Below the pieces are notes generated by a model. The model was not told where the DNA came from, did no database searches, and saw only the letters and a program-made list of their open reading frames with translations. A program made the translations under genes and the position numbers. DNA of 64,000 nt from the NCBI RefSeq assembly GCF_037201915.1, contig NZ_CP147505.1:1922001-1986000 (forward strand), given 5' to 3'. Origin of the DNA: Haloplanus sp. CK5-1. GTDB taxonomy: Archaea > Halobacteriota > Halobacteria > Halobacteriales > Haloferacaceae. How positions within the stretch are numbered: position 1 is the first letter of the stretch; the number at the start of each line of letters is the position of its first letter. Shown here in pieces: positions 1-64,000 of this stretch.

Positions 1-465
1 CATCAGACAGATTCTGTCGACCCCCTTCGTCTCGCGTTCGTCTGCGTGGAAAACGCGGGTCGAAGTCAGATCGCGACCGCCGTCGCCGAAACGCAACTTC
101 GGATTCAGGACCGGACGGACGTCGAGATCCGCAGCGGTGGAACGGACCCTGCTGGAGAGATCTATCCGACCGTCGTCGACGTGATGCGCGAGAAGGGCTA
201 CGATCTGTCGACTCGGACGCCGACACGGATCTCCCGTGAGACCTTGGGAGAGTGCGACGTCGTCGCCCTGATGGGGTGTTCGTTGTTGGTCGACGACCTC
301 CCGGCGGGCGTGGTCGTCCGTGACTGGGGGTTCATCGATCCGGCGGATGCCGATGTGGAGTCCGTCTGGGCGATCAGTACGGAGATCGAACAGCGCGTCA
401 TCGAACTGCTCGCTGACCTGCCGACTGAAGCGGAACGACGAACCAACACACACCAGCTACAATGA
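1..465 (+). CDS. Low-molecular-weight phosphatase / ArsC-like protein (5' truncated by window edge)
   Basis: The reading frame is open from base 1, so the true start lies upstream of the window. About 154 residues are visible. The phosphate-binding P-loop CX5R is seen as FVCVENAGRSQ near the visible N-terminus, and an Asp-Pro pair sits in the C-terminal half (FIDPAD), where the family carries its general acid. This fits the low-molecular-weight protein tyrosine phosphatase/arsenate reductase fold; whether the substrate is arsenate or a phosphoprotein cannot be told. It overlaps the next gene by 4 bp (ATGA), which suggests translational coupling to a close paralogue. A GTG at 46 is inside the P-loop and cannot be the true start. 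Confidence 0.8.
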   Translation, partial: HQTDSVDPLRLAFVCVENAGRSQIATAVAETQLRIQDRTDVEIRSGGTDPAGEIYPTVVDVMREKGYDLSTRTPTRISRETLGECDVVALMGCSLLVDDLPAGVVVRDWGFIDPADADVESVWAISTEIEQRVIELLADLPTEAERRTNTHQLQ

Positions 466-917
466 CTGAACACAGCGACACCGATCCGATTCGAATCGCT
501 TTCATGTGCGTCCAGAACGCTGGCCGCTCCCAGATGTCGACGGCCTTTGCGGAGCGCGAACGGGAGCGACGCGGACTTGAGGACCGCATCGAAATCCTCA
601 CCGGGGGGACCCATCCAGCCGACCACGTACACGACGAGGTCGTTGAGATAATGGACGAAGCGGGATTCGATCTCTCCGACCGAACACCACGAGAGATCAC
701 GCTGGACGAGCTCCAGTCCTGCGACTACGTCGCCACGATGGGGTGTTCGACGCTCGACGTCGGTGATGTCGGCGAGGACGTCGATATCCGAGATTGGGCA
801 CTCGACGACCCGGACGGTCAGGATCCCGATCGAGTGCGCGAAATCCGCGACGAAATCGAGCGTCGGGTTAGTAGTCTGTTCGAGGAAATCGAAGACGCCG
901 AGATTTCATCACCATAG
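462..917 (+). CDS. Low-molecular-weight phosphatase / ArsC-like protein, second tandem copy
   Basis: This 151-residue protein carries an intact CX5R P-loop (FMCVQNAGRSQ, residues about 14-24) and a C-terminal Asp-Asp-Pro (WALDDPDG) in the general-acid position. It is a clear paralogue of the preceding gene, with shared motifs such as GGT(D/H)PA, the D-L-S-(T/D)-R-TP segment and MGCS. The start ATG overlaps the upstream stop as ATGA, so the two are almost certainly one transcript. The family includes thioredoxin-coupled arsenate reductases and protein tyrosine phosphatases. No arsenic transporter or ArsR-type gene is adjacent in the window, so an arsenic role is only a possibility. Confidence 0.8.
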   Translation: MTEHSDTDPIRIAFMCVQNAGRSQMSTAFAERERERRGLEDRIEILTGGTHPADHVHDEVVEIMDEAGFDLSDRTPREITLDELQSCDYVATMGCSTLDVGDVGEDVDIRDWALDDPDGQDPDRVREIRDEIERRVSSLFEEIEDAEISSP

Positions 918-1076
918 AAGGAACACGCGAGGGCCCATAGAAGTTGAGGCCGCACCTCTCAATGCATAAGATTGGATTCGACGGTTGAACGCCAATCGTT
1001 TTCCCCGCTACCCTCTTCGGTTGAATTGTATCGATCGCCGAGTACGTCGCACCGGCTATGTGTACAGATAGAACGT

Positions 1077-1364
1077 ATGCCACTCGCTCAACTCCTCGAA
1101 CAATATGTCAGTCTGGGCATCTTCGTCCTCGCTGCAGGCATGAGTGTACTCAGCTTCCTCGCATGGCGGCGGGAACGTGATCGTCGTATGTGGATCGTTA
1201 CGCTCGGGTACGCGATGTTCGCCGTCTACGGACTTATCGTGTTTCTCGAGTACCCGCTGCTCCCGTACTTCCCGTACGCTACGCTGGAATTACTCGAACA
1301 CGGGAGTGCAATCCTGATCCTCGGTGGCCTCCTGGCGTTTTTCATCGCTTTGACGCGAAACTGA
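1077..1364 (+). CDS. Small membrane protein, uncharacterised
   Basis: This 95-residue protein has three hydrophobic segments (about residues 10-27, 37-58 and 72-92) separated by short charged loops (RRERDRR). I chose the ATG at 1077 because the longer open frame upstream is polar and unlike the membrane body. It ends 3 bp before the winged-helix regulator, so the two are probably co-transcribed. Small multi-spanning proteins paired with winged-helix regulators are common in haloarchaea and are often thought to be sensing pairs. I recognise no defined family and assign no function. Confidence 0.65.
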   Translation: MPLAQLLEQYVSLGIFVLAAGMSVLSFLAWRRERDRRMWIVTLGYAMFAVYGLIVFLEYPLLPYFPYATLELLEHGSAILILGGLLAFFIALTRN

Positions 1365-1367
1365 GCA

Positions 1368-1889
1368 ATGTCGGACCCGGATCTCGAATTGGCCTCTCGG
1401 CGGGAAATCTACCAGCGGATAGCCGATAAGCCCGGGATTCACTTTCGTGCGCTCCTTGACGACCTTGAGTACGCACAGGGGACGCTCCAGTACCAGCTCG
1501 GGTGGCTCGCCGACGAGACCCTTATCGATGTCTCGGACGACGGCAAGTACACGCGGTACTATCCGGCCGCCGAGTTCGACGAAGCCGATCGGACAGTGAT
1601 GAACGCGTTGCGCCGGGAATACAGTCGTCGCATCCTCGCACATCTTCTCACGGACGGTCCGCTCTCGACGACCGAGCTCAGCGACCGCTTGGACAAGGCG
1701 CAATCGACGGTCTCGTGGCATCTATCAAAGCTCGCCGAAGTCGAACTCGTGACGAAAGAGCGCGACGGCCGAAGTGTCGTCTACGAGGTCAGCGATCCCG
1801 ACCGCGTCAAGTACCTCTACACGGTTCACCGTCGCTCGTTCACAGACAAAGTCGTCGACCGTATCATAGGCCTCTGGGACAGCTACTAA
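1368..1889 (+). CDS. Winged-helix transcriptional regulator with two wHTH domains
   Basis: This 173-residue protein has two tandem winged-helix units. The first spans about residues 10-65 (REIYQRIADKPGIHFRALL, then a YQLGWLADETLI recognition region). The second spans about 85-150 (RRILAHLLTDGPLSTTELSD, then STVSWHLSKLAE). This layout is typical of haloarchaeal MarR/ArsR-like regulators. It follows a small membrane protein at a 3-bp gap. Its TAA stop interlocks by 4 bp with the TAG stop of the convergent cytochrome gene. Target genes are unknown; the adjacent membrane gene or the convergent redox operon are the obvious candidates. Confidence 0.8.
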   Translation: MSDPDLELASRREIYQRIADKPGIHFRALLDDLEYAQGTLQYQLGWLADETLIDVSDDGKYTRYYPAAEFDEADRTVMNALRREYSRRILAHLLTDGPLSTTELSDRLDKAQSTVSWHLSKLAEVELVTKERDGRSVVYEVSDPDRVKYLYTVHRRSFTDKVVDRIIGLWDSY

Positions 1890-2428
1890 CCCGGGGTCGT
1901 GTTCGACGGAATCCCTCGAAGCATCAACAGACGCAACAGGAGCACGTACACGAGAAACGCCACTGAGGGTCCCAGCAGAGGACGGATGAGTCCCGTCAGA
2001 TCAGTCCCGATTGCGGCCGCGTGAATTGTCCCGAAGGCGAACCCAGCATATGCGAATGAGTGGACGACGCGTGGACCCCAGGGGTGATGGAAGCGTTTTG
2101 GGTCAGTAAAGCCAAGCACCGCGACGACGAGCATGAGCAGTGCCCCCGCACCTACGGTGACGCCGCCGAGAAAGTACTGCATCGAGTATGCCGGCGCTGG
2201 AACCTGTCCGGTGACGACGAACCACGCATCAAGTACACCGAGTCCCGCGTGTAGCAACGTGACGATCATCGCGAACACGGAGGATTCGATATGGATTCGT
2301 TGAGCGGCCTCGTGGAGCATTCCAAACGACTCCGTGTTGTAGAGGATACCCGTGAGAACTGCCAGATACAACGTCGGATACGCCACGAGTGCGGCACCTC
2401 GGTCGAGGAGCCAGACGAGCTGTGACAT
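1886..2428 (-). CDS. Diheme b-type membrane cytochrome-like protein (last gene of ApbE operon)
   Basis: This 180-residue integral membrane protein has about five hydrophobic segments. Two helices each carry a pair of histidines at heme-stacking spacing: RIHIESS to TLLHAG (14 residues apart) and VVHSFAY to GTIHAAA (13 apart). Such paired histidines are the signature of four-helix-bundle diheme b cytochromes of the cytochrome b561/ferric-reductase-like type. The start ATG at 2428 overlaps the stop of the preceding small gene as ATGA, which also rules out the longer upstream frame. As the terminal gene of an operon with ApbE, it probably moves electrons across the membrane. The electron donor and acceptor are not identified. 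Confidence 0.7.
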   Translation of the reverse strand: MSQLVWLLDRGAALVAYPTLYLAVLTGILYNTESFGMLHEAAQRIHIESSVFAMIVTLLHAGLGVLDAWFVVTGQVPAPAYSMQYFLGGVTVGAGALLMLVVAVLGFTDPKRFHHPWGPRVVHSFAYAGFAFGTIHAAAIGTDLTGLIRPLLGPSVAFLVYVLLLRLLMLRGIPSNTTPG

Positions 2429-2715
2429 CACGATGCCCCCGTCGTTTCGACGACATCGGGACAGCCGTCCGCGTCCTGGAACCCGTTTTTCGTTTCCGGT
2501 CGTGTCGGACACTCGTCGGCGGAGTCGTTGATGCCGTCACCATCGTAATCGGCTGGGGCCTGTTGCGTCGAAACGGTCTGGTCGGCGAGGTCGCTTTGTT
2601 TTTGTTCGGCCGCTTGTGCGGTACGCACGTCTCCGATCTGCCAAAGAGTAGGGACAGCCACCACTAAGACGACCATCGCCACGACGGTGATTCGTTGCTT
2701 ATGCGTCCAGGACAT
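2428..2715 (-). CDS. Membrane-anchored thrombospondin type-3-like (Ca-binding) small protein
   Basis: This protein of about 95 residues has an N-terminal hydrophobic anchor (VVAMVVLVVAVPTLW), a short linker and a C-terminal acidic repeat, DYDGDGINDSADECPTRPE followed by a second half-repeat ending DADGCPDV. The DxDGDGxxDxxDxCP pattern is the thrombospondin type-3/OmpA-associated calcium-binding motif, with two cysteines. It should be exported and tethered. I favour the ATG at 2715 over the one at 2730, as it leaves a shorter overlap with apbE. It is translationally coupled to the downstream cytochrome gene (ATGA). In this operon it may be a structural or metal-binding partner of the redox proteins. 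Confidence 0.65.
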   Translation of the reverse strand: MSWTHKQRITVVAMVVLVVAVPTLWQIGDVRTAQAAEQKQSDLADQTVSTQQAPADYDGDGINDSADECPTRPETKNGFQDADGCPDVVETTGAS

Positions 2716-3577
2716 GTGTCTCAAAGCCATCTGTCGTATGAAAGATGCCGTCGTGGATGATGACTGCCTCCAGATCCTCCCACTCCGATGCTAATTCGCG
2801 TGCCTTAGCAAGTGGGAGTGCCGCGAGGGTCGTCGCCAGGGCGTCCGCTTCCATACAGTCTCGGCGCGCCACGACGGTGACCGATTCATGTCGAGAGCCG
2901 AGCGATTCGGTGGTCGGGTCGTAGACGTGGTCAGCACCGTTTCGCGACCGTCGGTATCCGCCGGATGTTGCGACGTACCAGTCCGTGTCGAGGACCTTCA
3001 GCGGTGTGTCGTCACCGTACGGGCTCTCGATGGCGACCGGTCCAGTCGGTGGAGACATATCCCCACCACCACTGACGAACCCACGTCGGCCGAGTCCCGT
3101 AAGCGTCTCGGCGGTTCGATCCACGATGTATCCCTTGGCGAGGCCATTGAGGTCAAGTTCGACGTCGGTGGTGACGCGGGACCCACTGACTCGGACGGTT
3201 CCGGTATCGAAACTTGTTGCTGGTATTTCACTGTCACCGCGCAGGAAGGCTTTGAGATCCTGTTCGACGCGGCCCTGATGGATATCAAACACCCCGTCGG
3301 TCCGGTCGTTGTATTCGAGCCCACGGCGGACGATACGGGCGACGTGTTCGTTCTTGACCTCCCCTTCACGATTGAGCTGGCTGACGGCACTCGCCGCATC
3401 GAAGGCATTCAGTTGCGCTTCGAGTGACTCAACTGTTTCTCGAGCCGCAGTCACCGCAGCGTCGGCCCGGACACCCGCCGCTTGGATCCGAAACGTTGTA
3501 TCACAACACTCGAAGTTGCAGCGGGTGTTCCCGAGTCGTTCGTAGACCGATGCGATTGATTCGATCATCTCGCTCAC
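2699..3577 (-). CDS. apbE: ApbE-family FAD:protein FMN transferase
   Basis: This 292-residue protein has the ApbE hallmarks: an AFDAASAVSQLN segment near residue 58, DLNGLAKGYIVD (the D-L-x-G-x-A-K-G flavin/metal site), SGGGDMS, and HVYDPTTE (the HxxDPxT site). The family transfers FMN from FAD to threonines of extracytoplasmic FMN-binding proteins, or binds flavin itself. I see no signal peptide, and no neighbouring protein contains the usual (S/T)GA(S/T) acceptor motif, so the acceptor is unknown. The gene overlaps the upstream acidic-repeat gene (ATGA) and the downstream small gene, so all four minus-strand genes form one tightly coupled operon. Confidence 0.8.
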   Translation of the reverse strand: MSEMIESIASVYERLGNTRCNFECCDTTFRIQAAGVRADAAVTAARETVESLEAQLNAFDAASAVSQLNREGEVKNEHVARIVRRGLEYNDRTDGVFDIHQGRVEQDLKAFLRGDSEIPATSFDTGTVRVSGSRVTTDVELDLNGLAKGYIVDRTAETLTGLGRRGFVSGGGDMSPPTGPVAIESPYGDDTPLKVLDTDWYVATSGGYRRSRNGADHVYDPTTESLGSRHESVTVVARRDCMEADALATTLAALPLAKARELASEWEDLEAVIIHDGIFHTTDGFETHVLDA

Positions 3578-4005
3578 TCGTGTTCTTCGTGTTCTTCATA
3601 CTCTTCGTTCTCTTCGTGTTCTTCATACTCTTCGTTCTCTTCGTGTTCTTCATACTCTTCGTCTTCCTCTTCGTTCTCTTCGTGTTCTTCATACTCTTCG
3701 TCTTCCTCTTCGTTCTCTTCGTGTTCTTCATACTCTTCGTCTTCCTCTTCGTTCTCTTCGTGTTCTTCATCTTCGTAGCCAGACTGAGTCTGAACTTCAG
3801 GGGTGAAGTTTTGGTTTGGCGTCGGAGCATCGGCAGCGACCTGTTGTGATGCATCCGATGCGGTTGCGCTGGCTGAGGAAGTCTGGTCGCCACTCCGGGC
3901 GAGGCCATCACCGGGCATAGCAAGGGCACCGGCGATGCAAGCCGTGAGGAGCGCACCGACGAGCGTGAAGGCGACGAGCTTGTTATTTGAGATCGGGATA
4001 CGCAT
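3574..4005 (-). CDS. Exported glutamate-rich tandem-repeat protein
   Basis: This protein of about 143 residues has an N-terminal export signal (hydrophobic LVAFTLVGALLTACIAGALA, with a possible lipobox-like cysteine), a Ser/Ala/Thr-rich linker, and a C-terminal half that is almost only Glu with Asp, Asn, His and Tyr in repeats of EHEENEEEDEEYE (three 13-residue units), then shorter EHEENEEYE units. I prefer the ATG at 4005; a GTG at 4017 is also open. The tail is predicted to be disordered and strongly anionic, with regular His and Tyr, and could bind cations or iron outside the cell. It is the first gene of the ApbE/diheme cytochrome operon. No family was recognised. Confidence 0.65.
   Translation of the reverse strand: MRIPISNNKLVAFTLVGALLTACIAGALAMPGDGLARSGDQTSSASATASDASQQVAADAPTPNQNFTPEVQTQSGYEDEEHEENEEEDEEYEEHEENEEEDEEYEEHEENEEEDEEYEEHEENEEYEEHEENEEYEEHEEHE
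3578..3774 (-). repeat. In-frame coding tandem repeats (39-bp and 27-bp units)
   Basis: Pyrimidine-rich on the plus strand, this stretch is a direct tandem array inside the acidic-repeat gene. It has three units of 39 bp (13 codons), then two of 27 bp (9 codons) and a partial unit. The 27-bp unit equals the 39-bp unit minus four codons, so the array probably grows and shrinks by slippage in multiples of three. Confidence 0.85.
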
Positions 4006-4356
4006 AATCAGCTGCACCCCGTGTTAGAATTGCTATCTTCGACGTGTCGGTCGTTGCGTTCTGCCATTGCAAATAGGGGATGGAGACTGTCTCATTAAGC
4101 CGTTCGCGTCCAACCTTCGAATCTTCGTACAGCTATCGAATCGATTCCGAGCGTGAGGTGAGTAGTTAAATATATTTGAAAGCTTCCCACGTTCTACCTA
4201 TCCAGATCTTGTCAGTACTCGCGTGCAAGATATAGAGCGCGTGTCGGTCACCCCAACTACTGCGAGTTCCACTTGGGCGGAAGGCACCAGCACCAGCAGC
4301 CAGTAATGACGGATAGAACACATAAAGTTTAATTCTCACATATAGAATGCCGTATT
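4006..4356. other. Intergenic region between divergent genes, no gene seen
   Basis: This stretch of about 350 bp separates the minus-strand ApbE operon from the plus-strand nuclease-like gene. I see no credible ORF or RNA gene. It contains an AT-rich patch near 4165-4180 (TTAAATATATTTGAAA) and a TATA-like GTTTAAT near 4327. Promoters for both directions are expected here. Confidence 0.6.
4327..4333 (+). promoter_or_regulatory. TATA-like element for the 4357 gene
   Basis: GTTTAAT lies about 27 bp upstream of the ATG at 4357, the spacing expected for a leaderless haloarchaeal transcript. No ribosome-binding site precedes the ATG, which agrees with leaderless initiation. Confidence 0.45.
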
Positions 4357-5544
4357 ATGGGTGCTACGTCTGAAATTTTTCGACATATTGATAATGAAGA
4401 GTCGTTCAACGATTTTTTCGCTGGTCTTGTTTCGACAGCCCTTGATAATGGTCCCACCGTGCTGAATGAGATCCACGAGGGGTTTCAATTCAGTAGCCAA
4501 GCAGCTGTTGTTGGTACACAGCGAAATGGTTATGGAAACCACATATCTGCGAATGAATCTAACAGAACCCTGGATTGGGTCATTGAAGACGACGAGCTTT
4601 TGATCGGGTACGAATCGAAACGCGGCAAAGATGTCCCGAAAGACTCACAATTGCGTGAGGAACTCCGGAAGCTAAACGCGAACAGCAATACGGGGCAACA
4701 ACCAGTTTTGTTCGTATTCACCGACCACATGACCGAGCCACGGCTTCTGGACGACGACTCAATTCGGTGGCTCAGTTGGTACGATGTGGCGGACCGGATT
4801 TTGACTATTAACACAGACGATCCTGCAATCAAATTACTCCAAACAATGTTCGAAGAAACTGACTACGATGGGTTTAGCGGCTTCACTACGTTTGAACAAT
4901 CACCACAATGGCTCGTCCGCCATGACACCGAATTTGTCAACATGGCGTTCGAACTCGACAGACACTTGGACGGAGTAAAGCTCTATACAGCGCAAGGTTC
5001 CGTTGATGCTGATGCCTATACCTCACGAAGTATCGATCTGCTTCGCAGGAAAGATTACATCAGTGCTAATCATGCCTATCTAACTGCGCATTATCACCCG
5101 ACCGGTTTGGCACAGGCTGTGCAAAATAACTATCGTATAAGTGTCCTTGTCCCAGCTATGAGCAATGATATATTTCTCTGTTTAGACATGAACGGTAGGA
5201 AGAATAATGAGGTGCAGGAATTTGTCAAAGAGAATTCCCAACAACTCATCACACTGGTTAATAATTATGATTTAACAGTCAAAACATCTTATAATAGTTT
5301 CAATAATCCCGACCATGAGTTGTTGGAGTACGATAGTGAAGATGAGTTAGAAATGATTTTCCAAAAGAAATGTGGAGAAAGCAATTGGAAGCGGCTCCTA
5401 TTTGGGTGGGACATTGCAGCTAAGCAACCGCCGAAAGAGATTGTTCGAGAATGTGTGTCTCGAATTCACGAACTTAATGACGTGTTTTTCGAGTCCTCAG
5501 ACTATTTTGATAGCAATCAACTGCCAGTTTCAAAACCTGAGTGA
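4357..5544 (+). CDS. Lower-G+C protein with PD-(D/E)XK nuclease-like motif, uncharacterised
   Basis: This 395-residue protein has base composition clearly lower in G+C than its neighbours, suggesting recent transfer. Residues about 70-95 read TLDWVIEDDELLIGYESKRG, a D...(E)xK arrangement after a beta-hairpin, as in PD-(D/E)XK restriction-endonuclease-like folds. Downstream helices could complete such a fold, and the C-terminal 200 residues are unfamiliar. Upstream is a TATA-like box and downstream begins an ISH3 element. The setting (isolated, compositionally odd, next to IS elements) is typical of solitary defence or mobile-element cargo genes. I do not recognise the family; a nuclease role is inference from the motif. 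Confidence 0.6.
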   Translation: MGATSEIFRHIDNEESFNDFFAGLVSTALDNGPTVLNEIHEGFQFSSQAAVVGTQRNGYGNHISANESNRTLDWVIEDDELLIGYESKRGKDVPKDSQLREELRKLNANSNTGQQPVLFVFTDHMTEPRLLDDDSIRWLSWYDVADRILTINTDDPAIKLLQTMFEETDYDGFSGFTTFEQSPQWLVRHDTEFVNMAFELDRHLDGVKLYTAQGSVDADAYTSRSIDLLRRKDYISANHAYLTAHYHPTGLAQAVQNNYRISVLVPAMSNDIFLCLDMNGRKNNEVQEFVKENSQQLITLVNNYDLTVKTSYNSFNNPDHELLEYDSEDELEMIFQKKCGESNWKRLLFGWDIAAKQPPKEIVRECVSRIHELNDVFFESSDYFDSNQLPVSKPE

Positions 5545-5662
5545 CACAGACCTACGTGAGTAACCGATTCAGAGGTCATCAGGCGAAACAAACGAGAGGT
5601 CAGTGCTGACTTCATCCTCTATATCTTGCACTGCTCTCTGTAATCATTTCCATACCAATACT

Positions 5663-5678
5663 CAGTACCTCACAAAGC
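5663..5678. repeat. ISH3 element left terminal inverted repeat
   Basis: CAGTACCTCACAAAGC is identical to the reverse complement of 7049-7064. It is preceded by the target duplication ATACT. Confidence 0.9.
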
Positions 5679-5703
5679 CGGTTAGTTAGAACGTCTGCTT
5701 GCT

Positions 5704-6879
5704 GTGAATGTGACCAAACACCAGCAGCAAGCAGACAGTAAACTCCACGAAGACCAGATCCTTAACTTCCTCGTCAACCGGCTTGACGAGGAAGTTTCTC
5801 TGAACCTCGCCAACAACGCTGAAATCGGTACAGAGGACATCCATGAGGTCCTCGTCGGCGCAACCGCCGACGGGACCTCGATCTCGACGCTGTGTAACTC
5901 TAGTGAGGACTCGCCATCGGCGAACACGGTCCTCTACCACCTCCGGACGAAGTTCGAGCCGGAACGGCTCGAACGAGTCGCTAACACGCTCCTTCGACGA
6001 GACATCGTCGAACTACTCCCCGAGCAGGTGGAGGTCTGCGCAGACCTCCACCTGCGGCCCTACTACGGTGATGAAGACGACACGGAGAACCTCTATCACT
6101 CGGAAGCCAAGCGTGGAACCACCGCGTTCCACGCCTATGCCACGCTCTACGCGCGTGTAAAGAACAAACGCTACACGCTGGCGGTGCGCCGTCTGGAAGA
6201 CGGCGACACCGCCAGCAGCGTCCTCGCTGAGTTCTTCGGTGTCCTTGACGGCCTTGACACCGGGGTCAAGGCCGTCTATCTTGATCGCGGATTCTACGAC
6301 AGCAAGTGCCTCACGCTGCTTCAAGCGCATAACTACGCGTACGTGATCCCGATCATCCGGTGGGGGAAGACGATTCAGCAAGAGCTCTCGGAAGGGTGGA
6401 GTCGTGTCATTCAGCATGATCTGACAGGGAAACTCGACGGTCACAGCTGGACCGTCAATTTTCCCGTCTACATCGATTGCACGTACCTGAACGGGAAGTA
6501 CGACGACCACGGTGTGGCGCGTCACGGCTACGCCGCTGACGCGCCGTTCATCGAGACACCACGCGACGCTCGATACCACTATGCGAAACGGTTCGGTATC
6601 GAGTCGAGCTATCGGTTGTCCGAGCAAGCGATAGCGACGACAACGACACGAGACGCGACGGTGAGACTGCTGTACGTCGTGGTGAGTCTGCTGCTACAGA
6701 ACGCGTGGCGGTATCTCCACTATGAATACGTGGCGACGCCCCGCCGTGGCGGGCGTCGCCTCTGGTGGTGGCCGTACAAGGAATTCGTCAATATGGTTCG
6801 ACGGGCTGCGTGGACGGCCCTCGCGGTGCGTCGGGCCGTCCCCGCGAATCGACCACCAGACGACCGGTTCCACCGCTAA
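5704..6879 (+). CDS. ISH3-family DDE transposase
   Basis: This intact 391-residue transposase starts at a GTG. Candidate catalytic residues are Asp in VCADLHLR (about residue 113), Asp in VYLDRGFYDSK (about 198) and Glu in FGIESSYR (about 300), giving the DDE triad. The length is normal for the ISH3 family. The C-terminal segment is rich in Arg and Trp (GGRRLWWWPYKEF). Since the inverted repeats and target duplication are also intact, the element is probably competent to move. A perfect 30-bp palindrome lies within the coding sequence around the first catalytic Asp. Confidence 0.9.
   Translation: MNVTKHQQQADSKLHEDQILNFLVNRLDEEVSLNLANNAEIGTEDIHEVLVGATADGTSISTLCNSSEDSPSANTVLYHLRTKFEPERLERVANTLLRRDIVELLPEQVEVCADLHLRPYYGDEDDTENLYHSEAKRGTTAFHAYATLYARVKNKRYTLAVRRLEDGDTASSVLAEFFGVLDGLDTGVKAVYLDRGFYDSKCLTLLQAHNYAYVIPIIRWGKTIQQELSEGWSRVIQHDLTGKLDGHSWTVNFPVYIDCTYLNGKYDDHGVARHGYAADAPFIETPRDARYHYAKRFGIESSYRLSEQAIATTTTRDATVRLLYVVVSLLLQNAWRYLHYEYVATPRRGGRRLWWWPYKEFVNMVRRAAWTALAVRRAVPANRPPDDRFHR
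6025..6054. repeat. Perfect 30-bp palindrome inside the ISH3 transposase gene
   Basis: Each arm is 15 bp (CAGGTGGAGGTCTGC and its exact complement) with no loop. It encodes QVEVCADLHL, including the first catalytic Asp. It could form a strong mRNA hairpin or cruciform. Confidence 0.9.
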
Positions 6880-7048
6880 CCGCCGACCGAGCAAGTCAGC
6901 AGAGTGAGTGGCGACGCTGTCGCGTCGGCGGCTGACCGCCGCCGACAGCGACAGCTCTCCTTCGATCCGCCCGTAATTCTCTCGTCGAGACCGTCAGTAC
7001 AACTGCTCCGACACAGAACTTAGGCCGCAGAAACAGCTAGCTGTGGAT

Positions 7049-7064
7049 GCTTTGTGAGGTACTG
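7049..7064. repeat. ISH3 element right terminal inverted repeat
   Basis: GCTTTGTGAGGTACTG is the exact complement of the left end. It is followed by the second copy of ATACT at 7065-7069. Confidence 0.9.
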
Positions 7065-7705
7065 ATACTTCACAGCCGGATTGCACCGCGGCAAATCGGC
7101 TGTGACTGTTTCTATCGCACGCCAGATACTGAGGTTCTCTAACCGTCCGAGGGACAGCAAAGGCGCTGGCTGTGGCGACACTGTTCGCCTTGCAGAGACA
7201 GGAGGGATCCGATCCCATTGGTTTCACGACTTGCCGACGCGAGTCACTATTTTTCGCGCATCTCCACTAGTACCGCGACGCCGTCGATCGTCGGCACGTC
7301 ACTGGCGAGCAAACTCCGGTGGCGCTCGGCGATATCCAGAACCTCAGTATCCACCTGGTTGGGTGCGCTTGCGCGCTCACCGATGAGCGTGAAGGCCAAC
7401 TCACCGTCCGACTCTGGCGCGCCGGCGAGGCGGACGGCCGCGACGTCCTCGAGGGTGACGTGGTCCACCCCTTGTCGACGCGCCGGACCTTCAGGTGGAC
7501 GGAGTACACACCAGCGTGCACGGCGCCTGACCGGCCTGACTCTCTCGCCAACCGAGTAGCAGCCACAGAAACGAAGGGGGACGGAGCCCGTTTCGTAACG
7601 GGCATGGGGGTTAGGGGGGCGGGAGAAGGTGCCACGACACGTCAGATATTGCCTCTTCCACGAGAAAATCTGACACCTGTACTTGACTGATTTTCGTTAC
7701 GATAC
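7065..7705. other. Inter-IS stretch with gene debris only
   Basis: About 640 bp lies between the two insertion sequences. No intact gene is visible. The only coding-like signal is a frameshifted minus-strand remnant at roughly 7247-7530, listed separately. The rest shows no motif I recognise and is probably residue of genes eroded by IS activity. Confidence 0.5.
7247..7530 (-). pseudogene. Frameshifted remnant of an unknown gene
   Basis: Reading the minus strand, a coding-like segment (VYSVHLKVRRVDKG) runs to about 7473 and continues in another frame as VDHVTLEDVAAVRLAG up to a stop at 7247. The shift falls in a short G run (AAGGGGTGG), consistent with a single-base indel. The second part is about 73 residues with normal haloarchaeal acidic composition. 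No start region or family was recognised. The placement between two IS elements fits a decayed passenger gene. Confidence 0.35.
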
Positions 7706-8979
7706 CTCAGCTTTGCACGTTAGCGTCGGCGGTTGAGTGAACGAAGAGGTGGTCGATCTCTTCCATGAGGTCATCGACGCCTTGGTCATCATTGTCCCGA
7801 ACCCACGAAAGAAGGTTGTAGACGGCTTCTTTCATGGAATGTTCGAGGTACGCTCGAAGCGATGACGCCTTCGAGCGAACCGTCCCCAAGGCGCTCGACT
7901 CAGGATCAAGACGAACGAGACTGTAGGCAGCTATCAGAAGGAGCCAGCGCCGACTGGCACCTTCGTCGGTCTGCATCTCGCAGTCTCCCAAGCCGAGATC
8001 CTGCTTCGAATTCTCGACGAACGTCTCGATGCGCCACCGCATCTCGTAGGAGCGGATCACGTGCTGGGTCGGTGCGTCGATCTCGTTTGTAGCGAGGTCC
8101 TTGGTCGGATTCTCTTCGTCGTCTTCGTCGGTCTCTTTCTCGGCGATAACCAGCTTCACGTCTCCCAGTTGGGAGACGAGAAGCTTCTTCGTCCAGATGT
8201 GGTAGGTCTCGTCTTCGATGTCGCGTTCAGTCGTGTCGATGCGCTCGGCAAGCGTATCGACGCGGAGTTTTTCGCCGGCGTAAGTCACCTTCCGATTGCT
8301 CCGGAGCGGGCCGACCCAGTCCTTGCCGTAGGATTCGATGTGGTCAGGAAGGCCAGAATCGTGGGCGAACCACGAGCCGAAGAGGTAGGTGTGCCTGTGG
8401 ACACCTACCTCTTCTTCGAGTTTCATGACAATCTCGCGGGCGAGATCGCACTTGGTATCGTGGTCATCGTCCTCGTCGTCTTGCTGTTCGTAGAGGCGGA
8501 AGGTGAGCGGGTAGGCGGTTTTGTCGTCAGGGTAGAAGGCGTAGATGAGGTCTTGCCCCCAGACAGTGTCATCCTCGGCGTGATCGTAGAACTGACCGAC
8601 GCCGGGGACTCCGTCCCGGCTTTCTCCGTGATCGTGTCGTCGAGGATGATGTAGCCGTCCTTCGACCAGCGCGTTTCACCGTGTTTCTGGAGTTCTTCGA
8701 GGCGTTCGTGGTTGAATTGTTGCTCGTCCCAGTTGTACTCGGTGAGGAACTTGTTGAGAGCACGTTTGCCGTTGGCGGGAAGGACTTCGCGTGCGATACC
8801 CGCCACGGTCTTGTTGCTGGCCGCAACAAGACCTGTGGCGTAGGTTTTCGCGTGACGGCGTTGTGCCGGTGACAGCGAGTCGAACTCGTCGAACACGCGC
8901 GTACACGACAAGGAATCCGTGATCGGCATCATTCGTCCTTGCCACTGCCTACGCTCCTACTTCAACGTGCAAAGCTGAG
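7706..8979 (-). mobile_element. IS701-like insertion sequence, transposase frameshifted
   Basis: Perfect 16-bp inverted repeats mark the ends: CTCAGCTTTGCACGTT at 7706-7721 and its complement at 8964-8979. The element is 1274 bp, and the transposase stop codon lies within the 7706 end. I see no convincing direct target duplication at the flanks. Because its transposase is broken, the copy is probably non-autonomous but still has mobilisable ends. Confidence 0.8.
7707..8932 (-). pseudogene. IS701-family-like transposase, single-base frameshift
   Basis: The N-terminal part (from 8932) reads through KDGYIILDDTITEKAG, containing the catalytic Asp region. It then loses frame at GCCGGGACGG near 8615, where one missing G explains the shift. 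In the corrected frame the protein continues VPGVGQFYDHAEDDTVWGQD and joins the downstream frame containing EMRWRIETFVENSKQDLG with the catalytic Glu. The corrected length is about 408 residues, usual for this family. Apart from this one base, the gene appears full length, so inactivation is recent. Family assignment to IS701 rests on motif resemblance (NKFLTEYNWDEQ, ILDDT) and is moderately sure. Confidence 0.8.
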
Positions 8980-9014
8980 CACATTTCTGACTTCGTTATT
9001 GAGCAGCTGGCACA

Positions 9015-9102
9015 ACTATAGTAGCGTTTGTAACTGTCCGCACACCTGATCGAACGCTGTCATGCGATCAGGTGTGTGATGACTTACAAAGGCTACTATA
9101 GT
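9015..9102. mobile_element. 88-bp palindromic MITE-like element
   Basis: The ends are perfect 11-bp inverted repeats (ACTATAGTAGC at 9015-9025 and GCTACTATAGT at 9092-9102). Inside are further matching arms (GTTTGTAA/TTACAAAG and CACACCTGATCG/CGATCAGGTGTG), so nearly the whole element folds into one hairpin. It has no coding capacity. This is the build of a miniature inverted-repeat transposable element mobilised in trans by an unidentified transposase. Confidence 0.75.
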
Positions 9103-9203
9103 CTCTCTCTGTTTGCCCCCGCGTACGAAACGATTCGACGGTTGGACGACGATTCGATAGATGGACGCGAACGAACTTTTCTGACGTGTATCTACGTGCT
9201 TCT

Positions 9204-9914
9204 ATGCAGACCCGTTTACGGCAAGCAGGACTGGTTGTTGTACTTCTTCTGGTCGTTAGTGGAGTCGGCACTGTTCAAGCGGGAGCATCGCCAGTAACTG
9301 ATGAACATGCAGCTGTGACAAGCATCAGCCCATCGGAACAGTCGTTTTCACTCGCTGAGGACGCGAATGGAGTGGATGATGCGGAAGAGGACGGTGAAGA
9401 TATAGAAGATTCGGAAGAAGACGAGGAAGGGGCTAGTCTGATTGGAGACTGGTGGGGCCTCGGTGGCGAAGTGAGTGAAGCCCCATACATCGGTGTGGTT
9501 GAAGTTGGCGGTGTCCTTCTCGTCGTCGGTGTCCTCGGGTACAGTCTTGCAAAGAGAAAGCAATTGCTGCCGGTGCGATACCGTCGATATCAGTTACAAA
9601 CACACCAGTGGATTGTTCTGATCGGGACGGCACTAACGCTGCCGCACTTCATTGCCGTCGAAGAGTGGGAAGGACTCGGTCTCACGGTTGCTGTATTACT
9701 TGGTATAGAGGTTGCAAGTGGCCTGTACGGTCGATATCTGCATCGACATGTTGTCCGGCTTGGACGAGGAAATGAGACACCGTCAGTCGTTGGCCGTCTG
9801 CTGACCGTTACCAAAGAGACTCTCTTTTCACGATGGCGACGAGTGCACGTCTTGCTAACTGTTGTCACTGCTATCGTCCTCGTACTCCACATTATCACGG
9901 CAATCGGTGACTGA
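9204..9914 (+). CDS. Exported acidic-linker diheme b-type membrane protein
   Basis: This 236-residue protein has a signal peptide (AGLVVVLLLVVSGVGTVQAGA), an acidic disordered linker (repeated EED/EDIEDSEEDEE), a transmembrane helix near residues 92-110 and a C-terminal helical bundle. Two helices carry histidine pairs spaced 14 apart: HQWIVLIGTALTLPH and HVLLTVVTAIVLVLH, with further His in YLHRHVV. This is a diheme b cytochrome pattern like that of the protein at 1886-2428, and its acidic linker echoes the exported Glu-rich protein at 3574. I chose the ATG at 9204, which places the signal peptide at the N-terminus. It may belong functionally to the ApbE operon, now separated from it by IS elements. 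Confidence 0.65.
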   Translation: MQTRLRQAGLVVVLLLVVSGVGTVQAGASPVTDEHAAVTSISPSEQSFSLAEDANGVDDAEEDGEDIEDSEEDEEGASLIGDWWGLGGEVSEAPYIGVVEVGGVLLVVGVLGYSLAKRKQLLPVRYRRYQLQTHQWIVLIGTALTLPHFIAVEEWEGLGLTVAVLLGIEVASGLYGRYLHRHVVRLGRGNETPSVVGRLLTVTKETLFSRWRRVHVLLTVVTAIVLVLHIITAIGD

Positions 9915-10003
9915 GCCTCCAGTGGTATCGATTCAGCCTGAAAGCAGAGAAATGACGTCCCGGATTGGATTGGTCCGTTTCGGACAGTACCGAACACCTT
10001 CTG

Positions 10004-11719
10004 ATGGAGACAAGTCCGCACACGAGTCAGAGACAGGGTGATCTAGTGGTCTCAAGTGACTCCTCTCGCCGTGACGTCTTTCGACAAATTGCTCGGCGTC
10101 CACACGTCGACTGGTCAGCATACGACTCAACCCCATTATACGAGCGGAGTTCATTGACGGCACTCTCCGAAGATATTCGCACCGTCTCTGGAGTCTGGTT
10201 CAACCACTACGCCCACGACTCGGTCGATGCGTTCGTCTGTCAGTATCCACTGTCCTATGTAGAGTTCAATCCCCACGATCAGTACTCCGGCCCGACTCGA
10301 TACGAGGTGTCACAGCTCTTCAGGGCGTTCCTGCTGAAAGAGATACACGGTTGGGGCCCCGAAACCGCGCTCGTCGAGTATCTTCGGCAGCACTCAGAAC
10401 CCCGTATCTCGCTCGGGTTCGACCCCGTTCCCGACCAGTCGACACTTTGGCGCAGTTGGAATAAGCGCTTCAGCGCCGATCTCCGTGAGACAGTCGAGAG
10501 AACGATGCGGACGCTCCTCATCAACGCACAGAATGCCGGTGTTGCGGTGCCTCGTGACCCAGAACGGAAGCTCCAGTACGATAACGACGAGTCTGGGCGA
10601 CCGATCCGGACGACCAGACTGTTTTGGAAGAAGTAGCGAAGATCAGCGATCACGTCAGCCGCGTCGTCTTCCCCGCGTTCTCGTGGACCGCGGCGAGGGC
10701 TGTGAGATCCACGAGAACGCCTACTGGGGTCTGCAGACATATCTCGGACTTCGCGAGCGGCTGGCTGCGAACGAAGGAGCTCGCAGTTTCGTCTACGAGT
10801 CGACTCGGGATCGGACACCGCTGGGGCACGCCCATCGGGAGCAGATTCGGTACCTCTCGATTGAACAGGTTCGAGCGATGTACCGACAGGCTATCACTCG
10901 GCTCTTAAACGAAGTTGCGGAGACAGAGCAGTTCTTTCGAGCCGGAATCGTCGCGATCGACATTACCGAAGCTAATCCGTTCACAGGTGACCGTGCGGGC
11001 CACGAAGACGAGATCATCGGGACAAAGGCGAAGACCGACGAATACGCCTACCAGCGGGCGACGGTACAGTTGGTCGGGAATGCCGTCCCGATCGTGCTGA
11101 ACGCGCGGCCGGTGCGAAAGGGGCAGACACGACTGGAAATCGTCGAAGACTTGCTCGATTCGGCTGAGGACCTCGTTCACGTCGATAACGTACTGATGGA
11201 CCGGAAGTCCGATAGCCAGCACGTCTTGGAGATGATCCGCCAGCGCGGGCTTTCCTACGTCGTTCCCAAGCGGATGCAGACCAGCGAGAAAGCTCAGGCC
11301 AAGCGATTCTCCAGCACGGTCAGGACCGCTACGAGACCGACCGAAGGCTCCACCTCGGGAAAAACGAGTGGCACGAGACGACGCTAATCTACCGGCAGAA
11401 AGAGGACTCCGAGCACGACGGCCATCGGCAGTACTCGGTGTTTATGACGAATTACGGGAGTGGGCACCTCACGGAGTACGGCTATCGCTGGGAGATCGAG
11501 AGTGGCTACAAATCGATTAAGCGGTTCATGGCCGCGACGACGTCGAAGGATTTCGGGCTCAGGTTCTTCTACTTCGCGTTCGCGTGTCTGTTGTACTCGA
11601 TTTGGCGAGCAGTCGATTTGCTGGTACAGGTCGAATTGACCGGTGAATATGAACATTCGCCGGTCGTGACGGCCGACAACACGCTTACGCTGTTGAAGAA
11701 GGAAACCGGAATCGGATAG
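10004..11719 (+). pseudogene. IS4-type transposase, multiply frameshifted
   Basis: Coding matches run through several frames. The N-terminal part reads to RPIRTTRLF near 10625, then EEVAKISDHVSRVVFPAFS in a second frame, then IHENAYWGLQTYLGL to about 11320 in a third, and finally ETTLIYRQKEDSEHDG to the stop at 11719. Catalytic features are recognisable: Asp in GIVAIDITEANPF, Asp in VLMDRKSDSQHV followed by YVVPKRM, and the Y-R-E-K signature in YGYRWEIESGYKSIK. At least three indels make it non-functional. The total length is near 570 codons, as in large haloarchaeal IS4-like transposases. I found no terminal inverted repeats, so the element edges are unknown. Confidence 0.75.
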
Positions 11720-11967
11720 CGAGGATTTCTACCCGTGGTGGCGCGGCGTCCGAGTGGCTACACTACCCACCGTCTCGGAAACACTCCAAATAAGTCATCA
11801 ATCTAACGACAATTCCCGGTCAGAAAGCGATCTGAATCAGTTTCCGCTCATCTATTCGTCCGAAACAGTGCACCACAGCCCCGGTAAAACCGTTGTAGTC
11901 TCAATTTCCATCCTCCGTGGTCGACATCCACGGACTGATTACCACGGGTCTCGTGGCGTGCCGTAGG

Positions 11968-12945
11968 ATGAACGACGAACTGGACGACGTCGACGCCGAG
12001 ACCGTCCGCGACCGACTCCGAGAGTCGTCGGTCGACGTCGACGAGGACGTTCTGAGCGGGATCGACGCCCGGACGACGGACGGATCCATCGACGTCGCGG
12101 CGTTCGAGGCGTGGTACGACGAGTGTGCCGACCGCCGTCGGTCGGTGGCGGAGCGAACCGAGCGGTTCGAGACCCGTCTCGACGAGTACCGCGCGTCGCT
12201 CGACCCGGCCGAGCGCGACTTCGACCACGTGCGCGTCCGGTTCGAGGAGTACGACGAGCGCTTCGACGCGATTCGGGCGGAACTGGCGTCGGTCGCCGAC
12301 CGCATCGAGACGGCGTCGCGGACGCCGACGTCGGCGACGGCGCTGTACGAGACGGCCCGGCTCCTCTCGGCCGCGGAGAAGGCACTCCACGGGATTGCCC
12401 ACGAACTGGGTCACGTCGAAGAGGGTCTCGACGAGTTCGGGTCGTGGCTCACCGATCCGGCCGTCCGTCTCGACGACTTCGACGGCGAACTCGACACGGT
12501 GGCGCGATACCTCGACAACACCGACCGCCTGCTCACCAACGTCGAGACGCACGCCGCCGATCCGCCGCCGGGCTTTCGACCGTTCGACGCGTGGCTCACG
12601 GCGCGACACCTCCACCTGCTCGTCGCCGTCGTGTTCGAGGAACTCCGGGCGGACGTCGACGAACTCGCCGAGTGGCTGGAGCGACTCGATGGCACCCACG
12701 ACGCGGAGCTATCCGCCCTGACCGACCGCCTCGACGCGCTCGCCGACCGGCACGCCTCGTTCGAGAGCCGGATCGACGAGGCGACCGACGCCATCGACGG
12801 GTTCGAGGGAAAATACGCGGACGTCGCGGAGGAGGTCGATCGCTTCGCGGCCGACCTCGACGCGGTCGAACCGCCGATCGACTGGGCGACGCTGGAAGAG
12901 CGGATCGACGAGCAGTTCGACGAACTCGGGATCAGCCACGGCTGA
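11968..12945 (+). CDS. Acidic coiled-coil protein ('halo transducer protein'-like)
   Basis: This 325-residue protein is very rich in Asp, Glu and Arg, and long heptad-like stretches predict mostly coiled-coil helices (e.g. SVAERTERFETRLDEYRASL and RIDEATDAIDGFEGKYADV). It has no transmembrane helix, methyl-accepting signature or HAMP domain. I chose the ATG at 11968, since the upstream part of the frame is compositionally unlike the rest. Proteins of this look are annotated as 'halo transducer protein' in haloarchaea, but I cannot verify membership. It stands alone, downstream of the decayed transposase, in normal high-G+C sequence. Confidence 0.6.
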   Translation: MNDELDDVDAETVRDRLRESSVDVDEDVLSGIDARTTDGSIDVAAFEAWYDECADRRRSVAERTERFETRLDEYRASLDPAERDFDHVRVRFEEYDERFDAIRAELASVADRIETASRTPTSATALYETARLLSAAEKALHGIAHELGHVEEGLDEFGSWLTDPAVRLDDFDGELDTVARYLDNTDRLLTNVETHAADPPPGFRPFDAWLTARHLHLLVAVVFEELRADVDELAEWLERLDGTHDAELSALTDRLDALADRHASFESRIDEATDAIDGFEGKYADVAEEVDRFAADLDAVEPPIDWATLEERIDEQFDELGISHG

Positions 12946-13142
12946 GCCGGCGACCCCCTTCCGGGGGTGAATCGCTCGCCGTCGATGGCGGGTGGCGTGT
13001 CGCCGACCCCACGGGTAGGGTACTGCGTCGGACGGCCATGCCGTCGTAGAACCGTCGGAACGCCCATCCCCTGCCCTTCCACATCGTTCGACACGGAGGG
13101 TGTCGTCGACAGGTGTGGTTTCCCTCGATCGTTCTACGAAGA

Positions 13143-13152
13143 TTATTATGAA
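13143..13152 (+). promoter_or_regulatory. TATA-like element for the CBS protein gene
   Basis: TTATTATGAA lies about 26 bp before the ATG at 13173. It is an AT-rich box in an otherwise G+C-rich region, at the spacing typical for leaderless haloarchaeal transcription. Confidence 0.55.
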
Positions 13153-13172
13153 TACAGGAGTGTCGTGTACGT

Positions 13173-13625
13173 ATGCTCGTCGAGGAGCTAATGCAGACGG
13201 ACATCGTCACGTCCGATATCGAAGGGACGGTTCGGGCGGCGGTGGAACAAATGCTCCGTAATCACGTTGGGAGTGTCGTCGTGGTGGACGACGGCAATCC
13301 GACGGGGATCGTCACTGAAACGGATATCCTCAAAATCGGCTACGGCACTGAACGGTGCTTCGGCGATATTCCGCTCGAGCGAGCGATGAGTCGACCACTG
13401 GTGACGATTGCCCCCGACAAATCGATTCGAGCAGCGATGCGAACGATGCGGACCGAGAACGTCAAAAAACTCCCGGTGCAAGACGGCATCGACCTAGTCG
13501 GTATCCTGACCATGGTCGACGTCACTCGGGCGTACAACGACATCGTGAAAGAAATCCACGCGATGGAACAGCCAGTAGGATTCAGTGAAGCCGAACTCCG
13601 TGGGCTCGGTACCCGACGTGAGTGA
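13173..13625 (+). CDS. Two-CBS-domain protein
   Basis: This 150-residue protein consists of two CBS motifs and little else: residues about 4-55 (VEELMQTDIVTSDIEGTVRA, GIVTETDIL) and about 70-122 (AMSRPLVTIAPDKSIRAAMR, LVGILTMVDVT). Paired CBS motifs form a Bateman module that usually binds adenine nucleotides and regulates a partner. There is no fused catalytic domain. It has its own TATA-like box about 26 bp upstream and appears monocistronic. The partner protein cannot be inferred from the neighbours. Confidence 0.85.
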   Translation: MLVEELMQTDIVTSDIEGTVRAAVEQMLRNHVGSVVVVDDGNPTGIVTETDILKIGYGTERCFGDIPLERAMSRPLVTIAPDKSIRAAMRTMRTENVKKLPVQDGIDLVGILTMVDVTRAYNDIVKEIHAMEQPVGFSEAELRGLGTRRE

Positions 13626-13739
13626 AACAGACGGGTAGGATAACACCCTTTCGGGGTTCCCCCCCCGACTGGTAGAGAGCCCTCCGCGACGACCGCGTAC
13701 CCGGACAAGACGCAAGTGGTCGTGGAGCGTAGCCGACGA

Positions 13740-14573
13740 GTGACCGAACCGGAGACGGGGATCGGACGGGTTGGGCTTCGCGTGGCCGACATAGAGCGGG
13801 CCGTCGCGTTCTACGGGCGAGTCCTCGGACTGGATACGCTGGACCGGACCGACGACTGCGCGACCCTCGGGGTCGACGACCCCTGCCTCGTCTTGCTGTC
13901 GGCGCCGGACGTGCCGGCTCCCGACCGGGTGGCGGCGGGGCTGTTCCACACGGCGATCCGGGTTCCGTCGCGGGCGGCCCTCGGCGGGGTGCTTGACCGG
14001 ATCGAGGCGCGGTGGCGACTCGACGGGGCGTCCGACCACCGCGTGAGCGAGGCGCTCTATCTGACCGACCCCGAGGGCAACGGCGTCGAGGTGTATCGGG
14101 ACCGCCCCCGCGACGCGTGGCCCGAGAACGCCGACGGGGACGTCGAGATGGACACGCTCCCCCTAGCGCTCGACGAGGTGCGGGAGCTCGGGACCGGCGA
14201 CGACCGCCCTCCGTCGGGGACGACCGTCGGCCACGTCCACTTGGAGGTGCCGTCGCTGTCGGCGGCGCGGTCGTTCTACGTCGACCGACTCGGCCTCCGT
14301 CTGCGCCAGTCGATGGCGGGCGCGGACTTCTTCGCGACCGACGACTACCACCACCACGTCGGCTGTAACACGTGGTACGGTCGTGACCGACCGCCTGCAG
14401 AGGGCACACGCGGACTGGCGTGGTTCGAACTCCGCCTCGACGCCCCCCTGAATCGGGTGCGGTCACGCCTCGGATCGGCGGCGAGCGAGCGGTTCGACCG
14501 TGGGGACGGGTATCTCCCCATCACGGATCCAGCCGGCCAGACCGTCCGGCTTCGGGGGACGGACACCCGGTGA
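13740..14573 (+). CDS. Two-domain VOC (glyoxalase/extradiol dioxygenase-like) protein, CatE type
   Basis: This protein of about 277 residues has two vicinal-oxygen-chelate repeats. The N-terminal repeat begins GRVGLRVADIERAVAFYGRVLGL and includes GLFHTAIRV and DPEGNGVEVYRDRP. The C-terminal repeat begins VGHVHLEVPSLSAARSFYVD and includes DDYHHHVGCNTW. The metal ligands His, His and Glu are visible in FHTAI, VGHVH and EVY. This is the layout of CatE-like catechol 2,3-dioxygenases in haloarchaea, but the real substrate is unknown. The GTG at 13740 (VTEPETG) best matches the domain start; other GTGs at 13716 and 13722 are possible. Confidence 0.75.
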   Translation: MTEPETGIGRVGLRVADIERAVAFYGRVLGLDTLDRTDDCATLGVDDPCLVLLSAPDVPAPDRVAAGLFHTAIRVPSRAALGGVLDRIEARWRLDGASDHRVSEALYLTDPEGNGVEVYRDRPRDAWPENADGDVEMDTLPLALDEVRELGTGDDRPPSGTTVGHVHLEVPSLSAARSFYVDRLGLRLRQSMAGADFFATDDYHHHVGCNTWYGRDRPPAEGTRGLAWFELRLDAPLNRVRSRLGSAASERFDRGDGYLPITDPAGQTVRLRGTDTR

Positions 14574-14574
14574 C

Positions 14575-15369
14575 TCACGCCGCGTCGTCGAATCCCCGTG
14601 GCGACGGTGTGGGGATACCCTCGGCCTCGAACGCCCGGAGTGCCCGCCGGGTCACGTCCGACTCGAACGCGAACTCCGCGTCGAGGTCGTTGACGTAGGC
14701 CTTCGCTCTGATCGTTCGGTACCGTGGCTCCGCCTCGACACGAACCGTCACCGGCCGGTCGGCCGCGAGGTGCCGAGACGTGAGGACCGACTCCTCGACG
14801 ATGTCGCGGGCGCGGTCGGGGTCGGCGTCGGGGGCGACGTACAGTTCCGTCACCACCAGCATCTCCGGCGCGCCGGCGTTGGCGTTGGCGACGGGGCCGG
14901 TTATGACGAGGTAGTTCGGTACCGCGACCAGGTCGTCGTCGGGGGTCCGCAGGCGCGTCGCCCGGACGCCCACGTCGACGACCTCACCGTAGTGGTCGCC
15001 GATTTCGACCCGGTCACCCACCTGGTAGGGCGTTTCGAGCGCGATGACCAGTCCGCCGAGGAGGTTCGCGAGCAGGTCCTTCAGTCCGAACCCGAGCGCC
15101 GCGCCGAGGACACCGGAGAAGGCGAGCGCCTGCGTCTGCGAGAGGCGAAAGAGGGGGCCGAGGATCGAGTAGGCGGCGACCCCGTAGATCAGGAACTTCG
15201 TCATCGGAATCGTCAGCCTGATCACCGGACCGCGGGTGGTCCGATCGGCGAGCTCCGAGAGGACGACCCGTGTGGCCCGGGCGAGTAGATACGCGGTGAC
15301 GACGATGACGACCGCACCGAGGAGTGTTCCGGTGTCGATCCGGAGGCCGCCAACGGCCTCGGTCGTCAC
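14575..15369 (-). CDS. MscS-family mechanosensitive channel
   Basis: This protein of about 264 residues has two to three N-terminal membrane helices (GTLLGAVVIVVTAYLLAR, then KFLIYGVAAYSILGPLF). The pore-helix region is rich in Ala/Gly (ALAFSGVLGAALGFGLKDLL), followed by the beta-domain motif TPYQVGDRVEIGDHYGEVVDVGVRAT. I chose the GTG at 15369 because it makes a GTGA overlap with the upstream stop, showing translational coupling; a longer start at 15426 would overlap by 61 bp. The family releases ions and small solutes on hypo-osmotic shock. A second MscS lies at 31824. Confidence 0.85.
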   Translation of the reverse strand: MTTEAVGGLRIDTGTLLGAVVIVVTAYLLARATRVVLSELADRTTRGPVIRLTIPMTKFLIYGVAAYSILGPLFRLSQTQALAFSGVLGAALGFGLKDLLANLLGGLVIALETPYQVGDRVEIGDHYGEVVDVGVRATRLRTPDDDLVAVPNYLVITGPVANANAGAPEMLVVTELYVAPDADPDRARDIVEESVLTSRHLAADRPVTVRVEAEPRYRTIRAKAYVNDLDAEFAFESDVTRRALRAFEAEGIPTPSPRGFDDAA

Positions 15370-16358
15370 CACAGCCACCGCCTCCGGTCGAGGAGCGCGA
15401 GGGCGCTCGGCAGGCCGTTCGGACACAGCGTCACCGCGCCGCCCGTCTCGACGAACCCCCGGTCGACGAGCGTCCCGAGCGTCCGATCCAGCGACACCCC
15501 GGGGACGACGGCGCGCAGTTCCTCACGTGTGACCGCTCCCTTCGCGACGACCACACCGAGGACGGTCGCTGCGTCGTCGCCGGGGTCCGCTCGCTCGACC
15601 GGGAGGTCGAGGTCCGTGGGCGTCACCGCGTCGCCGTCGACGCAGGCGTCCCAGACTGCCGCCGCGACGCCCGGGTTCCCGTTCGAGAGGCGGGCGAGAC
15701 GCTGGAAGACGAGTTCTTCGGGTCCCGGCCGGTCCCGGTCGCCGAGCCACGCGGCCACGTAGTCGACGTCGACGACCGGAAGCCGGATCGACGCTGGGTC
15801 GCGACGCGGGATCGGGACCTCGTACGTGGCCGTCGTGACCGGCGGCGCCTGCTCTCCGGGTGGGTGTTCGAACGCCGGGAGCGCCCCCTCCCGGTCGCGG
15901 ATCGTCGCGCCGATCCGCTCGGCCGACAGCGACGGCAGCGTGACGACGTGCCGGAAGGCGTCGTCGAGCTCACGGACGGCACACAGGTAGTTCCAACTGT
16001 ACCGGTTCCACGAGGTGACGACTCGACACGACGACGACGCGAGGCGGTCGAGAACCCGATCGATCGGGTCGAACCCGCCGACTCGTCGGGCATAGAGGTG
16101 GTGACAGTCGTCGACGACGACCGGCCCGTCGTCGAACCCCGGAACCGATCCCGTCTCCGCTGCCGGTCCCAATCGCACCCGGGTTGCGTCGAGGGCGCTC
16201 CGAGCGTGGTCGAGCACCGCCTCGCGGTCGAAAAACGGATCCGAGACGACCGCGACTGTCCCGTCGGAGTCCGCGAGGGTATCGGCCAGTCCCTCGGCAT
16301 CGCCGTCGACCTCGACCGGTGGAACCGGGGGCGGCATCATCGTCCCGGTCTGGCTCAC
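15366..16358 (-). CDS. Unrecognised cytosolic protein coupled to MscS (possible degenerate NTPase with C-terminal winged helix)
   Basis: This 330-residue soluble protein has a Walker-B-like stretch, VPGFDDGPVVVDDCHHLYAR, near residue 80. No Walker A lysine is seen in the expected upstream position (AVVSDPFFDREAVL). The C-terminal 80 residues look like a winged helix (DDAATVLGVVVAKGAVTREE, then LDRTLGTLVDRGFV). An inactive ATPase-like sensor with DNA- or protein-binding tail is one reading. It overlaps the mscS-like gene by 4 bp (GTGA), so the two products are probably made together. No named family was recognised. Confidence 0.6.
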   Translation of the reverse strand: MSQTGTMMPPPVPPVEVDGDAEGLADTLADSDGTVAVVSDPFFDREAVLDHARSALDATRVRLGPAAETGSVPGFDDGPVVVDDCHHLYARRVGGFDPIDRVLDRLASSSCRVVTSWNRYSWNYLCAVRELDDAFRHVVTLPSLSAERIGATIRDREGALPAFEHPPGEQAPPVTTATYEVPIPRRDPASIRLPVVDVDYVAAWLGDRDRPGPEELVFQRLARLSNGNPGVAAAVWDACVDGDAVTPTDLDLPVERADPGDDAATVLGVVVAKGAVTREELRAVVPGVSLDRTLGTLVDRGFVETGGAVTLCPNGLPSALALLDRRRWLW

Positions 16359-16445
16359 CGAGGGCCATGAAGATGGTGGGCAGGCGTCCGGAATCCGGCG
16401 TGGCCGAATCGGGATGTATATGCCCGCGAGCGAGGTAGGACGCCC

Positions 16446-16913
16446 ATGGACCTGTTCGGGCGGTCGGAGGACGCCGACGACGGGGACGGGGAGTCACGGG
16501 TCGCGCTGTTCGTCGACGGCCCGAACGTGCTCCGGGAAGAGTTCGACGTGGATCTAGACGACGTGCGCGGGGCCGCGAGCGAGGCGGGGCGACCGGCTAC
16601 TACGCGCCTCTACGTCGACGAACACGCGACCCCGCAGTTGATCCAGGCCGCCGAAGCCCGCGGGTTCGAGGTGGTGGTCACCAGCGGCGACGTGGACGTG
16701 AAACTCGCGGTCGATCTCACCCGGTTCGCCGTCTCCGGCCGCGCGGACGTCATCGCCGTCGCGTCACGGGACACCGACTTCAAACCCGCGATCGAGGCGG
16801 CCAACGCCGCCGGACTCCGGACGCTCGCCATCGCGCCGGGGACCCACGGCCGTTCGGACGGCCTGCGGAACGCGGCCGGCGAGAGCGTCACGCTCGGGGA
16901 GTCCCGCGAGTGA
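16446..16913 (+). CDS. NYN-domain (PIN-like) predicted nuclease, TIGR00288-like
   Basis: This 155-residue protein consists of a NYN domain. The acidic residues of a PIN-like metal site are visible in ALFVDGPNVLREEF (about residue 23), SGDVDVKLAVDL (about 80) and VASRDTDFKPAIEAA (about 103). The GxRTLAI strand and the C-terminal GLRNAAGES follow as in the archaeal LabA/DUF88-type family. Predicted activity is metal-dependent RNA cleavage; this is family inference. The gene is probably monocistronic and is followed by a cluster of repeated tRNA-3'-end-like sequences. Confidence 0.85.
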   Translation: MDLFGRSEDADDGDGESRVALFVDGPNVLREEFDVDLDDVRGAASEAGRPATTRLYVDEHATPQLIQAAEARGFEVVVTSGDVDVKLAVDLTRFAVSGRADVIAVASRDTDFKPAIEAANAAGLRTLAIAPGTHGRSDGLRNAAGESVTLGESRE

Positions 16914-16918
16914 GTCGA

Positions 16919-17110
16919 ATGGACTCGCCGGGAGTGCCGTGAGCAGGGTGGGACCGACGGTCCCGCTGGCAGCCGGCGCGAAGCGCCGGCGACGGACGCA
17001 GTGAGCGAAAGGAGATGGACTCGCCGGGAGTGCCGTGAGCGGAGCGAACGGCACGTCGGCGAGGGAATGAGTCGAGCGAAGCGAGACGAATGGACTCGCC
17101 GGGAGTGAGC
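16919..17110. repeat. Three direct repeats resembling the complement of a tRNA 3' end
   Basis: The sequence ATGGACTCGCCGGGAGTG occurs at 16919, 17015 and 17090; the first two copies continue identically as CCGTGAGC. The core TGGACTCGCCGGGA is the complement of TCCCGGCGAGTCCA, which looks like the T-arm/acceptor end of a haloarchaeal tRNA. Between copies are GC-rich direct repeats of the AGTGAGCGAAG type. No full tRNA is present. Confidence 0.7.
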
Positions 17111-17139
17111 TTTTGTCCGCCGGCCGACCACGTCCGGAT

Positions 17140-17988
17140 ATGGAGGAACTCGACACGCCGGTGCTCGACGACCACCTCCACCTCGACCCGGACGCCGGGC
17201 GGGGGCTGGAGGCGGTTCGGGACTTCCGGCGACTCGGCGGGACGCACCTGCTGGTGGTGAACAAGCCGTCCTGGCACCTGGACGTGGAGCCCGCGACCGG
17301 CGACGACTTCCGGGCCGTCTTCGACCGGACACTCGATATCGTCGCGGACGCGGACGACCTGCTCCCGGGCCGGGCGTGGCCCGTCCTCGGCGTCCATCCG
17401 GGGTTGATCTCCCGCCTCGTCGACGACCGAGAACGCTCGCCAGCCGAGGCGCGCGACCTGATGTGTGCGGGCCTCGACGCCGCGGCCGACTACGTCGACG
17501 AGGGACGGGCGCTCGCGCTCAAGTCCGGCCGCCCCCACTACGAAGTGTCCGACGCTGTGTGGGACGCCTCGAACGCCGTGCTCCGGCACGCGCTCGAGTT
17601 GGGGGCCGGCCTCGATTGTGCGGTCCAGTTGCACACCGAGGCGAGCGAGGACCTCACCGAAGTGGCGTCGTGGGCCGAGGATCGGGGCTTGCCCGCCAAT
17701 CGCGTCGTGAAACACTACGCGGGGCCGACGCTCGCGGGGCCGACGCCAAGTGTCATGTGTCGCAAGGAGTGGTTGCGCGAGGTCTGCGAGACGGACACAC
17801 CGTTCCTGATGGAGACGGACTTCGTGGACGACCCCGACCGGCCGGGTGCGGTGATGGGTCCCAAGACGGTGCCGCGGCGGGTCCGTTGGCTGCTGGAGGA
17901 GGGGTACGACGACGCGGTCCACCGGGCACACGTCGAGACGCCCGCCCGCGTCTACGGCGTCGACACTGAGGCGACGCTGACGGCGTGA
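17140..17988 (+). CDS. TatD-like metal-dependent hydrolase (COG1099 type)
   Basis: This 282-residue TIM-barrel amidohydrolase relative has metal-site residues in order: HxH in VLDDHLHLDPDAG (about residue 11), LKSGRPHYEVSD (about 128), QLHTEASED (about 164), VVKHYAGPT (about 190) and METDFVDDPDRPG (about 225). The family includes DNases and other metal-dependent hydrolases; the archaeal subgroup is uncharacterised. The ATG at 17140 (MEELDTPVLDD) directly precedes the first strand, so the upstream frame extension is unlikely. It is close downstream of the tRNA-end-like repeats and probably monocistronic. Confidence 0.8.
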   Translation: MEELDTPVLDDHLHLDPDAGRGLEAVRDFRRLGGTHLLVVNKPSWHLDVEPATGDDFRAVFDRTLDIVADADDLLPGRAWPVLGVHPGLISRLVDDRERSPAEARDLMCAGLDAAADYVDEGRALALKSGRPHYEVSDAVWDASNAVLRHALELGAGLDCAVQLHTEASEDLTEVASWAEDRGLPANRVVKHYAGPTLAGPTPSVMCRKEWLREVCETDTPFLMETDFVDDPDRPGAVMGPKTVPRRVRWLLEEGYDDAVHRAHVETPARVYGVDTEATLTA

Positions 17989-18111
17989 CCGGCCCCTCGA
18001 CCTCACCGAACCCCGAAAAAACGGTCTGCAACGCCCCGTGACCGCCGTCTCTGGAACGGGACGCGGCGGGCGATAGGAAAGGTCTTTGAGTCCACGAACG
18101 TTCGATCCGGT

Positions 18112-18699
18112 ATGACCGACGTGGAGGACACGTTCTACACTAGAGACCGCTGGCAGAACTGGATCGGCCGCGTGGCCGAGGAGGACCTCGATCCGGAGAA
18201 CGAGGATTCGGCACGACTCCTGCTCAACCTGCAGGACGACGCCGCCATCGCCGTCGCGAAGATCATCAGCGCCCACGAGGACGGCCGACTGGACGACGAC
18301 GAGGCCGTCGCGGAACTGGCCGACGTGCGCGACATCGTCCTCGACGACGTCGAGTTGGAGGACGAGGAAAAGCGGATGCTGGTCGACGGCGTCCAGACGA
18401 GTCTGGTCTGTGTCTTCTACGCGGCCGAGGAGTTCATCTCCGCTGGCGTGGCCGAGGAGGGGACGATCGAGGAGTACGTCCACGCCGCCGCGGACGCCGA
18501 GGCCAACGAGGACCTCGACGCCGCACTCGGCTACCTCGTGCAGGCGGGCACGCGCATCATCGACGGCGACGAACTCGACATCGCGCTCGTGGAGGATCTG
18601 GAGTACGGCCTCGTCTCCGAGTGGGTCAACGGCCTCGACAGCCTCCAGAGCGCGATGAGCGATCCCGAAGTCGTCGAAGAGGACGAGGACGAAGACTGA
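18112..18699 (+). CDS. DUF2150 family protein
   Basis: This 195-residue, very acidic, all-helical cytoplasmic protein starts MTDVEDTFYTRDRWQNWIGR and ends in an Asp/Glu tail. The sequence pattern fits the DUF2150 family, restricted to haloarchaea and relatives; its function is unknown. No catalytic motif or membrane segment is visible. It is flanked by independent genes with short spacers (124 bp upstream, 45 bp downstream), so operon membership with the pilin-like genes downstream is possible but unproven. Confidence 0.75.
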   Translation: MTDVEDTFYTRDRWQNWIGRVAEEDLDPENEDSARLLLNLQDDAAIAVAKIISAHEDGRLDDDEAVAELADVRDIVLDDVELEDEEKRMLVDGVQTSLVCVFYAAEEFISAGVAEEGTIEEYVHAAADAEANEDLDAALGYLVQAGTRIIDGDELDIALVEDLEYGLVSEWVNGLDSLQSAMSDPEVVEEDEDED

Positions 18700-18744
18700 T
18701 ACTCGGGCCGGCACCCTTTTGAACGCTGGTGGCAAAAGCCGGCT

Positions 18745-20490
18745 ATGCGATTCCGGGACGACCGGCGCGCCGCCGCCCTCCAAGTCGGCGCCATCCTCCT
18801 CCTTGGCTTTCTCGTCATAGGCTTGTCACTCTACCAGTCGACTGTCGTCCCCGATCAGAACGAGCGTGTGGAGTTCAACCACAACCAGCAGGTCCAGGAG
18901 AGCCTGCAGGACGTACGCAATGGGATTCTACGGACTGCGGCCGCCGAGCGCACCAGTCCGACGACGGTGCCGCTCGGCACGCGCTATCCGACCCGGATCG
19001 TCGCGGTGAACCCGCCACCCTCCAGCGGCCGCCTCGCGACCGATTCGGGGGGTGCCGTGACGCTCGTCAACGCCACCGCGGTCAACGACGAAACGGCTGA
19101 CTACTGGAACGGGACGAACCGATCGTACGCGAGCCAGCGGCTGACGTACGACCCCGACTACAGCGTCTATCAGAACGCGCCACGGACCGTCTACGACGAC
19201 ACCGTCCTCTACAACGAGTTCGACGGCGGGAGCCGGGCGGTGACCGGCCAGCTCCTCCTCGAGGGGAACCTGATCTACGTCGTCGCGCTGAACGGCTCGC
19301 TGGGCCGGAGCGGGACGCAGGCGGTGTCGGTCAGCCCCACGCCCGTCAGCGCGAGCGATCGGACCGTCGCGGTCAACGGCAGCGACATCGACATCGAGGT
19401 CGATACGGACCTCCCGGAGGACGAGTGGGAGCGCCTGCTCGAAGACCAGTACGAGTCGAACGGCGGGCGGATCGCGGGCAACGCGAGCGGCGTGACGGTG
19501 AGCGGGGGCACCCTGACCGTCGACCTCGTGTCGAACCGCACCTATCGCCTGCGGATGGCGAAAGTCGGGGTCGGCACCGGGATCACGGACACGACGGAGC
19601 GGTATCTGACGGTCGTCGACGGCGCCGACAGCGTCACCACGGGCGGCACCCGTCGGATCGTCCTCGAGGTTCGGGACGGCTACAACAACCCCGTCTCCGG
19701 CGTGACCGTCGACGCCGCCGTCGACGGCGAGGGATCGATCCCGCCGAGCGAGCAGGAGACCGTCTCCGACGGCGACGGTCGGGTCGTCTACGAGTACGAC
19801 GCGCCCGACTCGAGCACCGGCGGGATCGTGACCGACCGCCTCAACTTCACGTTCGACACGCCCGCGGACCGGCCGGACTTCAGCGGCGAGGAACCGGAGT
19901 CGGTGCGGATCAACGTGACGGTGGTGGCGAGCGGTGGCGGTGGCGGCGGCGGGGCCGGCCCGAACGCCATCATCGACACCTTCGACGACCGCGATCTGAG
20001 CGAGTACACCGGCAACACCGGCGTCTTCGACGTCGGGAACCAACAGCTCCGCTCGGAAGGATCGGGCCGGATCTACTCGAACGTGGGTGACGGGCTCGAC
20101 AACTACCCCTCGCGAGGCGACACCATCCAGTTCGAGTACGAGAACCAGCAGGGCAACGTCGGTCGGTTCCAGTTCGGCCTCGACGACGGCGGCAGCGGCG
20201 GCTACCAGCTCGTGATGAACGCCGGCCAGCCGCTCACGCTGGAGAAACGTGGGACCGGAAAGAGCAGCACTGCAAGTGGGACGCTACAACAGAACACGAA
20301 CTACGTGATCGAGATCGAGTGGGGCCCGGGGAGCGATATCGTCGCCACGGCGTACGAACAGAACGCTGACGGGACGAAGGGGACACAGGTGTCGTCGGTG
20401 ACGCTGGGCGACAATCGGGACGACAGCGGGGGGATCGGCTTCTCCGTCGGCGGTGCCGGGAACGTCTTCGACGAGGTCATCCTCGTCTGA
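18745..20490 (+). CDS. Large surface protein with pilin-like N-terminus, Ig-like and lectin-like domains
   Basis: This 581-residue protein has a short charged N-terminus (MRFRDDRRAAALQ), one hydrophobic helix (VGAILLLGFLVIGLSLYQ) and then an extracellular region. The middle contains a bacterial-Ig/invasin-like module (GGTRRIVLEVRDGYNNPVSG, about residues 290-380). A poly-Gly linker follows, then a C-terminal jelly-roll/LamG-like domain (IIDTFDDRDLSEYTGNTG to FDEVILV). Many NxS/T sites suggest N-glycosylation. The N-terminal helix resembles archaeal pseudopilins without a perfect prepilin peptidase site. It is followed after 72 bp by a type IV pilin gene, so both may form a surface or pilus structure with adhesive tip function (inference). 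Confidence 0.7.
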   Translation: MRFRDDRRAAALQVGAILLLGFLVIGLSLYQSTVVPDQNERVEFNHNQQVQESLQDVRNGILRTAAAERTSPTTVPLGTRYPTRIVAVNPPPSSGRLATDSGGAVTLVNATAVNDETADYWNGTNRSYASQRLTYDPDYSVYQNAPRTVYDDTVLYNEFDGGSRAVTGQLLLEGNLIYVVALNGSLGRSGTQAVSVSPTPVSASDRTVAVNGSDIDIEVDTDLPEDEWERLLEDQYESNGGRIAGNASGVTVSGGTLTVDLVSNRTYRLRMAKVGVGTGITDTTERYLTVVDGADSVTTGGTRRIVLEVRDGYNNPVSGVTVDAAVDGEGSIPPSEQETVSDGDGRVVYEYDAPDSSTGGIVTDRLNFTFDTPADRPDFSGEEPESVRINVTVVASGGGGGGGAGPNAIIDTFDDRDLSEYTGNTGVFDVGNQQLRSEGSGRIYSNVGDGLDNYPSRGDTIQFEYENQQGNVGRFQFGLDDGGSGGYQLVMNAGQPLTLEKRGTGKSSTASGTLQQNTNYVIEIEWGPGSDIVATAYEQNADGTKGTQVSSVTLGDNRDDSGGIGFSVGGAGNVFDEVILV

Positions 20491-20562
20491 CCGGGACGGC
20501 CAGTATCACGGCCGATACTGGTAGCCGCACATTGATACCCATCCACCGGCTATCGGGGGACG

Positions 20563-21843
20563 ATGGACGACCGCGCCCAGTCCGAAGCGGTCGGCTCTAT
20601 CCTCGTCATCGGTCTCGTCGTCGTGGTCGTCGGGATCGCCGGAGCCGCGGCGCTGGGCCCGCTCACGTCGGGGACGGACACCGTCCGGGCGGAGATCACC
20701 GGCGATATCGGGACCGGCGGGATCGACATCTCCCACCAAGGCGGCGACGCGCTCCCGAGCGCGGACCTCCGCCTGATCGTCCGAGTGAACGGGAGCGAGA
20801 CGGGTCTCGACTGGGCGGACGGCACGCTCTCGGGGGGCGACGACGCGTTCGACCCCGGCGAGGGGTGGCGCGTCAGCCGTGACTACCACGCGGACAGCGT
20901 CGTCGCAGTAACGCTGATCCACGAGCCGTCGAACACGATCCTGTTCGACACCGAGCGGAGCCCGGCGAGCACGGATCCGGTCGTCGCCGACCGGGGCGGG
21001 AACCTCGGGGCCAGGGACAGCGAGGGGGCCGTTTCGGGCGGGACGAACCGCGGGGACGACGGGAACGGAGCGGACGAATCCATCGCGGTCGGGGTCAACG
21101 ACCTGACCTATCTCGACGGGGACGCCCCACAGTTCGTCGTCTCGTACGACGTAGGGTCCGTGAACGACTCCTTCGACCGGGTGGAAGTGGAGTTCGACGG
21201 CGAGGACGCCGACGACCGGACACTGAGCGCCGACCGTCCCCGCGGAAGCGTCGGGTTCCTCGGCGACTACGGCGCCGACGAACCGTACACGATCACGATC
21301 CGAACGTACGACGACGACGGCAGTGTGGGTCGGAACCGAACGATCACGGACCGGGCGGACACGGAGGATCGGTTCGGTGGCGACCTGAGCGAATCCGACA
21401 GCCCGACGCTCGACGACGATACGACGATCACCGATGAGAGCGATCCGGAGACCGACGAGGTCCAGTATCGCTTCGACTACGAGGTGGAGACGGAGGGGAA
21501 CTTTGGGGGCGTGGTCCTCGGGATGGTCAACCGGAACGGAAACGGCGACACGGTCGTCTATCCGCCCGAGTGGGAGTGGAGCGACGGCGAGGTTGCGACC
21601 CTGGATACGGCGGATGGCGAGGAGACGCTCGATGCGGACTACCGGGCCGAAACCGAGTACAAGCTAACGATCCTCGTCTTCGACGACGAAGGGGCCGTGG
21701 TCGACACACTGAGGGTGTTCGACGAAGCCGACGGTGAGGGAGTTGAGTGTGAGGACGGCGGGGACGACTGCGACGAGGGCGATGACGATGATGACGGCGA
21801 CGATCCAGGGAACTCCGGCTCGGCACCGGGACGGAACAAGTGA
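20563..21843 (+). CDS. Archaeal type IV pilin (large, acidic C-terminal region)
   Basis: This 426-residue protein has a class III signal and pilin helix: MDDRAQSEAVGSILVIGLVV matches the DRAQSxAVGxIL prepilin pattern of haloarchaeal pilins (DUF1628-type N-terminus), cleaved by PibD. Next is a beta-rich domain up to about residue 150, then acidic linkers and two further beta-rich segments (YLDGDAPQFVVSYDVGSV; VQYRFDYEVETEGNFGG). It ends in an Asp/Gly/Asn-rich tail. It is much longer than minor pilins (usually 120-180 residues), so it may be a capping or adhesive pilin. It follows another pilin-like surface gene. Confidence 0.8.
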   Translation: MDDRAQSEAVGSILVIGLVVVVVGIAGAAALGPLTSGTDTVRAEITGDIGTGGIDISHQGGDALPSADLRLIVRVNGSETGLDWADGTLSGGDDAFDPGEGWRVSRDYHADSVVAVTLIHEPSNTILFDTERSPASTDPVVADRGGNLGARDSEGAVSGGTNRGDDGNGADESIAVGVNDLTYLDGDAPQFVVSYDVGSVNDSFDRVEVEFDGEDADDRTLSADRPRGSVGFLGDYGADEPYTITIRTYDDDGSVGRNRTITDRADTEDRFGGDLSESDSPTLDDDTTITDESDPETDEVQYRFDYEVETEGNFGGVVLGMVNRNGNGDTVVYPPEWEWSDGEVATLDTADGEETLDADYRAETEYKLTILVFDDEGAVVDTLRVFDEADGEGVECEDGGDDCDEGDDDDDGDDPGNSGSAPGRNK

Positions 21844-21889
21844 TACCCGGCCGCAAAAGACACCCTCGTCCACGAGGAAACCCGCACGA

Positions 21890-22159
21890 ATGTCGCTGAC
21901 GACGCGCTTGGTCGCACTCGCCGGAACGGGACTGCTCACCGTGAGCGCCCTCGCCGCCTGCGCGGGCGTCGCTCTCGTCGGCTGGCTCCTAGTTGCGGGG
22001 CCGACCGCCCCCCGCGTCATGGCCACGATGGTGGCTTTCGGCCTCGCCCTGAGCGCCGGACTCGCCGGCGTCGTGGCCCGCAAGCACGCAGCCGGGACCC
22101 TCCTCCCGTCCGACGTCGACCTGTCGGTCGGATTCCGCGGCGGCCAGGGCGGGCTGTAG
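21890..22159 (+). CDS. Small membrane protein, uncharacterised
   Basis: This 89-residue protein has two hydrophobic segments (about residues 6-32: LVALAGTGLLTVSALAAC; and 38-62: RVMATMVAFGLALSAGLAG) and a short polar C-terminus (LPSDVDLSVGFRGGQGG). The ATG at 21890 is the only start that puts the helices at the N-terminus. It lies 46 bp downstream of the pilin gene and may be co-transcribed. No family was recognised. Confidence 0.6.
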   Translation: MSLTTRLVALAGTGLLTVSALAACAGVALVGWLLVAGPTAPRVMATMVAFGLALSAGLAGVVARKHAAGTLLPSDVDLSVGFRGGQGGL

Positions 22160-22280
22160 GGGGTCGATCCCCGGCTCGTCCCTCGCCGCTCCGCTTCGAG
22201 GTCTCACTCCCGCCGGTCGTTCGACCTCGCTTCCGCCGAACCCGTATTTCGACGTCCGACGTATCCAGCATCGACAAACC

Positions 22281-22287
22281 CATATAG
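22281..22287 (+). promoter_or_regulatory. TATA-like element for HMG-CoA synthase
   Basis: CATATAG is centred about 25 bp before the ATG at 22309, with no ribosome-binding site between, as expected for a leaderless transcript. Confidence 0.5.
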
Positions 22288-22308
22288 CGGCTCCCGCTAC
22301 CCGAGGGT

Positions 22309-23646
22309 ATGACAGCCGTCGGCATCGACGCAATCGAAATCTGGACGGGGAAACTCGCCTTGGACCTGGCCGAGACGTTCGCGCCGGCCAAGGACGACAA
22401 CCCGGAGAAGTACACGAAGGGGCTGGGGCTGCGGGCCTCCTCGTTCCCGGACACCTACGAAGACATCGTCACGATGGGCGCGAACGCGGCCAAGCGTCTG
22501 ATGGACCGGAAGGGGCTGGAACCGGACGACATCGGCCGCATCGACGTGGCGACCGAGAGCGCGTTCGACAACTCCAAACCCGTCTCGACGTACATCGCCG
22601 GCTGCCTCGAGGACGTCTACGACGGCGACTTCCATCACGCGAACAAGGGCGAACGGAAGTTCGCCTGCGTCGCGGCCACCCAGAGCGTCGACGACGCGTA
22701 CAACTGGATCAAGGCGGGACGGAATCGCGGGCGTGCGGCGCTGGTGATCGCCACCGACACCGCGCTGTACGCACGGGGTGACCCCGGCGAGGCCACCCAA
22801 GGTGCGGGTGCGGTGGCGATGCTCGTCGACGAGGACCCGTCGCTGGTCGAGATTTCGACCGAGCAGGGGTACGGTAGCGCCGACGAGACGGACTTCCTCA
22901 AGCCGAACCAGCAGTTCCCGAGCGTCGACGGCAAGCGCTCGGTGAAGGTCTACCTCGCACGGATGCGCGAGGCTTTGGAGGACTTCGAGAGCGTTGCCGG
23001 GCGAACCCACCCCGACGACTTCGCGTACATCCCCTTCCACACGCCGTTCCCGGGGATGGTCCGGAAGGCCGCGCTGCTCGGGTTCCGACACATGACCCGC
23101 GACACCGACATCGAGGACGGCCTCGAAGGAGAGATCGGCCGCCAGCCCCGCCAAGACGACTACGAGGACTGGGACGCCTACGAGGAGGCCATCCGGGAGT
23201 ACATGGACCTGTTGAAGGAGACCGACACGTACGACACGTGGTACGCGCGGGCCATCGACCCGACGCTCACGCTCTCGCGACAGGTCGGGAACTGGTACAC
23301 CGGCTCGGTCCACGTCGCTCGCGTGAGCGCGCTCAAGGCCGCCGCGGAGACGGGACGGGCGCTCTCCGGCGAGCGACTCCTCGTCGGCTCTTACGGCTCC
23401 GGCGCGCAGGCCGAGATGCACGCAGAGACCGTCGCCGACGGCTGGCGCGAGGAGGTCGAGGCGCTCGACTTCGAGGAACAGCTCTCCCGGCGCTACGACC
23501 TGAGTTTCGAGGAGTACGGCCGCGTCCACGACGCACACAACCACGAAAAAGAGCGGGAGCGCGAGGAGTTCACCGTCCCGAGCGGCGAGTTCGTCTTCAC
23601 CGGGTGGGGGCGGATGAACGAGCGGACGTACGAGTACGTGGAGTGA
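22309..23646 (+). CDS. hmgB: Hydroxymethylglutaryl-CoA synthase
   Basis: This 445-residue enzyme condenses acetyl-CoA and acetoacetyl-CoA to HMG-CoA, the committed entry to the mevalonate pathway that supplies archaeal lipids and carotenoids. Visible motifs: VATESAFDNSKP (Glu region), the catalytic Cys in RKFACVAATQS (about residue 116), GDPGEATQGAGAVAML, and the His in PFHTPFPGM (about 245). SYGSGAQAEM lies near the C-terminus. The length matches the haloarchaeal enzyme. A TATA-like box is about 25 bp upstream. Its product ultimately feeds the bacterioruberin genes near 56-61 kb. Confidence 0.92.
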   Translation: MTAVGIDAIEIWTGKLALDLAETFAPAKDDNPEKYTKGLGLRASSFPDTYEDIVTMGANAAKRLMDRKGLEPDDIGRIDVATESAFDNSKPVSTYIAGCLEDVYDGDFHHANKGERKFACVAATQSVDDAYNWIKAGRNRGRAALVIATDTALYARGDPGEATQGAGAVAMLVDEDPSLVEISTEQGYGSADETDFLKPNQQFPSVDGKRSVKVYLARMREALEDFESVAGRTHPDDFAYIPFHTPFPGMVRKAALLGFRHMTRDTDIEDGLEGEIGRQPRQDDYEDWDAYEEAIREYMDLLKETDTYDTWYARAIDPTLTLSRQVGNWYTGSVHVARVSALKAAAETGRALSGERLLVGSYGSGAQAEMHAETVADGWREEVEALDFEEQLSRRYDLSFEEYGRVHDAHNHEKEREREEFTVPSGEFVFTGWGRMNERTYEYVE

Positions 23647-23658
23647 GGGCCCCGGCGG

Positions 23659-23890
23659 TCACTCCGTCGAGTTGCGCTTCGGCGCGCGGTCGGTGATGGC
23701 GCCCGCCAGTTCCACGTCCGATGGGTCGATCTCTCCGTGTTCCATCTTCGCGCCGCGGAGGTCGACGAAAGCGAAGTTCGCAGAGCGGAGGTCGGCGTGG
23801 GCTCGGCGTCGTCGAGGATCGCTCTGCTCGGGTTGGCCTCGTCGAGGGTAGCGCCACCCGAGCTCGACACCCCGGATCGATCACACGTGC
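23659..23890 (-). pseudogene. Remnant of a pentapeptide-repeat protein
   Basis: On the minus strand the stop at 23659-23661 ends a frame reading HADLRSANFAFVDLRGAKME and GEIDPSDVELAG. Upstream, in a different frame, is GATLDEANPSRAILDDA. Both show the A(D/N)LxxA pentapeptide periodicity (TLDEA-NPSRA-ILDDA; ADLRS-ANFAF-VDLRG). The two parts join if one indel is assumed near 23795-23800. No start or complete repeat domain remains, so this is probably the C-terminal relic of a longer beta-helix protein. It lies between HMG-CoA synthase and the convergent regulator. Confidence 0.5.
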
Positions 23891-23913
23891 GTGGTTCGTA
23901 CCGGCGGCGGTGC

Positions 23914-24621
23914 CTACGGCAAGGCCCGCAACTCCGCCAGCACCTCGTCGAGGTCGCGCGTCGACGTGGCGAGCGCGAACCCGTCGATGCGGGCGAGTTC
24001 CGGGGCGTACTCCCAGAGGTCGTCCGGGGTGAGGCCGTGGAGCACCACTGCGTTCGGCGTCGGATTCACGACCCGGAGCGCGACCAGCGGCGACTCGCCC
24101 CGAGTCACGTCGGTGAACACGAGCGCCCGGTTCGTGCTCTGCCCGTAGAGACGGTAGAACTCCTCGCTGGGCAGGCGAGTGATCGCCTCGATGCTGTTGA
24201 TGACCGTGTGACCGCTGACGTGGTCGTGGTCGCTCTCGACCACCTCCGTCGCGTCCAGCGCCTCGTAGAGGCGGTCGATCGGGACGGAAGTGGGATACTC
24301 GCGGAGGTCGTGGACGATGTCGCTCTCGAAGCCGGCCGAGATGACGCGGGCGTACTGGCGGATCCGACCGCCACCGCGGGCCTCGTCGATGTCGAGTAGC
24401 GCCCGGACGATCCGGCTGACGACGCCGATACCCGGGCTCTCCCGTCGCCCGCTCTCGTAGTCCGAGATGACCGACGACGAGACGTCGAGTCGGTCGGCGA
24501 GTTTCGTCTGTGAGACGTCGAAGTCGGTTCGCCACTTCCGGAGCGTCGCGCCGGGGTTGGAGCTGAGCGTTATCTCGCCGGCGATGCGTCTGGCGAGGTC
24601 GTCGCGGGGTTCGTCACTCAT
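23914..24621 (-). CDS. XRE-type helix-turn-helix regulator (COG1709-like)
   Basis: This 235-residue protein has an N-terminal HTH (about residues 26-70): LRKWRTDFDVSQTKLADRLD, then VSSSVISDYESGRRESPGIG, the typical lambda-repressor-like fold. The C-terminal domain (about 100-235) has no recognisable ligand motif but includes NRALVFTDVTRGESPLVALR and the final LDEVLAELRALP. This two-part architecture occurs in archaeal regulators of COG1709. I chose the ATG at 24621 because the preceding frame is proline/arginine-rich junk. Its target is unknown; the divergent hydrolase gene at 24740 shares the promoter region. Confidence 0.8.
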   Translation of the reverse strand: MSDEPRDDLARRIAGEITLSSNPGATLRKWRTDFDVSQTKLADRLDVSSSVISDYESGRRESPGIGVVSRIVRALLDIDEARGGGRIRQYARVISAGFESDIVHDLREYPTSVPIDRLYEALDATEVVESDHDHVSGHTVINSIEAITRLPSEEFYRLYGQSTNRALVFTDVTRGESPLVALRVVNPTPNAVVLHGLTPDDLWEYAPELARIDGFALATSTRDLDEVLAELRALP

Positions 24622-24739
24622 TTCTCGGCCACCACCCGTGGGACCACACCATACCCGAATCCGGGGCGGTGACCGCAAAAGGCTACCGGAACGGTCGACT
24701 GGGCCGTGGATTCAAGCCGTTGACGCGCAAGGATCATCC

Positions 24740-25360
24740 ATGCCCTCGACCGTCGTCCACCTCGCCGTCGGCGGTATCGTCGCTGCCGCCTTGCTGGGCG
24801 ACGACTTCGACCGGCGATCGGTCGCCGTCGTCCTCGCCGCGACGGCCGTTCCGGACCTCGACACCTTCGCCGGGCTCTACCTCCAAGGCACACACCGGGC
24901 GCTGTTGCACACGTTACTCCTCCCGCTCGCCGCCGGCGCGCTACTCGCCTACGACACCCGGGTTCGGGAGACATCCTGGCTCCGCGACCACTGGGGTGGG
25001 CGCGGCGTCCACGTCTCGTGGGTCGCCGTCGCCGCACTGCTGTTCGGGGGCGTTCTCCCCGACCTGATGACCAACGGCGTGAACGCCTTCTACCCGCTGT
25101 ACGACCGGTTCCTAACCGTCGACGGCGAACTCCTGCTGTCGAATCAGCGGGGGGTCGTCCAGACGTTCGTCGACCTGTCGCCGCCGGAGAAAGCGCCGTC
25201 GACGACCCAAAACACCCACTACTGGACGGGTGTCGACCCGTCGCGGGGCGACGAACCCGAGGACGTCGAGCGGATCTTCCCGGTCGTCCGGTCGGGGTTC
25301 CAGACGCTCGTCGTCCTGCTCGGCGCGTTCACGCTCGGTGCGCGCTTCCGGGACCGCTGA
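24740..25360 (+). CDS. Membrane-bound metal-dependent hydrolase, YdjM/DUF457 family
   Basis: This 206-residue membrane protein begins MPSTVVHLAVGGIVAAALLG. It has the family's scattered metal-binding residues: H in TVVHLAVG, PDLDTF (about residue 40), THRALLHTLLLPL (about 52) and LPDLMTNGVNAFYPLYDR (about 105). There are three to four hydrophobic segments. Members are annotated as LexA-binding, inner-membrane-bound putative hydrolases, but their substrates are unknown. It is divergent from the XRE regulator and ends 43 bp before the photolyase gene. Confidence 0.8.
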   Translation: MPSTVVHLAVGGIVAAALLGDDFDRRSVAVVLAATAVPDLDTFAGLYLQGTHRALLHTLLLPLAAGALLAYDTRVRETSWLRDHWGGRGVHVSWVAVAALLFGGVLPDLMTNGVNAFYPLYDRFLTVDGELLLSNQRGVVQTFVDLSPPEKAPSTTQNTHYWTGVDPSRGDEPEDVERIFPVVRSGFQTLVVLLGAFTLGARFRDR

Positions 25361-25403
25361 CCCACGCCGCGGTTTGATGTGACTGTGGCCGTTACGGGGT
25401 GCG

Positions 25404-26831
25404 ATGGCCTCCGACACCACGCTCCTGTGGCTCCGACGTGACCTCCGCCTCCACGACAGTCCGGCGCTCGTCGCCGCGGCGGACGCCAACCGCCTCCTCC
25501 CGGTGTACGTCTTCGACCCCCGCCGGTACGGCACCGCCGCGTTCGGGGGATCGGCGTCGTTCGAGTACCCGAAAACCGGCGGACGTCGGACGGCGTTCCG
25601 GACCGAGGCAGTCGCCGACCTCCGTGCGCGTCTCCGCACCCGAGGGAGCGACCTCGTCGTCCGGGTCGGCAACCCCGAACGCGTCGTCGCCGACCTCGCC
25701 GACCGGATCGACGCCGACGTCGTCCACGTCCACACCCGACCGACGCCGGAGGAGCGGGCGACCGAACGGCGAGTCGAGACCGAACTCGACGCCCCGCTGG
25801 ATCGCCACTGGGGGCACACGCTGTACCACCCCGACGACCTCCCTGACGACGTGGCCGATATCGACGACACGTACACACCCTTCCGGAAGTCGGTGGAGTC
25901 GTCGGCGTCGATCCGGGAGCCGCTGCCGATCCCGTCGATCCCCGACCGACCCGGCGGGGTGGACGCGGGAGAGCTCCCCGACCCCGCGGCCCTCGGCATC
26001 GAGGCCGACCCCATCGACGACCGCGCGGCCCTCGCCTTCGAGGGCGGCGAGTCCGCCGGACTCGACCGACTCGACGAGTATCTCTGGGAGACTGACTCGC
26101 TACGGGAGTACAAGGAGACTCGAAACGGTCTGCTCGGCCGGGACTACTCCTCGAAGTTCTCGCCCTGGCTGAACGAGGGCTGTCTCTCGCCGCGGCGGGT
26201 GCACGCCGCGGTCGACGAGTACGAGAACTGCCGCGTCGCCAACGACTCGACGTACTGGCTCCGGTTCGAACTGCGCTGGCGGGACTTCTTCCAGTTCCAG
26301 TTCGCGAAGCACGGCACGACGCCGTTCGCGCCGGGTGGCATCCGCCGGCGGGAGATAGACTGGCGGAACGACGAGGACGCGCTGGATCGGTGGAAGCGAG
26401 GGGAGACGGGGATCCCCTTCGTCGACGCCACCATGCGGGAACTGAACGCGACTGGCTACATGTCGAACCGGGGCCGGCAGAACGCCGCGTCGTTTCTCGC
26501 GAACGATCTCCGGATCGACTGGCGGCGGGGGGCGGCCTACTTCGAGATGCGGTTGATCGACTACGATCCGGCGTCGAACTACGGCAACTGGGCCTACGTC
26601 GCGGGCGTGGGCAACGACTCGCGAAACCGCTCGTTCGACGTGCTCGGACAGGCGAAGCGGTACGACCCGGAGGCGGCGTACGTCCGGCAGTGGCTCCCCG
26701 AACTCGCCGATCTGCCGGCGGCCCACGCCCACGAACCGTGGCGTGCGACCGCCGAGGAACTGGCGGCACACGGGGTCGAACTCGGCGTCGACTACCCGCG
26801 TCCGATGGTCGACCCCGAGGCGTTGGGATGA
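25404..26831 (+). CDS. CRY-DASH-type cryptochrome/photolyase
   Basis: This 475-residue protein begins with a photolyase alpha/beta domain (LLWLRRDLRLHDSPALVAAA, about residues 6-25). The FAD-binding helical domain includes GLLGRDYSSKFSPWLNEGCL, FRWRDFF-type FELRWRDFFQFQF, TGIPFVDATMRELNATGYMS, NRGRQNAASFLANDLRIDWR and NWAYVAGVGNDSR. The wording MSNRGRQN...DYDPxSNYGNWxYVAGVGNDSR is characteristic of the DASH branch, which repairs pyrimidine dimers in single-stranded DNA or signals blue light. Its stop overlaps the start of a [2Fe-2S] ferredoxin gene by 4 bp, which suggests a reductant partner, but that gene is interrupted. Confidence 0.88.
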   Translation: MASDTTLLWLRRDLRLHDSPALVAAADANRLLPVYVFDPRRYGTAAFGGSASFEYPKTGGRRTAFRTEAVADLRARLRTRGSDLVVRVGNPERVVADLADRIDADVVHVHTRPTPEERATERRVETELDAPLDRHWGHTLYHPDDLPDDVADIDDTYTPFRKSVESSASIREPLPIPSIPDRPGGVDAGELPDPAALGIEADPIDDRAALAFEGGESAGLDRLDEYLWETDSLREYKETRNGLLGRDYSSKFSPWLNEGCLSPRRVHAAVDEYENCRVANDSTYWLRFELRWRDFFQFQFAKHGTTPFAPGGIRRREIDWRNDEDALDRWKRGETGIPFVDATMRELNATGYMSNRGRQNAASFLANDLRIDWRRGAAYFEMRLIDYDPASNYGNWAYVAGVGNDSRNRSFDVLGQAKRYDPEAAYVRQWLPELADLPAAHAHEPWRATAEELAAHGVELGVDYPRPMVDPEALG

Positions 26832-27148
26832 GCGATCACCGGTCGGCGGACGCGGACGGTGTGGACCGCTGTGGCGTCGTGTACGTCCACGTGGAGGTCC
26901 GCGACGGGGAATCCGACACCCAAACGGCAGTGATAGCGGCTCCCGAAGGGTCGACGCTCCGGGACGTGCTCCGCGACGCCGGCTACTCGCCGTACACGCG
27001 GGTCACAGCGGTAGCAGCGCGGAAGCCCACCCCTTCAGGGGTGGGAGGAAGCGCGTAAGCCACACTACATATCAACCGATAATCTGTATTGCTGACTCTC
27101 CCATATATTCAAAAATATCAATAAAGAGTAGCTAGTACTGTGATACAA

Positions 27149-28426
27149 ATGGTGTGGGAGATAACTCGAACCGTGCGGGTTCGACTCGATGTGCCTGACG
27201 ACCGCAAGAGTGACCTCCACGCCACCAACACCAAATTCCAGTACTGCGCCAACCGTACGAGTAACTGGGCGTGGCGCTATCCCGACGAAGACTGCATAAC
27301 CAGCAAAAGCGAAGCTGAAAACGCCATTTACGACGACCTTCGGGAAGAAACTGATTACCTGCACGCAAATCTTGTTCAGAAAGCTATCAAACGCGCCACC
27401 AACGACATCGACAACTGCGTGGACAGGCTTGCAGAGAGTGAAAACACCAGCAAGCCAGAGTACGACACGTTCAGCATTGTCTACGACAAGCGGGCCGCCA
27501 CCTACTACCGCGACAAAGTCAGTCTCGCTACGGTCAACGGCAGAGTCGAATGCGAGTACGACCTGCCTGACGACCCTGACGGCACGCCACATGGCGAGTA
27601 CCTGCTGAACGACGACTACGACTTCTCGACGAGCACTGTCCACTACGACAGCGAAGCCGACGAATTCTACCTCCACGCGGCGATGGAAACGGAAGTTGAC
27701 ACGAGTAGTCCTGAGAAAGCTGAGGATTCGAAAGTCCTCGGCGTGGACTGCAACGTTGACGATCACATCGCCGTTACCTCAACAGGAGAGTTCATCGGCA
27801 ACGCTGATTATCTGAATCATCAGCGCCGCGAGTTCGAGAAACGCCGCGCTAATCTTCAACAGACTGGGACGGAAGCAGCCCACTGGACGTTCCAACGTCT
27901 CGGAGACAGGTTCGGACGGTGGAGTGAGGATTACTTGCACCAGTGTTCGAAGGAGCTGGTCGCTGAAGCCCAGCAACACGGGTGTACGCACATCGCGTTC
28001 GAGGACTTAGAGCAGATCCGGGAACGTATTAGCGATGGCAAGAAGTTTCAGCAGTGGGCGTTCCGTGCGCTCCAGAACCAGACAGAGCACACGGCCAAAT
28101 CTGTCGGCATTGTGGTTGAGAAGGTAGAGCCACAGTACACGAGTCAGCAGTGTTCGAAGTGTGGCTGTACGCTTGAAGAGAACCGTGACGGCCAACACTT
28201 CGACTGTTTAGATTGCTCGTACACGGTGAATGCGGATTATAACGCGGCGAAAAATATTGCGCGGAAGTTAGCGGTGAAACTCCAGCGGGGGCAGAAGTCC
28301 CCTGCTGGAGGGGCGTTCTGTCAGTACGCCCTAAAGCTGGGGGTGATGACGGTGAACGCTACTGACGTGGCGTCCGACACCCCTGTTCGGCAGAACGAGA
28401 GTCCACCAGCAAGCCCACCCCTTTAG
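27149..28426 (+). CDS. tnpB: TnpB RNA-guided nuclease (IS1341-type)
   Basis: This 425-residue protein has an N-terminal recognition lobe and a C-terminal RuvC core. Catalytic acids appear intact: Asp in VLGVDCNVDDHIAV (about residue 200), Glu in HIAFEDLEQI (about 290) and Asp in NADYNAAKNIARK (about 374). The zinc ribbon is CSKCGC...CLDCSY. Members of the family are guided by an RNA from the 3' end of the element. I chose ATG 27149; an upstream GTG at 27140 is in frame. The coding region runs into the right-end hairpin, as is usual. It lies inside the split ferredoxin gene. Confidence 0.85.
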   Translation: MVWEITRTVRVRLDVPDDRKSDLHATNTKFQYCANRTSNWAWRYPDEDCITSKSEAENAIYDDLREETDYLHANLVQKAIKRATNDIDNCVDRLAESENTSKPEYDTFSIVYDKRAATYYRDKVSLATVNGRVECEYDLPDDPDGTPHGEYLLNDDYDFSTSTVHYDSEADEFYLHAAMETEVDTSSPEKAEDSKVLGVDCNVDDHIAVTSTGEFIGNADYLNHQRREFEKRRANLQQTGTEAAHWTFQRLGDRFGRWSEDYLHQCSKELVAEAQQHGCTHIAFEDLEQIRERISDGKKFQQWAFRALQNQTEHTAKSVGIVVEKVEPQYTSQQCSKCGCTLEENRDGQHFDCLDCSYTVNADYNAAKNIARKLAVKLQRGQKSPAGGAFCQYALKLGVMTVNATDVASDTPVRQNESPPASPPL

Positions 28427-28440
28427 GGATGGGTCACTGA
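28290..28440 (+). ncRNA. Candidate omega (reRNA) scaffold at the tnpB 3' end
   Basis: By analogy with characterised TnpB systems, the guide RNA scaffold covers the end of tnpB and the right-end hairpin (arms CCCACCC...GGGATGGG near 28414-28432), and the guide begins directly after the element at 28441. The 5' limit given here is arbitrary. This is family inference supported only by position and hairpin. Confidence 0.4.
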
Positions 28441-28649
28441 CGGAGCGGGCGAACTGCGGTGGTCGGGGGCTGTGTGCCACCTGTGGCGTCCGACTCGACG
28501 ACGGACCCGCACCCGAACACTGGCACGACACCCTCGCGGCGCGCTGGGGGTATCCACGGCTCTCCTGTCGGGTGACGCTCGACCGGGACGTGCGGGTCCG
28601 GATCCCCGAGAAGGTGCTCTGGGGTGGACGGGAGGGGTGAGCGCGGCGA

Positions 28650-28835
28650 TCAGGCCGGATACCCGTCGACGTCGGTGCCGATGAGGTAGGTGCCGATAGT
28701 CAGCAGTGCCGTCGCGACGACGGGCAACAGGTCGACAGTGAGGCTAGTTCCGGGGAAGACGGCCGGGAGGAAAGCGACCGTTCCCACGACGAGTAGGACG
28801 AGACCGATCAGGCTGCGCTGTGTGAACCCGAGCAT
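28650..28835 (-). CDS. Small two-helix membrane protein
   Basis: This 61-residue protein has two hydrophobic helices: LIGLVLLVVGTVAFLPAVF and LLPVVATALLTIGTYLIG, joined by a short polar turn and ending DVDGYPA. It is convergent with the interrupted ferredoxin gene, 9 bp apart. Small proteins like this are common haloarchaeal orphans. No function is visible. Confidence 0.55.
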   Translation of the reverse strand: MLGFTQRSLIGLVLLVVGTVAFLPAVFPGTSLTVDLLPVVATALLTIGTYLIGTDVDGYPA

Positions 28836-28888
28836 ATCACACCGCTCGTACCCCAGTCACATAATTGATTGCGCTTTCGTCCGAGGAA

Positions 28889-29149
28889 CTACCGGCCGTA
28901 CTCGTGACCCAGGACGAGTGCCGCGGCGTTCGTCGCGAGGAGGCCGACGAAGACGGCCAACTGCTGGCCTTCGAGGCCGCCGACGAGGAGGGGAACGTAG
29001 AGGAAGGGGAGCGCGACGGCGGCCCAGAACGCGACGAAGCGGAGGGGTGCGGCGACGACGGCCAGACTCCGGCCGAGGGGCTGTGTGTCGACGAGTTCGT
29101 TCAGACGGGGCAATCGATCCATCGGGGCGGTCGGGGACGAGTTCGACAT
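28889..29149 (-). CDS. Small membrane protein, uncharacterised
   Basis: This 86-residue protein has two hydrophobic segments (RFVAFWAAVALPFLYVPLLV, and LAVFVGLLATNAAALVLGH) after a polar N-terminus (MSNSSPTAPMDRLPRLNELV). The start at 29149 is preferred over 29158. It may be co-transcribed with the 61-residue membrane protein 53 bp downstream. No recognised family. Confidence 0.55.
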   Translation of the reverse strand: MSNSSPTAPMDRLPRLNELVDTQPLGRSLAVVAAPLRFVAFWAAVALPFLYVPLLVGGLEGQQLAVFVGLLATNAAALVLGHEYGR

Positions 29150-29417
29150 CGGGGACACCTCGTCTTACCCCTACACCCCCGAACCCATATACCCCGACGA
29201 GCGTTGCCGTCGTTTCGGGGATTTTCATGCCCTGTGTGCGTGGCTGCGGCCAGCTACTTCGATGGCTTCTCAGCAGCTCTAAAATTTTATAACACCCTCT
29301 CACTTTTTTATTCTAATTCCCTAGAGTGGATCTAACGATCCCCCTCGACGACCGGCGCCGCAACCGCGAACCGGTGTTCTCTTAATGACGGTGACGCGTA
29401 TGGCATGACGAACGTTC

Positions 29418-30110
29418 ATGTCGAATTCGAGTGCCACCACGGAGCGGCAAGTCGACAGCAATCTGTTCATCACCGTCTCTGGGCCGCCGGGGTGTGGTGC
29501 GACGACGCTTACGGAGGGACTCGCCGAAGCCCTGGACTGTGGCTACGTCATCGGCGGCGACATCTTCCGGGACCTCGCCGACGAACACGACCTCTCGCTC
29601 CAGCAACTCATCGCCAAGGCCGAGGAGGACGACGAGATCGACCGGGCACTCGACCAGCGTCTGCGCCGGATCGCCGAGGAGTGGGGGGCCGCGAACAAGG
29701 CGTTCATCCTCGAATCGCGACTCGCGGGGTGGGTGGCGGGCAACCGCGCCGACCTGCGCATCTGGCTCGACGCACCGGAGGAGGTCCGGATCGAGCGACT
29801 CAGCGACCACGAGGTGAACTACGTGATCGAGCGCCCCGAGGAGCGCACGCCGGAGGACGTCGGCGGTCTCAAACGGCTCAGCGACCAGGAGGAGGTCGGT
29901 GCGCTGATGCGTGTCCGCGAAGTGAGCGAGGCCGGGCGCTACGAGAGTTACTACGGGATCGACTTGGACGACCGCTCGTTCTACGATCTCGCCTTGAACA
30001 CGGCGCGGTGGGACGCCGACACCGTCCTCGACATCGTGCTCTCCGCGGTCGAGGGGTACGTCCCCGAAACGGACGAGGGCGCGTTCACGACCAGCGACGT
30101 GGACGTGTAG
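29418..30110 (+). CDS. Cytidylate-kinase-like paralogue with altered P-loop
   Basis: This 230-residue protein is clearly related to archaeal (d)CMP kinase: a P-loop strand FITVSGPPGCGATTLTEGLA (about residues 17-36), YVIGGDIFRDLADEHDLSLQ, AEEDDEIDRALDQRLRRIA, FILESRLAGWVAGNRADLRI, WLDAPEEVRIERL and DRSFYDLALNTARWD. Its Walker A reads GPPGCGAT, with Ala where the conserved Lys of GxGK(S/T) belongs. The same position is Lys in active CMP kinases, so catalysis may be lost or changed. Haloarchaea usually carry a separate canonical cmk, not seen in this window. The role could be regulatory. Confidence 0.75.
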   Translation: MSNSSATTERQVDSNLFITVSGPPGCGATTLTEGLAEALDCGYVIGGDIFRDLADEHDLSLQQLIAKAEEDDEIDRALDQRLRRIAEEWGAANKAFILESRLAGWVAGNRADLRIWLDAPEEVRIERLSDHEVNYVIERPEERTPEDVGGLKRLSDQEEVGALMRVREVSEAGRYESYYGIDLDDRSFYDLALNTARWDADTVLDIVLSAVEGYVPETDEGAFTTSDVDV

Positions 30111-30111
30111 T

Positions 30112-31059
30112 TCACTCGTCGGCGTCGCTCCCGTGGCCGGTGACCGCCGACCGGAGGAGGGGCAGTTCCCGTCGGATCGCCCGCCGCTTGACGAGCACGA
30201 AGCCGAGGAAGACGAGTGCGAAGCCGCCAGCGGTCGCGAGTGAGAGGCGTTCGTCGAGGACGAGCCACCCCGCGAGCGCGGCGAAGACGGGGGCGACGTA
30301 GGAGACGAGGTTGATCTCGACGGCACCCAGGCGTTCGAGCAGGTCGAAGTAGATGAGAAAGCCGAGCGCACTGGCCGCGAGCGACAGGTACGCGAGCGCG
30401 AGCAGCCCTTCGATCGAGACGGTCACGTCCGAAAGCGACTCGCCGACCCCGAGCGCGACCCCGTGCATCAGGAGCGCGCCGCCGACCATCGACCACGCCT
30501 CCATCGTCTCGATCGGCAGTTCGGCGTCGATCCGGCGGACCAACACCGACCCGAGCGCGAACGCGGCCGCCGCGCCGAACACCAGCAGTTTCGCGACGAC
30601 GCCCCCGGCCAAGAGCGCGTTCGGGTCTGGTCGTGCGATGACGACTACGCCCGCGAGTCCACAGCAGAGCCCGACGACCCCGACGACGCTCAGGCGTTCG
30701 TCGGGGAGGAACGCGCGGGCGAACGCCGTCGTCAACACGGGGCTGAGACTGACGATGACGGCGGCGGCTGCGCTGGTCACCGCAGGGTCGGTCTCGCCGA
30801 CGAACAGCAGGACGTGGTAGCCGGCGATCAGGAGCGTCGACCCGACGGCGACGAGCGCCCACTGGCCACGCTCCCGTGGCACGGGGTCGTCGACGACGCG
30901 GACCGCGTAGGCGAGCATGACGACCCCGGCCACGTCGTACCGGACGGCCGCGAAGAGGACCGGCGGGAAAGAGTCGAGGCCCACCTTGATCGCCATGAAC
31001 GCGGATCCCCAGACGGCCGCGAGCGAGAGGAAGAGCGCGAGGTTTCGGTAGCGACTCAC
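30112..31059 (-). CDS. EamA-family (DMT superfamily) transporter
   Basis: This 315-residue protein has ten predicted membrane helices in two EamA repeats. The first begins ALFLSLAAVWGSAFMAIKVG with the family's WG(S/T) and RY motifs (FAAVRYDVAGVVML). The second begins LLVFGAAAAFALGSVLVRRI and ends LGWLVLDERLS-like GWLVLDERLSLATAGGFALV. Members export metabolites, amino acids or drugs; the substrate is unknown. It is convergent with the kinase-like gene, with stops one base apart, and lies 31 bp downstream of the CBS gene on the same strand, so those two may share a transcript. Confidence 0.85.
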   Translation of the reverse strand: MSRYRNLALFLSLAAVWGSAFMAIKVGLDSFPPVLFAAVRYDVAGVVMLAYAVRVVDDPVPRERGQWALVAVGSTLLIAGYHVLLFVGETDPAVTSAAAAVIVSLSPVLTTAFARAFLPDERLSVVGVVGLCCGLAGVVVIARPDPNALLAGGVVAKLLVFGAAAAFALGSVLVRRIDAELPIETMEAWSMVGGALLMHGVALGVGESLSDVTVSIEGLLALAYLSLAASALGFLIYFDLLERLGAVEINLVSYVAPVFAALAGWLVLDERLSLATAGGFALVFLGFVLVKRRAIRRELPLLRSAVTGHGSDADE

Positions 31060-31090
31060 GGCCTCCGTCGGGCCGACGGCCCACTCAACG

Positions 31091-31633
31091 TTACGGTTCG
31101 GATCGCCGCCGCTCGTCGCGGACTGCGCGCAACACGTCCTGCCGGGCGACGATGCCGACCAACTCCCCGTCGTCGACGACGGGCAGCCGGTTGATGTCGC
31201 GTTCGTCGTCCGCCAACAGATCGAGGATCGTCTCGAGGTCGGTGTCCGTGGCGACCGTCACCACGTCCGCCGTCATCACCTCGCGGATCGGCCGGCCGGC
31301 GTTTCTGGCTAGGTCGATTCCGAGGTCGAGGTCGTCCCACGACACGTCGACCGCGTAGGTCAGCGTCTGGGTGAACGGCGGGAGGCCGACCGGGAGCCAC
31401 AGCGTCCGGTCCTCGGTCTGGAACAGGTGGACCAGGTCGTGTTGGGTGACGATGCCGACGACGCGACCGCCGGCCTGTGGCCGGCCGTCCGAGGACCGTG
31501 ACTCCTCGTCGTCGACGACCGGAAACCCGTTGAAGTCGGCGCGTGCCAGTCGGCCGAGCACCTCGCTCACCTCGTCGTCCGGGGCGACCGTCTCGACGTC
31601 CGTCTCCATCAGGTCGCGGGCAGTGAGAGCCAT
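31091..31633 (-). CDS. CBS-pair domain protein
   Basis: This 180-residue protein has two CBS motifs: residues about 5-70 (ARDLMETDVETVAPDDEVSE, GRVVGIVTQHDLVHLF) and about 120-175 (REVMTADVVTVATDTDLETI, ELVGIVARQDVLRAV). An insertion within the first motif (ESRSSDGRPQAGG) and a linker (LWLPVGLPPFTQTLTYAVDV) separate them. I chose the ATG at 31633; the longer frame upstream lacks similarity to the domain. It is probably a nucleotide-sensing regulator, partner unknown. It is followed on the same strand by the EamA transporter. Confidence 0.8.
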   Translation of the reverse strand: MALTARDLMETDVETVAPDDEVSEVLGRLARADFNGFPVVDDEESRSSDGRPQAGGRVVGIVTQHDLVHLFQTEDRTLWLPVGLPPFTQTLTYAVDVSWDDLDLGIDLARNAGRPIREVMTADVVTVATDTDLETILDLLADDERDINRLPVVDDGELVGIVARQDVLRAVRDERRRSEP

Positions 31634-31823
31634 GCGCGGTACGAGGGCCGTCGCCCGGGTAGGTGTTGCGGGCCCGCCACCGTCGCCGTCGCCATCGATT
31701 AACGGGACGGGACACATGGTCGGGTATGGCTCTACTGACACGATCCGGTGTCGAGACGGGAGTCGAACCGCAGTCGACCGTCCGGTGGGCGGGCGAGTCT
31801 CCCGCTCAGGTTGGTGAAGGGAG

Positions 31824-32738
31824 ATGATCGGGGCTCCCCTCCAGACGGGAGGCGGCGAGGTCGGCGTCGTCGGCGAGTACCTCACCGACGTCGGGATTCC
31901 CCCCGCGCTGGCGGGCGCCATCGGCTCCGCGGCCGTGTTCGCCGTGGTATCCGTGGCCCTCTACGCCCTCGGAACGAGGATCGCCGTCCCGTTCGTCGAC
32001 GGCCTACTTCGTCGTCGTGGGGTCGATGGCCACGCCCGGAAGCCGTTTCGCGTGCTCAGTTACGCGGTTGTCGTCGTGGTGGCGCTCGGCCTCGGGTTCG
32101 CGCTCGCGGGCTACGGAAACATCCTTATTGCCCTGTCGACGGTCGGGGCGGCCGCCACGCTCGCAGTCGGGTTCGCGCTCCAAGACGTGATCAAGAACTT
32201 CGTCGCCGGCGTCTTCATCTACACCGACCGGCCGTTCCGTACGGGCGACTGGATCGAGTGGGAGGGTAACTCCGGGTTCGTCGAGGACATCGGCCTCCGT
32301 GTGACCCGCGTCCGGACGTTCGACAACGAACATCTGACGGTCCCCAACCTGCAGTTGACAGACGGCGTGATCAAAAACTACGACACGAACGGGACACTCC
32401 GGCTCAAGTTCACGTTCCGCATCGGCCTCGAGGACGACATCGACGAGGCGATGTGCCACATCATGGACGCCGCCGACGCCGAGGCGGAGATCCTCGACGA
32501 CCCCGAGCCGTCGGTCAAACTGATGGAGATCAACGAGGCGTCGTTCGACCTCCAGAGTCGGATCTGGATCCGAGATCCCGGCGACTCCGACTTCCTCGGA
32601 ATCCGGGGGCGGTTCGTCAAGGACGTCACCGACCGCTTCGAGGCGGCGGGGATCTCGATCCCCTACCCCCACCGGCGCGTCGAGGGATCGATCGATACGT
32701 CGCCACCGGGCGACGCGGGGGCCGTCTCCGACGACTGA
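31824..32738 (+). CDS. MscS-family mechanosensitive channel (second paralogue)
   Basis: This 304-residue protein has three N-terminal helices (AIGSAAVFAVVSVALYALG; FRVLSYAVVVVVALGLGFAL; LIALSTVGAAATLAVGFAL). It then has the conserved pore/beta region LQDVIKNFVAGVFIYTDRPF, RTGDWIEWEGNSGFVEDIGL and TVPNLQLTDGVIKNY, and a C-terminal alpha/beta domain. It is longer than and distinct from the channel at 14575. The two paralogues are sensible for an extreme halophile facing dilution stress. It is probably monocistronic, 190 bp after the divergent CBS gene. Confidence 0.85.
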   Translation: MIGAPLQTGGGEVGVVGEYLTDVGIPPALAGAIGSAAVFAVVSVALYALGTRIAVPFVDGLLRRRGVDGHARKPFRVLSYAVVVVVALGLGFALAGYGNILIALSTVGAAATLAVGFALQDVIKNFVAGVFIYTDRPFRTGDWIEWEGNSGFVEDIGLRVTRVRTFDNEHLTVPNLQLTDGVIKNYDTNGTLRLKFTFRIGLEDDIDEAMCHIMDAADAEAEILDDPEPSVKLMEINEASFDLQSRIWIRDPGDSDFLGIRGRFVKDVTDRFEAAGISIPYPHRRVEGSIDTSPPGDAGAVSDD

Positions 32739-32823
32739 TCGCCGCTCGCGCGTCGGCGCGGGTCGAGTCGGTGGTGGACGACTTCCGCCGTACGTTTAAG
32801 TACCCCGACACCAAACGGCTCGT

Positions 32824-33474
32824 ATGGCCGTTCACGGCCGTCCGACGCTCCGTGACCTGTTCGACGACTCGCCCACGCCCCACATCGCGCACCCGCCGCG
32901 CACCCACCACCGACACTTCTACGTCGCCACCGACGGTTCCTATCGGAGCGACGGCGGCGGCCTCGGGGCGGTCATCGAGGCACACGACGGGACGCGCGTC
33001 GCTCGCCTCTCGCTGTCCGACGCGCCGCCCGACAACAACGTCGCGGAGTATCGGGCGCTCCACCTCGGACTGGACGTCCTCGCGGCCCGGACGCCGCCGG
33101 GGTCGCGGGTCGGCGTCCTCGTCGACCACGACGACCTCGCGGCGAACGTCAACCACGCGGTCCTCGCCGCCGGCGATCCGGAGTGGGAGCGGACACATCC
33201 GGTCTCGGTCCCGTCCCGAAGCGAGTTCCACTGGCGGGGCATCCGCGCCCGGATCGGCGACTTCGACGAACTCCGGGCCGCCCGCATCGACGGCCGTGCC
33301 AATCCGGCACACCCGCTCGCGAACGCGCCCGAACAGTACGCACACGTCAACCACCGAAGCGACCGGTGTGTGATCCCCACCCTCGGCGACGGTCCGGGCC
33401 GACTTGAGGGCGCCGACGGGACCGGAACCGAAATCCCGCCGCCGTCGCGGACCGAACGACGCGCCGGCGACTGA
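32824..33474 (+). CDS. RNase HI-like protein
   Basis: This 216-residue protein contains an RNase H fold at residues about 35-110: HFYVATDGSYRSDGGGLGAV (first Asp), PPDNNVAEYRALHLGLDVLA (Glu) and VGVLVDHDDLAANVN (Asp). The remaining acid is not obvious; DFDEL or VNHRSDRC are candidates. A His-rich N-terminus (HIAHPPRTHHRHF) and a polar C-terminal extension are unusual. It would remove RNA from RNA-DNA hybrids if active. It is convergent with malic enzyme, 6 bp apart. Confidence 0.75.
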   Translation: MAVHGRPTLRDLFDDSPTPHIAHPPRTHHRHFYVATDGSYRSDGGGLGAVIEAHDGTRVARLSLSDAPPDNNVAEYRALHLGLDVLAARTPPGSRVGVLVDHDDLAANVNHAVLAAGDPEWERTHPVSVPSRSEFHWRGIRARIGDFDELRAARIDGRANPAHPLANAPEQYAHVNHRSDRCVIPTLGDGPGRLEGADGTGTEIPPPSRTERRAGD

Positions 33475-33480
33475 CCTGCG

Positions 33481-35727
33481 TTACGCGTCGCGTTCCTGTG
33501 CGTCGACGACGGCGACGCCGGCCAGGTTGACGATGTCCTTGACCTCGTCGCCCCGCTGGAGGACGTGGACCGGCTTGTCCATGCCGACGAGCATCGGGCC
33601 GATGGCGTCGGCGCCGCCGAGTCGTTGCAGGAGTTTGTAGCCGATGTTCCCGGCTTCGAGGTTGGGGAAGATCAGCACGTTCGCCGGATCCTCCAACTCC
33701 GCAAAGTCGTACGTACCCTCGAGGATGTCCTCGACCACCGCGGTGTCGGCTTGCATCTCGCCGTCGACCGGGAAATCCACGGTGACGTCCTTCCGGAGCA
33801 TCTCGGCGGCCTGCCGGGGTTTGCGCGTTCCCGCGTTGTCGACGCTCCCGAAGTTCGAATAGGAGAGGAACGCCGCCCGGGGCTCGACGTTGAACCGCCG
33901 GGCCAACTCCCCCGTGTGTCGACCGATTTCGGCCAGTTCGTCGGCTCCGGGGTCCTGATTCACCGTCGCGTCGGCGACGAAGATAACCTGATTGCGGAAG
34001 GTGAGCATGTACACGCCGGCCGCGTAGTCGGCGTCCTCGGCCGTGCCGATCACCTGTAGGGGCGGGCGCAGCGCGGAGGGGTAGTGGTGCATCAGCCCCG
34101 TCAACATCGCGTCGGCGTCACCCACCTCGACCATCACGCTGCCGAGGTAGTTGCCGTCGCGGACGAGTTCGCGCGCCTCCCGGCGCGTGACGCCCTTGCG
34201 CTTGCGGAGTTCGTACAGGCGGTCGGCGTAGGCGTCCAGTTCGTCCGCCTCGGGGTCGACGACTTCGGGATCGAAGTCGAGGCCGAGATCGTCTCTCGTC
34301 CGTCGAATCCCGTCGCGGTCTCCGATCAGAACGGGGAGCGCGATCCCCTGTTCGGCGATCTGATAGGCCGCGCGGATCATTTTCTCGTCGTCCCCCTCGG
34401 CGAGGACGACGCGCTTGGGGTCGGTCTTGGCCTTGTTGAGGACGACCCGCATCATCTCACGGGACTTGCCGAGGCGGGCTTCGAGGTCCTCGACGTACGT
34501 GTCGAGGTCGAGCGACCGGCGGGCCGCGCCGCTGTCCATGGCCGCCTCCGCGACGGCCGGTGCCACCTCGAACATCACCCGTGGATCGACCGGCTTGGGG
34601 AGGATGTACTCGGGGCCGTACTGGAGGGGTTGATCGCCGTAGGCCTTCACCACGGCGTCGGGCACGTCCTGCCGGGCGAGGTCTGCGAGGGCGCGGGCGG
34701 CGGCGACTTTCATCTCCTCGTTGATCTCGGTGGCGCGAACGTCCAGCGCACCCCGGAAGAGGAACGGGAACCCGAGGACGTTGTTCACCTGGTTGGGGAA
34801 GTCAGAGCGCCCGGTGCCGACGATGACGGTGTCGTCGCGGGCCTCCTTGGCGTCGTAGTAGTCGATTTCGGGTTCGGGGTTGGCCATCGCGAAGATGATC
34901 GGGTCGTCGGCCATCGACCGCACCATCTCGGGGCTGACGATGCCGCCGACCGAGAGGCCGATGAAGGCGTCCGCGCCCGCCATGGCGTCGGCCAGATCAC
35001 CGGCCGGCCGGTCGCTCGCGAACCGCGCCTTGTACTCGTTGACGTCGCGGTCGGTCGTGATGATGCCCGTCGAGTCACACATCGTGATGCCGTGCCGGGG
35101 GACGCCCAGCGAGACGAGGAACTCGGCGGTCGCGATTGCGCTCGCGCCCGCCCCCGAGAGAGTCACCGACAGGTCTTCGAGCTCCTTGCCCGCGATGTCC
35201 GCGGCGTTGACGAGGCCGGACCCGATGATGATCGCGGTACCGTGTTGGTCGTCGTGGAACACCGGGATCGACATCTCCTCTCGGAGGCGCTCCTCGATCT
35301 CGAAGCAGTCGGGGGCCTTGATGTCCTCCAGGTTGATGCCCCCGAAGGTCGGTTCCATCGCCTTCGTCGCGGTGACGACGTCCGCCGGATCGTCGAAGTC
35401 GAGTTCGATGTCGAAGACGTCGATGTCCGCGAACCGCTTGAAGAGGACGCCTTTCCCCTCCATCACCGGCTTCGACGCCTGCGCGCCGATGTCGCCCAGG
35501 CCCAGGACCGCGGACCCGTTGGAGATGACGCCCACCAGATTCCCCTTCGCTGTGTAGTCGTAGGCGAGGTCGAGGTCGTCGTGGATGTCCGAACACGGCG
35601 CGGCAACGCCGGGGGAGTAGGCCAGACTCAGATCCCGCTGGGTGTTCGTCGGCTTGGTCGTCGAAATCTCGATCTTTCCGGGAGGGTCCTGCCGGTGGTA
35701 CTCCCTGGCGTCGTCGTCGAGTCCCAT
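33481..35727 (-). CDS. maeB: NADP-dependent malic enzyme with C-terminal phosphotransacetylase-like domain
   Basis: This 748-residue protein has a malic enzyme N-terminal part (residues about 1-430) containing [60 protein letters not shown] and [24 protein letters not shown]-like domain follows (about 430-748), with [20 protein letters not shown] and [20 protein letters not shown]. This is the MaeB fusion type, which decarboxylates malate to pyruvate with NADP; the PTA part is usually regulatory (acetyl-CoA sensing). I chose the ATG at 35727 ([20 protein letters not shown]), the conserved start. Stops are 6 bp from the RNase H gene. Confidence 0.9.
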
Positions 35728-35890
35728 GGCCGCGACCACAAGTGGGGTAGACAAAAAGCTATCCGTGGTACGTCGATCAACCGATCGATGATCGTCGACT
35801 CCCGCGTTCCCACACATCAACGTTTGGGGTCGTTCCCCGTAGCCGGGAGGGTTCGGACAGGCCTAAGTGCACCCGGTCCCGAGCGCGCGT

Positions 35891-36742
35891 ATGAGCCTTC
35901 GCGACTGGGTCACGTTCCCCCGTTTCGCCGCGTTCACGACGGGTCTGACGCTCAGCCTCGTCATGCTCGGCATCTACACCGCTGCGACGGGGTCGGGACT
36001 GGCCTGCTCGGCGCAGTGGCCGCTCTGTGATGGCGGCCTCCTCCCCCAGACCATCCCGAGTTTCATCGAGTGGTTCCACCGCCTGGTCGCCATGGTGACC
36101 GGATGGTTCATCCTCGGCACCGCGCTCTGGTCGTGGCGCCGGGACGGGGTCGAGGAGCGACTCACCGCGACGCTTTCCGTGGTGTTGCTCCCCCTCCAGA
36201 TCAGTATCGGGGCCGTGACCGTCACGCTGAACGGCTTCCTGCCCTCGGGCTACTCGGCCCCGACGCAGGGTGCACACCTCGCCGTCGCGCTCACCATCTT
36301 TTCGCTGCTCGTGTGGACGACGCTGTCCGCCCGGAGCGAGGACGGCCCGGTCCTCGACCGGATCCGCCGGGCGCTCGCCGTCGCCTTTGGCGCGGTGATC
36401 GCGGGCGCGTTCGTCAGCCGCGTCTTCGCACCCATCCCGTACGGACCGGCCGTGCAAGCGGTCTTCTACGGCGCGTCGCTCGTCGCCGTCGCCGCCTTGC
36501 TCGCGGCGACGCGGTGGCTCGCCGCCTCGCCCGTCCCGCACCTCCGCGTCGCCACCGCCACGGCGCTCGCCGCCCTGTTCGTCGCGATGCTCCTCGGTCG
36601 CGACCTCGTCTTCTACACGTCGACCGTTCGCCTCGTCAACGCGGGGGCGTTCCTGGTCTCGGGGGTCGTCATCGCACTCGCGGCCGTCCTCGCGCGGCGG
36701 GCCCGGTCAGACGACGACCCGGCGGGGTCGGTCGCCGGCTAG
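35891..36742 (+). CDS. ctaA: Heme A synthase-like protein (COX15/CtaA)
   Basis: This 283-residue protein has eight predicted helices. The first half contains the cysteine pair LACSAQWPLCDGG in the first external loop, WFHRLVAMVTGWF (His about 60) and QGAHLAVALTIF (His about 125), matching the heme-ligand pair of CtaA. In the second half the equivalent helices (YGPAVQAVFYGASL and VRLVNAGAFLVSG) show no His at the expected places. CtaA converts heme O to heme A for terminal oxidases. I chose ATG 35891 (MSLRDWVTFPRF). The TAG stop interlocks with that of the convergent dehydrogenase in CTAG. Confidence 0.8.
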   Translation: MSLRDWVTFPRFAAFTTGLTLSLVMLGIYTAATGSGLACSAQWPLCDGGLLPQTIPSFIEWFHRLVAMVTGWFILGTALWSWRRDGVEERLTATLSVVLLPLQISIGAVTVTLNGFLPSGYSAPTQGAHLAVALTIFSLLVWTTLSARSEDGPVLDRIRRALAVAFGAVIAGAFVSRVFAPIPYGPAVQAVFYGASLVAVAALLAATRWLAASPVPHLRVATATALAALFVAMLLGRDLVFYTSTVRLVNAGAFLVSGVVIALAAVLARRARSDDDPAGSVAG

Positions 36743-37806
36743 AACTCGGTGACGACTTCGACGCCCGTCGTCCCGTAGTCGGTCATCGCCGCCAGCCGAT
36801 CGGGGACGTCGTCGAGGGTCACTTCCCGGCGAACGAGTCGACCGGGCTCGATCGCCCCCGACTCGAGCAGCCCGAGCAACTCGTCGTACCGCGTCGGCGG
36901 CATCCCGCGCACCCCCTTGAAGTCCGCTTCCATCATCGCCATCCGCTCGACGGGGAGCGATACCTCGCCGCGCTCCTCGTCGGTCGTCAACCCGACTTGG
37001 AGGTGGGTCCCGCGCCGACGCAACGAGAACACCGAGTTCCGGCAGGTCTCCGCCACGCCCAGTGCGTCGACCGAGACGTGTGCGCCGCCGTCGCTCGCCG
37101 CCCGAACCTCGCCGGTCACCTCGCGGCCCGAGCGTCCGGCGGCGTTCACGACGGCGTCGGCACCGAGGTCGCTCGCCAGGTCCAGCGCCGCGTCGCGGAT
37201 GTCGACGGCGACGACCCGCGCGCCGAGGGCGTCCGCGACGTGGACCGCCGAGAGCCCGACTCCACCACAGCCGTGGACGGCGACCCAGTCGCCACCTCCG
37301 ACCCCGCCGCGGGCGGTGAGGGCGTGGAAGGCGGTCATGAACCGACAGCCCAGCGCCGCCATGTCGCGTGCGGCGACGCCGTTGGGCAGGCGCATGGCGT
37401 TGTAGTCGGCGTGGGGGACGTGGACCTCTTCGGCGAACGCGCCCTGCGCTTCGGGCTGGAAGCCGAGCGCGAGGCCGTCCTCGCAGACGTTGCCGTGACC
37501 GCACAGACACTGGGGACAGGAGCCGTCGCCGAGGTTGAACGGGACGGCGACGCGGTCACCCTCCGCGACGGTCCGGACCCGGTCGCCGACGGCGACGACG
37601 CGACCGGCCGGTTCGTGACCGAGGATCTGCCCGTCGGACACCCGATCACCGACCCACTCGCCGTGGCCCTGCCAGGCGTGCCAGTCGCTCCGACAGACAC
37701 CACAGGCCTCGACGGCGACGACGACGCCGTGGGGGGACGGATCGGGGCAGTCGACGTCTTCGATCTCCAGCGGTTCGCCGTGGTCCCGGAGCACTGCGGC
37801 GCGCAT
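36739..37806 (-). CDS. Zinc-dependent alcohol dehydrogenase (MDR family)
   Basis: This 355-residue medium-chain dehydrogenase has catalytic zinc ligands in EACGVCRSDWHAWQGHG (Cys about 37) and ILGHEPAGRVV (His-Glu about 63). The structural zinc cysteines are in GSCPQCLCGHGNVCEDG. The nucleotide-binding GxGGVG site is in AVHGCGGVGLSAVHVADALG (about 175), followed by VVAVDIRDAAL, which suggests NAD preference (Asp after the second strand). The actual alcohol is unknown. It lies 31 bp downstream of rfcB on the same strand and ends overlapping ctaA. Confidence 0.85.
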   Translation of the reverse strand: MRAAVLRDHGEPLEIEDVDCPDPSPHGVVVAVEACGVCRSDWHAWQGHGEWVGDRVSDGQILGHEPAGRVVAVGDRVRTVAEGDRVAVPFNLGDGSCPQCLCGHGNVCEDGLALGFQPEAQGAFAEEVHVPHADYNAMRLPNGVAARDMAALGCRFMTAFHALTARGGVGGGDWVAVHGCGGVGLSAVHVADALGARVVAVDIRDAALDLASDLGADAVVNAAGRSGREVTGEVRAASDGGAHVSVDALGVAETCRNSVFSLRRRGTHLQVGLTTDEERGEVSLPVERMAMMEADFKGVRGMPPTRYDELLGLLESGAIEPGRLVRREVTLDDVPDRLAAMTDYGTTGVEVVTEF

Positions 37807-37837
37807 GGCGGACCCGACGGCGCGGCGGGGCAAATAG

Positions 37838-39295
37838 CTACATGAAATCCGAGAGACCGGCCTGGCCGTCGTCCTCGTCGGCGTCGGCGTCGTCTTCGGC
37901 ATCGGACTCGACGTCGCTCCCCGCCGGGTCGTCGCCCTCACCGTCGACCGCCGGCGCGTCTCCGTCCCGTTCCCCGTCGCCGAGCGTCGACCGCCCGCCG
38001 AACGCCCCCGACTCCTCGACCATCGCCGACTCGCGCAACTCCTCGGCGTCGGCGACGATGGACGCCACCTTGTTCGTCGTCTCGCCACTGCCGGTGACGA
38101 AGGAGACAGCCGCCTCGTCGAAGTCGTAGTAGGCGGCCATCGCCACGGTCAGGTCGCGGGGCTTGCAGTGGTGTGTCATCGCCGCGATGAAGGGGAGTAT
38201 CTCGCGTCGCGCGGTGGCGATGCTGAACCCGCCGCGCTCGGCGACCGCTTGGACCACCTTGTCGGCCGTCGCGTCCGACGAGGGCCAGAACTGCGGGCGA
38301 GCGAAGCGGGTCCATCCCCCCTTCGATCCGTCGCGGGCGGCAGCCACCCCGCCAGCGAGGGCGTCGGTCGCGTACCGCCAGTAGCCGTACTCCTGGCTCG
38401 CGCGCACCCGGCCCAGCCACCGGTCGGCGTTCGCGAGGTGGTCGTACGCGCGGGCGAGTTCCGCCCCGTCGTACACCTTCGGCGCGTTCTCGGCGACCCA
38501 CTTCGTCAGGTCGTCCGGTGTCTCGTCGACGCGGTAGGCCGACTGAATCGCCTCCTCCGCCGACTCCTCTTTCAATACCGCGTCGAGGAAGGGAAAGACG
38601 TCGAGACTCCGGTCGCGGTCGCTCGTCACCACGTCGTCGACGGTCAACGTGCGGTCCGCCTCGGCTGCCGCCTGGAGGTCGTTGACCGCCGACCGCAGGT
38701 CGCCGTCGTTCACCTCCGCGATGCGGTCCAGTGCGTCGGCGTCGAAGTCGACCTCCTCGCGCCGACAGATGTTCCGCAGCACCGGGACGATCGACCGTGC
38801 GGAGACGTCCCGGAACTCGATCTCCCGACACGCGTTCCGCAACCCCCGGCTCATCTCGTAGTAGTCGTTGGCGATCAACACGATCGGCTGATCGGCGTCC
38901 TTGACCACGCGCGTGATGGCGCTCGCGCCGCCGCGGTCGTAGTTGCCGTGGATGTTGTCGGCTTCGTCGAGGATCACCAGTTGTCGCCCGCCGGTGTCGT
39001 CCGCCCCCGTCGATCCGGCGAGGGTCGCGTTCTTCGACGCCCGGCCGGCGAACCGCTCGATCACGTCCGCGGTGCGCTGGTCGGACGCGTTGAGTTCGAC
39101 CGTCTCCCACCCCATGTCGGCCGCCAGCGCGTGTGCCGCGGAGGTCTTGCCGACGCCGGGACGCCCGTGGACGACGACCGCCTCGCCGTGGTCGTCCCAC
39201 GTCTCTCCCCACTCGGCCAGCGCGTCGCGTGCCTTGTCGTTCCCCCGGACGGCCGACAGCGTCGACGGTCGGTACTTCTCCGTCCAGTCGGTCAT
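37838..39295 (-). CDS. rfcB: Replication factor C large subunit
   Basis: This 485-residue clamp-loader ATPase begins MTDWTEKYRPSTLSAVRGND. The Walker A is VHGRPGVGKTSAAHALA (about residues 42-58), the Walker B is LVILDEADNI (about 106) and the sensor-1 region is VLIANDYYEMS. The C-terminus is a long acidic tail ending QAGLSDFM, a PCNA-interacting (PIP) box of the QxxLxxF type. With the small subunit (not in the window) it loads PCNA. It starts at 39295, with a TATA-like ACTAAAC about 25 bp upstream. That start/promoter region recurs, degenerate, at 40088-40144. Confidence 0.93.
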   Translation of the reverse strand: MTDWTEKYRPSTLSAVRGNDKARDALAEWGETWDDHGEAVVVHGRPGVGKTSAAHALAADMGWETVELNASDQRTADVIERFAGRASKNATLAGSTGADDTGGRQLVILDEADNIHGNYDRGGASAITRVVKDADQPIVLIANDYYEMSRGLRNACREIEFRDVSARSIVPVLRNICRREEVDFDADALDRIAEVNDGDLRSAVNDLQAAAEADRTLTVDDVVTSDRDRSLDVFPFLDAVLKEESAEEAIQSAYRVDETPDDLTKWVAENAPKVYDGAELARAYDHLANADRWLGRVRASQEYGYWRYATDALAGGVAAARDGSKGGWTRFARPQFWPSSDATADKVVQAVAERGGFSIATARREILPFIAAMTHHCKPRDLTVAMAAYYDFDEAAVSFVTGSGETTNKVASIVADAEELRESAMVEESGAFGGRSTLGDGERDGDAPAVDGEGDDPAGSDVESDAEDDADADEDDGQAGLSDFM

Positions 39296-39337
39296 TACTG
39301 GAAGGTGGTACGAGGTGCGTTTAGTGGTTGCGGAGCG
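39281..39337. repeat. rfcB start/promoter segment, copy A of a direct repeat
   Basis: This 57-bp segment covers the first five rfcB codons and its promoter. It aligns without gaps to 40088-40144 with 46 of 57 positions identical, including the last 17 bp. It ends at 39337, directly adjacent to the vapC stop codon at 39338. Confidence 0.8.
39319..39325 (-). promoter_or_regulatory. TATA-like element of rfcB
   Basis: On the minus strand ACTAAAC lies about 25 bp before the rfcB ATG (39295-39293), fitting leaderless transcription. It sits in the 17-bp segment perfectly conserved in the second copy at 40128-40144. Confidence 0.5.
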
Positions 39338-39712
39338 TCACTCCTCGCTCAACCCTTTCAGGTCGAGTCGCGGAGCGAACCCCTCGTACGCGCCATCGCT
39401 GGAGACGATTGTGGCGCCGTCGGATTCGACGAGATGAAGCGCGTCGAAGGGTGTGAACCCGTGGTCTTCGACGTACATCGCCGCCGCAACAACGGTATCC
39501 ACGTCGCCGCGAACGTCGACGAGACTCGCGGCGTTCGTGACCACCCGCTCGGTGTCGCGTTCCTCGCGGTAGGCGACCATCAGGAGTTCGATGAGGGTGA
39601 ACTGCGATGTCCACAGTTCGTCTCGGTAGTTTCGATACACCGTCTCGGCCGCCTCGCCTAACCAGTCTTCATCCTTGATGAGTGCGAGCAGGAAGTCAGT
39701 CTCGGCGTACAT
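39338..39712 (-). CDS. vapC: PIN-domain toxin, VapC-like
   Basis: This 124-residue PIN protein has acidic active-site residues in MYAETDFLLALIKDED (Asp about 6), FTLIELLMVAY (Glu about 41), FTPFDALHLVESD (Asp about 90) and IVSSDGAYEGF (Asp about 105). VapC toxins are RNases, usually cleaving tRNA or rRNA. The start follows the antitoxin stop with no gap, so they form one operon. The stop abuts exactly the duplicated rfcB promoter segment. The pair lies upstream of the replication gene rfcB on the same strand. Confidence 0.85.
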   Translation of the reverse strand: MYAETDFLLALIKDEDWLGEAAETVYRNYRDELWTSQFTLIELLMVAYREERDTERVVTNAASLVDVRGDVDTVVAAAMYVEDHGFTPFDALHLVESDGATIVSSDGAYEGFAPRLDLKGLSEE

Positions 39713-39943
39713 TCAGCGCCCGGCCTCGTCTACCGCCGCTTCGCGCGCTCGTTCCCTGAGTTCACCGGCCGTTTTCTCGATGTCGGCGAACTCGTCTCGA
39801 AGCGCGTCGAGGGGGTCGTCCGCGACCGGAATCAGCTTGATTCCGTCGTGAAGTTCGACGATGTGATAACGGTCTCCATGCCGCTCTCGCATCTCTTTCG
39901 GGAGTGTCAGACGCCCCCGGTCGTCGAGCGTCACATCGGACAT
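39713..39943 (-). CDS. vapB: AbrB/SpoVT-type antitoxin, VapB-like
   Basis: This 76-residue protein has an N-terminal swapped-hairpin DNA-binding domain: VTLDDRGRLTLPKEMRERHG (residues 4-23) followed by HIVELHDGIKLIPV. The C-terminal helix, rich in Glu, Arg and Ala (ELRERAREAAVDE), would wrap and neutralise the toxin. The VapB dimer with VapC normally represses its own promoter. It is directly followed by vapC with zero spacing. Confidence 0.85.
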   Translation of the reverse strand: MSDVTLDDRGRLTLPKEMRERHGDRYHIVELHDGIKLIPVADDPLDALRDEFADIEKTAGELRERAREAAVDEAGR

Positions 39944-40413
39944 GCTGTGTCGTACGATGGGTACAGTAAAAAGAGTTCCCCAGAATCATAGGTCTACCCA
40001 TCACATCGTCTCGACTCGTGCCTCGTCTGTCGGGGACGAGCGGTGTCGCCAGTACACACGAGATGCACACGATTTGGCTGACTACCCCGTCCAGTTGGTC
40101 ATTACCGGTCGAAGGTGTGTAGCGCGTTTAGTGGTTGCGGAGCGGATGTCTCGGTACGGGGGAGCGATCAAGCGCCCGCTCTCGGGCAGTAGCGCCGGAA
40201 TCGGTCCACGATCGAACCATAACCTTATCGGATGGGCGTCCCAACGGCGGGGTGACCGCGGCCTACTTCCCCCCACCAAACTGGCACCCCAGTTCGAACG
40301 CGAGACGATCGCCGTTCGGGGCCGCGGTTGCTTTTCACTCCTCGTCGGCCGGCGAGCGGCGGCCCGGCATCGAACCGAGGTTCCTTTACGTCGGCCGCGC
40401 GGACGACTCCGGC
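39944..40413. other. Intergenic region with a decayed second rfcB start segment
   Basis: About 470 bp lies between vapB and the lipoprotein gene. The recognisable content is the repeat at 40088-40144, whose minus strand reads MTNWTG then a stop, a broken copy of the rfcB beginning MTDWTE. The rest shows no gene or RNA that I can support. Confidence 0.6.
40088..40144. repeat. Degenerate second copy (copy B) of the rfcB start/promoter
   Basis: It is collinear with 39281-39337, has identical length (57 bp) and 46 identical positions. The stretch from GCGCGTTTAGTGGTTGCGG to the end is the best conserved. The ATG-equivalent is followed by a premature stop after six codons, so it encodes nothing now. 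With copy A it brackets vapBC. Confidence 0.8.
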
Positions 40414-41241
<828 letters not shown>

Positions 41242-41522
41242 GTGGCCGGGCCCGCCGCCGTGTTCGACCCCGTGTAATCCCGGTGTGGGGTGCTCGTCCG
41301 GACCGAGGGCTCGCAGGGTGTGATCCCTCTACCGGACTGCCGTGCCGGGATGGGTATGTCCGCGGCCGATTGGAAACCCCGTTCAGGTCTCGACGCGCAC
41401 CCTCTCCGTCCGTGTTCTCCGTGGTCTTCGAACTCGCCCCGAGTCGCGACTCCGGACTATCGGGCCGTGACCGACCGTCGGGGTTGCCCGCCGCTATCGA
41501 GGATCGGTGGTCGTTCGAAAAG

Positions 41523-41681
41523 TGCCCGGGGTGGGCTCCGAACCCACGATCTCCGCATGTCCCAGGTTACGAGGCTCGGCGGGCCCCGAGGGAGGCGGAG
41601 GCTTCCAAGGCCGAGGAGTATCCGCACCGAAGCTCGAATACCCTATGAGTGCGGCGCTATGTCCAGCTAAGCCACCCGGGC
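41523..41681 (-). tRNA. Elongator tRNA-Met (CAT) with intron
   Basis: On the minus strand the acceptor arms are GCCCGGG (41681-41675) and CCCGGGC (41530-41524), with discriminator A at 41523. The T arm GTGGG-TTCGGAG-CCCAC is perfect, and the anticodon stem CCGCA/TGCGG encloses loop CTCATA+A with anticodon CAT. Exon 1 is 41644-41681 (38 nt), the intron 41559-41643 (85 nt) and exon 2 41523-41558 (36 nt). The intron sits one base 3' of the anticodon, the canonical archaeal position. Haloarchaeal elongator tRNA-Met is known to carry such an intron, cut by the splicing endonuclease at a bulge-helix-bulge. Confidence 0.93.
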
Positions 41682-41801
41682 GCAGTACATCGTAGGCAAA
41701 TCCCACCCTTGAAGCTTCCCATATCGGTCCGGCCCCGTGGCGTACCTCCCCGACGGCGACGGGTGTCGCGCCGGCCCCCGACGCGGTCGCGCGAGCGGTC
41801 G

Positions 41802-42572
41802 TTACCGTGCCTCTATCGACTCGATAGCGTCGGTGGCGGCCGCCGAGAGGTCGTCGTCGGTCGTGTTCGCCGCGGCGTACTCCAGGGCGCTGACCGCGCG
41901 GTCGCCGCCGAACGCTTCGAGCAGGCCGACCAGCGTCTCCGACGTCGCCACCGTGATCGAGAGCCCATCCTCGAACGGATCGTCGCCGTCGCTCTCGGCG
42001 TCGACGTTGCTGCGGAGCGTCCGGGCGGCCGGGTCGACGAACGCCTCCGTCGGGACGGCGACGTCCGCGTCGACGTCGCTCGCAGCGACGGTGGCGAACG
42101 CGAACAGCGCGTGCGCTTCGAGTCGACCGTCGGTTTCCAGCATCCGCTCCTCCAGGTCGCCGACGACCGGCACGAGGTGTTCGGGGTCGGCCTTCGCGAG
42201 TTCGAACAGTGCGGACCCCGCGAGGAGGTCGTTCATGAACGCTCGATCGACCTCACGCAGCGTCGTCGAACTCCACTCGTCCGCGGGTCGGTTGGTGAGG
42301 ACCGCGACGAGGTCCGGTGCGAGTTCCGCCGCGACCGAGGGCCGTTCGGTCGCGAGTTCCTCCACGGCGCCGAGGCTCTCGCCGACCACCTCGCCGTCCT
42401 CGTGGCCGAGCAACTCCCGGAGATCGGCGACCTCGTCCGGGCCCAGCGCCTCGGGCGACCGTTCGGCCGTCTCGCCGAGGCTGTTGGCCCGCTCCTCGTC
42501 GGTGGGGCCGGTCACGGTTCGTCGGATGCGATCGGTCAGCGAGTCCGTCGCACCGTCGTCTTCGCCGGTCAT
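41802..42572 (-). CDS. HEAT-repeat-like helical protein
   Basis: This 256-residue acidic protein is made of helix pairs such as LGPDEVADLRELLGHEDGEV and SLGAVEELATERPSVAAELA, resembling HEAT/armadillo repeats. A final segment ALEYAAANTTDDDLSAAATD follows. There are no catalytic motifs. Such proteins are usually scaffolds. It starts at ATG 42572 and is divergent from the PH-like protein at 42666, sharing a short promoter region of about 90 bp. Confidence 0.65.
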   Translation of the reverse strand: MTGEDDGATDSLTDRIRRTVTGPTDEERANSLGETAERSPEALGPDEVADLRELLGHEDGEVVGESLGAVEELATERPSVAAELAPDLVAVLTNRPADEWSSTTLREVDRAFMNDLLAGSALFELAKADPEHLVPVVGDLEERMLETDGRLEAHALFAFATVAASDVDADVAVPTEAFVDPAARTLRSNVDAESDGDDPFEDGLSITVATSETLVGLLEAFGGDRAVSALEYAAANTTDDDLSAAATDAIESIEAR

Positions 42573-42665
42573 ACGTCGGTCCAGAGGCGCATAGGTAATA
42601 AAGCGACAGCCTGTCCGACCGCTCCACCCCCCGGATTTATGCCCCGCGACGGGGACACTCCGCGC

Positions 42666-43742
42666 ATGAGTCACCCGGAGATCGTCCAGTCCAGCCTCGA
42701 CGGCGAGTCCGTGGCCGCGAGCGTCGGCCTCGGCGGCGAGGACCGCCTGCTCGTGACGCCGACGCGGACGCTCGTCTACCGGGCGGAGGGACTCCTCTCC
42801 GACGAGAGTGTCGAGGAGTTCCCCCACGAGGCCGAACACGTCGGGGTCGACGAGGGTCGACGCAAGTCGACGATCACGCTCGACTACGGTCTCGACGGCG
42901 AGCGTACGTTCACGGTGCCGACGAAGACCCTCGATTCGGTGTTGCACCCGGTGCTCGCCGGCGTGTTGAACGCCGCGGGGATCACCGACCCCGGCGAGAC
43001 GATCAAGCAGACCTTCCGGTTCAGCGAACTGACGGTCGTCGTCACGAGCGCACGACTCGTCCGCCACATCGGTGGGGCCGTCTGGGACGAGGAGTACGAC
43101 GAGTACCACTTCGACGACGTGACCGACCTCGACTTCGAGGAGGGGAGCGTCGCCACCAGCGTGGTCCTCACCGTCGGCGGCCGACAGGAGCGGTTCAAGG
43201 CACCCAACAACAGCGCGCGTGCGCTCCGCGAGTCTCTCGTGTCGGCGGTGTGTACCCACCACGGCGTCGACGACCTGGATGGACTCCGTGCGGCCACGAC
43301 GCCCGACGACACGGTGGCCGACTCGGAGGACGTGGCATCGGGGTCGGCATCCGGGACCGACGGCCGCGTGTCGTTCGGTGAGGGACCGGAACCGCTCGGA
43401 ACCGGCGACCCGACGACCGACGAAGGGAACGGCGAACAGGCGACGGAGGGGTCGATCGGGGGGGCGGGCGACGACGGTGACCGGCCACACTCCACTGGTC
43501 GTCGGCCACAGGCCGACGACGACGAGGGACCACGCCCCTCGGCCGGCCGTACGCAGTCCGGCGACGGTGACCCGTCCGGGTTCGACGACTCCGGCTTCCA
43601 GTCCGCCACTGAGATCGACGACTCGGCGGTCGCGCAGGAACTCGCCGACCTACGCGACGCGGTCGAGGAACAGAACGAACGGCTCGACCGCCAGCGGCGG
43701 ACGATCGAGCGGCTGATCGAGGAGCTCCGACAGGGGCGCTAG
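42666..43742 (+). CDS. Haloarchaeal protein with two PH-like domains and a C-terminal coiled coil
   Basis: This 358-residue protein has two similar beta-rich halves: residues about 10-90 (DRLLVTPTRTLVYRAEGLLS) and 115-185 (LTVVVTSARLVRHIGGAVWD, VTDLDFEEGSVATSVVL). The resemblance is to bacterial PH-like lipid/protein-binding domains. A long Gly/Asp-rich disordered linker follows, then a C-terminal coiled coil (AQELADLRDAVEEQNERLDR). No enzyme motif is present. Its TAG stop interlocks with that of the convergent zinc-ribbon gene in CTAG. Confidence 0.6.
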   Translation: MSHPEIVQSSLDGESVAASVGLGGEDRLLVTPTRTLVYRAEGLLSDESVEEFPHEAEHVGVDEGRRKSTITLDYGLDGERTFTVPTKTLDSVLHPVLAGVLNAAGITDPGETIKQTFRFSELTVVVTSARLVRHIGGAVWDEEYDEYHFDDVTDLDFEEGSVATSVVLTVGGRQERFKAPNNSARALRESLVSAVCTHHGVDDLDGLRAATTPDDTVADSEDVASGSASGTDGRVSFGEGPEPLGTGDPTTDEGNGEQATEGSIGGAGDDGDRPHSTGRRPQADDDEGPRPSAGRTQSGDGDPSGFDDSGFQSATEIDDSAVAQELADLRDAVEEQNERLDRQRRTIERLIEELRQGR

Positions 43743-44137
43743 TCGCGGCCGAGCACTTTTCGCACACAGGAGGAGCCGAACGGCCCGAGTTCGCCCGATT
43801 CGAACCGGACGAAGTGGCCGGTCGAGAGCCCGGCCCCGCAGCGCCGACACTCGAACTCGCCGTCGCGGGCGACGACGTCGCGCTCGAAGCGGACGAACCC
43901 CCCGCTCCGGACCCGGATACGGCCATCTTCGCGGTCGATCAGTCCCCGGAGTTCGGCCTCGTCGAGGACCGTCCGCGTGAGCGTCGGGTCGGTCGTCACC
44001 GTCTCGATGCGGTCGACCACGGCGGCCAGCGACAGGTCGTCGCGTTCGAGGTTGGCGAGGAGGTCAAGGGCGAGTTCGAGGCGGTCGTCGGTCGATCCCG
44101 TCCCGGTCACGCCCGACCGTTCGACGGGGGCGACCAT
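43739..44137 (-). CDS. Small zinc-ribbon protein (DUF5830-like, tentative)
   Basis: This 132-residue protein has an N-terminal helical domain (RLELALDLLANLERDDLSLA, VVDRIETVTTDPTLTRTVLD), then a winged segment (LRGLIDREDGRIRVRSGGFV), and a C-terminal zinc site made of FECRRCGAGL and GSSCVRK (three cysteines, possibly His in STGHFV as the fourth ligand). It is likely to be a regulatory or nucleic-acid-binding protein. I preferred ATG 44137. The stop interlocks with the convergent gene as CTAG. Confidence 0.6.
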   Translation of the reverse strand: MVAPVERSGVTGTGSTDDRLELALDLLANLERDDLSLAAVVDRIETVTTDPTLTRTVLDEAELRGLIDREDGRIRVRSGGFVRFERDVVARDGEFECRRCGAGLSTGHFVRFESGELGPFGSSCVRKVLGRD

Positions 44138-44194
44138 GAATCCCGCGACGGGAGCGAACACAAACCGTTTGACCGGGGGCGACGACCGGGGTGT

Positions 44195-44827
44195 ATGGAC
44201 CGTCGCCTGCGACTCCTCACGGGGGTGGCGCTCGTCGCCGTCGTCGCGACGCTCGCGTGGGCGCGCTCGCCGTCGTGGGCGCTCTCTCGCCTGGCGTGGC
44301 TGGCCGCCGACCCGGGCCGGCTGACGGCCGCGCTCGTCGTCGTTGCCGTCGTCCGGCCGCTGTTCGCGTGGCCGACGACGCTGCTCGCGGTGGTCGCCGG
44401 CTACGGCCTCGGCCCGTGGGGGTTCCCGCTCGCGCTCGGCCTCGTCGTCGTCACCAGCCTCCCCCCGTACTGGCTGGCCGGGCGCGGCGCGGGGGCGGGC
44501 CGCATCGCCGCCGCCGGCGAGCGACTGGTCGCCGAGGCGGGCGACCTCCGGAGCGTCGCCGGCAGTCGACTCCTCCCGCTCCCTTCGGACGTGGTGTCGG
44601 CGGGTGCGGGCGTCGCCGGCGTCCCGCTTCGGGCCTTCGCCCTCGGGACGGCCGTCGGCGAGGTTCCGTGGGTCGCCGTCGGCGTCGTCGCCGGCGACTC
44701 GCTCGGTGGGTTGGAGCGGGCGTCGCTCGGCGCCGCGATGGAGCCTGGCGTCGTCGTCGGGGCGGCGCTGCTCGCGACCCTCGCCTTCGCCGGCCCGGTG
44801 TACCGTCTCGTCGTCACGGCGGAGTGA
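44195..44827 (+). CDS. VTT-domain (TVP38/TMEM64, DedA-like) membrane protein
   Basis: This 210-residue protein has five to six helices with the SNARE-associated/VTT core: RPLFAWPTTLLAVVAGYGLG, WGFPLALGLVVVTSLPPYWL, then GRGAGAGRIA, and SRLLPLPSDVVSAGAGVAGV (the conserved R-L-x-P-x-P-xD motif). The family is thought to scramble or transport lipids across the membrane. It is divergent from the zinc-ribbon gene and convergent with gpmI, 7 bp apart. Confidence 0.8.
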   Translation: MDRRLRLLTGVALVAVVATLAWARSPSWALSRLAWLAADPGRLTAALVVVAVVRPLFAWPTTLLAVVAGYGLGPWGFPLALGLVVVTSLPPYWLAGRGAGAGRIAAAGERLVAEAGDLRSVAGSRLLPLPSDVVSAGAGVAGVPLRAFALGTAVGEVPWVAVGVVAGDSLGGLERASLGAAMEPGVVVGAALLATLAFAGPVYRLVVTAE

Positions 44828-44834
44828 TCGACGG

Positions 44835-46349
44835 TCAGTCGAGCAGCGACTCGCCCGTCATCGCCGCCGGCTCGCCGACGCCGACGAGTTCGAGGACGGT
44901 CGGTGCCACGTCACACAGCGAGCCGCCGGACCGGATCCGGCGGCCGCCCGAGGGGTCAGCCCCGGGTGCGAGGTAGACGATCGGCACCGGGTTGGCGGTG
45001 TGGGCGGTGTGAGGGTCGTCGACCGTCCCCATGTCGTCGGCGTTGCCGTGATCGGCGGTGAGGAGGACGTGGCCACCGGCCGCGTGGACGGCGTCGACGA
45101 GCCGGCCGAGTTGGACGTCGACCGCTTCGACGGCCTCGACTGCCGCCTCGAACTCGCCCGTGTGGCCGACCATGTCCGGGTTGGCGTAGTTCAACACCAG
45201 CACGTCCGGGTCGTCGTGATCGATGTGATCGATGGCGGCGTCGGTCACCGCGGCGGCGCTCATCTCCGGTCTGCGGTCGTAGGTCGGGACGTCCGGACTC
45301 TCGACGATCCGACGCCGTTCGCCCTCGAACTCCACCTCCCGACCGCCGTTGAGGAAGTAGGTGACGTGGGCGTACTTCTCGGATTCGGCGATCCGAAGCT
45401 GGGTCTTTCCCGCCCGCGAGAGCGTCTCACCGAGGGTGTCGGGGAGGTCGAGTGGCGGGAAGGCGACGGGGAGGTCGAACCGCTCGTCGTACGCGGTCAT
45501 CGTGACGAGGTGGACCTCCGGCGGGTCGGTGTCGAACTTCCACTCGCGATCGAAGTCGGTCAGCATCCGGACGAGTTGTCGGGCGCGGTCGGCTCGGAAG
45601 TTGACGAAGACGGCGGCGTCGCCGTCCTGCGGGGCCGGACCGCCCTCGATCAGCGTCGGTTCGACGAACTCGTCGGTCTCGTCGCGGTCGTAGGCGGCCT
45701 CGACGGCGTCGACGGCCGTCGGGGCGACGTGGTCGGCCTCGCGGTCGACGACCGCGTCGTAGGCGCGTTTCGTCCGCTCCCAGTTCCCGTCGCGGTCCAT
45801 CGCGTAGTACCGGCCGGTCACCGTCGCCACGTCGCCGGTGCCGTGGTCGTCGACGACCGCCTCCAGGTCCGCGAGGGCGTCGGCACCCGCGGTCGGCGGC
45901 GTGTCGCGCCCGTCGGTGAAGGCGTGAGTCACCGCCTCGACATCGTGGCGGGCGGCGAGGTCGATCAGGGCGTGGCAGTGTCGCTGGTGGGCGTGGACCC
46001 CGCCCGCGCTGACCAACCCCAGCAGGTGGAGGCGGCCGCCCGTCTGGGCGACGCTTTCGACGGCCCCGCGGAGCGCTTCGTTCTCGAAGAAGGAGCCGTC
46101 CGCGATGGCGTCGTCGATATGGGCAAGCGGCTGGGTGACGACGCGGCCGGCGCCGATGTTGAGGTGGCCAACCTCGCTGTTGCCCATCTGCCCCTCGGGG
46201 AGGCCGACCCGACGTCCGGAGACGTCGAGCGTGCCCGACGCCCCGGTGGCGAGATAGCGGTCGAAACGCGGCGTGTCCGCGGCCGAGACGGCGTTGCGGC
46301 CGGGACCGTCCAGCCCCCAGCCGTCGAGGATGACCAGCGCGGCGTCCAT
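44835..46349 (-). CDS. gpmI: 2,3-bisphosphoglycerate-independent phosphoglycerate mutase
   Basis: This 504-residue enzyme interconverts 3- and 2-phosphoglycerate. It has the N-terminal metal-site Asp in LVILDGWGLDGPGRN and the phosphoserine region LPEGQMGNSEVGHLNIGAGR (Ser about 62). Other motifs are HVHAHQRHCHALIDLAA-type VHAHQRHC, FTDGRDTPPTAG, FVNFRADRARQL, YANPDMVGHTGEFEAAVEAV and LLTADHGNADDM. The length matches the usual 505-515. It acts in cytosolic glycolysis/gluconeogenesis. It is convergent with the VTT-protein gene; upstream is a 124-bp divergent promoter region shared with the RimK-like gene. Confidence 0.93.
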   Translation of the reverse strand: MDAALVILDGWGLDGPGRNAVSAADTPRFDRYLATGASGTLDVSGRRVGLPEGQMGNSEVGHLNIGAGRVVTQPLAHIDDAIADGSFFENEALRGAVESVAQTGGRLHLLGLVSAGGVHAHQRHCHALIDLAARHDVEAVTHAFTDGRDTPPTAGADALADLEAVVDDHGTGDVATVTGRYYAMDRDGNWERTKRAYDAVVDREADHVAPTAVDAVEAAYDRDETDEFVEPTLIEGGPAPQDGDAAVFVNFRADRARQLVRMLTDFDREWKFDTDPPEVHLVTMTAYDERFDLPVAFPPLDLPDTLGETLSRAGKTQLRIAESEKYAHVTYFLNGGREVEFEGERRRIVESPDVPTYDRRPEMSAAAVTDAAIDHIDHDDPDVLVLNYANPDMVGHTGEFEAAVEAVEAVDVQLGRLVDAVHAAGGHVLLTADHGNADDMGTVDDPHTAHTANPVPIVYLAPGADPSGGRRIRSGGSLCDVAPTVLELVGVGEPAAMTGESLLD

Positions 46350-46473
46350 GCCGGAGCCGACGGCTCGGTCGGTTATCTACCTGTTGGATCGTGAGAGAGC
46401 CGTCACGCTCGTCGATTCGCCCCGACGACCGGGCCACCGATATTCATATGATCACGTGTCGGGAACGTAACCC

Positions 46474-47826
46474 ATGACGAGCGAGCCAAACGGCATCCGG
46501 GTCGGTGTACTGTCGCTACACAACAGCAAGGAGACGAAGGCGATTCTGAACGCCGTCGAGGACCTGGGCCACGACCCGGTGTGGCTCCGCCGGGAGAACA
46601 CCGCCGTCTCCATCGAGGACAGCGAGGTGACGGTCGACCCGGACGTGGACGTGGTCGCCAACCGTCTGTTGCTCTCGACGACGGGCGACCCCGCCGAACT
46701 GCTCGGTCTGGCGACGACGTTCGAGCGCATCCGGCCGATGTTGAACGAACCGGACGCGGTGTTGACCGCCATCCACAAGTTCGCGACGGCGGCGACGCTC
46801 GCGGACTGGAACGTGCGCGTCCCCGACGCCTTCCTCGCGCTGTCGAACGAGGGACTCAACGCCGGCCGCGAGCGCTTCGGCGACGTGGCCGTCTACAAGA
46901 CCGCCATCGGCACCCACGGGGGCGGCACGTGGAAGGTCGACCTCACCGACCCCGTCAACCCGCGGGTCGGCACCCGGCAGGCGTTCCTCCAGGAACTGGT
47001 CGAGCGCGATCCGGACAGCCACCGCGACCTCCGGGTGTACGTCGTCGACGACGAGATCGTCGGAGCCATGTACCGGTACGCGCCGGAGGGTGACTGGCGG
47101 ACCAACGTCGCGCTCGGTGGCGACGTTGCCGACGCGAGCGACGACCTCCCCGAGGCGGCCGCCGAGACGGCGCTGTACACGACCGAAGTTATGGGTCTGG
47201 ACTACGCCGGCGTCGACCTCATCGAGGGTGACGACGGCTGGTTCGTCCTCGAGGTCAACCCCACGGCGGGGTTCAAAGGGCTGCACCAGGCGACTGGCAT
47301 CAGCCCCGCACCCCACATCGCGAAACTCGCCATCGAACGCGCCGGCGGAGCGGTCGACGACGACCGGGTTCGCGACCTTGCCGCGACGCTCGACGACTCG
47401 ACGCCGTCGTGCATGCCACGGATCACGCCGCCCGAACGGGAGGATCTTCCCGTCATCGGCTACATCGAGGACGTCGTCGCCAGCGGCACCAGCGGGTCGG
47501 CCCAGGTCAAGGGGAAATCGGACACCGGCGCGACCCGGACCAGCATCGACACCGGACTCGCCGCCGAAATCGGTGCGGGACCGATCAAGAGCATGACTCG
47601 CGTCAAGTCGGGGAGCGTCAAGTCGGGGAAGGCCCGTCCGGTGGTCGACCTGGTCCTCGGCATCGGCGGCACTCAACACACCGTCACCGCGAGTGTCGAG
47701 GACCGGAGCCACATGGACTACCCCCTATTGTTGGGACGGGACGTCCTCGAACACTACTGCGTCGACGTGCGTCGGCGCTCGGACGACGCCGACGACAGGC
47801 CGGAGGGAGAGATTCTGGAGGAGTGA
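46474..47826 (+). CDS. ATP-grasp (RimK-like) ligase fused to a retropepsin-like domain
   Basis: This 450-residue two-domain protein has residues about 1-295 forming an ATP-grasp RimK-like ligase: LHNSKETKAILNAVEDLGHD, FERIRPMLNEPDAVLTAIHK, VAVYKTAIGTHGGGTW, LRVYVVDDEIVGAMYRYA and VLEVNPTAGFKGLH. Residues about 320-440 form an ATP-dependent zinc-protease/aspartyl-protease-like domain with GKSDTGATRTSID and YPLLLGRDVLEHYCVD, the DTGA and LLGRD signatures. RimK enzymes add glutamate to proteins or cofactors. A protease-like partner in one chain suggests addition and removal of a tag, but that is inference. Confidence 0.8.
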   Translation: MTSEPNGIRVGVLSLHNSKETKAILNAVEDLGHDPVWLRRENTAVSIEDSEVTVDPDVDVVANRLLLSTTGDPAELLGLATTFERIRPMLNEPDAVLTAIHKFATAATLADWNVRVPDAFLALSNEGLNAGRERFGDVAVYKTAIGTHGGGTWKVDLTDPVNPRVGTRQAFLQELVERDPDSHRDLRVYVVDDEIVGAMYRYAPEGDWRTNVALGGDVADASDDLPEAAAETALYTTEVMGLDYAGVDLIEGDDGWFVLEVNPTAGFKGLHQATGISPAPHIAKLAIERAGGAVDDDRVRDLAATLDDSTPSCMPRITPPEREDLPVIGYIEDVVASGTSGSAQVKGKSDTGATRTSIDTGLAAEIGAGPIKSMTRVKSGSVKSGKARPVVDLVLGIGGTQHTVTASVEDRSHMDYPLLLGRDVLEHYCVDVRRRSDDADDRPEGEILEE

Positions 47827-47869
47827 GCGGTCGCAGACGTTTTCACCCGGCCCGCGGTAGACGCCGCCG

Positions 47870-48970
47870 ATGACTCCGCTGGAGATCAGTCTCCGCCTCC
47901 TCGCCGGCGTCCTGCTCATCCTCGCGAACGGCTTTTTCGTCGCCATCGAGTTCGCGCTCACCCGCGTGCGGCAGTACCCCGAATCCGAGTTCGACACCCC
48001 GGCGCTGCGCCGGGCGTGGGAGATGACCCAGGACCTGGAGATCTACCTCACGAGCTGTCAGGTGGGGATCACCGCCACCAGTATCGCCGTCGGCATCATC
48101 GCCGAACCGGCGCTGGCGGCGCTGTTCGACCCCGTCTTCACCGGGGGAGCCCTCGCGGGTGTCGGGGCCGGGACCTTGATCGCGTACGCGATCATCAACC
48201 TCGTCCACCTGACCCACGGCGAGCAGACGCCGACGTACCTCGGCGTCGAGCGCTCGAAGTTCGTCTGTCGGTACGGCGCGCGGCCGATGTACTGGTTCGC
48301 GTGGCTCATCTCGCCGGTGATGCGCGTCGGCGACACCGTCGCCAAGGCGACGCTCAAACTCTTCGGCATCGAGATGACGGGGGCGTGGCTCGAAACCGAA
48401 GAGCAGGTCATCGAGTCCCGGGCCGACCTCCGGACCCGCCTCACCTCCCTGCTCGATCGGGGCGACCTGCCCGAGGAGCGCCGCGAAGAAGTGCTCAACG
48501 CCCTGGCAGTCGACGAGACCCCTGTCGAGGAGATCATGACCGACGCCGACGACGTGATCGCGCTCTCGACGACGGCGTCGGTCGAGGGGAACCTGGAGAC
48601 GATCAGGGAGACGCCCCACACCCGCTTTCCCCTGATCGGCGAGGAGCCGACCGACTTCCGCGGCATCGTCTACGTCCCCTCGATCCTGACCCACATCGAC
48701 GACCTCGAGGCCGGCGAGACGACGTTCGAGGCCATCGCCGCGCCGCCGATGACCCTGTCGACCGACACGAGCGTCAGCGACGCCTTCGACCAGTTCCAGG
48801 CCGAGGAGCAGGAACTCGCCCTCGTTATCGGTGACGGTGAGGTGGCCGGACTGGTAACCGCGACCGACGCCCTCGAAGCCGTGATGGGCGAACTCGACGA
48901 CCCGCTGGATCGGGCGTGGGGCGGGGCGGGAGAGGAGGTCGGAGCCGACGGCGACGCTCACGCCTCGTAG
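47870..48970 (+). CDS. CNNM/hemolysin-C family transporter (DUF21 plus CBS)
   Basis: This 366-residue protein has an N-terminal DUF21 membrane domain of four helices (LAGVLLILANGFFVAIEFAL, LEIYLTSCQVGITATSIAVG, TLIAYAIINLVHLTHGEQTP, YWFAWLISPVMRVGDTVAK). An EEQVIES helix and two CBS motifs follow (ETPVEEIMTDADDVIALSTT; ELALVIGDGEVAGLVTATDA). The family exports magnesium or cobalt, or acts as a regulator of such transport. The C-terminal CorC/HlyC domain seen in longer relatives is absent. It overlaps the convergent glycosylase gene by 13 bp. Confidence 0.85.
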   Translation: MTPLEISLRLLAGVLLILANGFFVAIEFALTRVRQYPESEFDTPALRRAWEMTQDLEIYLTSCQVGITATSIAVGIIAEPALAALFDPVFTGGALAGVGAGTLIAYAIINLVHLTHGEQTPTYLGVERSKFVCRYGARPMYWFAWLISPVMRVGDTVAKATLKLFGIEMTGAWLETEEQVIESRADLRTRLTSLLDRGDLPEERREEVLNALAVDETPVEEIMTDADDVIALSTTASVEGNLETIRETPHTRFPLIGEEPTDFRGIVYVPSILTHIDDLEAGETTFEAIAAPPMTLSTDTSVSDAFDQFQAEEQELALVIGDGEVAGLVTATDALEAVMGELDDPLDRAWGGAGEEVGADGDAHAS

Positions 48971-49533
48971 TGTGCCCAGACGTACAGCGTGGCGTAGGAC
49001 CGGTACGGTCGCCACGTCTCCGCGACCGACCGCATCGCCTCCCGGGAGTCACAGTCGTACAGGTCTTCGAGTCCCCGCCGGACGGCGAGGTCGCCGAGGG
49101 GAAGGACGTCCTCGCGGCCCAGCGCGAACATGCAGCACATCTCCGCGGTCCACCGACCGACCCCCGTTATCTCGGTCAGCGCCTCGACCACCGCCTCGTC
49201 CGATCGCCCGTCGAAGGCGGTCCGGGAGAGGTCGAGATCGCGGAACGCCGCCGCGGCGTTCCGGAGGTAGTCGACTTTTGTGCCCGACAGGCCGGCGTCA
49301 CGGAGCGCCTCCCGGTCGGCGTCGAGGACGGTTTCGGGGGTCACCTCGCCCAGCAGGTCGAACGCGCGCTCTCGGATCGCCTCGGCGCTCGCGGTCGACA
49401 CCTGCTGGTTGATGATGCTCACGACGAGACGGCGGAACGGGTCGTCCGCGAGGGTGAGCGACACCTCGCCGTGGGTCTCCATCAGGTCGGCCATCACGGG
49501 ATCGGTCCGGAGGACGCGCCGCCAGTCGCTCAT
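48958..49533 (-). CDS. AlkA-like DNA-3-methyladenine glycosylase (HhH-GPD)
   Basis: This 191-residue protein has the HhH-GPD core: DDPFRRLVVSIINQQVSTAS (about residues 31-50), and ALTEITGVGRWTAEMCCMFALG, which holds the helix-hairpin-helix (ITGVGRWTA). The catalytic-Asp region VLPLGDLAVRRG follows. These residues match AlkA-type base-excision enzymes that remove alkylated purines. No FeS cluster cysteines are seen. ATG 49533 is fixed by the ATGA overlap with the upstream DUF1405 gene, so the two are co-translated. It overlaps the convergent CNNM gene. Confidence 0.88.
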   Translation of the reverse strand: MSDWRRVLRTDPVMADLMETHGEVSLTLADDPFRRLVVSIINQQVSTASAEAIRERAFDLLGEVTPETVLDADREALRDAGLSGTKVDYLRNAAAAFRDLDLSRTAFDGRSDEAVVEALTEITGVGRWTAEMCCMFALGREDVLPLGDLAVRRGLEDLYDCDSREAMRSVAETWRPYRSYATLYVWAHYEA

Positions 49534-50219
49534 TCGGCCCCTCCCGACCCCGGTCCGGGAGCCAGCGGATCGACTCGACCGAGGCGGTCGAAGACGCGAC
49601 TCGCGACGCCGACGGCGAGAACCGACAGCACGACGGTCGCCAGGGGCAAGAGGAGACCGGGGTCGTACCGGAGCGGCGGGTGGTAGCCCAGCGCGTAGTC
49701 GAAGACGTCGTTCACGAGGAGGGCGCCGAGGGCGACTTTCAGCGCTCGGTCGGTCGTCCGTCCGTAGTGAGGGATGGCGAAGGCCTCGACGACGAACAGG
49801 AGGTGGGTGAGGACGATGCCCCAGTAGTCCCACAGGGCGGCCCCAGTGAAGCCGACGTAGAGGTCGGGCCGGAGGGTCAGCGCCACGACGGTCCAGAGGC
49901 CGTACTTGAGGAGCCAGACGAACGCGAAGGTGTGGAGGTAGGCGAGCGGAACGTTCACCGGGGCGTTCCGGACCCGCCGCCGGAGGTTGGGGAGAAGCGT
50001 CGCGATGGACAGCGTCGCCAGCGCGATGGCGGTCGGCGAGTCGGCGAAGAGCGGGTAGAGGATCGACGGAAGCGCCGCGAGCGAGGGGTCGGAGTGGACG
50101 TAGAAGCTCACGCCGACGAGGAAGGCAGTCCCGTTGGCGACCAGGAGGACCGAGAGACTGGCCGGGTTGCCGAGGTAGTGCTCCACGTAGCGTCCGCCGT
50201 CGAACGGGACGGAAACCAT
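49530..50219 (-). CDS. DUF1405-family membrane protein
   Basis: This 229-residue protein has about six predicted helices (e.g. ASLSVLLVANGTAFLVGVSF, YLHTFAFVWLLKYGLWTVVA, DYWGIVLTHLLFVVEAFAIP). The sequence (YHPPLRYDP and the KYGLWT segment) resembles the DUF1405 family found in haloarchaea and Bacilli; its function is unknown. It starts at ATG 50219 and overlaps alkA by 4 bp. Coupling to a DNA glycosylase may be only positional. Confidence 0.75.
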   Translation of the reverse strand: MVSVPFDGGRYVEHYLGNPASLSVLLVANGTAFLVGVSFYVHSDPSLAALPSILYPLFADSPTAIALATLSIATLLPNLRRRVRNAPVNVPLAYLHTFAFVWLLKYGLWTVVALTLRPDLYVGFTGAALWDYWGIVLTHLLFVVEAFAIPHYGRTTDRALKVALGALLVNDVFDYALGYHPPLRYDPGLLLPLATVVLSVLAVGVASRVFDRLGRVDPLAPGPGSGGAE

Positions 50220-50315
50220 CGGTCGTGACGAGGGCCGGTCGGGGGTAAAGCCTGTCGCGTCACGTCGCGGTCGACACCCACAACTCTGATACCCCGGTCG
50301 CCCGTTTTCCCGGTA

Positions 50316-51560
50316 ATGACTGCCACGCGTACGGTCGAACTGGAAGGGCACATCATCGACTCGGGGATGATGCAGCGGTGTTTCGGTATCGTGATGGACA
50401 TGGGCGGCTCCTTCGAAGTCGAGGAGTTCGACATCGGCCGCCACAAGGACGAGGTGTCGTACTGCCGGATGCGGGTGCAGGCCGACGACGAGGACACCCT
50501 CCGGTCGATCCTCCACGAGCTCCACCAGAACGGGGCGAACCTCTCGGACCCCTCGGACGCGACCCTGGATCCCGCGCCCGCCGACCAAGTGGTTCCCATG
50601 GGCTTCTACTCGACGACCAACCACCCGACGCAGGTGCGCTACGAGGGGGAGTGGATCCCCGTCGAGGACGTGGAGATGGACTGCGCCATCGTGGTCGACC
50701 CCGACGGTCCGGACGGCCCCCGGGCGCACACGAAGGTGCTGAACGCCATCAACGAGGGCGACCTCGTGGTGACGGGCGAGGCGGGGATCCGTGTCCAACC
50801 CCCCGAACGCCCCCGGGACGCCTCCGGCCCCTTCGGGTTCATGCAGGGTGGCGTCTCCAGCGAACGGCCCTCGGAGTCGCTCATCGAACAGGTCGCAGAG
50901 GCCATCGCCGAGACCAAACGCGAGGGCGGGACGGTGCTCGCGGTGTGTGGGCCGGCGCTGATCCACTCGGGTGCGGGCGACGAACTCGCGCGCCTCGTCC
51001 GGGAGGAGTACGTCGACATGATCAGCGCCGGCAACGGGTTCGCCGTCCACGACCTCGAACGCGGCATCTACGGCACCTCGCTGGGGATGGACATGGAGAC
51101 GCTCGAACACCCTCGACAGGGACACAAACACCACATCTACACGATCAGCGAGGTGATCCGGGCGGGTGGCATCGAGGAGGCCGTCGAGGAGGGACTGGTC
51201 GAGGAGGGTGTGATGTACGAGTGTGTCTCCAACGACGTGCCGTACGTCCTCGCGGGATCGATCCGCGACGACGGACCACTTCCCGACACCATCACCGACT
51301 CCGTCGAGGCCCAGAACGCCATCAGGGAGCAAGCCCACGAGGCCGACATGGTGTTGATGCTGGCGACGCTGCTGCACTCGGTCGCGGTGGGGAACTGCCT
51401 CCCGTCGACGACGAAGGTGGTCTGTGTCGACATCAACCCCGCGACGGTGACCCAACTGCTCGACCGCGGGAGTTCGCAGGCCATCGGTATGGTGACCGAC
51501 ATCGGTACGTTCGTTCCGACGCTGGCCGAGAAGTTGCTCGACGAGGACGACGCGGCCTGA
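50316..51560 (+). CDS. TIGR00300 family protein (archaeal ornithine cyclodeaminase-like / LOR-SDH domain)
   Basis: This 414-residue cytosolic protein has an N-terminal ferredoxin-like part (EGHIIDSGMMQRCFGIVMDM, residues about 10-29), a central DAT-like region (DQVVPMGFYSTTNHPTQVRY) and a C-terminal Rossmann-type domain (VLAVCGPALIHSGAGDELAR, AGNGFAVHDLERGIYGTSLG). This layout is that of the TIGR00300/LOR-SDH-bifunctional-conserved-domain family. Archaeal relatives have been linked to ornithine cyclodeamination to proline; I infer that here without proof. It is divergent from the DUF1405 gene. Confidence 0.8.
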   Translation: MTATRTVELEGHIIDSGMMQRCFGIVMDMGGSFEVEEFDIGRHKDEVSYCRMRVQADDEDTLRSILHELHQNGANLSDPSDATLDPAPADQVVPMGFYSTTNHPTQVRYEGEWIPVEDVEMDCAIVVDPDGPDGPRAHTKVLNAINEGDLVVTGEAGIRVQPPERPRDASGPFGFMQGGVSSERPSESLIEQVAEAIAETKREGGTVLAVCGPALIHSGAGDELARLVREEYVDMISAGNGFAVHDLERGIYGTSLGMDMETLEHPRQGHKHHIYTISEVIRAGGIEEAVEEGLVEEGVMYECVSNDVPYVLAGSIRDDGPLPDTITDSVEAQNAIREQAHEADMVLMLATLLHSVAVGNCLPSTTKVVCVDINPATVTQLLDRGSSQAIGMVTDIGTFVPTLAEKLLDEDDAA

Positions 51561-51625
51561 ACGAGGCACAAACCGCCGTTTGAGCCTCCCCAAAGCCTTT
51601 GCCGTCACCCGGAGTCGTCCTGGGT

Positions 51626-52639
51626 ATGCGTCGCGAAACAGCGCTGGCCGGCGGTGTGGTCGGCGTCGTCGTCGTCGCCGTCGTCGCCGCCGTGCTGGTC
51701 CCCGGCGCGCTCGCGGACCCGACCGACGACCGGCCGGTCCGTCCCGGCCCGGTCGACATCGCCGACATGGACCTCTCGGCCGGCGACGTGACGGGGGATA
51801 CGGTCGTCTTGAACGTGGAGACCCGCCTCTCACACCGCGGGCCACCCGCACGGAACGTCAGCCTGCGGGTGCAGGCCGTCGACGCGGAGTCGGGGCTCGT
51901 CGAGACGGGGCGATCGGTCGATGTCGGTGACCTGACCGCCGAGGGGGAGACGGCCGTGTCGACGAACTTGACCGTTCCCCGCGAGGGTGGCTATCGCGTC
52001 CGGGCGGTCGCCTACCGCGACGGGGAGCGCGTCGACAGCGGGGCACGCGAACTCCGCGGGTTGGAGGCGCTCCAGCCCGCCTACGCGCGGAGCGCCGTCG
52101 CGTTCGCCGACCGGGAGGCCCTCCCGCCGATTTCCTTCTCGGTCGCCGAGACGGACGACGAGCGGACCACCCTCGCCATGCAGGCCGCCTTGACCAACGG
52201 GGGCGACGACCAGCCCGAGGACCTGGAGGTCACGCTGACCCTCCGGCAGGCCGACTCGAACATCGTCGCCAACCGGACGACCGTCCCCGTCGAGTCGGTG
52301 CGTCCCGGCCGGACGGAGACGGTCGACACCCGGCTGACGGTTCCGTCGGGGTACAACTACTACATCGACGCCGTGCTCTGGAAGGACGGCGTCGTCGTCG
52401 ACACCGCACGCGGGGCCGCGAACCTCGATCCCTCGGAGACGATCAGCGTCAACGAGACCCGACAGGACGTGGAACTGCGCGTCGGCGACTTCACCCGCGG
52501 CGACGGTGGCTCCGGCGACCGGCCCGTTCCCGAAGCGACGGGTCAACCGACGTCGAGCGCCGGCCCCGGCTTCGGCGTCGCCGTCGCCCTCGCGGCCCTC
52601 GTCGCCGCTGCGCTACTCGTCCGGAGGAAGAGTCAATGA
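51626..52639 (+). CDS. Secreted PGF-CTERM-anchored surface protein
   Basis: This 337-residue protein has an N-terminal signal (MRRETALAGGVVGVVVVAVV), two repeated beta-sandwich regions (GDVTGDTVVLNVETRLSHRG and TTLAMQAALTNGGDDQPEDL) with several NxS/T sites, and a C-terminal sorting signal, AGPGFGVAVALAALVAAALL, followed by RRKSQ. That pattern is the PGF-CTERM/archaeosortase signal leading to lipid anchoring. The DUF7490-type name is possible but unverified. It is coupled (ATGA overlap) to a small membrane protein gene. Probably a cell-wall-associated protein. Confidence 0.75.
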   Translation: MRRETALAGGVVGVVVVAVVAAVLVPGALADPTDDRPVRPGPVDIADMDLSAGDVTGDTVVLNVETRLSHRGPPARNVSLRVQAVDAESGLVETGRSVDVGDLTAEGETAVSTNLTVPREGGYRVRAVAYRDGERVDSGARELRGLEALQPAYARSAVAFADREALPPISFSVAETDDERTTLAMQAALTNGGDDQPEDLEVTLTLRQADSNIVANRTTVPVESVRPGRTETVDTRLTVPSGYNYYIDAVLWKDGVVVDTARGAANLDPSETISVNETRQDVELRVGDFTRGDGGSGDRPVPEATGQPTSSAGPGFGVAVALAALVAAALLVRRKSQ

Positions 52640-52923
52640 GCGAGACCACCACCGACACCGAACCGAGCACAGGCTCCGACGACGACAGTAGCGATACCGA
52701 CACCGGTGTGCGCGTCCGGCGCTACGCCAACTACGCCGTCCTCCTCGTGTTGGGACTGCTCGCCCTCGTCGCCGTGATCCGGCTGTACTTCAGCGTTTCG
52801 AACGCCATCACGACGTGGGTCGCCAGCGAGTACCGCTCGCTCTTTCAGGCGGCGTTCAACCTCGTCGTGTTGCTGGCGGCGGGGCTCGGTATCTCCTACC
52901 AGCTCCGACGGCTGTACGGCTAG
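52636..52923 (+). CDS. Small two-helix membrane protein coupled to the PGF-CTERM protein
   Basis: This 95-residue protein has an acidic Ser/Thr/Asp-rich N-terminus (TDTEPSTGSDDDSSDTDTG), then two hydrophobic helices (NYAVLLVLGLLALVAVIRLY and LFQAAFNLVVLLAAGLGISY). The start overlaps the previous stop as ATGA, and the stop interlocks with the convergent ZIP gene at CTAG. No function is recognised. Coupling suggests a partner or anchor for the surface protein. Confidence 0.6.
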   Translation: MSETTTDTEPSTGSDDDSSDTDTGVRVRRYANYAVLLVLGLLALVAVIRLYFSVSNAITTWVASEYRSLFQAAFNLVVLLAAGLGISYQLRRLYG

Positions 52924-53741
52924 GTGACGACGACCCACGCGAGAAACACCGCGACGCCGCCGAGCGCCGTGCTGAGGACGCCGTGGACCCGGAGTCGGTC
53001 AAGCAGGGCGTGGGCGTCGCCGCTCACCGTCAGTAGCTCGTGGACCTCGCTCCCGAGTTCGCACTGGGGCAGGAAGTCCATGGCGACGTGGAGGAAGATA
53101 CCGGCGGCGAAGCCGAAGACGACGCCCCGGACGGACGGCGCGGCCGGCAGATCGATCAGACTCGAGAGGATGGCGGCGATGCCGACGCCGGCGGCGGGGA
53201 CGAGCAGTGCCGTCGGCTCCCGACCGTTCGAGACGAGTCGTCGGGCCGCTGCGTACCCCGCCGGTCCCTTGTGCGAGACGATGGCGAGGCCGAGGATCGG
53301 CCCGAGGTCGGGCATGTTCCCGTAGACGATGCCGATTATGACCCCTGCGGCGAAGGCGTGTGCCGACAGCGCCGCGGTCGTACGGCCCATCGGCAGGTCG
53401 TGGTGGGCGAGGCGGTGCCCGACCGTGTGGCCGGCGAACCCGGCCAGGAGGCCGAAGGCGACGCCGAAGCCACCGAAGTTCGGATCGTGGGCGATGGCCT
53501 GTGGCACGAGAAACACCGCGGCACTCGTCACCATCGCGCCGCTCGCAAGCCCGTACCCCCACACGAGCGCCCACGGGCGATCGCCGGGCGACCGCCGTCC
53601 GAGTGCGACGCCACCGGCCATGGCGAGGAAGGCGACCCACGAGATGCCGAGCAGTTTCCAGGCGTTCACCCTCGCGGCCAGTACGGACAGCGCCACGAGT
53701 AGCCCCGTCGCGGCGACGCCGAGATGCGAGCGTTGGATCAT
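52920..53741 (-). CDS. ZIP-family metal transporter
   Basis: This 273-residue protein has eight predicted helices. Metal-site helices are LSAHAFAAGVIIGI (His in helix IV) and LAIVSHKGPAGYAAAR (His-Lys in helix V), with HHDLPM in the loop between. A further helix is FGFAAGIFLHVAMDFLPQC. These fit ZIP transporters that import zinc or other divalent metals into the cytosol. The upstream 66 bp is strongly AT-rich (TTAACAACAAAATAATAGAA), probably a promoter. The stop interlocks with the preceding convergent gene. Confidence 0.85.
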   Translation of the reverse strand: MIQRSHLGVAATGLLVALSVLAARVNAWKLLGISWVAFLAMAGGVALGRRSPGDRPWALVWGYGLASGAMVTSAAVFLVPQAIAHDPNFGGFGVAFGLLAGFAGHTVGHRLAHHDLPMGRTTAALSAHAFAAGVIIGIVYGNMPDLGPILGLAIVSHKGPAGYAAARRLVSNGREPTALLVPAAGVGIAAILSSLIDLPAAPSVRGVVFGFAAGIFLHVAMDFLPQCELGSEVHELLTVSGDAHALLDRLRVHGVLSTALGGVAVFLAWVVVT

Positions 53742-53807
53742 ATTAACAACAAAATAATAGAAGTTAATAATACGTTCGATTCGGTGAGCCGGCCGTCGGT
53801 CGCCGTC

Positions 53808-54485
53808 CTACCGGGTCGCTCGCTTCCACGCCCGCAGGTCGAGAATTTCCCCGTCGACGGCGCCGGCGTCGACGTCGCGGGCCGCCCACACGAACATCGG
53901 CGCGACGTCGTCGGGGTCACGACCCTTCCCGCCGCTCAGTCCCGTGGCCACGTAGCCGGGGTCGACGACACCCACCGGTTGCTCGATGTCGGCCGAGAAC
54001 CCCCGAACCAGCGCCTCCGCGCCCGCCTTCGAGACGGCGTACGGCCCCATGCCCGGTGTCGCCTCGCGGGCGACCGATCCCGACGGGACGAGGATCCGAC
54101 CGTCGGCGGCGAGGTGGGGCAACGCTTCCCTGATCGTCGCGAAGACGCCCCGGACGTTCGTCCGCATCGTGTCGTCGAACGCGGCGTACGACGCCTCGTC
54201 GAGCGGACTCTCCCCCGGGTCGCCACGGGAGATCGCGGCGTTCGCCACCACCACATCGATGTCGCCCCCGTGGGCGCCCGTCTCCATCAGTCGCTCCACG
54301 TCGTCCTCGTCGCGCACGTCGGCTCGGACTGCGGTCGCCCCGTCGACGCCGCCGGCCACGGCCTCCACTTCCTCCAGCGTCCGGGCACAGCACGTAACGT
54401 GTGCTCCCTCGTCGACGAACCGACGGACGACGCTCGCACCGATTCCACGACTTGCTCCCGTCACCACGGCGTTCGTCCCGTCCAT
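53808..54485 (-). CDS. Short-chain dehydrogenase/reductase
   Basis: This 225-residue SDR has the cofactor motif NAVVTGASRGIGASVVRRFV (TGxxxGIG at residues 9-15), VVVANAAISRG (NAA) and the catalytic Ser...Tyr-x3-Lys in LVPSGSVAREATPGMGPYAV followed by SK. The PG motif is VVDPGYVATGL. The cofactor is probably NADP, by Arg after strand 2 (CCARTLEE). The substrate is unknown. It starts at ATG 54485 and ends 66 bp from the ZIP gene start in the same orientation, with an AT-rich region between. Confidence 0.85.
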   Translation of the reverse strand: MDGTNAVVTGASRGIGASVVRRFVDEGAHVTCCARTLEEVEAVAGGVDGATAVRADVRDEDDVERLMETGAHGGDIDVVVANAAISRGDPGESPLDEASYAAFDDTMRTNVRGVFATIREALPHLAADGRILVPSGSVAREATPGMGPYAVSKAGAEALVRGFSADIEQPVGVVDPGYVATGLSGGKGRDPDDVAPMFVWAARDVDAGAVDGEILDLRAWKRATR

Positions 54486-54592
54486 ACGCGTCGTTCGGGT
54501 GCCACGAGTATGAAAGACAGGACGGGTCGTGAACCCTGTGACCGTTTCTCAATCACGGTCGTTTATTTGCGATACACCAAATTAATTTCAGA

Positions 54593-54600
54593 ATTTTTAA
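54593..54600 (+). promoter_or_regulatory. TATA-like element for the 44-residue protein gene
   Basis: ATTTTTAA lies about 28 bp before the ATG at 54625, and a purine-rich GGAGGT directly precedes the ATG. The surrounding AT-rich stretch is unusual in this genome. Confidence 0.5.
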
Positions 54601-54624
54601 GCCCTCCCGTCTCGAATCGGAGGT

Positions 54625-54759
54625 ATGAGCCGATACACCGACTCCGACGAGCGTACCGACACCGACTACTACCTCCCCGGCGTTTCGATCAGGTCGACCG
54701 AACCCGGTCCAGTCGAACGGTTTTTCAGACGGCTGTTCCGCCGTCGCGGTCGCTTCTGA
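54625..54759 (+). CDS. 44-residue basic-tailed small protein
   Basis: The frame MSRYTDSDERTDTDYYLPGV... continues to a C-terminus rich in Arg and Phe (FFRRLFRRRGRF). The acidic/Tyr-rich N-terminal half and strongly basic tail make it dipolar. It has a good TATA-like box and a Shine-Dalgarno-like GGAGGT immediately before the ATG, rare among its neighbours. It is too short for family assignment, but its promoter and codon use suggest a real gene; it is 49 bp before the next membrane gene. Confidence 0.55.
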   Translation: MSRYTDSDERTDTDYYLPGVSIRSTEPGPVERFFRRLFRRRGRF

Positions 54760-54808
54760 CGCCGCCGTTTCGTGACCGTTTTGCCCTTCGCCGACCTCCC
54801 ACTGCTAG

Positions 54809-55258
54809 ATGACCCTCCGCGCGTTCGATCCGCTCCACGTCGTCGCGGCCCATCTCGTCATCCTGGTCGCCGTCATCCACTTGGCGCTCGGCGTCAGCAA
54901 CTGGCTCACCTACCTCGCGGGCGGGATCATCGTCCCGCCGGACGTCCGCTGGCCGCTTTTCGTCCTCTCGGGTGTCGCCATCGTGGCCGGTCTGGTCGCC
55001 GCCATCGCCGGCGTCGACCGCCGACCCCTCTACGCCGCTGGTGTGGGGTTGATGATCGTCTACGTCGTCGGCTACTTCGCCTGGCACGTGGGCGGCCACC
55101 GACCGCTCCTGATCGTCGGTCCCGGCACCCACCACCACGGCTCGACGCTCGCCTACCTGGTCGCACACGTCTTCGCTGGCCCCGTCGAGTTCCTCGCCCT
55201 CGTCAGCGAGACGGCCCTCGCCAGCCTCCTCGGGGTTCTCTACTACCGCGAGGACTGA
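54809..55258 (+). CDS. Four-helix membrane protein rich in histidine, uncharacterised
   Basis: This 149-residue protein has four predicted helices: VVAAHLVILVAVIHLALGVS, LFVLSGVAIVAGLVAAIAGV, AGVGLMIVYVVGYFAWHVGG and AHVFAGPVEFLALVSETALA. Histidines occur within helices 1 and 3 and in the loop GPGTHHHGSTLAYLVAHVF, suggesting metal or heme binding. No known cytochrome family was recognised. It is followed after 70 bp by the FAD-dependent oxidoreductase gene. Confidence 0.65.
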   Translation: MTLRAFDPLHVVAAHLVILVAVIHLALGVSNWLTYLAGGIIVPPDVRWPLFVLSGVAIVAGLVAAIAGVDRRPLYAAGVGLMIVYVVGYFAWHVGGHRPLLIVGPGTHHHGSTLAYLVAHVFAGPVEFLALVSETALASLLGVLYYRED

Positions 55259-55328
55259 CCGCCGCCGGCAGCGCGCGGCTCGTGGGAACGCGGCACACTC
55301 TTTTGCCCGACAGCATCGAAGGACGGGC

Positions 55329-56747
55329 ATGGCACGCGATCCGTTCGTCGTCGGCGGCGGCGACGCCGCCGGTCTGAGCGCAGCGAGCAAGTTCCGACGC
55401 GAATCCGACCGGGAGGTCGTCGTCCTCGAACGCGGGCGGTGGGTCTCGTATGCCCACTGTGGCCTCCCCTACTTCGTCGAGGGCTCCGTCGGCCGGCTGA
55501 CCGACCTCCTGTCGCTCTCGCCGGCGGACATCGAGGAGCGGGGGATCGACCTCCGACGGGGCCACGAGGCGGTGGCTGTCGACCCCGACGACCGGACGGT
55601 GACGGTCCGAACCGACGGCGAGCGGTACGAGCTGTCCTACGACGAGTTGCTCGTCGCGACGGGCGCGAGCGCGACGACCGGCCCGTTCGACGCCGGCCGC
55701 GACGGCGTCTTCACGATCCACGGCCTCGACAGCGCGGCCGCCCTCGACGCCTACCTCTCGCCGCCGGACGACTACGACCGCGCCCGCCTCGGCGACGGCC
55801 CCGTCGACGAAGCGCTGGTCGAACACAACGCCGCGCTCGACCCGCCTGCACGGGCGGCCATCGTCGGCGGTGGCTACGTCGGCGTCGAGATGGCCGAGGC
55901 GCTCGCCGCCCGTGACCTCGACGTCCACCTGTTCCAGCGCTCCGACCACCTCCTCGCGCCGTTCGGGGAGGCAGTCGGGGAGCGGGTCGCGTCCCACCTC
56001 GAGGCCCGGGGCGTGACCGTCCACGCCGGTCGGCCGGTCGATCGAATCGAGGGCGAGGATCGTGTCGAGGCGGTCGTGGCGGGAGGTGAGCGCTACCCGT
56101 TCGGTCTGGCGGTCCTCGGCGTCGGCATCGAACCGAACGCGAGTGTCCTCGACGGCACCGGGGTCGGCCGAGGCTCGGCGGGGGCGATCCGAACCGACGC
56201 GTACGGGCGGACCTCGGTTCCGGGAATCTACGCCGCGGGCGACGTGGCGACGGCACGCCACGCCGTCACCGGCGAGGAGGCGTGGGTCCCGCTCGGGCTG
56301 ACGGCCAACCGCGCCGGACGGGCCATCGGTGCGACGGTCGCCGGCGATCCGACGCCCGTCGGCGACGTGGCCGGGACTGCGGTCGTGAAGGCGTTCGACT
56401 TGGAGTGTGGCCGCGTCGGATTGGTCCCCGAGGCGGCCACGGAAGCGGGCTTCGACCCCATGACCGAGACGATCACCGCGGGGTCGCGGTCGAGTTACTA
56501 CCCCGGCGGCGACGACACGGTCGTCACGCTCGTCGCCGATCGGACGACCGAACGCGTCCTCGGGGGGAGCATCGTCGGCCGCGACCGCGCGGCGATCCGG
56601 ATCGACACGCTGGCGACGGCCATCGAGGCCGACATGACGGTCGGTGACCTCGAACGGTTGGATCTGGCCTACGCACCGCCGTTCAGCCCGGTGTGGGACC
56701 CCGTCCTCGTCGCCGCGAAGGTGCTCGGCGGTCGGCTCGACGACTGA
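55329..56747 (+). CDS. FAD-dependent oxidoreductase, CoA-disulfide reductase/NADH oxidase-like
   Basis: This 472-residue flavoprotein has the FAD dinucleotide fold FVVGGGDAAGLSAASKFRRE (about residues 6-25), a redox-active single cysteine in SYAHCGLPYFVEG (Cys about 43) and a second nucleotide fold AAIVGGGYVGVEMAEALAAR (NAD(P)H). It also has the YAAGDVATARHAVTGEEAWV FAD-binding motif and a C-terminal dimer domain (VGDLERLDLAYAPPFSPVWD). The single cysteine is typical of CoA-disulfide reductases and related NADH oxidases. The natural substrate is unproven. It is separated by 108 bp from the carotenoid operon. Confidence 0.83.
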   Translation: MARDPFVVGGGDAAGLSAASKFRRESDREVVVLERGRWVSYAHCGLPYFVEGSVGRLTDLLSLSPADIEERGIDLRRGHEAVAVDPDDRTVTVRTDGERYELSYDELLVATGASATTGPFDAGRDGVFTIHGLDSAAALDAYLSPPDDYDRARLGDGPVDEALVEHNAALDPPARAAIVGGGYVGVEMAEALAARDLDVHLFQRSDHLLAPFGEAVGERVASHLEARGVTVHAGRPVDRIEGEDRVEAVVAGGERYPFGLAVLGVGIEPNASVLDGTGVGRGSAGAIRTDAYGRTSVPGIYAAGDVATARHAVTGEEAWVPLGLTANRAGRAIGATVAGDPTPVGDVAGTAVVKAFDLECGRVGLVPEAATEAGFDPMTETITAGSRSSYYPGGDDTVVTLVADRTTERVLGGSIVGRDRAAIRIDTLATAIEADMTVGDLERLDLAYAPPFSPVWDPVLVAAKVLGGRLDD

Positions 56748-56855
56748 CGTTCGCGGTGACCGCTCGGTCGCCACACCTGCCGCCCGTCCCGGAGATCGGA
56801 CACCGACCCCGTCAGTGCCGGGTAGTATATACGGATCACGTTCGTACGGGGAGCC

Positions 56856-58358
56856 ATGTCTGCCAGTCCGCCGGTCGGAGACGCCGACGGTCGGTCGGTC
56901 GTCGTCGTCGGGAGCGGCTTCGGTGGTCTCTCGACGGCCTGCTACCTCGCCGACGCCGGCGCGGACGTGACCGTCCTCGAGAAGAACGAACAACTCGGCG
57001 GCCGGGCGAGCCGTCTCCACGCCGACGGGTTCCGCTTCGATATGGGGCCCTCTTGGTATCTCATGCCCGACGTGTTCGAGGACTTCTTCGGCGACTTCGG
57101 CCGCCGACCGGACCAGTACTACACCCTCGAACGCCTCGACCCCCACTACCGCATCTTCTTCAAGGACGGCGACCGGGCCGACCTCGTCCCCGACATGGAC
57201 GAAAATCGCGACCTGTTCGAGTCGTACGAACCCGGCGCGGGCGCGGCACTCGACGACTACCTCGACCGGGCCGCCTACACCTACGACGTGGGGATGGAAC
57301 ACTTCGTCTACGAGGACCGCCCGCGCCTGCGGGACTACGTCGACCTCGACGTCCTGCGGTACGCCCGCGGCCTCTCGCTACTGGGGACGATGCAGGACCA
57401 CGTCGAAGAGTACTTCGAGCACCCCAAACTCCAACAGATCGTCCAGTACTCGCTCGTGTTCTTGGGTGGTGCACCCAACAACACGCCCGCGCTCTACAAC
57501 CTGATGAGCCACGTCGACTTCAACCTCGGTGTCTACTACCCCGAAGGAGGTATGGGAAGCGTCGTCGACGGCGTGGTCGCGATGGCCGAAGAACTCGGCG
57601 TCGACTTCCGGGTCGATCATCCGGTCGCGGAGATCAGGGGCCGCGAGGGTGGATTCGCCGTCCGCACTGAGGACGGCCGCGAGTTCTTCCCCGACGAGGT
57701 GGTCTCCGACGCCGACTACGCCCACACCGAACAGGAGTTGCTCCGCCCCGAGGACCGCCAGTACGACGCCGACTACTGGGACTCGCGCACCTACGCCCCC
57801 TCCGCCTTCCTCCTCTATCTCGGCGTCGAGGGCGACGTGGAGCCGCTCGCTCACCACACGCTCGTCCTGCCCACGGACTGGGACGATCACTTCGAGACTA
57901 TCTTCGGCGACCCGGCGTGGCCCGAGGACCCGGCCTACTACCTCTGTGTCCCCTCCGAGACCGACGACACCGTCGCCCCCGACGGCCACAGCAACCTCTT
58001 CGCACTCGTCCCCCTCGCGCCGGGACTGGACGACACGCCCGAGCGCCGCGAGCGGTTCCGCGACCTGGTGCTGGACGACATCGCCGACCACACCGGCGTC
58101 GACCTCCGGGACCGCATCGTCTTCGAGGAGTGCTTCTCCGTCTCCGAGTTCGCCGATCGGTACAACAGCACGCAGGGGACCGCACTCGGCCTCGCACACA
58201 CCCTGAGACAGACCTCGCTCCTCCGCCCGCCCCACGCCTCGAGCGAGGTCGACGGCCTCTACTTCACCGGATCGTACACCACGCCCGGCATCGGTGTCCC
58301 CATGTGTCTCATCAGCGGCCGACTGACGGCGGAGACGATGGCCCGCGAACGCTCATGA
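56856..58358 (+). CDS. crtD: Carotenoid 3,4-desaturase-type phytoene desaturase relative
   Basis: This 500-residue CrtI-family flavoprotein has an N-terminal FAD fold VVVVGSGFGGLSTACYLADA (about residues 14-33) and GGRASRLHADGFRFDMGPSW, while the C-terminal FAD motif is GLYFTGSYTTPGIGVPMCLI. It is followed without a gap by lyeJ and cruF. In Haloarcula japonica this order encodes the bacterioruberin pathway, with CrtD as the 3,4-desaturase acting after LyeJ. I assign crtD by cluster context; a true phytoene desaturase (crtI) may be elsewhere. The stop overlaps lyeJ as ATGA. Confidence 0.88.
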   Translation: MSASPPVGDADGRSVVVVGSGFGGLSTACYLADAGADVTVLEKNEQLGGRASRLHADGFRFDMGPSWYLMPDVFEDFFGDFGRRPDQYYTLERLDPHYRIFFKDGDRADLVPDMDENRDLFESYEPGAGAALDDYLDRAAYTYDVGMEHFVYEDRPRLRDYVDLDVLRYARGLSLLGTMQDHVEEYFEHPKLQQIVQYSLVFLGGAPNNTPALYNLMSHVDFNLGVYYPEGGMGSVVDGVVAMAEELGVDFRVDHPVAEIRGREGGFAVRTEDGREFFPDEVVSDADYAHTEQELLRPEDRQYDADYWDSRTYAPSAFLLYLGVEGDVEPLAHHTLVLPTDWDDHFETIFGDPAWPEDPAYYLCVPSETDDTVAPDGHSNLFALVPLAPGLDDTPERRERFRDLVLDDIADHTGVDLRDRIVFEECFSVSEFADRYNSTQGTALGLAHTLRQTSLLRPPHASSEVDGLYFTGSYTTPGIGVPMCLISGRLTAETMARERS

Positions 58359-59197
58359 CCCTCGACGGTCGGCTCCGCTACCTGGTCGTCTGCTCGCGGC
58401 CGCGGTTCTGGCTCTACCTCGCCGGCCCCGTCGCCGTCGGCGTCGCCTACGCCGCGTCCACGACGGCCGACCTGTTCACGCCGCCGACCCTAACGCTCGC
58501 CGCGTACTTCCTCGTCCCCGCGAACGTCCTGCTGTACGGCGTCAACGACGTGTTCGACGCCGACATCGACGGGCTGAACCCCAAGAAAGACGAGCGCGAG
58601 GTGCGGTACGGCGGCGACCCCCTGATCCCCGCCGCCGTCGTCGCGAGCGCGCTCCTCGTTCTCGTCCCCACCGCGCTGACGCCACCGCTGGCGTGGCCGT
58701 GGCTCGCCGGATTCGTCGTCCTGGGCGTGGCCTACAGTGCCCCGCCTGCCCGCCTGAAGACCCGGCCGCCACTCGACTCGCTCTCGAACGGCCTGTACGT
58801 CCTCCCGGGTGTCGCCGCCTACGCCGCCGTCGCGGGAACCAACCCTCCCGCCCTCGCCGTCGTCGGCGGCTGGCTGTGGGCGATGGCGATGCACACCTTC
58901 TCCGCGATTCCCGACATCGACCCCGACCGCCGGGCGGGTATCGAGACGACTGCGACCCGCCTCGGCGAGGGGTGGACGTACGCCTACTGTGCGGGCTGTT
59001 GGACGGCCGCCGCCGTCGCATTCGGCCTGCTCGACCCCCGTCTCGGCGTGCTCCTCGCGCTCTATCCCGTCGGCGTCGTCCTCGTCGCGCGGTCGTCAGT
59101 CGACGTCGCCCGGGCGTATTGGTGGTACCCCGCGGTCAACACCGTCGTCGGTGCGCTGTTCACCATGGGCGGGCTCTGGAGGCTCGTCCATGGCTGA
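58355..59197 (+). CDS. lyeJ: UbiA-family lycopene elongase/1,2-hydratase
   Basis: This 280-residue membrane prenyltransferase has the UbiA motifs NDVFDADIDGLNPKKDER (first Asp-rich motif, about residue 66) and IPDIDPDRRAGIETTATRLG (second Asp motif, about 185), with about eight helices. In haloarchaea LyeJ adds isoprene units to lycopene and hydrates the ends, making C50 carotenoids. The start overlaps crtD (ATGA), and the end overlaps the cruF start by 8 bp, so all three are one operon. Confidence 0.9.
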   Translation: MTLDGRLRYLVVCSRPRFWLYLAGPVAVGVAYAASTTADLFTPPTLTLAAYFLVPANVLLYGVNDVFDADIDGLNPKKDEREVRYGGDPLIPAAVVASALLVLVPTALTPPLAWPWLAGFVVLGVAYSAPPARLKTRPPLDSLSNGLYVLPGVAAYAAVAGTNPPALAVVGGWLWAMAMHTFSAIPDIDPDRRAGIETTATRLGEGWTYAYCAGCWTAAAVAFGLLDPRLGVLLALYPVGVVLVARSSVDVARAYWWYPAVNTVVGALFTMGGLWRLVHG

Positions 59198-60044
59198 CGA
59201 CGGCCTAGAACGTCGCGCTGTGGCGACCAGCCCGACCCGCGACGTCGTTCAGGCTCGACTCGACGCCCTCGTCCGCGAGAACCGCTTCACTATCGCCGTC
59301 GTCTTCCCCGCCGTGGGTGCCGTCCTCCTCGTCGCGAGCGCCGAGGGACTCCTCCCGGCGCCGCTCGCGTTCAACCCGTGGCTCGTGCTCGCGGGCGTCC
59401 TGGTGATGCGCGCGCCGCTGCTCGTGGGCGTCGGACCGCTCCTCGACTGGCGGGCGGCAGTCGGCGTCGCCGGCCTCTGTGCGTACGCCTACGCCGTCGA
59501 GTACGTCGGCGTCACCACCGGGTGGCCGTACGGCGAGTTCCACTACACCGTCGACCTCGGCCCGACGGTCGGCGGGATTCCGCTCGCGCTCCCTGTCTTC
59601 TTCCTTCCGCTCGTACTGAACGGCTACCTGCTCTGTCTGCTTCTCCTCGGTGACCGCGCGGGACGCGTCGCCGTCCGCCTCCCCGTCGTCGTCGCCACGG
59701 TGGTGCTGATGGACCTCGTTCTCGACCCCGGTGCGGTGGCGCTCGGGTTCTGGACGTACGCCAACGGCGGTGCGTTCTACGGCGTCCCGCGCTCGAACTT
59801 CCTCGGGTGGGTGGGATCGGCGACCCTCTCGGTCCTCGTCCTCGACCGAGTGCTCGACCGGACTGCGCTCCTCGACCGTCTGGATCTGTGTCCGTTCATG
59901 CTCGACGATCTCGTCTCTTTCGTCCTGCTCTGGGGTGGTATCAACGCGTGGTTCGGCAACGCCCTCCCCGTCGCTCTCGCGGCGCTGTTCGGGCTCGGAC
60001 TCCTGTGGACCGACCGATTCGACTCGACGCCGTTCCGACCTTAG
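59190..60044 (+). CDS. cruF: Carotenoid hydratase CruF (bisanhydrobacterioruberin hydratase)
   Basis: This 284-residue membrane protein has about seven helices. It has the family features AYAVEYVGVTTGWPYGEFHY (about residue 95), MDLVLDPGAVALGFWTYANG (about 170) and VPRSNFLGWVGSATLS. CruF hydrates the terminal double bonds in the last step to bacterioruberin. The order crtD-lyeJ-cruF supports the call. The ATG at 59190 overlaps lyeJ by 8 bp. The stop interlocks with that of the convergent crtB at TTAG. Confidence 0.9.
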   Translation: MADDGLERRAVATSPTRDVVQARLDALVRENRFTIAVVFPAVGAVLLVASAEGLLPAPLAFNPWLVLAGVLVMRAPLLVGVGPLLDWRAAVGVAGLCAYAYAVEYVGVTTGWPYGEFHYTVDLGPTVGGIPLALPVFFLPLVLNGYLLCLLLLGDRAGRVAVRLPVVVATVVLMDLVLDPGAVALGFWTYANGGAFYGVPRSNFLGWVGSATLSVLVLDRVLDRTALLDRLDLCPFMLDDLVSFVLLWGGINAWFGNALPVALAALFGLGLLWTDRFDSTPFRP

Positions 60045-61066
60045 CGGGTGGGCAACCAGTCGAGGAGGCTCGTCTCGGCCTCCGGCCCCGTCCCGGTTGG
60101 GGCGCTCGCCGGCACCGCGCCGACACGGTAGAACACCGCTTCGGGGTCCCGGAGCACGGCCCAGTTGAGCGCGGTGCGGACGAGCAGCGACACCTTCCGC
60201 CCCGTCGAGAGTTCGGGCGTCGCGCTCAGCACGTCGAACTCGCGCTCGCGGATGAGTCGGTGGTGGTCGGCGTACAGCACCGCCGCGAGCGTCACTGCGA
60301 ACTGGCAGTCCTCGGGGAGGTACTGGATGCCCGCCACGCCGTCCTGGTACAGCCCCTCGGTCCGCTGCATCTCGTGGCGCATCGCGTCGGCGAAGGCCTC
60401 GGAGTACTCCAAATCGAGGATCGCTTCGGGGTCGACGCCGTACTCTTCGAGCGTCGTCGCCGGGAGGTAGATCCGGTCGCGTTCGACGGCGTCTTCACCG
60501 ACGTCCCGGAGGAAGTTCGTCAGTTGGAACGCCTCGCCGAGCGCCGTCGCGTGGGGGAGTGCCTCCTCGTACGCTTCGGGGTCCATCACCGCCGTCATCA
60601 TCCGCCCGACTGCGGCCGCGGAGCCGTCCATGTACGCCCGGAGTTCCTCGTAGGACTCGTACCGTTCCTTCGTCACGTCCGTCAGCATCGCGTCGACGAA
60701 CGCGTGGACGTCGGCGTCGTCGATGCCGTGTCGGTCGCGCATCTCCGCGAAGGCAGCGAGGACCGGGTCGTCCGCCGCCGACTGGCTCTGGTTTGCCGAG
60801 GAGCGTGGCTCCTCGCTCTCGCTCTTCGAGGAGCGTGGCTCCTCGCCCAGCGCCGCCGCGCGGAGCCGTTCGAGTTCCCTCCGCTGTTCGTCCGGTGGCA
60901 CCCCCTCTGCGTCGTCGACCACCTCGTCGGCCACCCGGAAGAACGCGTAGAGGACGTAGGTGGCCTCGCGGATGCGTGTGGGGAGGAGTCGGGTGGCGAA
61001 GTGGAACGTCGTCCCCGTCCGCCGCTGTATCTCCTTGCCCTGTGAGACGCCGTCGTCGGTCACCAC
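60041..61066 (-). CDS. crtB: Phytoene synthase
   Basis: This 341-residue enzyme condenses two geranylgeranyl diphosphates to phytoene, the first carotenoid step. The aspartate-rich motifs are YAFFRVADEVVDDAEG (about residues 40-55) and LTNFLRDVGEDAVERDRIYL (about 175), with YCYHV-type AVGRMMTAVMD between them. A Ser/Glu insertion EEPRSSKSESEEPRSSANQS (about residues 75-95) is encoded by two copies of a perfect palindrome and is unlike the family. A GTG start at 61066 is used. It is convergent with cruF and is preceded by a small zinc-finger gene on the same strand. Confidence 0.92.
   Translation of the reverse strand: MVTDDGVSQGKEIQRRTGTTFHFATRLLPTRIREATYVLYAFFRVADEVVDDAEGVPPDEQRRELERLRAAALGEEPRSSKSESEEPRSSANQSQSAADDPVLAAFAEMRDRHGIDDADVHAFVDAMLTDVTKERYESYEELRAYMDGSAAAVGRMMTAVMDPEAYEEALPHATALGEAFQLTNFLRDVGEDAVERDRIYLPATTLEEYGVDPEAILDLEYSEAFADAMRHEMQRTEGLYQDGVAGIQYLPEDCQFAVTLAAVLYADHHRLIREREFDVLSATPELSTGRKVSLLVRTALNWAVLRDPEAVFYRVGAVPASAPTGTGPEAETSLLDWLPTR
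60797..60845. repeat. Two copies of a palindrome inserted within crtB
   Basis: CGAGGAGCGTGGCTCCTCG occurs at 60797-60815 and 60827-60845. Each copy has 8-bp perfect arms around GTG. The spacing of 30 bp keeps crtB in frame. Confidence 0.85.
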
Positions 61067-61132
61067 GGCTGACCCTCCCGACGGTGTGCCGTGGCGGGGC
61101 GGCCGTTGACGACGTGTGCGTACCCGTTCATC

Positions 61133-61252
61133 TCACCAGAACGTGTCGCTGCAGTCGTAGACGACGCCGTGGTTCGGACAGACGTACTTGCAGTGACGGC
61201 GGTTCATCGCCGTCTCGCAGCGTGGACAGGGGCGCCCACCTGACACTGACAT
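61133..61252 (-). CDS. 39-residue zinc-finger micro-protein (HVO_2523-like)
   Basis: The frame MSVSGGRPCPRCETAMNRRH...VYDCSDTFW contains CPRC, CKYVCPNH and DC, giving five cysteines and several histidines, enough for one or two zinc sites. The homologue position next to crtB is the same as in Haloferax, where a small zinc-finger protein of this type (HVO_2523 family) neighbours the phytoene synthase gene HVO_2524. Its function is unknown. It is 66 bp upstream of crtB on the same strand and may be co-transcribed. Codon use matches the neighbours. Confidence 0.8.
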   Translation of the reverse strand: MSVSGGRPCPRCETAMNRRHCKYVCPNHGVVYDCSDTFW

Positions 61253-61399
61253 ATACGATACGATCGTCCCGGACCGACATGACTGTTCCGCCGGCATCGG
61301 AAGCGGTGTCGGGATTTGAACCTCGGCTCCGCGACGGCACGTCGTTCGGAACCACCGGATCCGACGCCCGGCCGGGTGACCTATCGTCGAACGCTCAGG

Positions 61400-64000
61400 T
61401 CAGCACTCCGACCAGCCACACGACTCGCAGGTCTTGCAGCCCTCGGTGTAGTTGAGGTTCATCCCGCCACACTCGGGGCACTCGGGGCTCTCGCCGGCTG
61501 CGAGGAGGTCCGCCGTATCGTCGTCGACACCGGACGCGGCGGTCGCCCCGCCGTCGGCTTCCGGTTCGGGCTCCTCGTCCATCGCCCGCGCTTCGGCCTT
61601 CTCCAGTTCCGAGAGGTTCTGCTGTTTGGGATAGGGGCGGTCGATCTCGTCGTCGAGGTAGCGCCGCATCGCCGTGCCGATGGCGTCCGGGATGGAGTTG
61701 ATCTGTTCGCCCTTGTCCCACGCGACCTTCGGCGAGCGGATACCCTGCAGTTCGGAGGCGATCTCGCGGGGGTCGACGCCCGACCGGAGCGCCGTCGAGA
61801 TGGTCTTCGCCAGCGCCTCGGTGAAGGAGGCGGTGAAGCCCCCGGAGTTGCCGATGTTGGCGAACAGTTCGAACGGCCGTCCGGCGTCGTCCTCGTTGAT
61901 GTTGACGTACAGTTTCCCGTAGCCGGTGTCGATGCGCTGGGTGACGCCGTGGAGTACGTCCGGCCGCGGGCGCTTGGTGCCGAGTTCCGGTTCGCGTTCG
62001 CCGTCGGCGGCCGCGAGCAGCTCCTCCAACTGCGCGTCGAGGACGGCTTGGACGTCCTCGTTCTCGAGGAAGCCCTCGACGCCGCCGAACACCTCCTCGA
62101 TCTGTTCGACGAGTGCTTCGGCGGCCTCGCTCTCGTCGGCGAACTCGGTGTTTTTCGCGCGGGTCGTCAGCACCTGCTTCGAGCGCGTGCCGTCGCGGTA
62201 GACGGTGACGCCCTTCCCGCCGTGCTCGTAGATGTAGCGGTACACCTCGTCCATGTCCTCGATGGACGCCGAGTTGGGGAAGTTGCAGGTCTTCGAGATG
62301 GCTGAGTCGACACCCTGCTGACACGCACACTGGACGGCGGCGTGTTGCTTCCCGGAGAGGTCGCCGGTGACCACGAACAGTTCGCCGATGGCGTTCGGCA
62401 CCGTCTCCAGTCCCTCGACGCCGTCGAACGCGTTTGCGGCCATCTGCTCTTGGGCCTCCGCTTTCACCGCGTCGATGTCGAGGTCGTTGGCCTCCAGCGT
62501 CCGCAGGAAGTAGTCGTCGAACTCGACGAGCATCTCGTCGCCCTGCACGTCGTCGGAGACGTTCTTGTAGTAGGCGACGTTGTAGATGGGCTCACAGCCG
62601 CCGGTCGTGTTGCCGACCATCGAGGTGGTGCCGGTCGGCGCGATGGTCGTCGTGTTGTGGTTGCGGATCGGGTAGCCGTCGGCCCACTCGTCGGCGTCCT
62701 CGCCGGTGTGGTGTTCGAACCACTCGCGATACCTCGTGGGGTCGGCGTACTTCGAGTCGTCCCAGTCGGCGAAGGAGCCACGGTCGGCGGCGAGTTCGTG
62801 GGACGCCCGCTTCGAGCCGTGGTTGATGTGGGTCATCAACTGGCGGGCGACCTCGTTGCCCGTGTCGCTCCCGTAGCGGATGCCGAGTTGGACGTACAGT
62901 TGGGCGAGTCCCATGACGCCCAGGCCGATCTTGCGCATCTCGCGGACCTTCTGCTCGATCTCGTCGACCGGGAAGTCCGACATGGTGACGACGTTCTCGA
63001 GGAAGCGAGTGCCGTACTCGATGCGGTGGTCGAACTCGTCCCAGTCGATCGCCGCCTCCAAGAACGCCTCGACCGCCGCTTCGGTCGTGTCGTACTCGTC
63101 CTCGTGGTGCTCGGCCCACACCCGCCAGTCCGGCGCGCCGGTGTCGGCGAGCGTCGAGAGGTTGATGTGTCCGAGGTTGCAGGCCTCGTACTCCTCCAAC
63201 GGCTGTTCGCCGCATGGATTTGTTGCAAGAATCCTATGACTTGGATTTTCTTCTATATCGAACGAATGCTTTTTGTTCACCCGTTCGAGGTAGATGACGC
63301 CGGGTTCGCCGTTCTCGTGGGCTCCCTCGACGATGTCCTCCCAGATCACCTCGGCCGGCATCGACAGTTCCTCGCCGACCTCGACGTACTCGCCGAGGCC
63401 GAACATATCGTACAGTTCCTTCGTCTCCGGGGTGGCGACGTGGGCTTCGCCGGTCCGGGGATTGGTGAAGGTGAACTCCTCGCCCGCCTGCAGCGCTTTC
63501 ATGAAGGCGTCCGTGATGCCGACGGAGATGTTGAAGTTGGAGAGGTGACCCTCGACGGCGTTGCGGAGGTGTTTGGGAACCTTCCCCTCGTCGTCGATGA
63601 GTTCACGGGCCTCCTCCAAGGCGTCCGCAAAGGAGTTGTGCGTGAAGTCGTCGGGGTCGTTGAGTCGGAGCGTGTGAGCCAGCGAGACGTCCTTGTTCTT
63701 GGCGTGGATGAACTGGATGACGTCGGGGTGGGAGATGCGCATGACGCCCATCTGTGCGCCCCGACGCGCGCCCCCCTGCGCGATGGTCTCGCACATCTGG
63801 TCGAAGGTGCGCATGAACGTGATCGGTCCCGACGCGATGCCGCCGGTCGAGCCGACGGGGTCGCCGTAGGGGCGGAGCCGCCAGAACGCGTAGCCCATGC
63901 CGCCGCCGGACTGGAACACCTGTGCGGCCTCCTTGGCCGTCTGGTGGATGTCGTCGATGTCGTCCTCGGGCGAGTCGACGAAACACGCCGAGAGTTGCTG
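61400..64000 (-). CDS. nrdJ: Adenosylcobalamin-dependent (class II) ribonucleotide reductase, N-terminus beyond window
   Basis: About 866 residues are visible, and the frame is open to base 64000. Features: SACFVDSPED near the edge (first redox Cys), VFQSGGGMGYAFWRLRPYGD, LATNPCGEQPLEEYEACNLG (active-site Cys and Glu), NHNTTTIAPTGTTSMVGNTT (the substrate-binding P-T-G-T loop) and a C-terminal zinc-ribbon tail CPECGGMNLNYTEGCKTCES with CGWSEC. The class II enzyme reduces ribonucleotides using vitamin B12. It starts outside the window. A sharply AT-rich island (63214-63280) lies immediately on the N-terminal side of the NPCGE cysteine codon. Confidence 0.93.
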   Translation of the reverse strand, partial: QQLSACFVDSPEDDIDDIHQTAKEAAQVFQSGGGMGYAFWRLRPYGDPVGSTGGIASGPITFMRTFDQMCETIAQGGARRGAQMGVMRISHPDVIQFIHAKNKDVSLAHTLRLNDPDDFTHNSFADALEEARELIDDEGKVPKHLRNAVEGHLSNFNISVGITDAFMKALQAGEEFTFTNPRTGEAHVATPETKELYDMFGLGEYVEVGEELSMPAEVIWEDIVEGAHENGEPGVIYLERVNKKHSFDIEENPSHRILATNPCGEQPLEEYEACNLGHINLSTLADTGAPDWRVWAEHHEDEYDTTEAAVEAFLEAAIDWDEFDHRIEYGTRFLENVVTMSDFPVDEIEQKVREMRKIGLGVMGLAQLYVQLGIRYGSDTGNEVARQLMTHINHGSKRASHELAADRGSFADWDDSKYADPTRYREWFEHHTGEDADEWADGYPIRNHNTTTIAPTGTTSMVGNTTGGCEPIYNVAYYKNVSDDVQGDEMLVEFDDYFLRTLEANDLDIDAVKAEAQEQMAANAFDGVEGLETVPNAIGELFVVTGDLSGKQHAAVQCACQQGVDSAISKTCNFPNSASIEDMDEVYRYIYEHGGKGVTVYRDGTRSKQVLTTRAKNTEFADESEAAEALVEQIEEVFGGVEGFLENEDVQAVLDAQLEELLAAADGEREPELGTKRPRPDVLHGVTQRIDTGYGKLYVNINEDDAGRPFELFANIGNSGGFTASFTEALAKTISTALRSGVDPREIASELQGIRSPKVAWDKGEQINSIPDAIGTAMRRYLDDEIDRPYPKQQNLSELEKAEARAMDEEPEPEADGGATAASGVDDDTADLLAAGESPECPECGGMNLNYTEGCKTCESCGWSEC
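63214..63280. other. AT-rich island inside nrdJ next to the active-site Cys codon
   Basis: By hand count this 67-bp stretch is about one-third G+C, while the surrounding coding sequence is strongly G+C-rich. Its codons (ATA, AGT, AGG, AAT, CTT, ACA) are rare in the rest of the gene. It encodes VNKKHSFDIEENPSHRILAT and NP, and ends at the TGC codon of NPCGE. The protein sequence is uninterrupted. Confidence 0.85.

Follow-up and report, generated by a model that had tools for sequence, protein, structure and literature searches.

A putative single-protein restriction-type endonuclease as cargo of a small mobile insertion cassette in Haloplanus sp. CK5-1

In the 64,000 nucleotides of the Haloplanus sp. 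CK5-1 genome analysed here (contig NZ_CP147505.1, positions 1,922,001 to 1,986,000; referred to as the window), one intact gene of foreign composition raises two questions, namely what its product does and by which route it arrived. The reading that we consider just about probable is that it encodes a single-protein, methylase-less restriction-type endonuclease directed against incoming DNA and shuttled by a haloarchaeal mobile insertion cassette; its putative defence function, taken by itself, is held with moderate confidence.

The open reading frame starts with ATG and belongs to a single-contig genome of 3.24 Mb. Its G+C content is 0.443 (GC3 0.46) against 0.659 for the whole window, and none of 315 stretches of 1188 bp taken across the window in steps of 200 is as low, which bears out the original prediction of a foreign, lower-G+C gene. 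It is also solitary and beside an insertion sequence, as had been claimed: on its 5' side lies a low-complexity frame on the opposite strand (3574-4017, minus), on its 3' side an ISH3 transposase (NF033541, E 2.8e-114), and no methylase-like frame was seen adjoining it in the window. By eye, the 60 bases preceding the ATG contain no obvious ribosome-binding site and show an AT-rich stretch at a distance plausible for a TATA element. The neighbouring minus-strand frame encodes a secreted-looking protein with a long acidic repeat of the EEHEENEE type, and alignment to congeners suggests that this repeat differs in length. The features of the gene itself are as follows:

4357 to 5544, plus strand: cargo gene for a protein of 395 aa, with a predicted N-terminal PD-(D/E)XK domain (about residues 10-165) and a predicted C-terminal YktB/DUF1054-like domain (about residues 180-390)
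4396 to 4398, plus strand: codon of E14, invariant in 14 aligned sequences
4573 to 4653, plus strand: codons for D73, E86-x-K88 and Q98-L99, predicted to be active-site residues and invariant in 14 aligned sequences

The N-terminal domain had been proposed to hold a PD-(D/E)XK core on the strength of a D...ESK arrangement. In an alignment of the window protein with 13 relatives (18-39% identity to it), E14, D73, D78, E86, K88, Q98, L99 and E102 are invariant in all 14 sequences, and because its residues are among these, the motif at residues 72-90 is, as judged from the alignment, a conserved active-site pattern and not a chance one. A full-length model built from six sequences (pLDDT 72, pTM 0.71) places a helix at 14-30, strands at 50-54, 74-77 and 81-87, a helix at 96-109 and a strand at 115-122, the predicted order thus being the alpha-beta-beta-beta-alpha-beta core of the PD-(D/E)XK nuclease superfamily. 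A PD-(D/E)XK nuclease from a phage heads the matches in a viral structure library (probability 1.00, E 1.0e-5), and a Foldseek search of the PDB with the full model gave no match below E 0.001. Structural comparison of residues 3-155 or so with VIA returned Can2 (Z 7.6, rmsd 3.0 over 115 residues), N.BspD6I (7.3), VC1899 (7.1), McrC (6.7) and AF1548 (6.7), and also Card1, Cdn1, the Avs4 nuclease, EndoMS (6.1) and a Holliday-junction enzyme (5.3), all of them below the Z of 8 under which, by the tool's own caution, a match may reflect just a common arrangement; these low values count against the restriction-nuclease reading. Insufficient alone, they become decisive together with the invariant residues, and weak matches to Pfam PDDEXK_4 (PF14281) in four of the 14 family members, the best at E 5.1e-6 and the window protein not among them, point the same way. 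The prediction of a PD-(D/E)XK nuclease fold with all expected catalytic residues is therefore well supported. Neither a fold lacking that core nor a match to a housekeeping family, both named beforehand as outcomes that would speak against it, was found.

The C-terminal half had been described as unfamiliar. That a second domain is present holds, but its fold is a known one: residues 172-395, folded alone (pLDDT 77.8, pTM 0.80), match 2a8e best in VIA (Z 11.5, rmsd 3.9 over 180), then 3mqz (DUF1054; 9.5) and 1yb3 (8.5), the fourth row falling to 7.1, and the two best Foldseek rows are 3mqz and 2a8e (E 0.03 and 0.04). The database titles give 2a8e as B. subtilis Q45498 and 1yb3 as Pfu-178653-001, which we take to be YktB and PF0168, respectively. 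On these models, the C-terminal half carries the YktB/DUF1054 fold, that of a family of unknown function. We know of no role of YktB/DUF1054 in DNA recognition, which counts against the restriction-nuclease reading, as does the outcome for a McrB-type DNA-binding domain, a candidate identity rejected at a Z of only about 5.5 (rmsd 4.2 over 121). A literature search for DUF1054 and YktB found no functional study; DUF1054 is named once, for a phage frame at E 0.43 (PMC1524935).

As regards the family to which the whole protein belongs, the window protein matches no family in Pfam (E up to 1), PADLOC, NCBIfam or PHROGs, another point against restriction, and sequence searches of PDB sequences, phage records and viral contigs with it found nothing. 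A profile of the family drew 14 chance rows from PDB sequences, mostly ferritins, none of the 14 members matched NCBIfam, and DUF1054 is absent among the Pfam families that they do match. Searching defence families by HMM had been suggested as a check: the window protein failed to match in PADLOC, and distant relatives alone gave weak matches, mostly over the nuclease part, to the candidate-defence families PDC-M15A (2.6e-6) and PDC-S26 (7e-5), a weakness that likewise counts against the reading. As far as the available text of their description goes, PDC families are computed candidates for which experimental proof is mostly absent (PMC12988326). The annotation of one distant relative, encoded on a plasmid of Natrinema, names it a PD-(D/E)XK nuclease family protein.

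Relatives, one of which is WP_166035700.1 of Halorussus pelagicus, are thinly spread. A genome search placed them in 14 of 86 genera and, the own genome included, in 15 of the 391 genomes searched in the class; a profile search hit 25 of the order's 392 genomes, with ten near-full-profile, stop-free places in nine genomes (own included), and several broken copies occur in other genomes. None of the 11 other genomes of the genus has a relative. Such a distribution is not that of a housekeeping gene and, together with the foreign composition, it makes it highly improbable that a host nuclease for DNA repair or recombination, of the EndoMS or Hjc sort, was picked up accidentally, even though EndoMS and a Holliday-junction enzyme do appear among the VIA rows.

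The second question, that of arrival, is answered by the DNA on either side of the gene:

4178 to 4245, plus strand: cassette end A, 85% identical over 68 bp to a second cassette; its outermost tip is unrecognisable in the window
4223 to 4237, plus strand: 15-bp core of end A, repeated perfectly in inverted orientation at 5617-5631
5592 to 5662, minus strand: inner portion of end B, including its 15-bp core (5617-5631); 85% over 52 bp to the second cassette
5663 to 7064, plus strand: ISH3 element, with transposase at 5704-6879, inverted ends and a 5-bp duplication
7065 to 7122, minus strand: outer part of cassette end B with the terminal-repeat tip; aligned with two intact B ends at 89% (37 bp) and 82% (55 bp)
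about 4161 to 8980, no strand: stretch missing at the matching place in three congeners, made up of the cassette, ISH3, 583 bp and a DDE insertion sequence

The second cassette lies at 42.7-44.9 kb of the same genome and has the same end arrangement around different genes; a whole-genome search related end A to it at E 5.5e-16 and end B to its other end at E 5.2e-9. The original prediction missed that the gene is cargo of a cassette family with recurring ends, and also that ISH3 is a later insertion into one of these: end B, as known from intact copies elsewhere, resumes past the element at 7069-7122, and the target duplication ATACT stands on both sides (5658-5662 and 7065-7069). The 15-bp inverted pair is not an end of ISH3, which begins 32 bp further on. 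The window holds 19 perfect 15-base inverted pairs at comparable spacing, of which one is the cassette pair; among the other 18, two mark the termini of insertion sequences, namely ISH3 and the DDE element, and 16 are G+C-rich. No target duplication is recognisable at the window cassette, a point against the preferred reading. A stretch of 583 bp (7123-7705) separates end B from the DDE element, and an Rfam search of 3500-9500 returned three rows, all far under gathering scores.

Since end B is split by ISH3 and the tip of end A has decayed, the window cassette is probably no longer mobile as a unit, its gene remaining intact. Beyond it, the DDE insertion sequence (7706-8980) has inverted ends TCAGCTTTGCACGTT and a transposase frame split into 7707-8426 and 8423-8932. 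Further on, an 86-bp palindromic repeat (9015-9102), present in many copies on both strands in this genome and in congeners, seems to have inserted separately from the cassette.

How common such ends are was assessed across the order, where end A occurs in 73 of 392 genomes and 37 of 95 genera (E up to 1e-4, two candidates per genome at most being scored), with at least 60 of its 83 bases aligned in 47 genomes as counted from the rows listed. End B follows within 1.5 kb of cargo-side sequence at 12 of 35 end-A loci examined and is lacking there at 23. A search of phage records with end B gave no match. The units in the own genome and the 12 with paired ends carry the following cargos:

Own genome, 42 kb: a 195-aa frame and an HTH protein
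Own genome, 641 kb: a response-regulator/GAF/PAS/histidine kinase of 1028 aa
Own genome, 2.02 Mb: a MazE/MazF pair, with ends partly recognisable (E 7e-4 and 0.004)
Paired ends, L165: Mrr-like endonuclease
Paired ends, L168: AspBHI-like endonuclease
Paired ends, L173: N6/N4 methylase
Paired ends, L121: HNH endonuclease
Paired ends, L153: PAS histidine kinase
Paired ends, L146: DUF7344
Paired ends, L152: proteasome-like protein
Paired ends, L164 and L171: unmatched proteins of 185 and 181 aa
Paired ends, L159 and L123: short frames
Paired ends, L172: no cargo

On longer stretches, both ends were confirmed for the AspBHI-like, kinase and Mrr-like units (E 2e-16 to 2e-24), and the methylase unit has a weak end B, in part only (E 5e-6). 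A 1.6-kb cassette (L174 1245-2871) carries nothing but a modification-dependent restriction endonuclease of AspBHI-like type, with matches to RE_AspBHI_N (E 6.5e-60) and Mrr_cat. Immediately beyond the Mrr-like cassette (L177 2942-4001), a second frame has, by eye, a start like that of Mrr-type endonucleases. The endonucleases, the methylase and the MazE/MazF pair among the cargos speak for a restriction nuclease in the window. Cargos other than defence genes are numerous, including sensor kinases, HTH and proteasome-like proteins and small unknown frames, which counts against reading the window gene as a restriction nuclease. Ends A and B were also considered as promoter and terminator of one gene, an idea rejected since the cargo runs from A to B in some units and from B to A in others.

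Transposition is recorded by clean target duplications of 8-9 bp at three units, namely the own-genome HTH unit (GACAAATGA), the unit with the proteasome-like protein (ATACTCTCA) and the Mrr-like unit (8 bp, ACCTACGC). Of 12 units scored, these three are joined by four occupants of one plasmid site, which share 7 bp, the remaining five having 3-6 bp, counted as no duplication; two further units were not scorable, and by eye the AspBHI-like and kinase units show no clean duplication. The cassette and its transposition are established by the ends common to several units, by the empty sites and by the duplicated targets at other units, and that the window gene is cargo of a small mobile insertion cassette with ends A and B is accordingly well supported. 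The converse, in which the gene would be a decaying, functionless passenger and A and B mere intergenic repeats of a common type, could appeal to the 15-bp core, which occurs singly at 16 places elsewhere in the genome (up to 2 mismatches; control 4), to the interruption of end B and to the broken state of several relatives. Against this stand the pairing of the long ends, the duplications at three units and a reading frame that is intact and keeps every invariant residue, so that such an accident is very improbable, hardly less so than a captured repair enzyme.

The agent of movement is presumably an insertion sequence of the own genome that encodes a DDE transposase of 330 aa and would mobilise the cassettes in trans, its tips (GAGGGTGTCATAGAAC) being similar to theirs (GAGCGTGTCATAGAAA). 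ISH2 was considered as parent of the ends, and no Halobacterium record in the plasmid collection matched them at E 0.01. Other elements adjoin the 15-bp core: an IS-like element with a 588-aa frame does so at three loci (L109 10793; L110 3425; L111 3784, where the frame is shortened), as does another shared stretch in two copies (L112, L113); other insertion sequences seem to prefer the core as their target.

At the plasmid site mentioned above, four cargos lie between the same ends (L132 928-3539, L134 908-1493, L141 3522-5048 and L146 1501-2842), the backbone outside being constant and the cargo variable. Haloplanus rubicundus has a CARF-type regulator (DUF6293) and a winged-helix gene there, Haloplanus HW8-1 and Halorientalis marina a 114-aa frame (the DNA of Halobellus DFY28 is nearly identical), one genome (G135) an HNH endonuclease with homing-endonuclease-associated repeats and another (G217) DUF7344. 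Between H. rubicundus and HW8-1, similarity holds at 98% as far as the inner edge of B, is absent across the cargo and resumes at 83% from the inner edge of A; with the breakpoints at these edges, the cargo has thus been replaced between fixed ends, most simply via recombination in the ends. Exchange of this kind, and the HNH protein at the same site, would suit a selfish, homing-type nuclease, which cuts cassettes or sites without the cargo so that repair copies the cargo in, to the benefit of the cassette and not of the host. We regard this as decidedly unlikely for the window gene, given that most cargos are not nucleases, that no recognition site is known and that spread to new sites is already explained by transposition with target duplications.

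The family of the window gene is not tied to the cassette vehicle, which counts against the preferred reading, for among 14 distinct loci of other relatives an end A or B at low E-value lies beside only one (L054), a broken copy (L062) not being counted. That locus holds the closest relative (39%), with end B (E 2.6e-9) 2.8 kb from the gene, an integrase between the two and, 3.4 kb downstream of the relative, a methylase 83% identical to the methylase carried by a cassette (L173). Integrases lie close to two other relatives (L056, L057), and plasmids carry two more (L017, L018). Among 20 neighbouring proteins picked by eye and scanned, a tally that has no background rate, were GmrSD (HEC-06, E 6.6e-43), a McrB-like EVE-AAA protein, KAP, HATPase, HNH and HSDR_N proteins and a second PDDEXK_4 protein. 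Such company speaks for the restriction-nuclease reading; this manner of selection, and a relative whose neighbours are, by eye, housekeeping genes (L022), count against the restriction-nuclease reading. Near another relative (L058 7668-8447, minus strand) lies a DpdA-like protein, of the kind associated with 7-deazaguanine in DNA (E 1.9e-15).

KAP and HATPase proteins close to some relatives, a lone gene without a methylase and the presence of the cyclic-oligonucleotide-activated effectors Can2, Card1 and Cdn1, as well as of the Avs4 nuclease, among the VIA rows would fit an abortive-infection effector, whose C-terminal domain senses infection through a viral protein or signal molecule while the nuclease destroys host and virus DNA or RNA. 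This is considered unlikely: in Pfam, no CARF or SAVED domain was matched by the window protein or the 14 family members, no cyclase or other signal maker lies beside the gene, and several VIA rows with similar Z are ordinary restriction enzymes. Restriction is preferred over abortive infection because sister cassettes of like size carry Mrr and AspBHI and no signal maker was seen, the margin between the two being modest. The gene arrived as cargo of a small non-autonomous element that is bounded by ends A and B and encodes no transposase itself; presumably a DDE transposase that acts on terminal repeats of related sequence moves it in trans. Under the preferred restriction reading, the N-terminal domain, whose fold and invariant residues suggest catalysis, would cut DNA, and the C-terminal YktB/DUF1054-like domain may license or target this cutting through recognition of a partner or of a feature found in foreign or modified DNA.

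More broadly, and only tentatively, haloarchaeal cassettes might prove to be widespread, exchangeable single-gene carriers in which solo restriction nucleases recur alongside a methylase and a toxin-antitoxin pair, with the window gene founding a solo-restriction family that has a YktB/DUF1054-like specificity domain. Were this true, the orphan YktB/DUF1054 fold would gain a first role and, as a nuclease-fused domain, its first functional context. Archaeal immunity is, in the available part of one account, poorly mapped, much of it consisting of single-gene candidates, many outside known defence islands (PMC12988326). The recognisable ends offer a handle for collecting such genes, anything between A and B in other haloarchaea being a candidate. 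Restriction genes are patchily distributed in Halobacteria, according to the accessible text of another study, and the cassette offers a physical cause for this pattern (PMC6471742). Literature searches, within the scope of those made, found no paper reporting such cassettes in haloarchaea and no nuclease fused to a YktB-like domain.

When compared with known systems, the closest likeness is to the mobile insertion cassettes (MIC) first described in Bacillus cereus with IS231 ends, as recounted in a paper that also reports a pair of mic elements on related plasmids, alike in their ends but not in what they contain (PMC3913671). MICs and the haloarchaeal cassettes have in common inverted-repeat ends, the absence of a transposase, ordinary genes as cargo, target duplication (here at three units other than the window cassette) and presumed mobilisation in trans; the haloarchaeal cassettes differ in their long, structured ends (about 80-115 bp), which share a 15-bp core, in their many cargos, several of them stand-alone restriction-type proteins, and in repeated exchange at one site. 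Haloarchaeal MITEs and ISH2-type elements are likewise transposase-free, bounded by terminal repeats and moved in trans. Of the five MITE families surveyed in Haloquadratum, according to the available text, four lack coding sequence and measure less than 500 bp, and a frame is present in one ISH2-type element, which is about 520 bp long (PMC3119063), whereas the cassettes carry whole genes, encoding up to 1028 aa. At the level of the protein, free-standing YktB/DUF1054 and PF0168 entries (2a8e, 3mqz, 1yb3), whose function is unknown, resemble the C-terminal domain in fold, with sequence similarity undetected, while in the window protein this domain is fused to a nuclease. Finally, the type IV enzymes Mrr, AspBHI/MspJI and McrBC resemble the window protein in combining PD-(D/E)XK with a second domain and doing without a methylase, and the cassette family also carries Mrr-like and AspBHI-like proteins; the window protein is set apart from them by its N-terminal nuclease, its unmatched sequence and a YktB-like domain in place of an SRA or McrB-type one.
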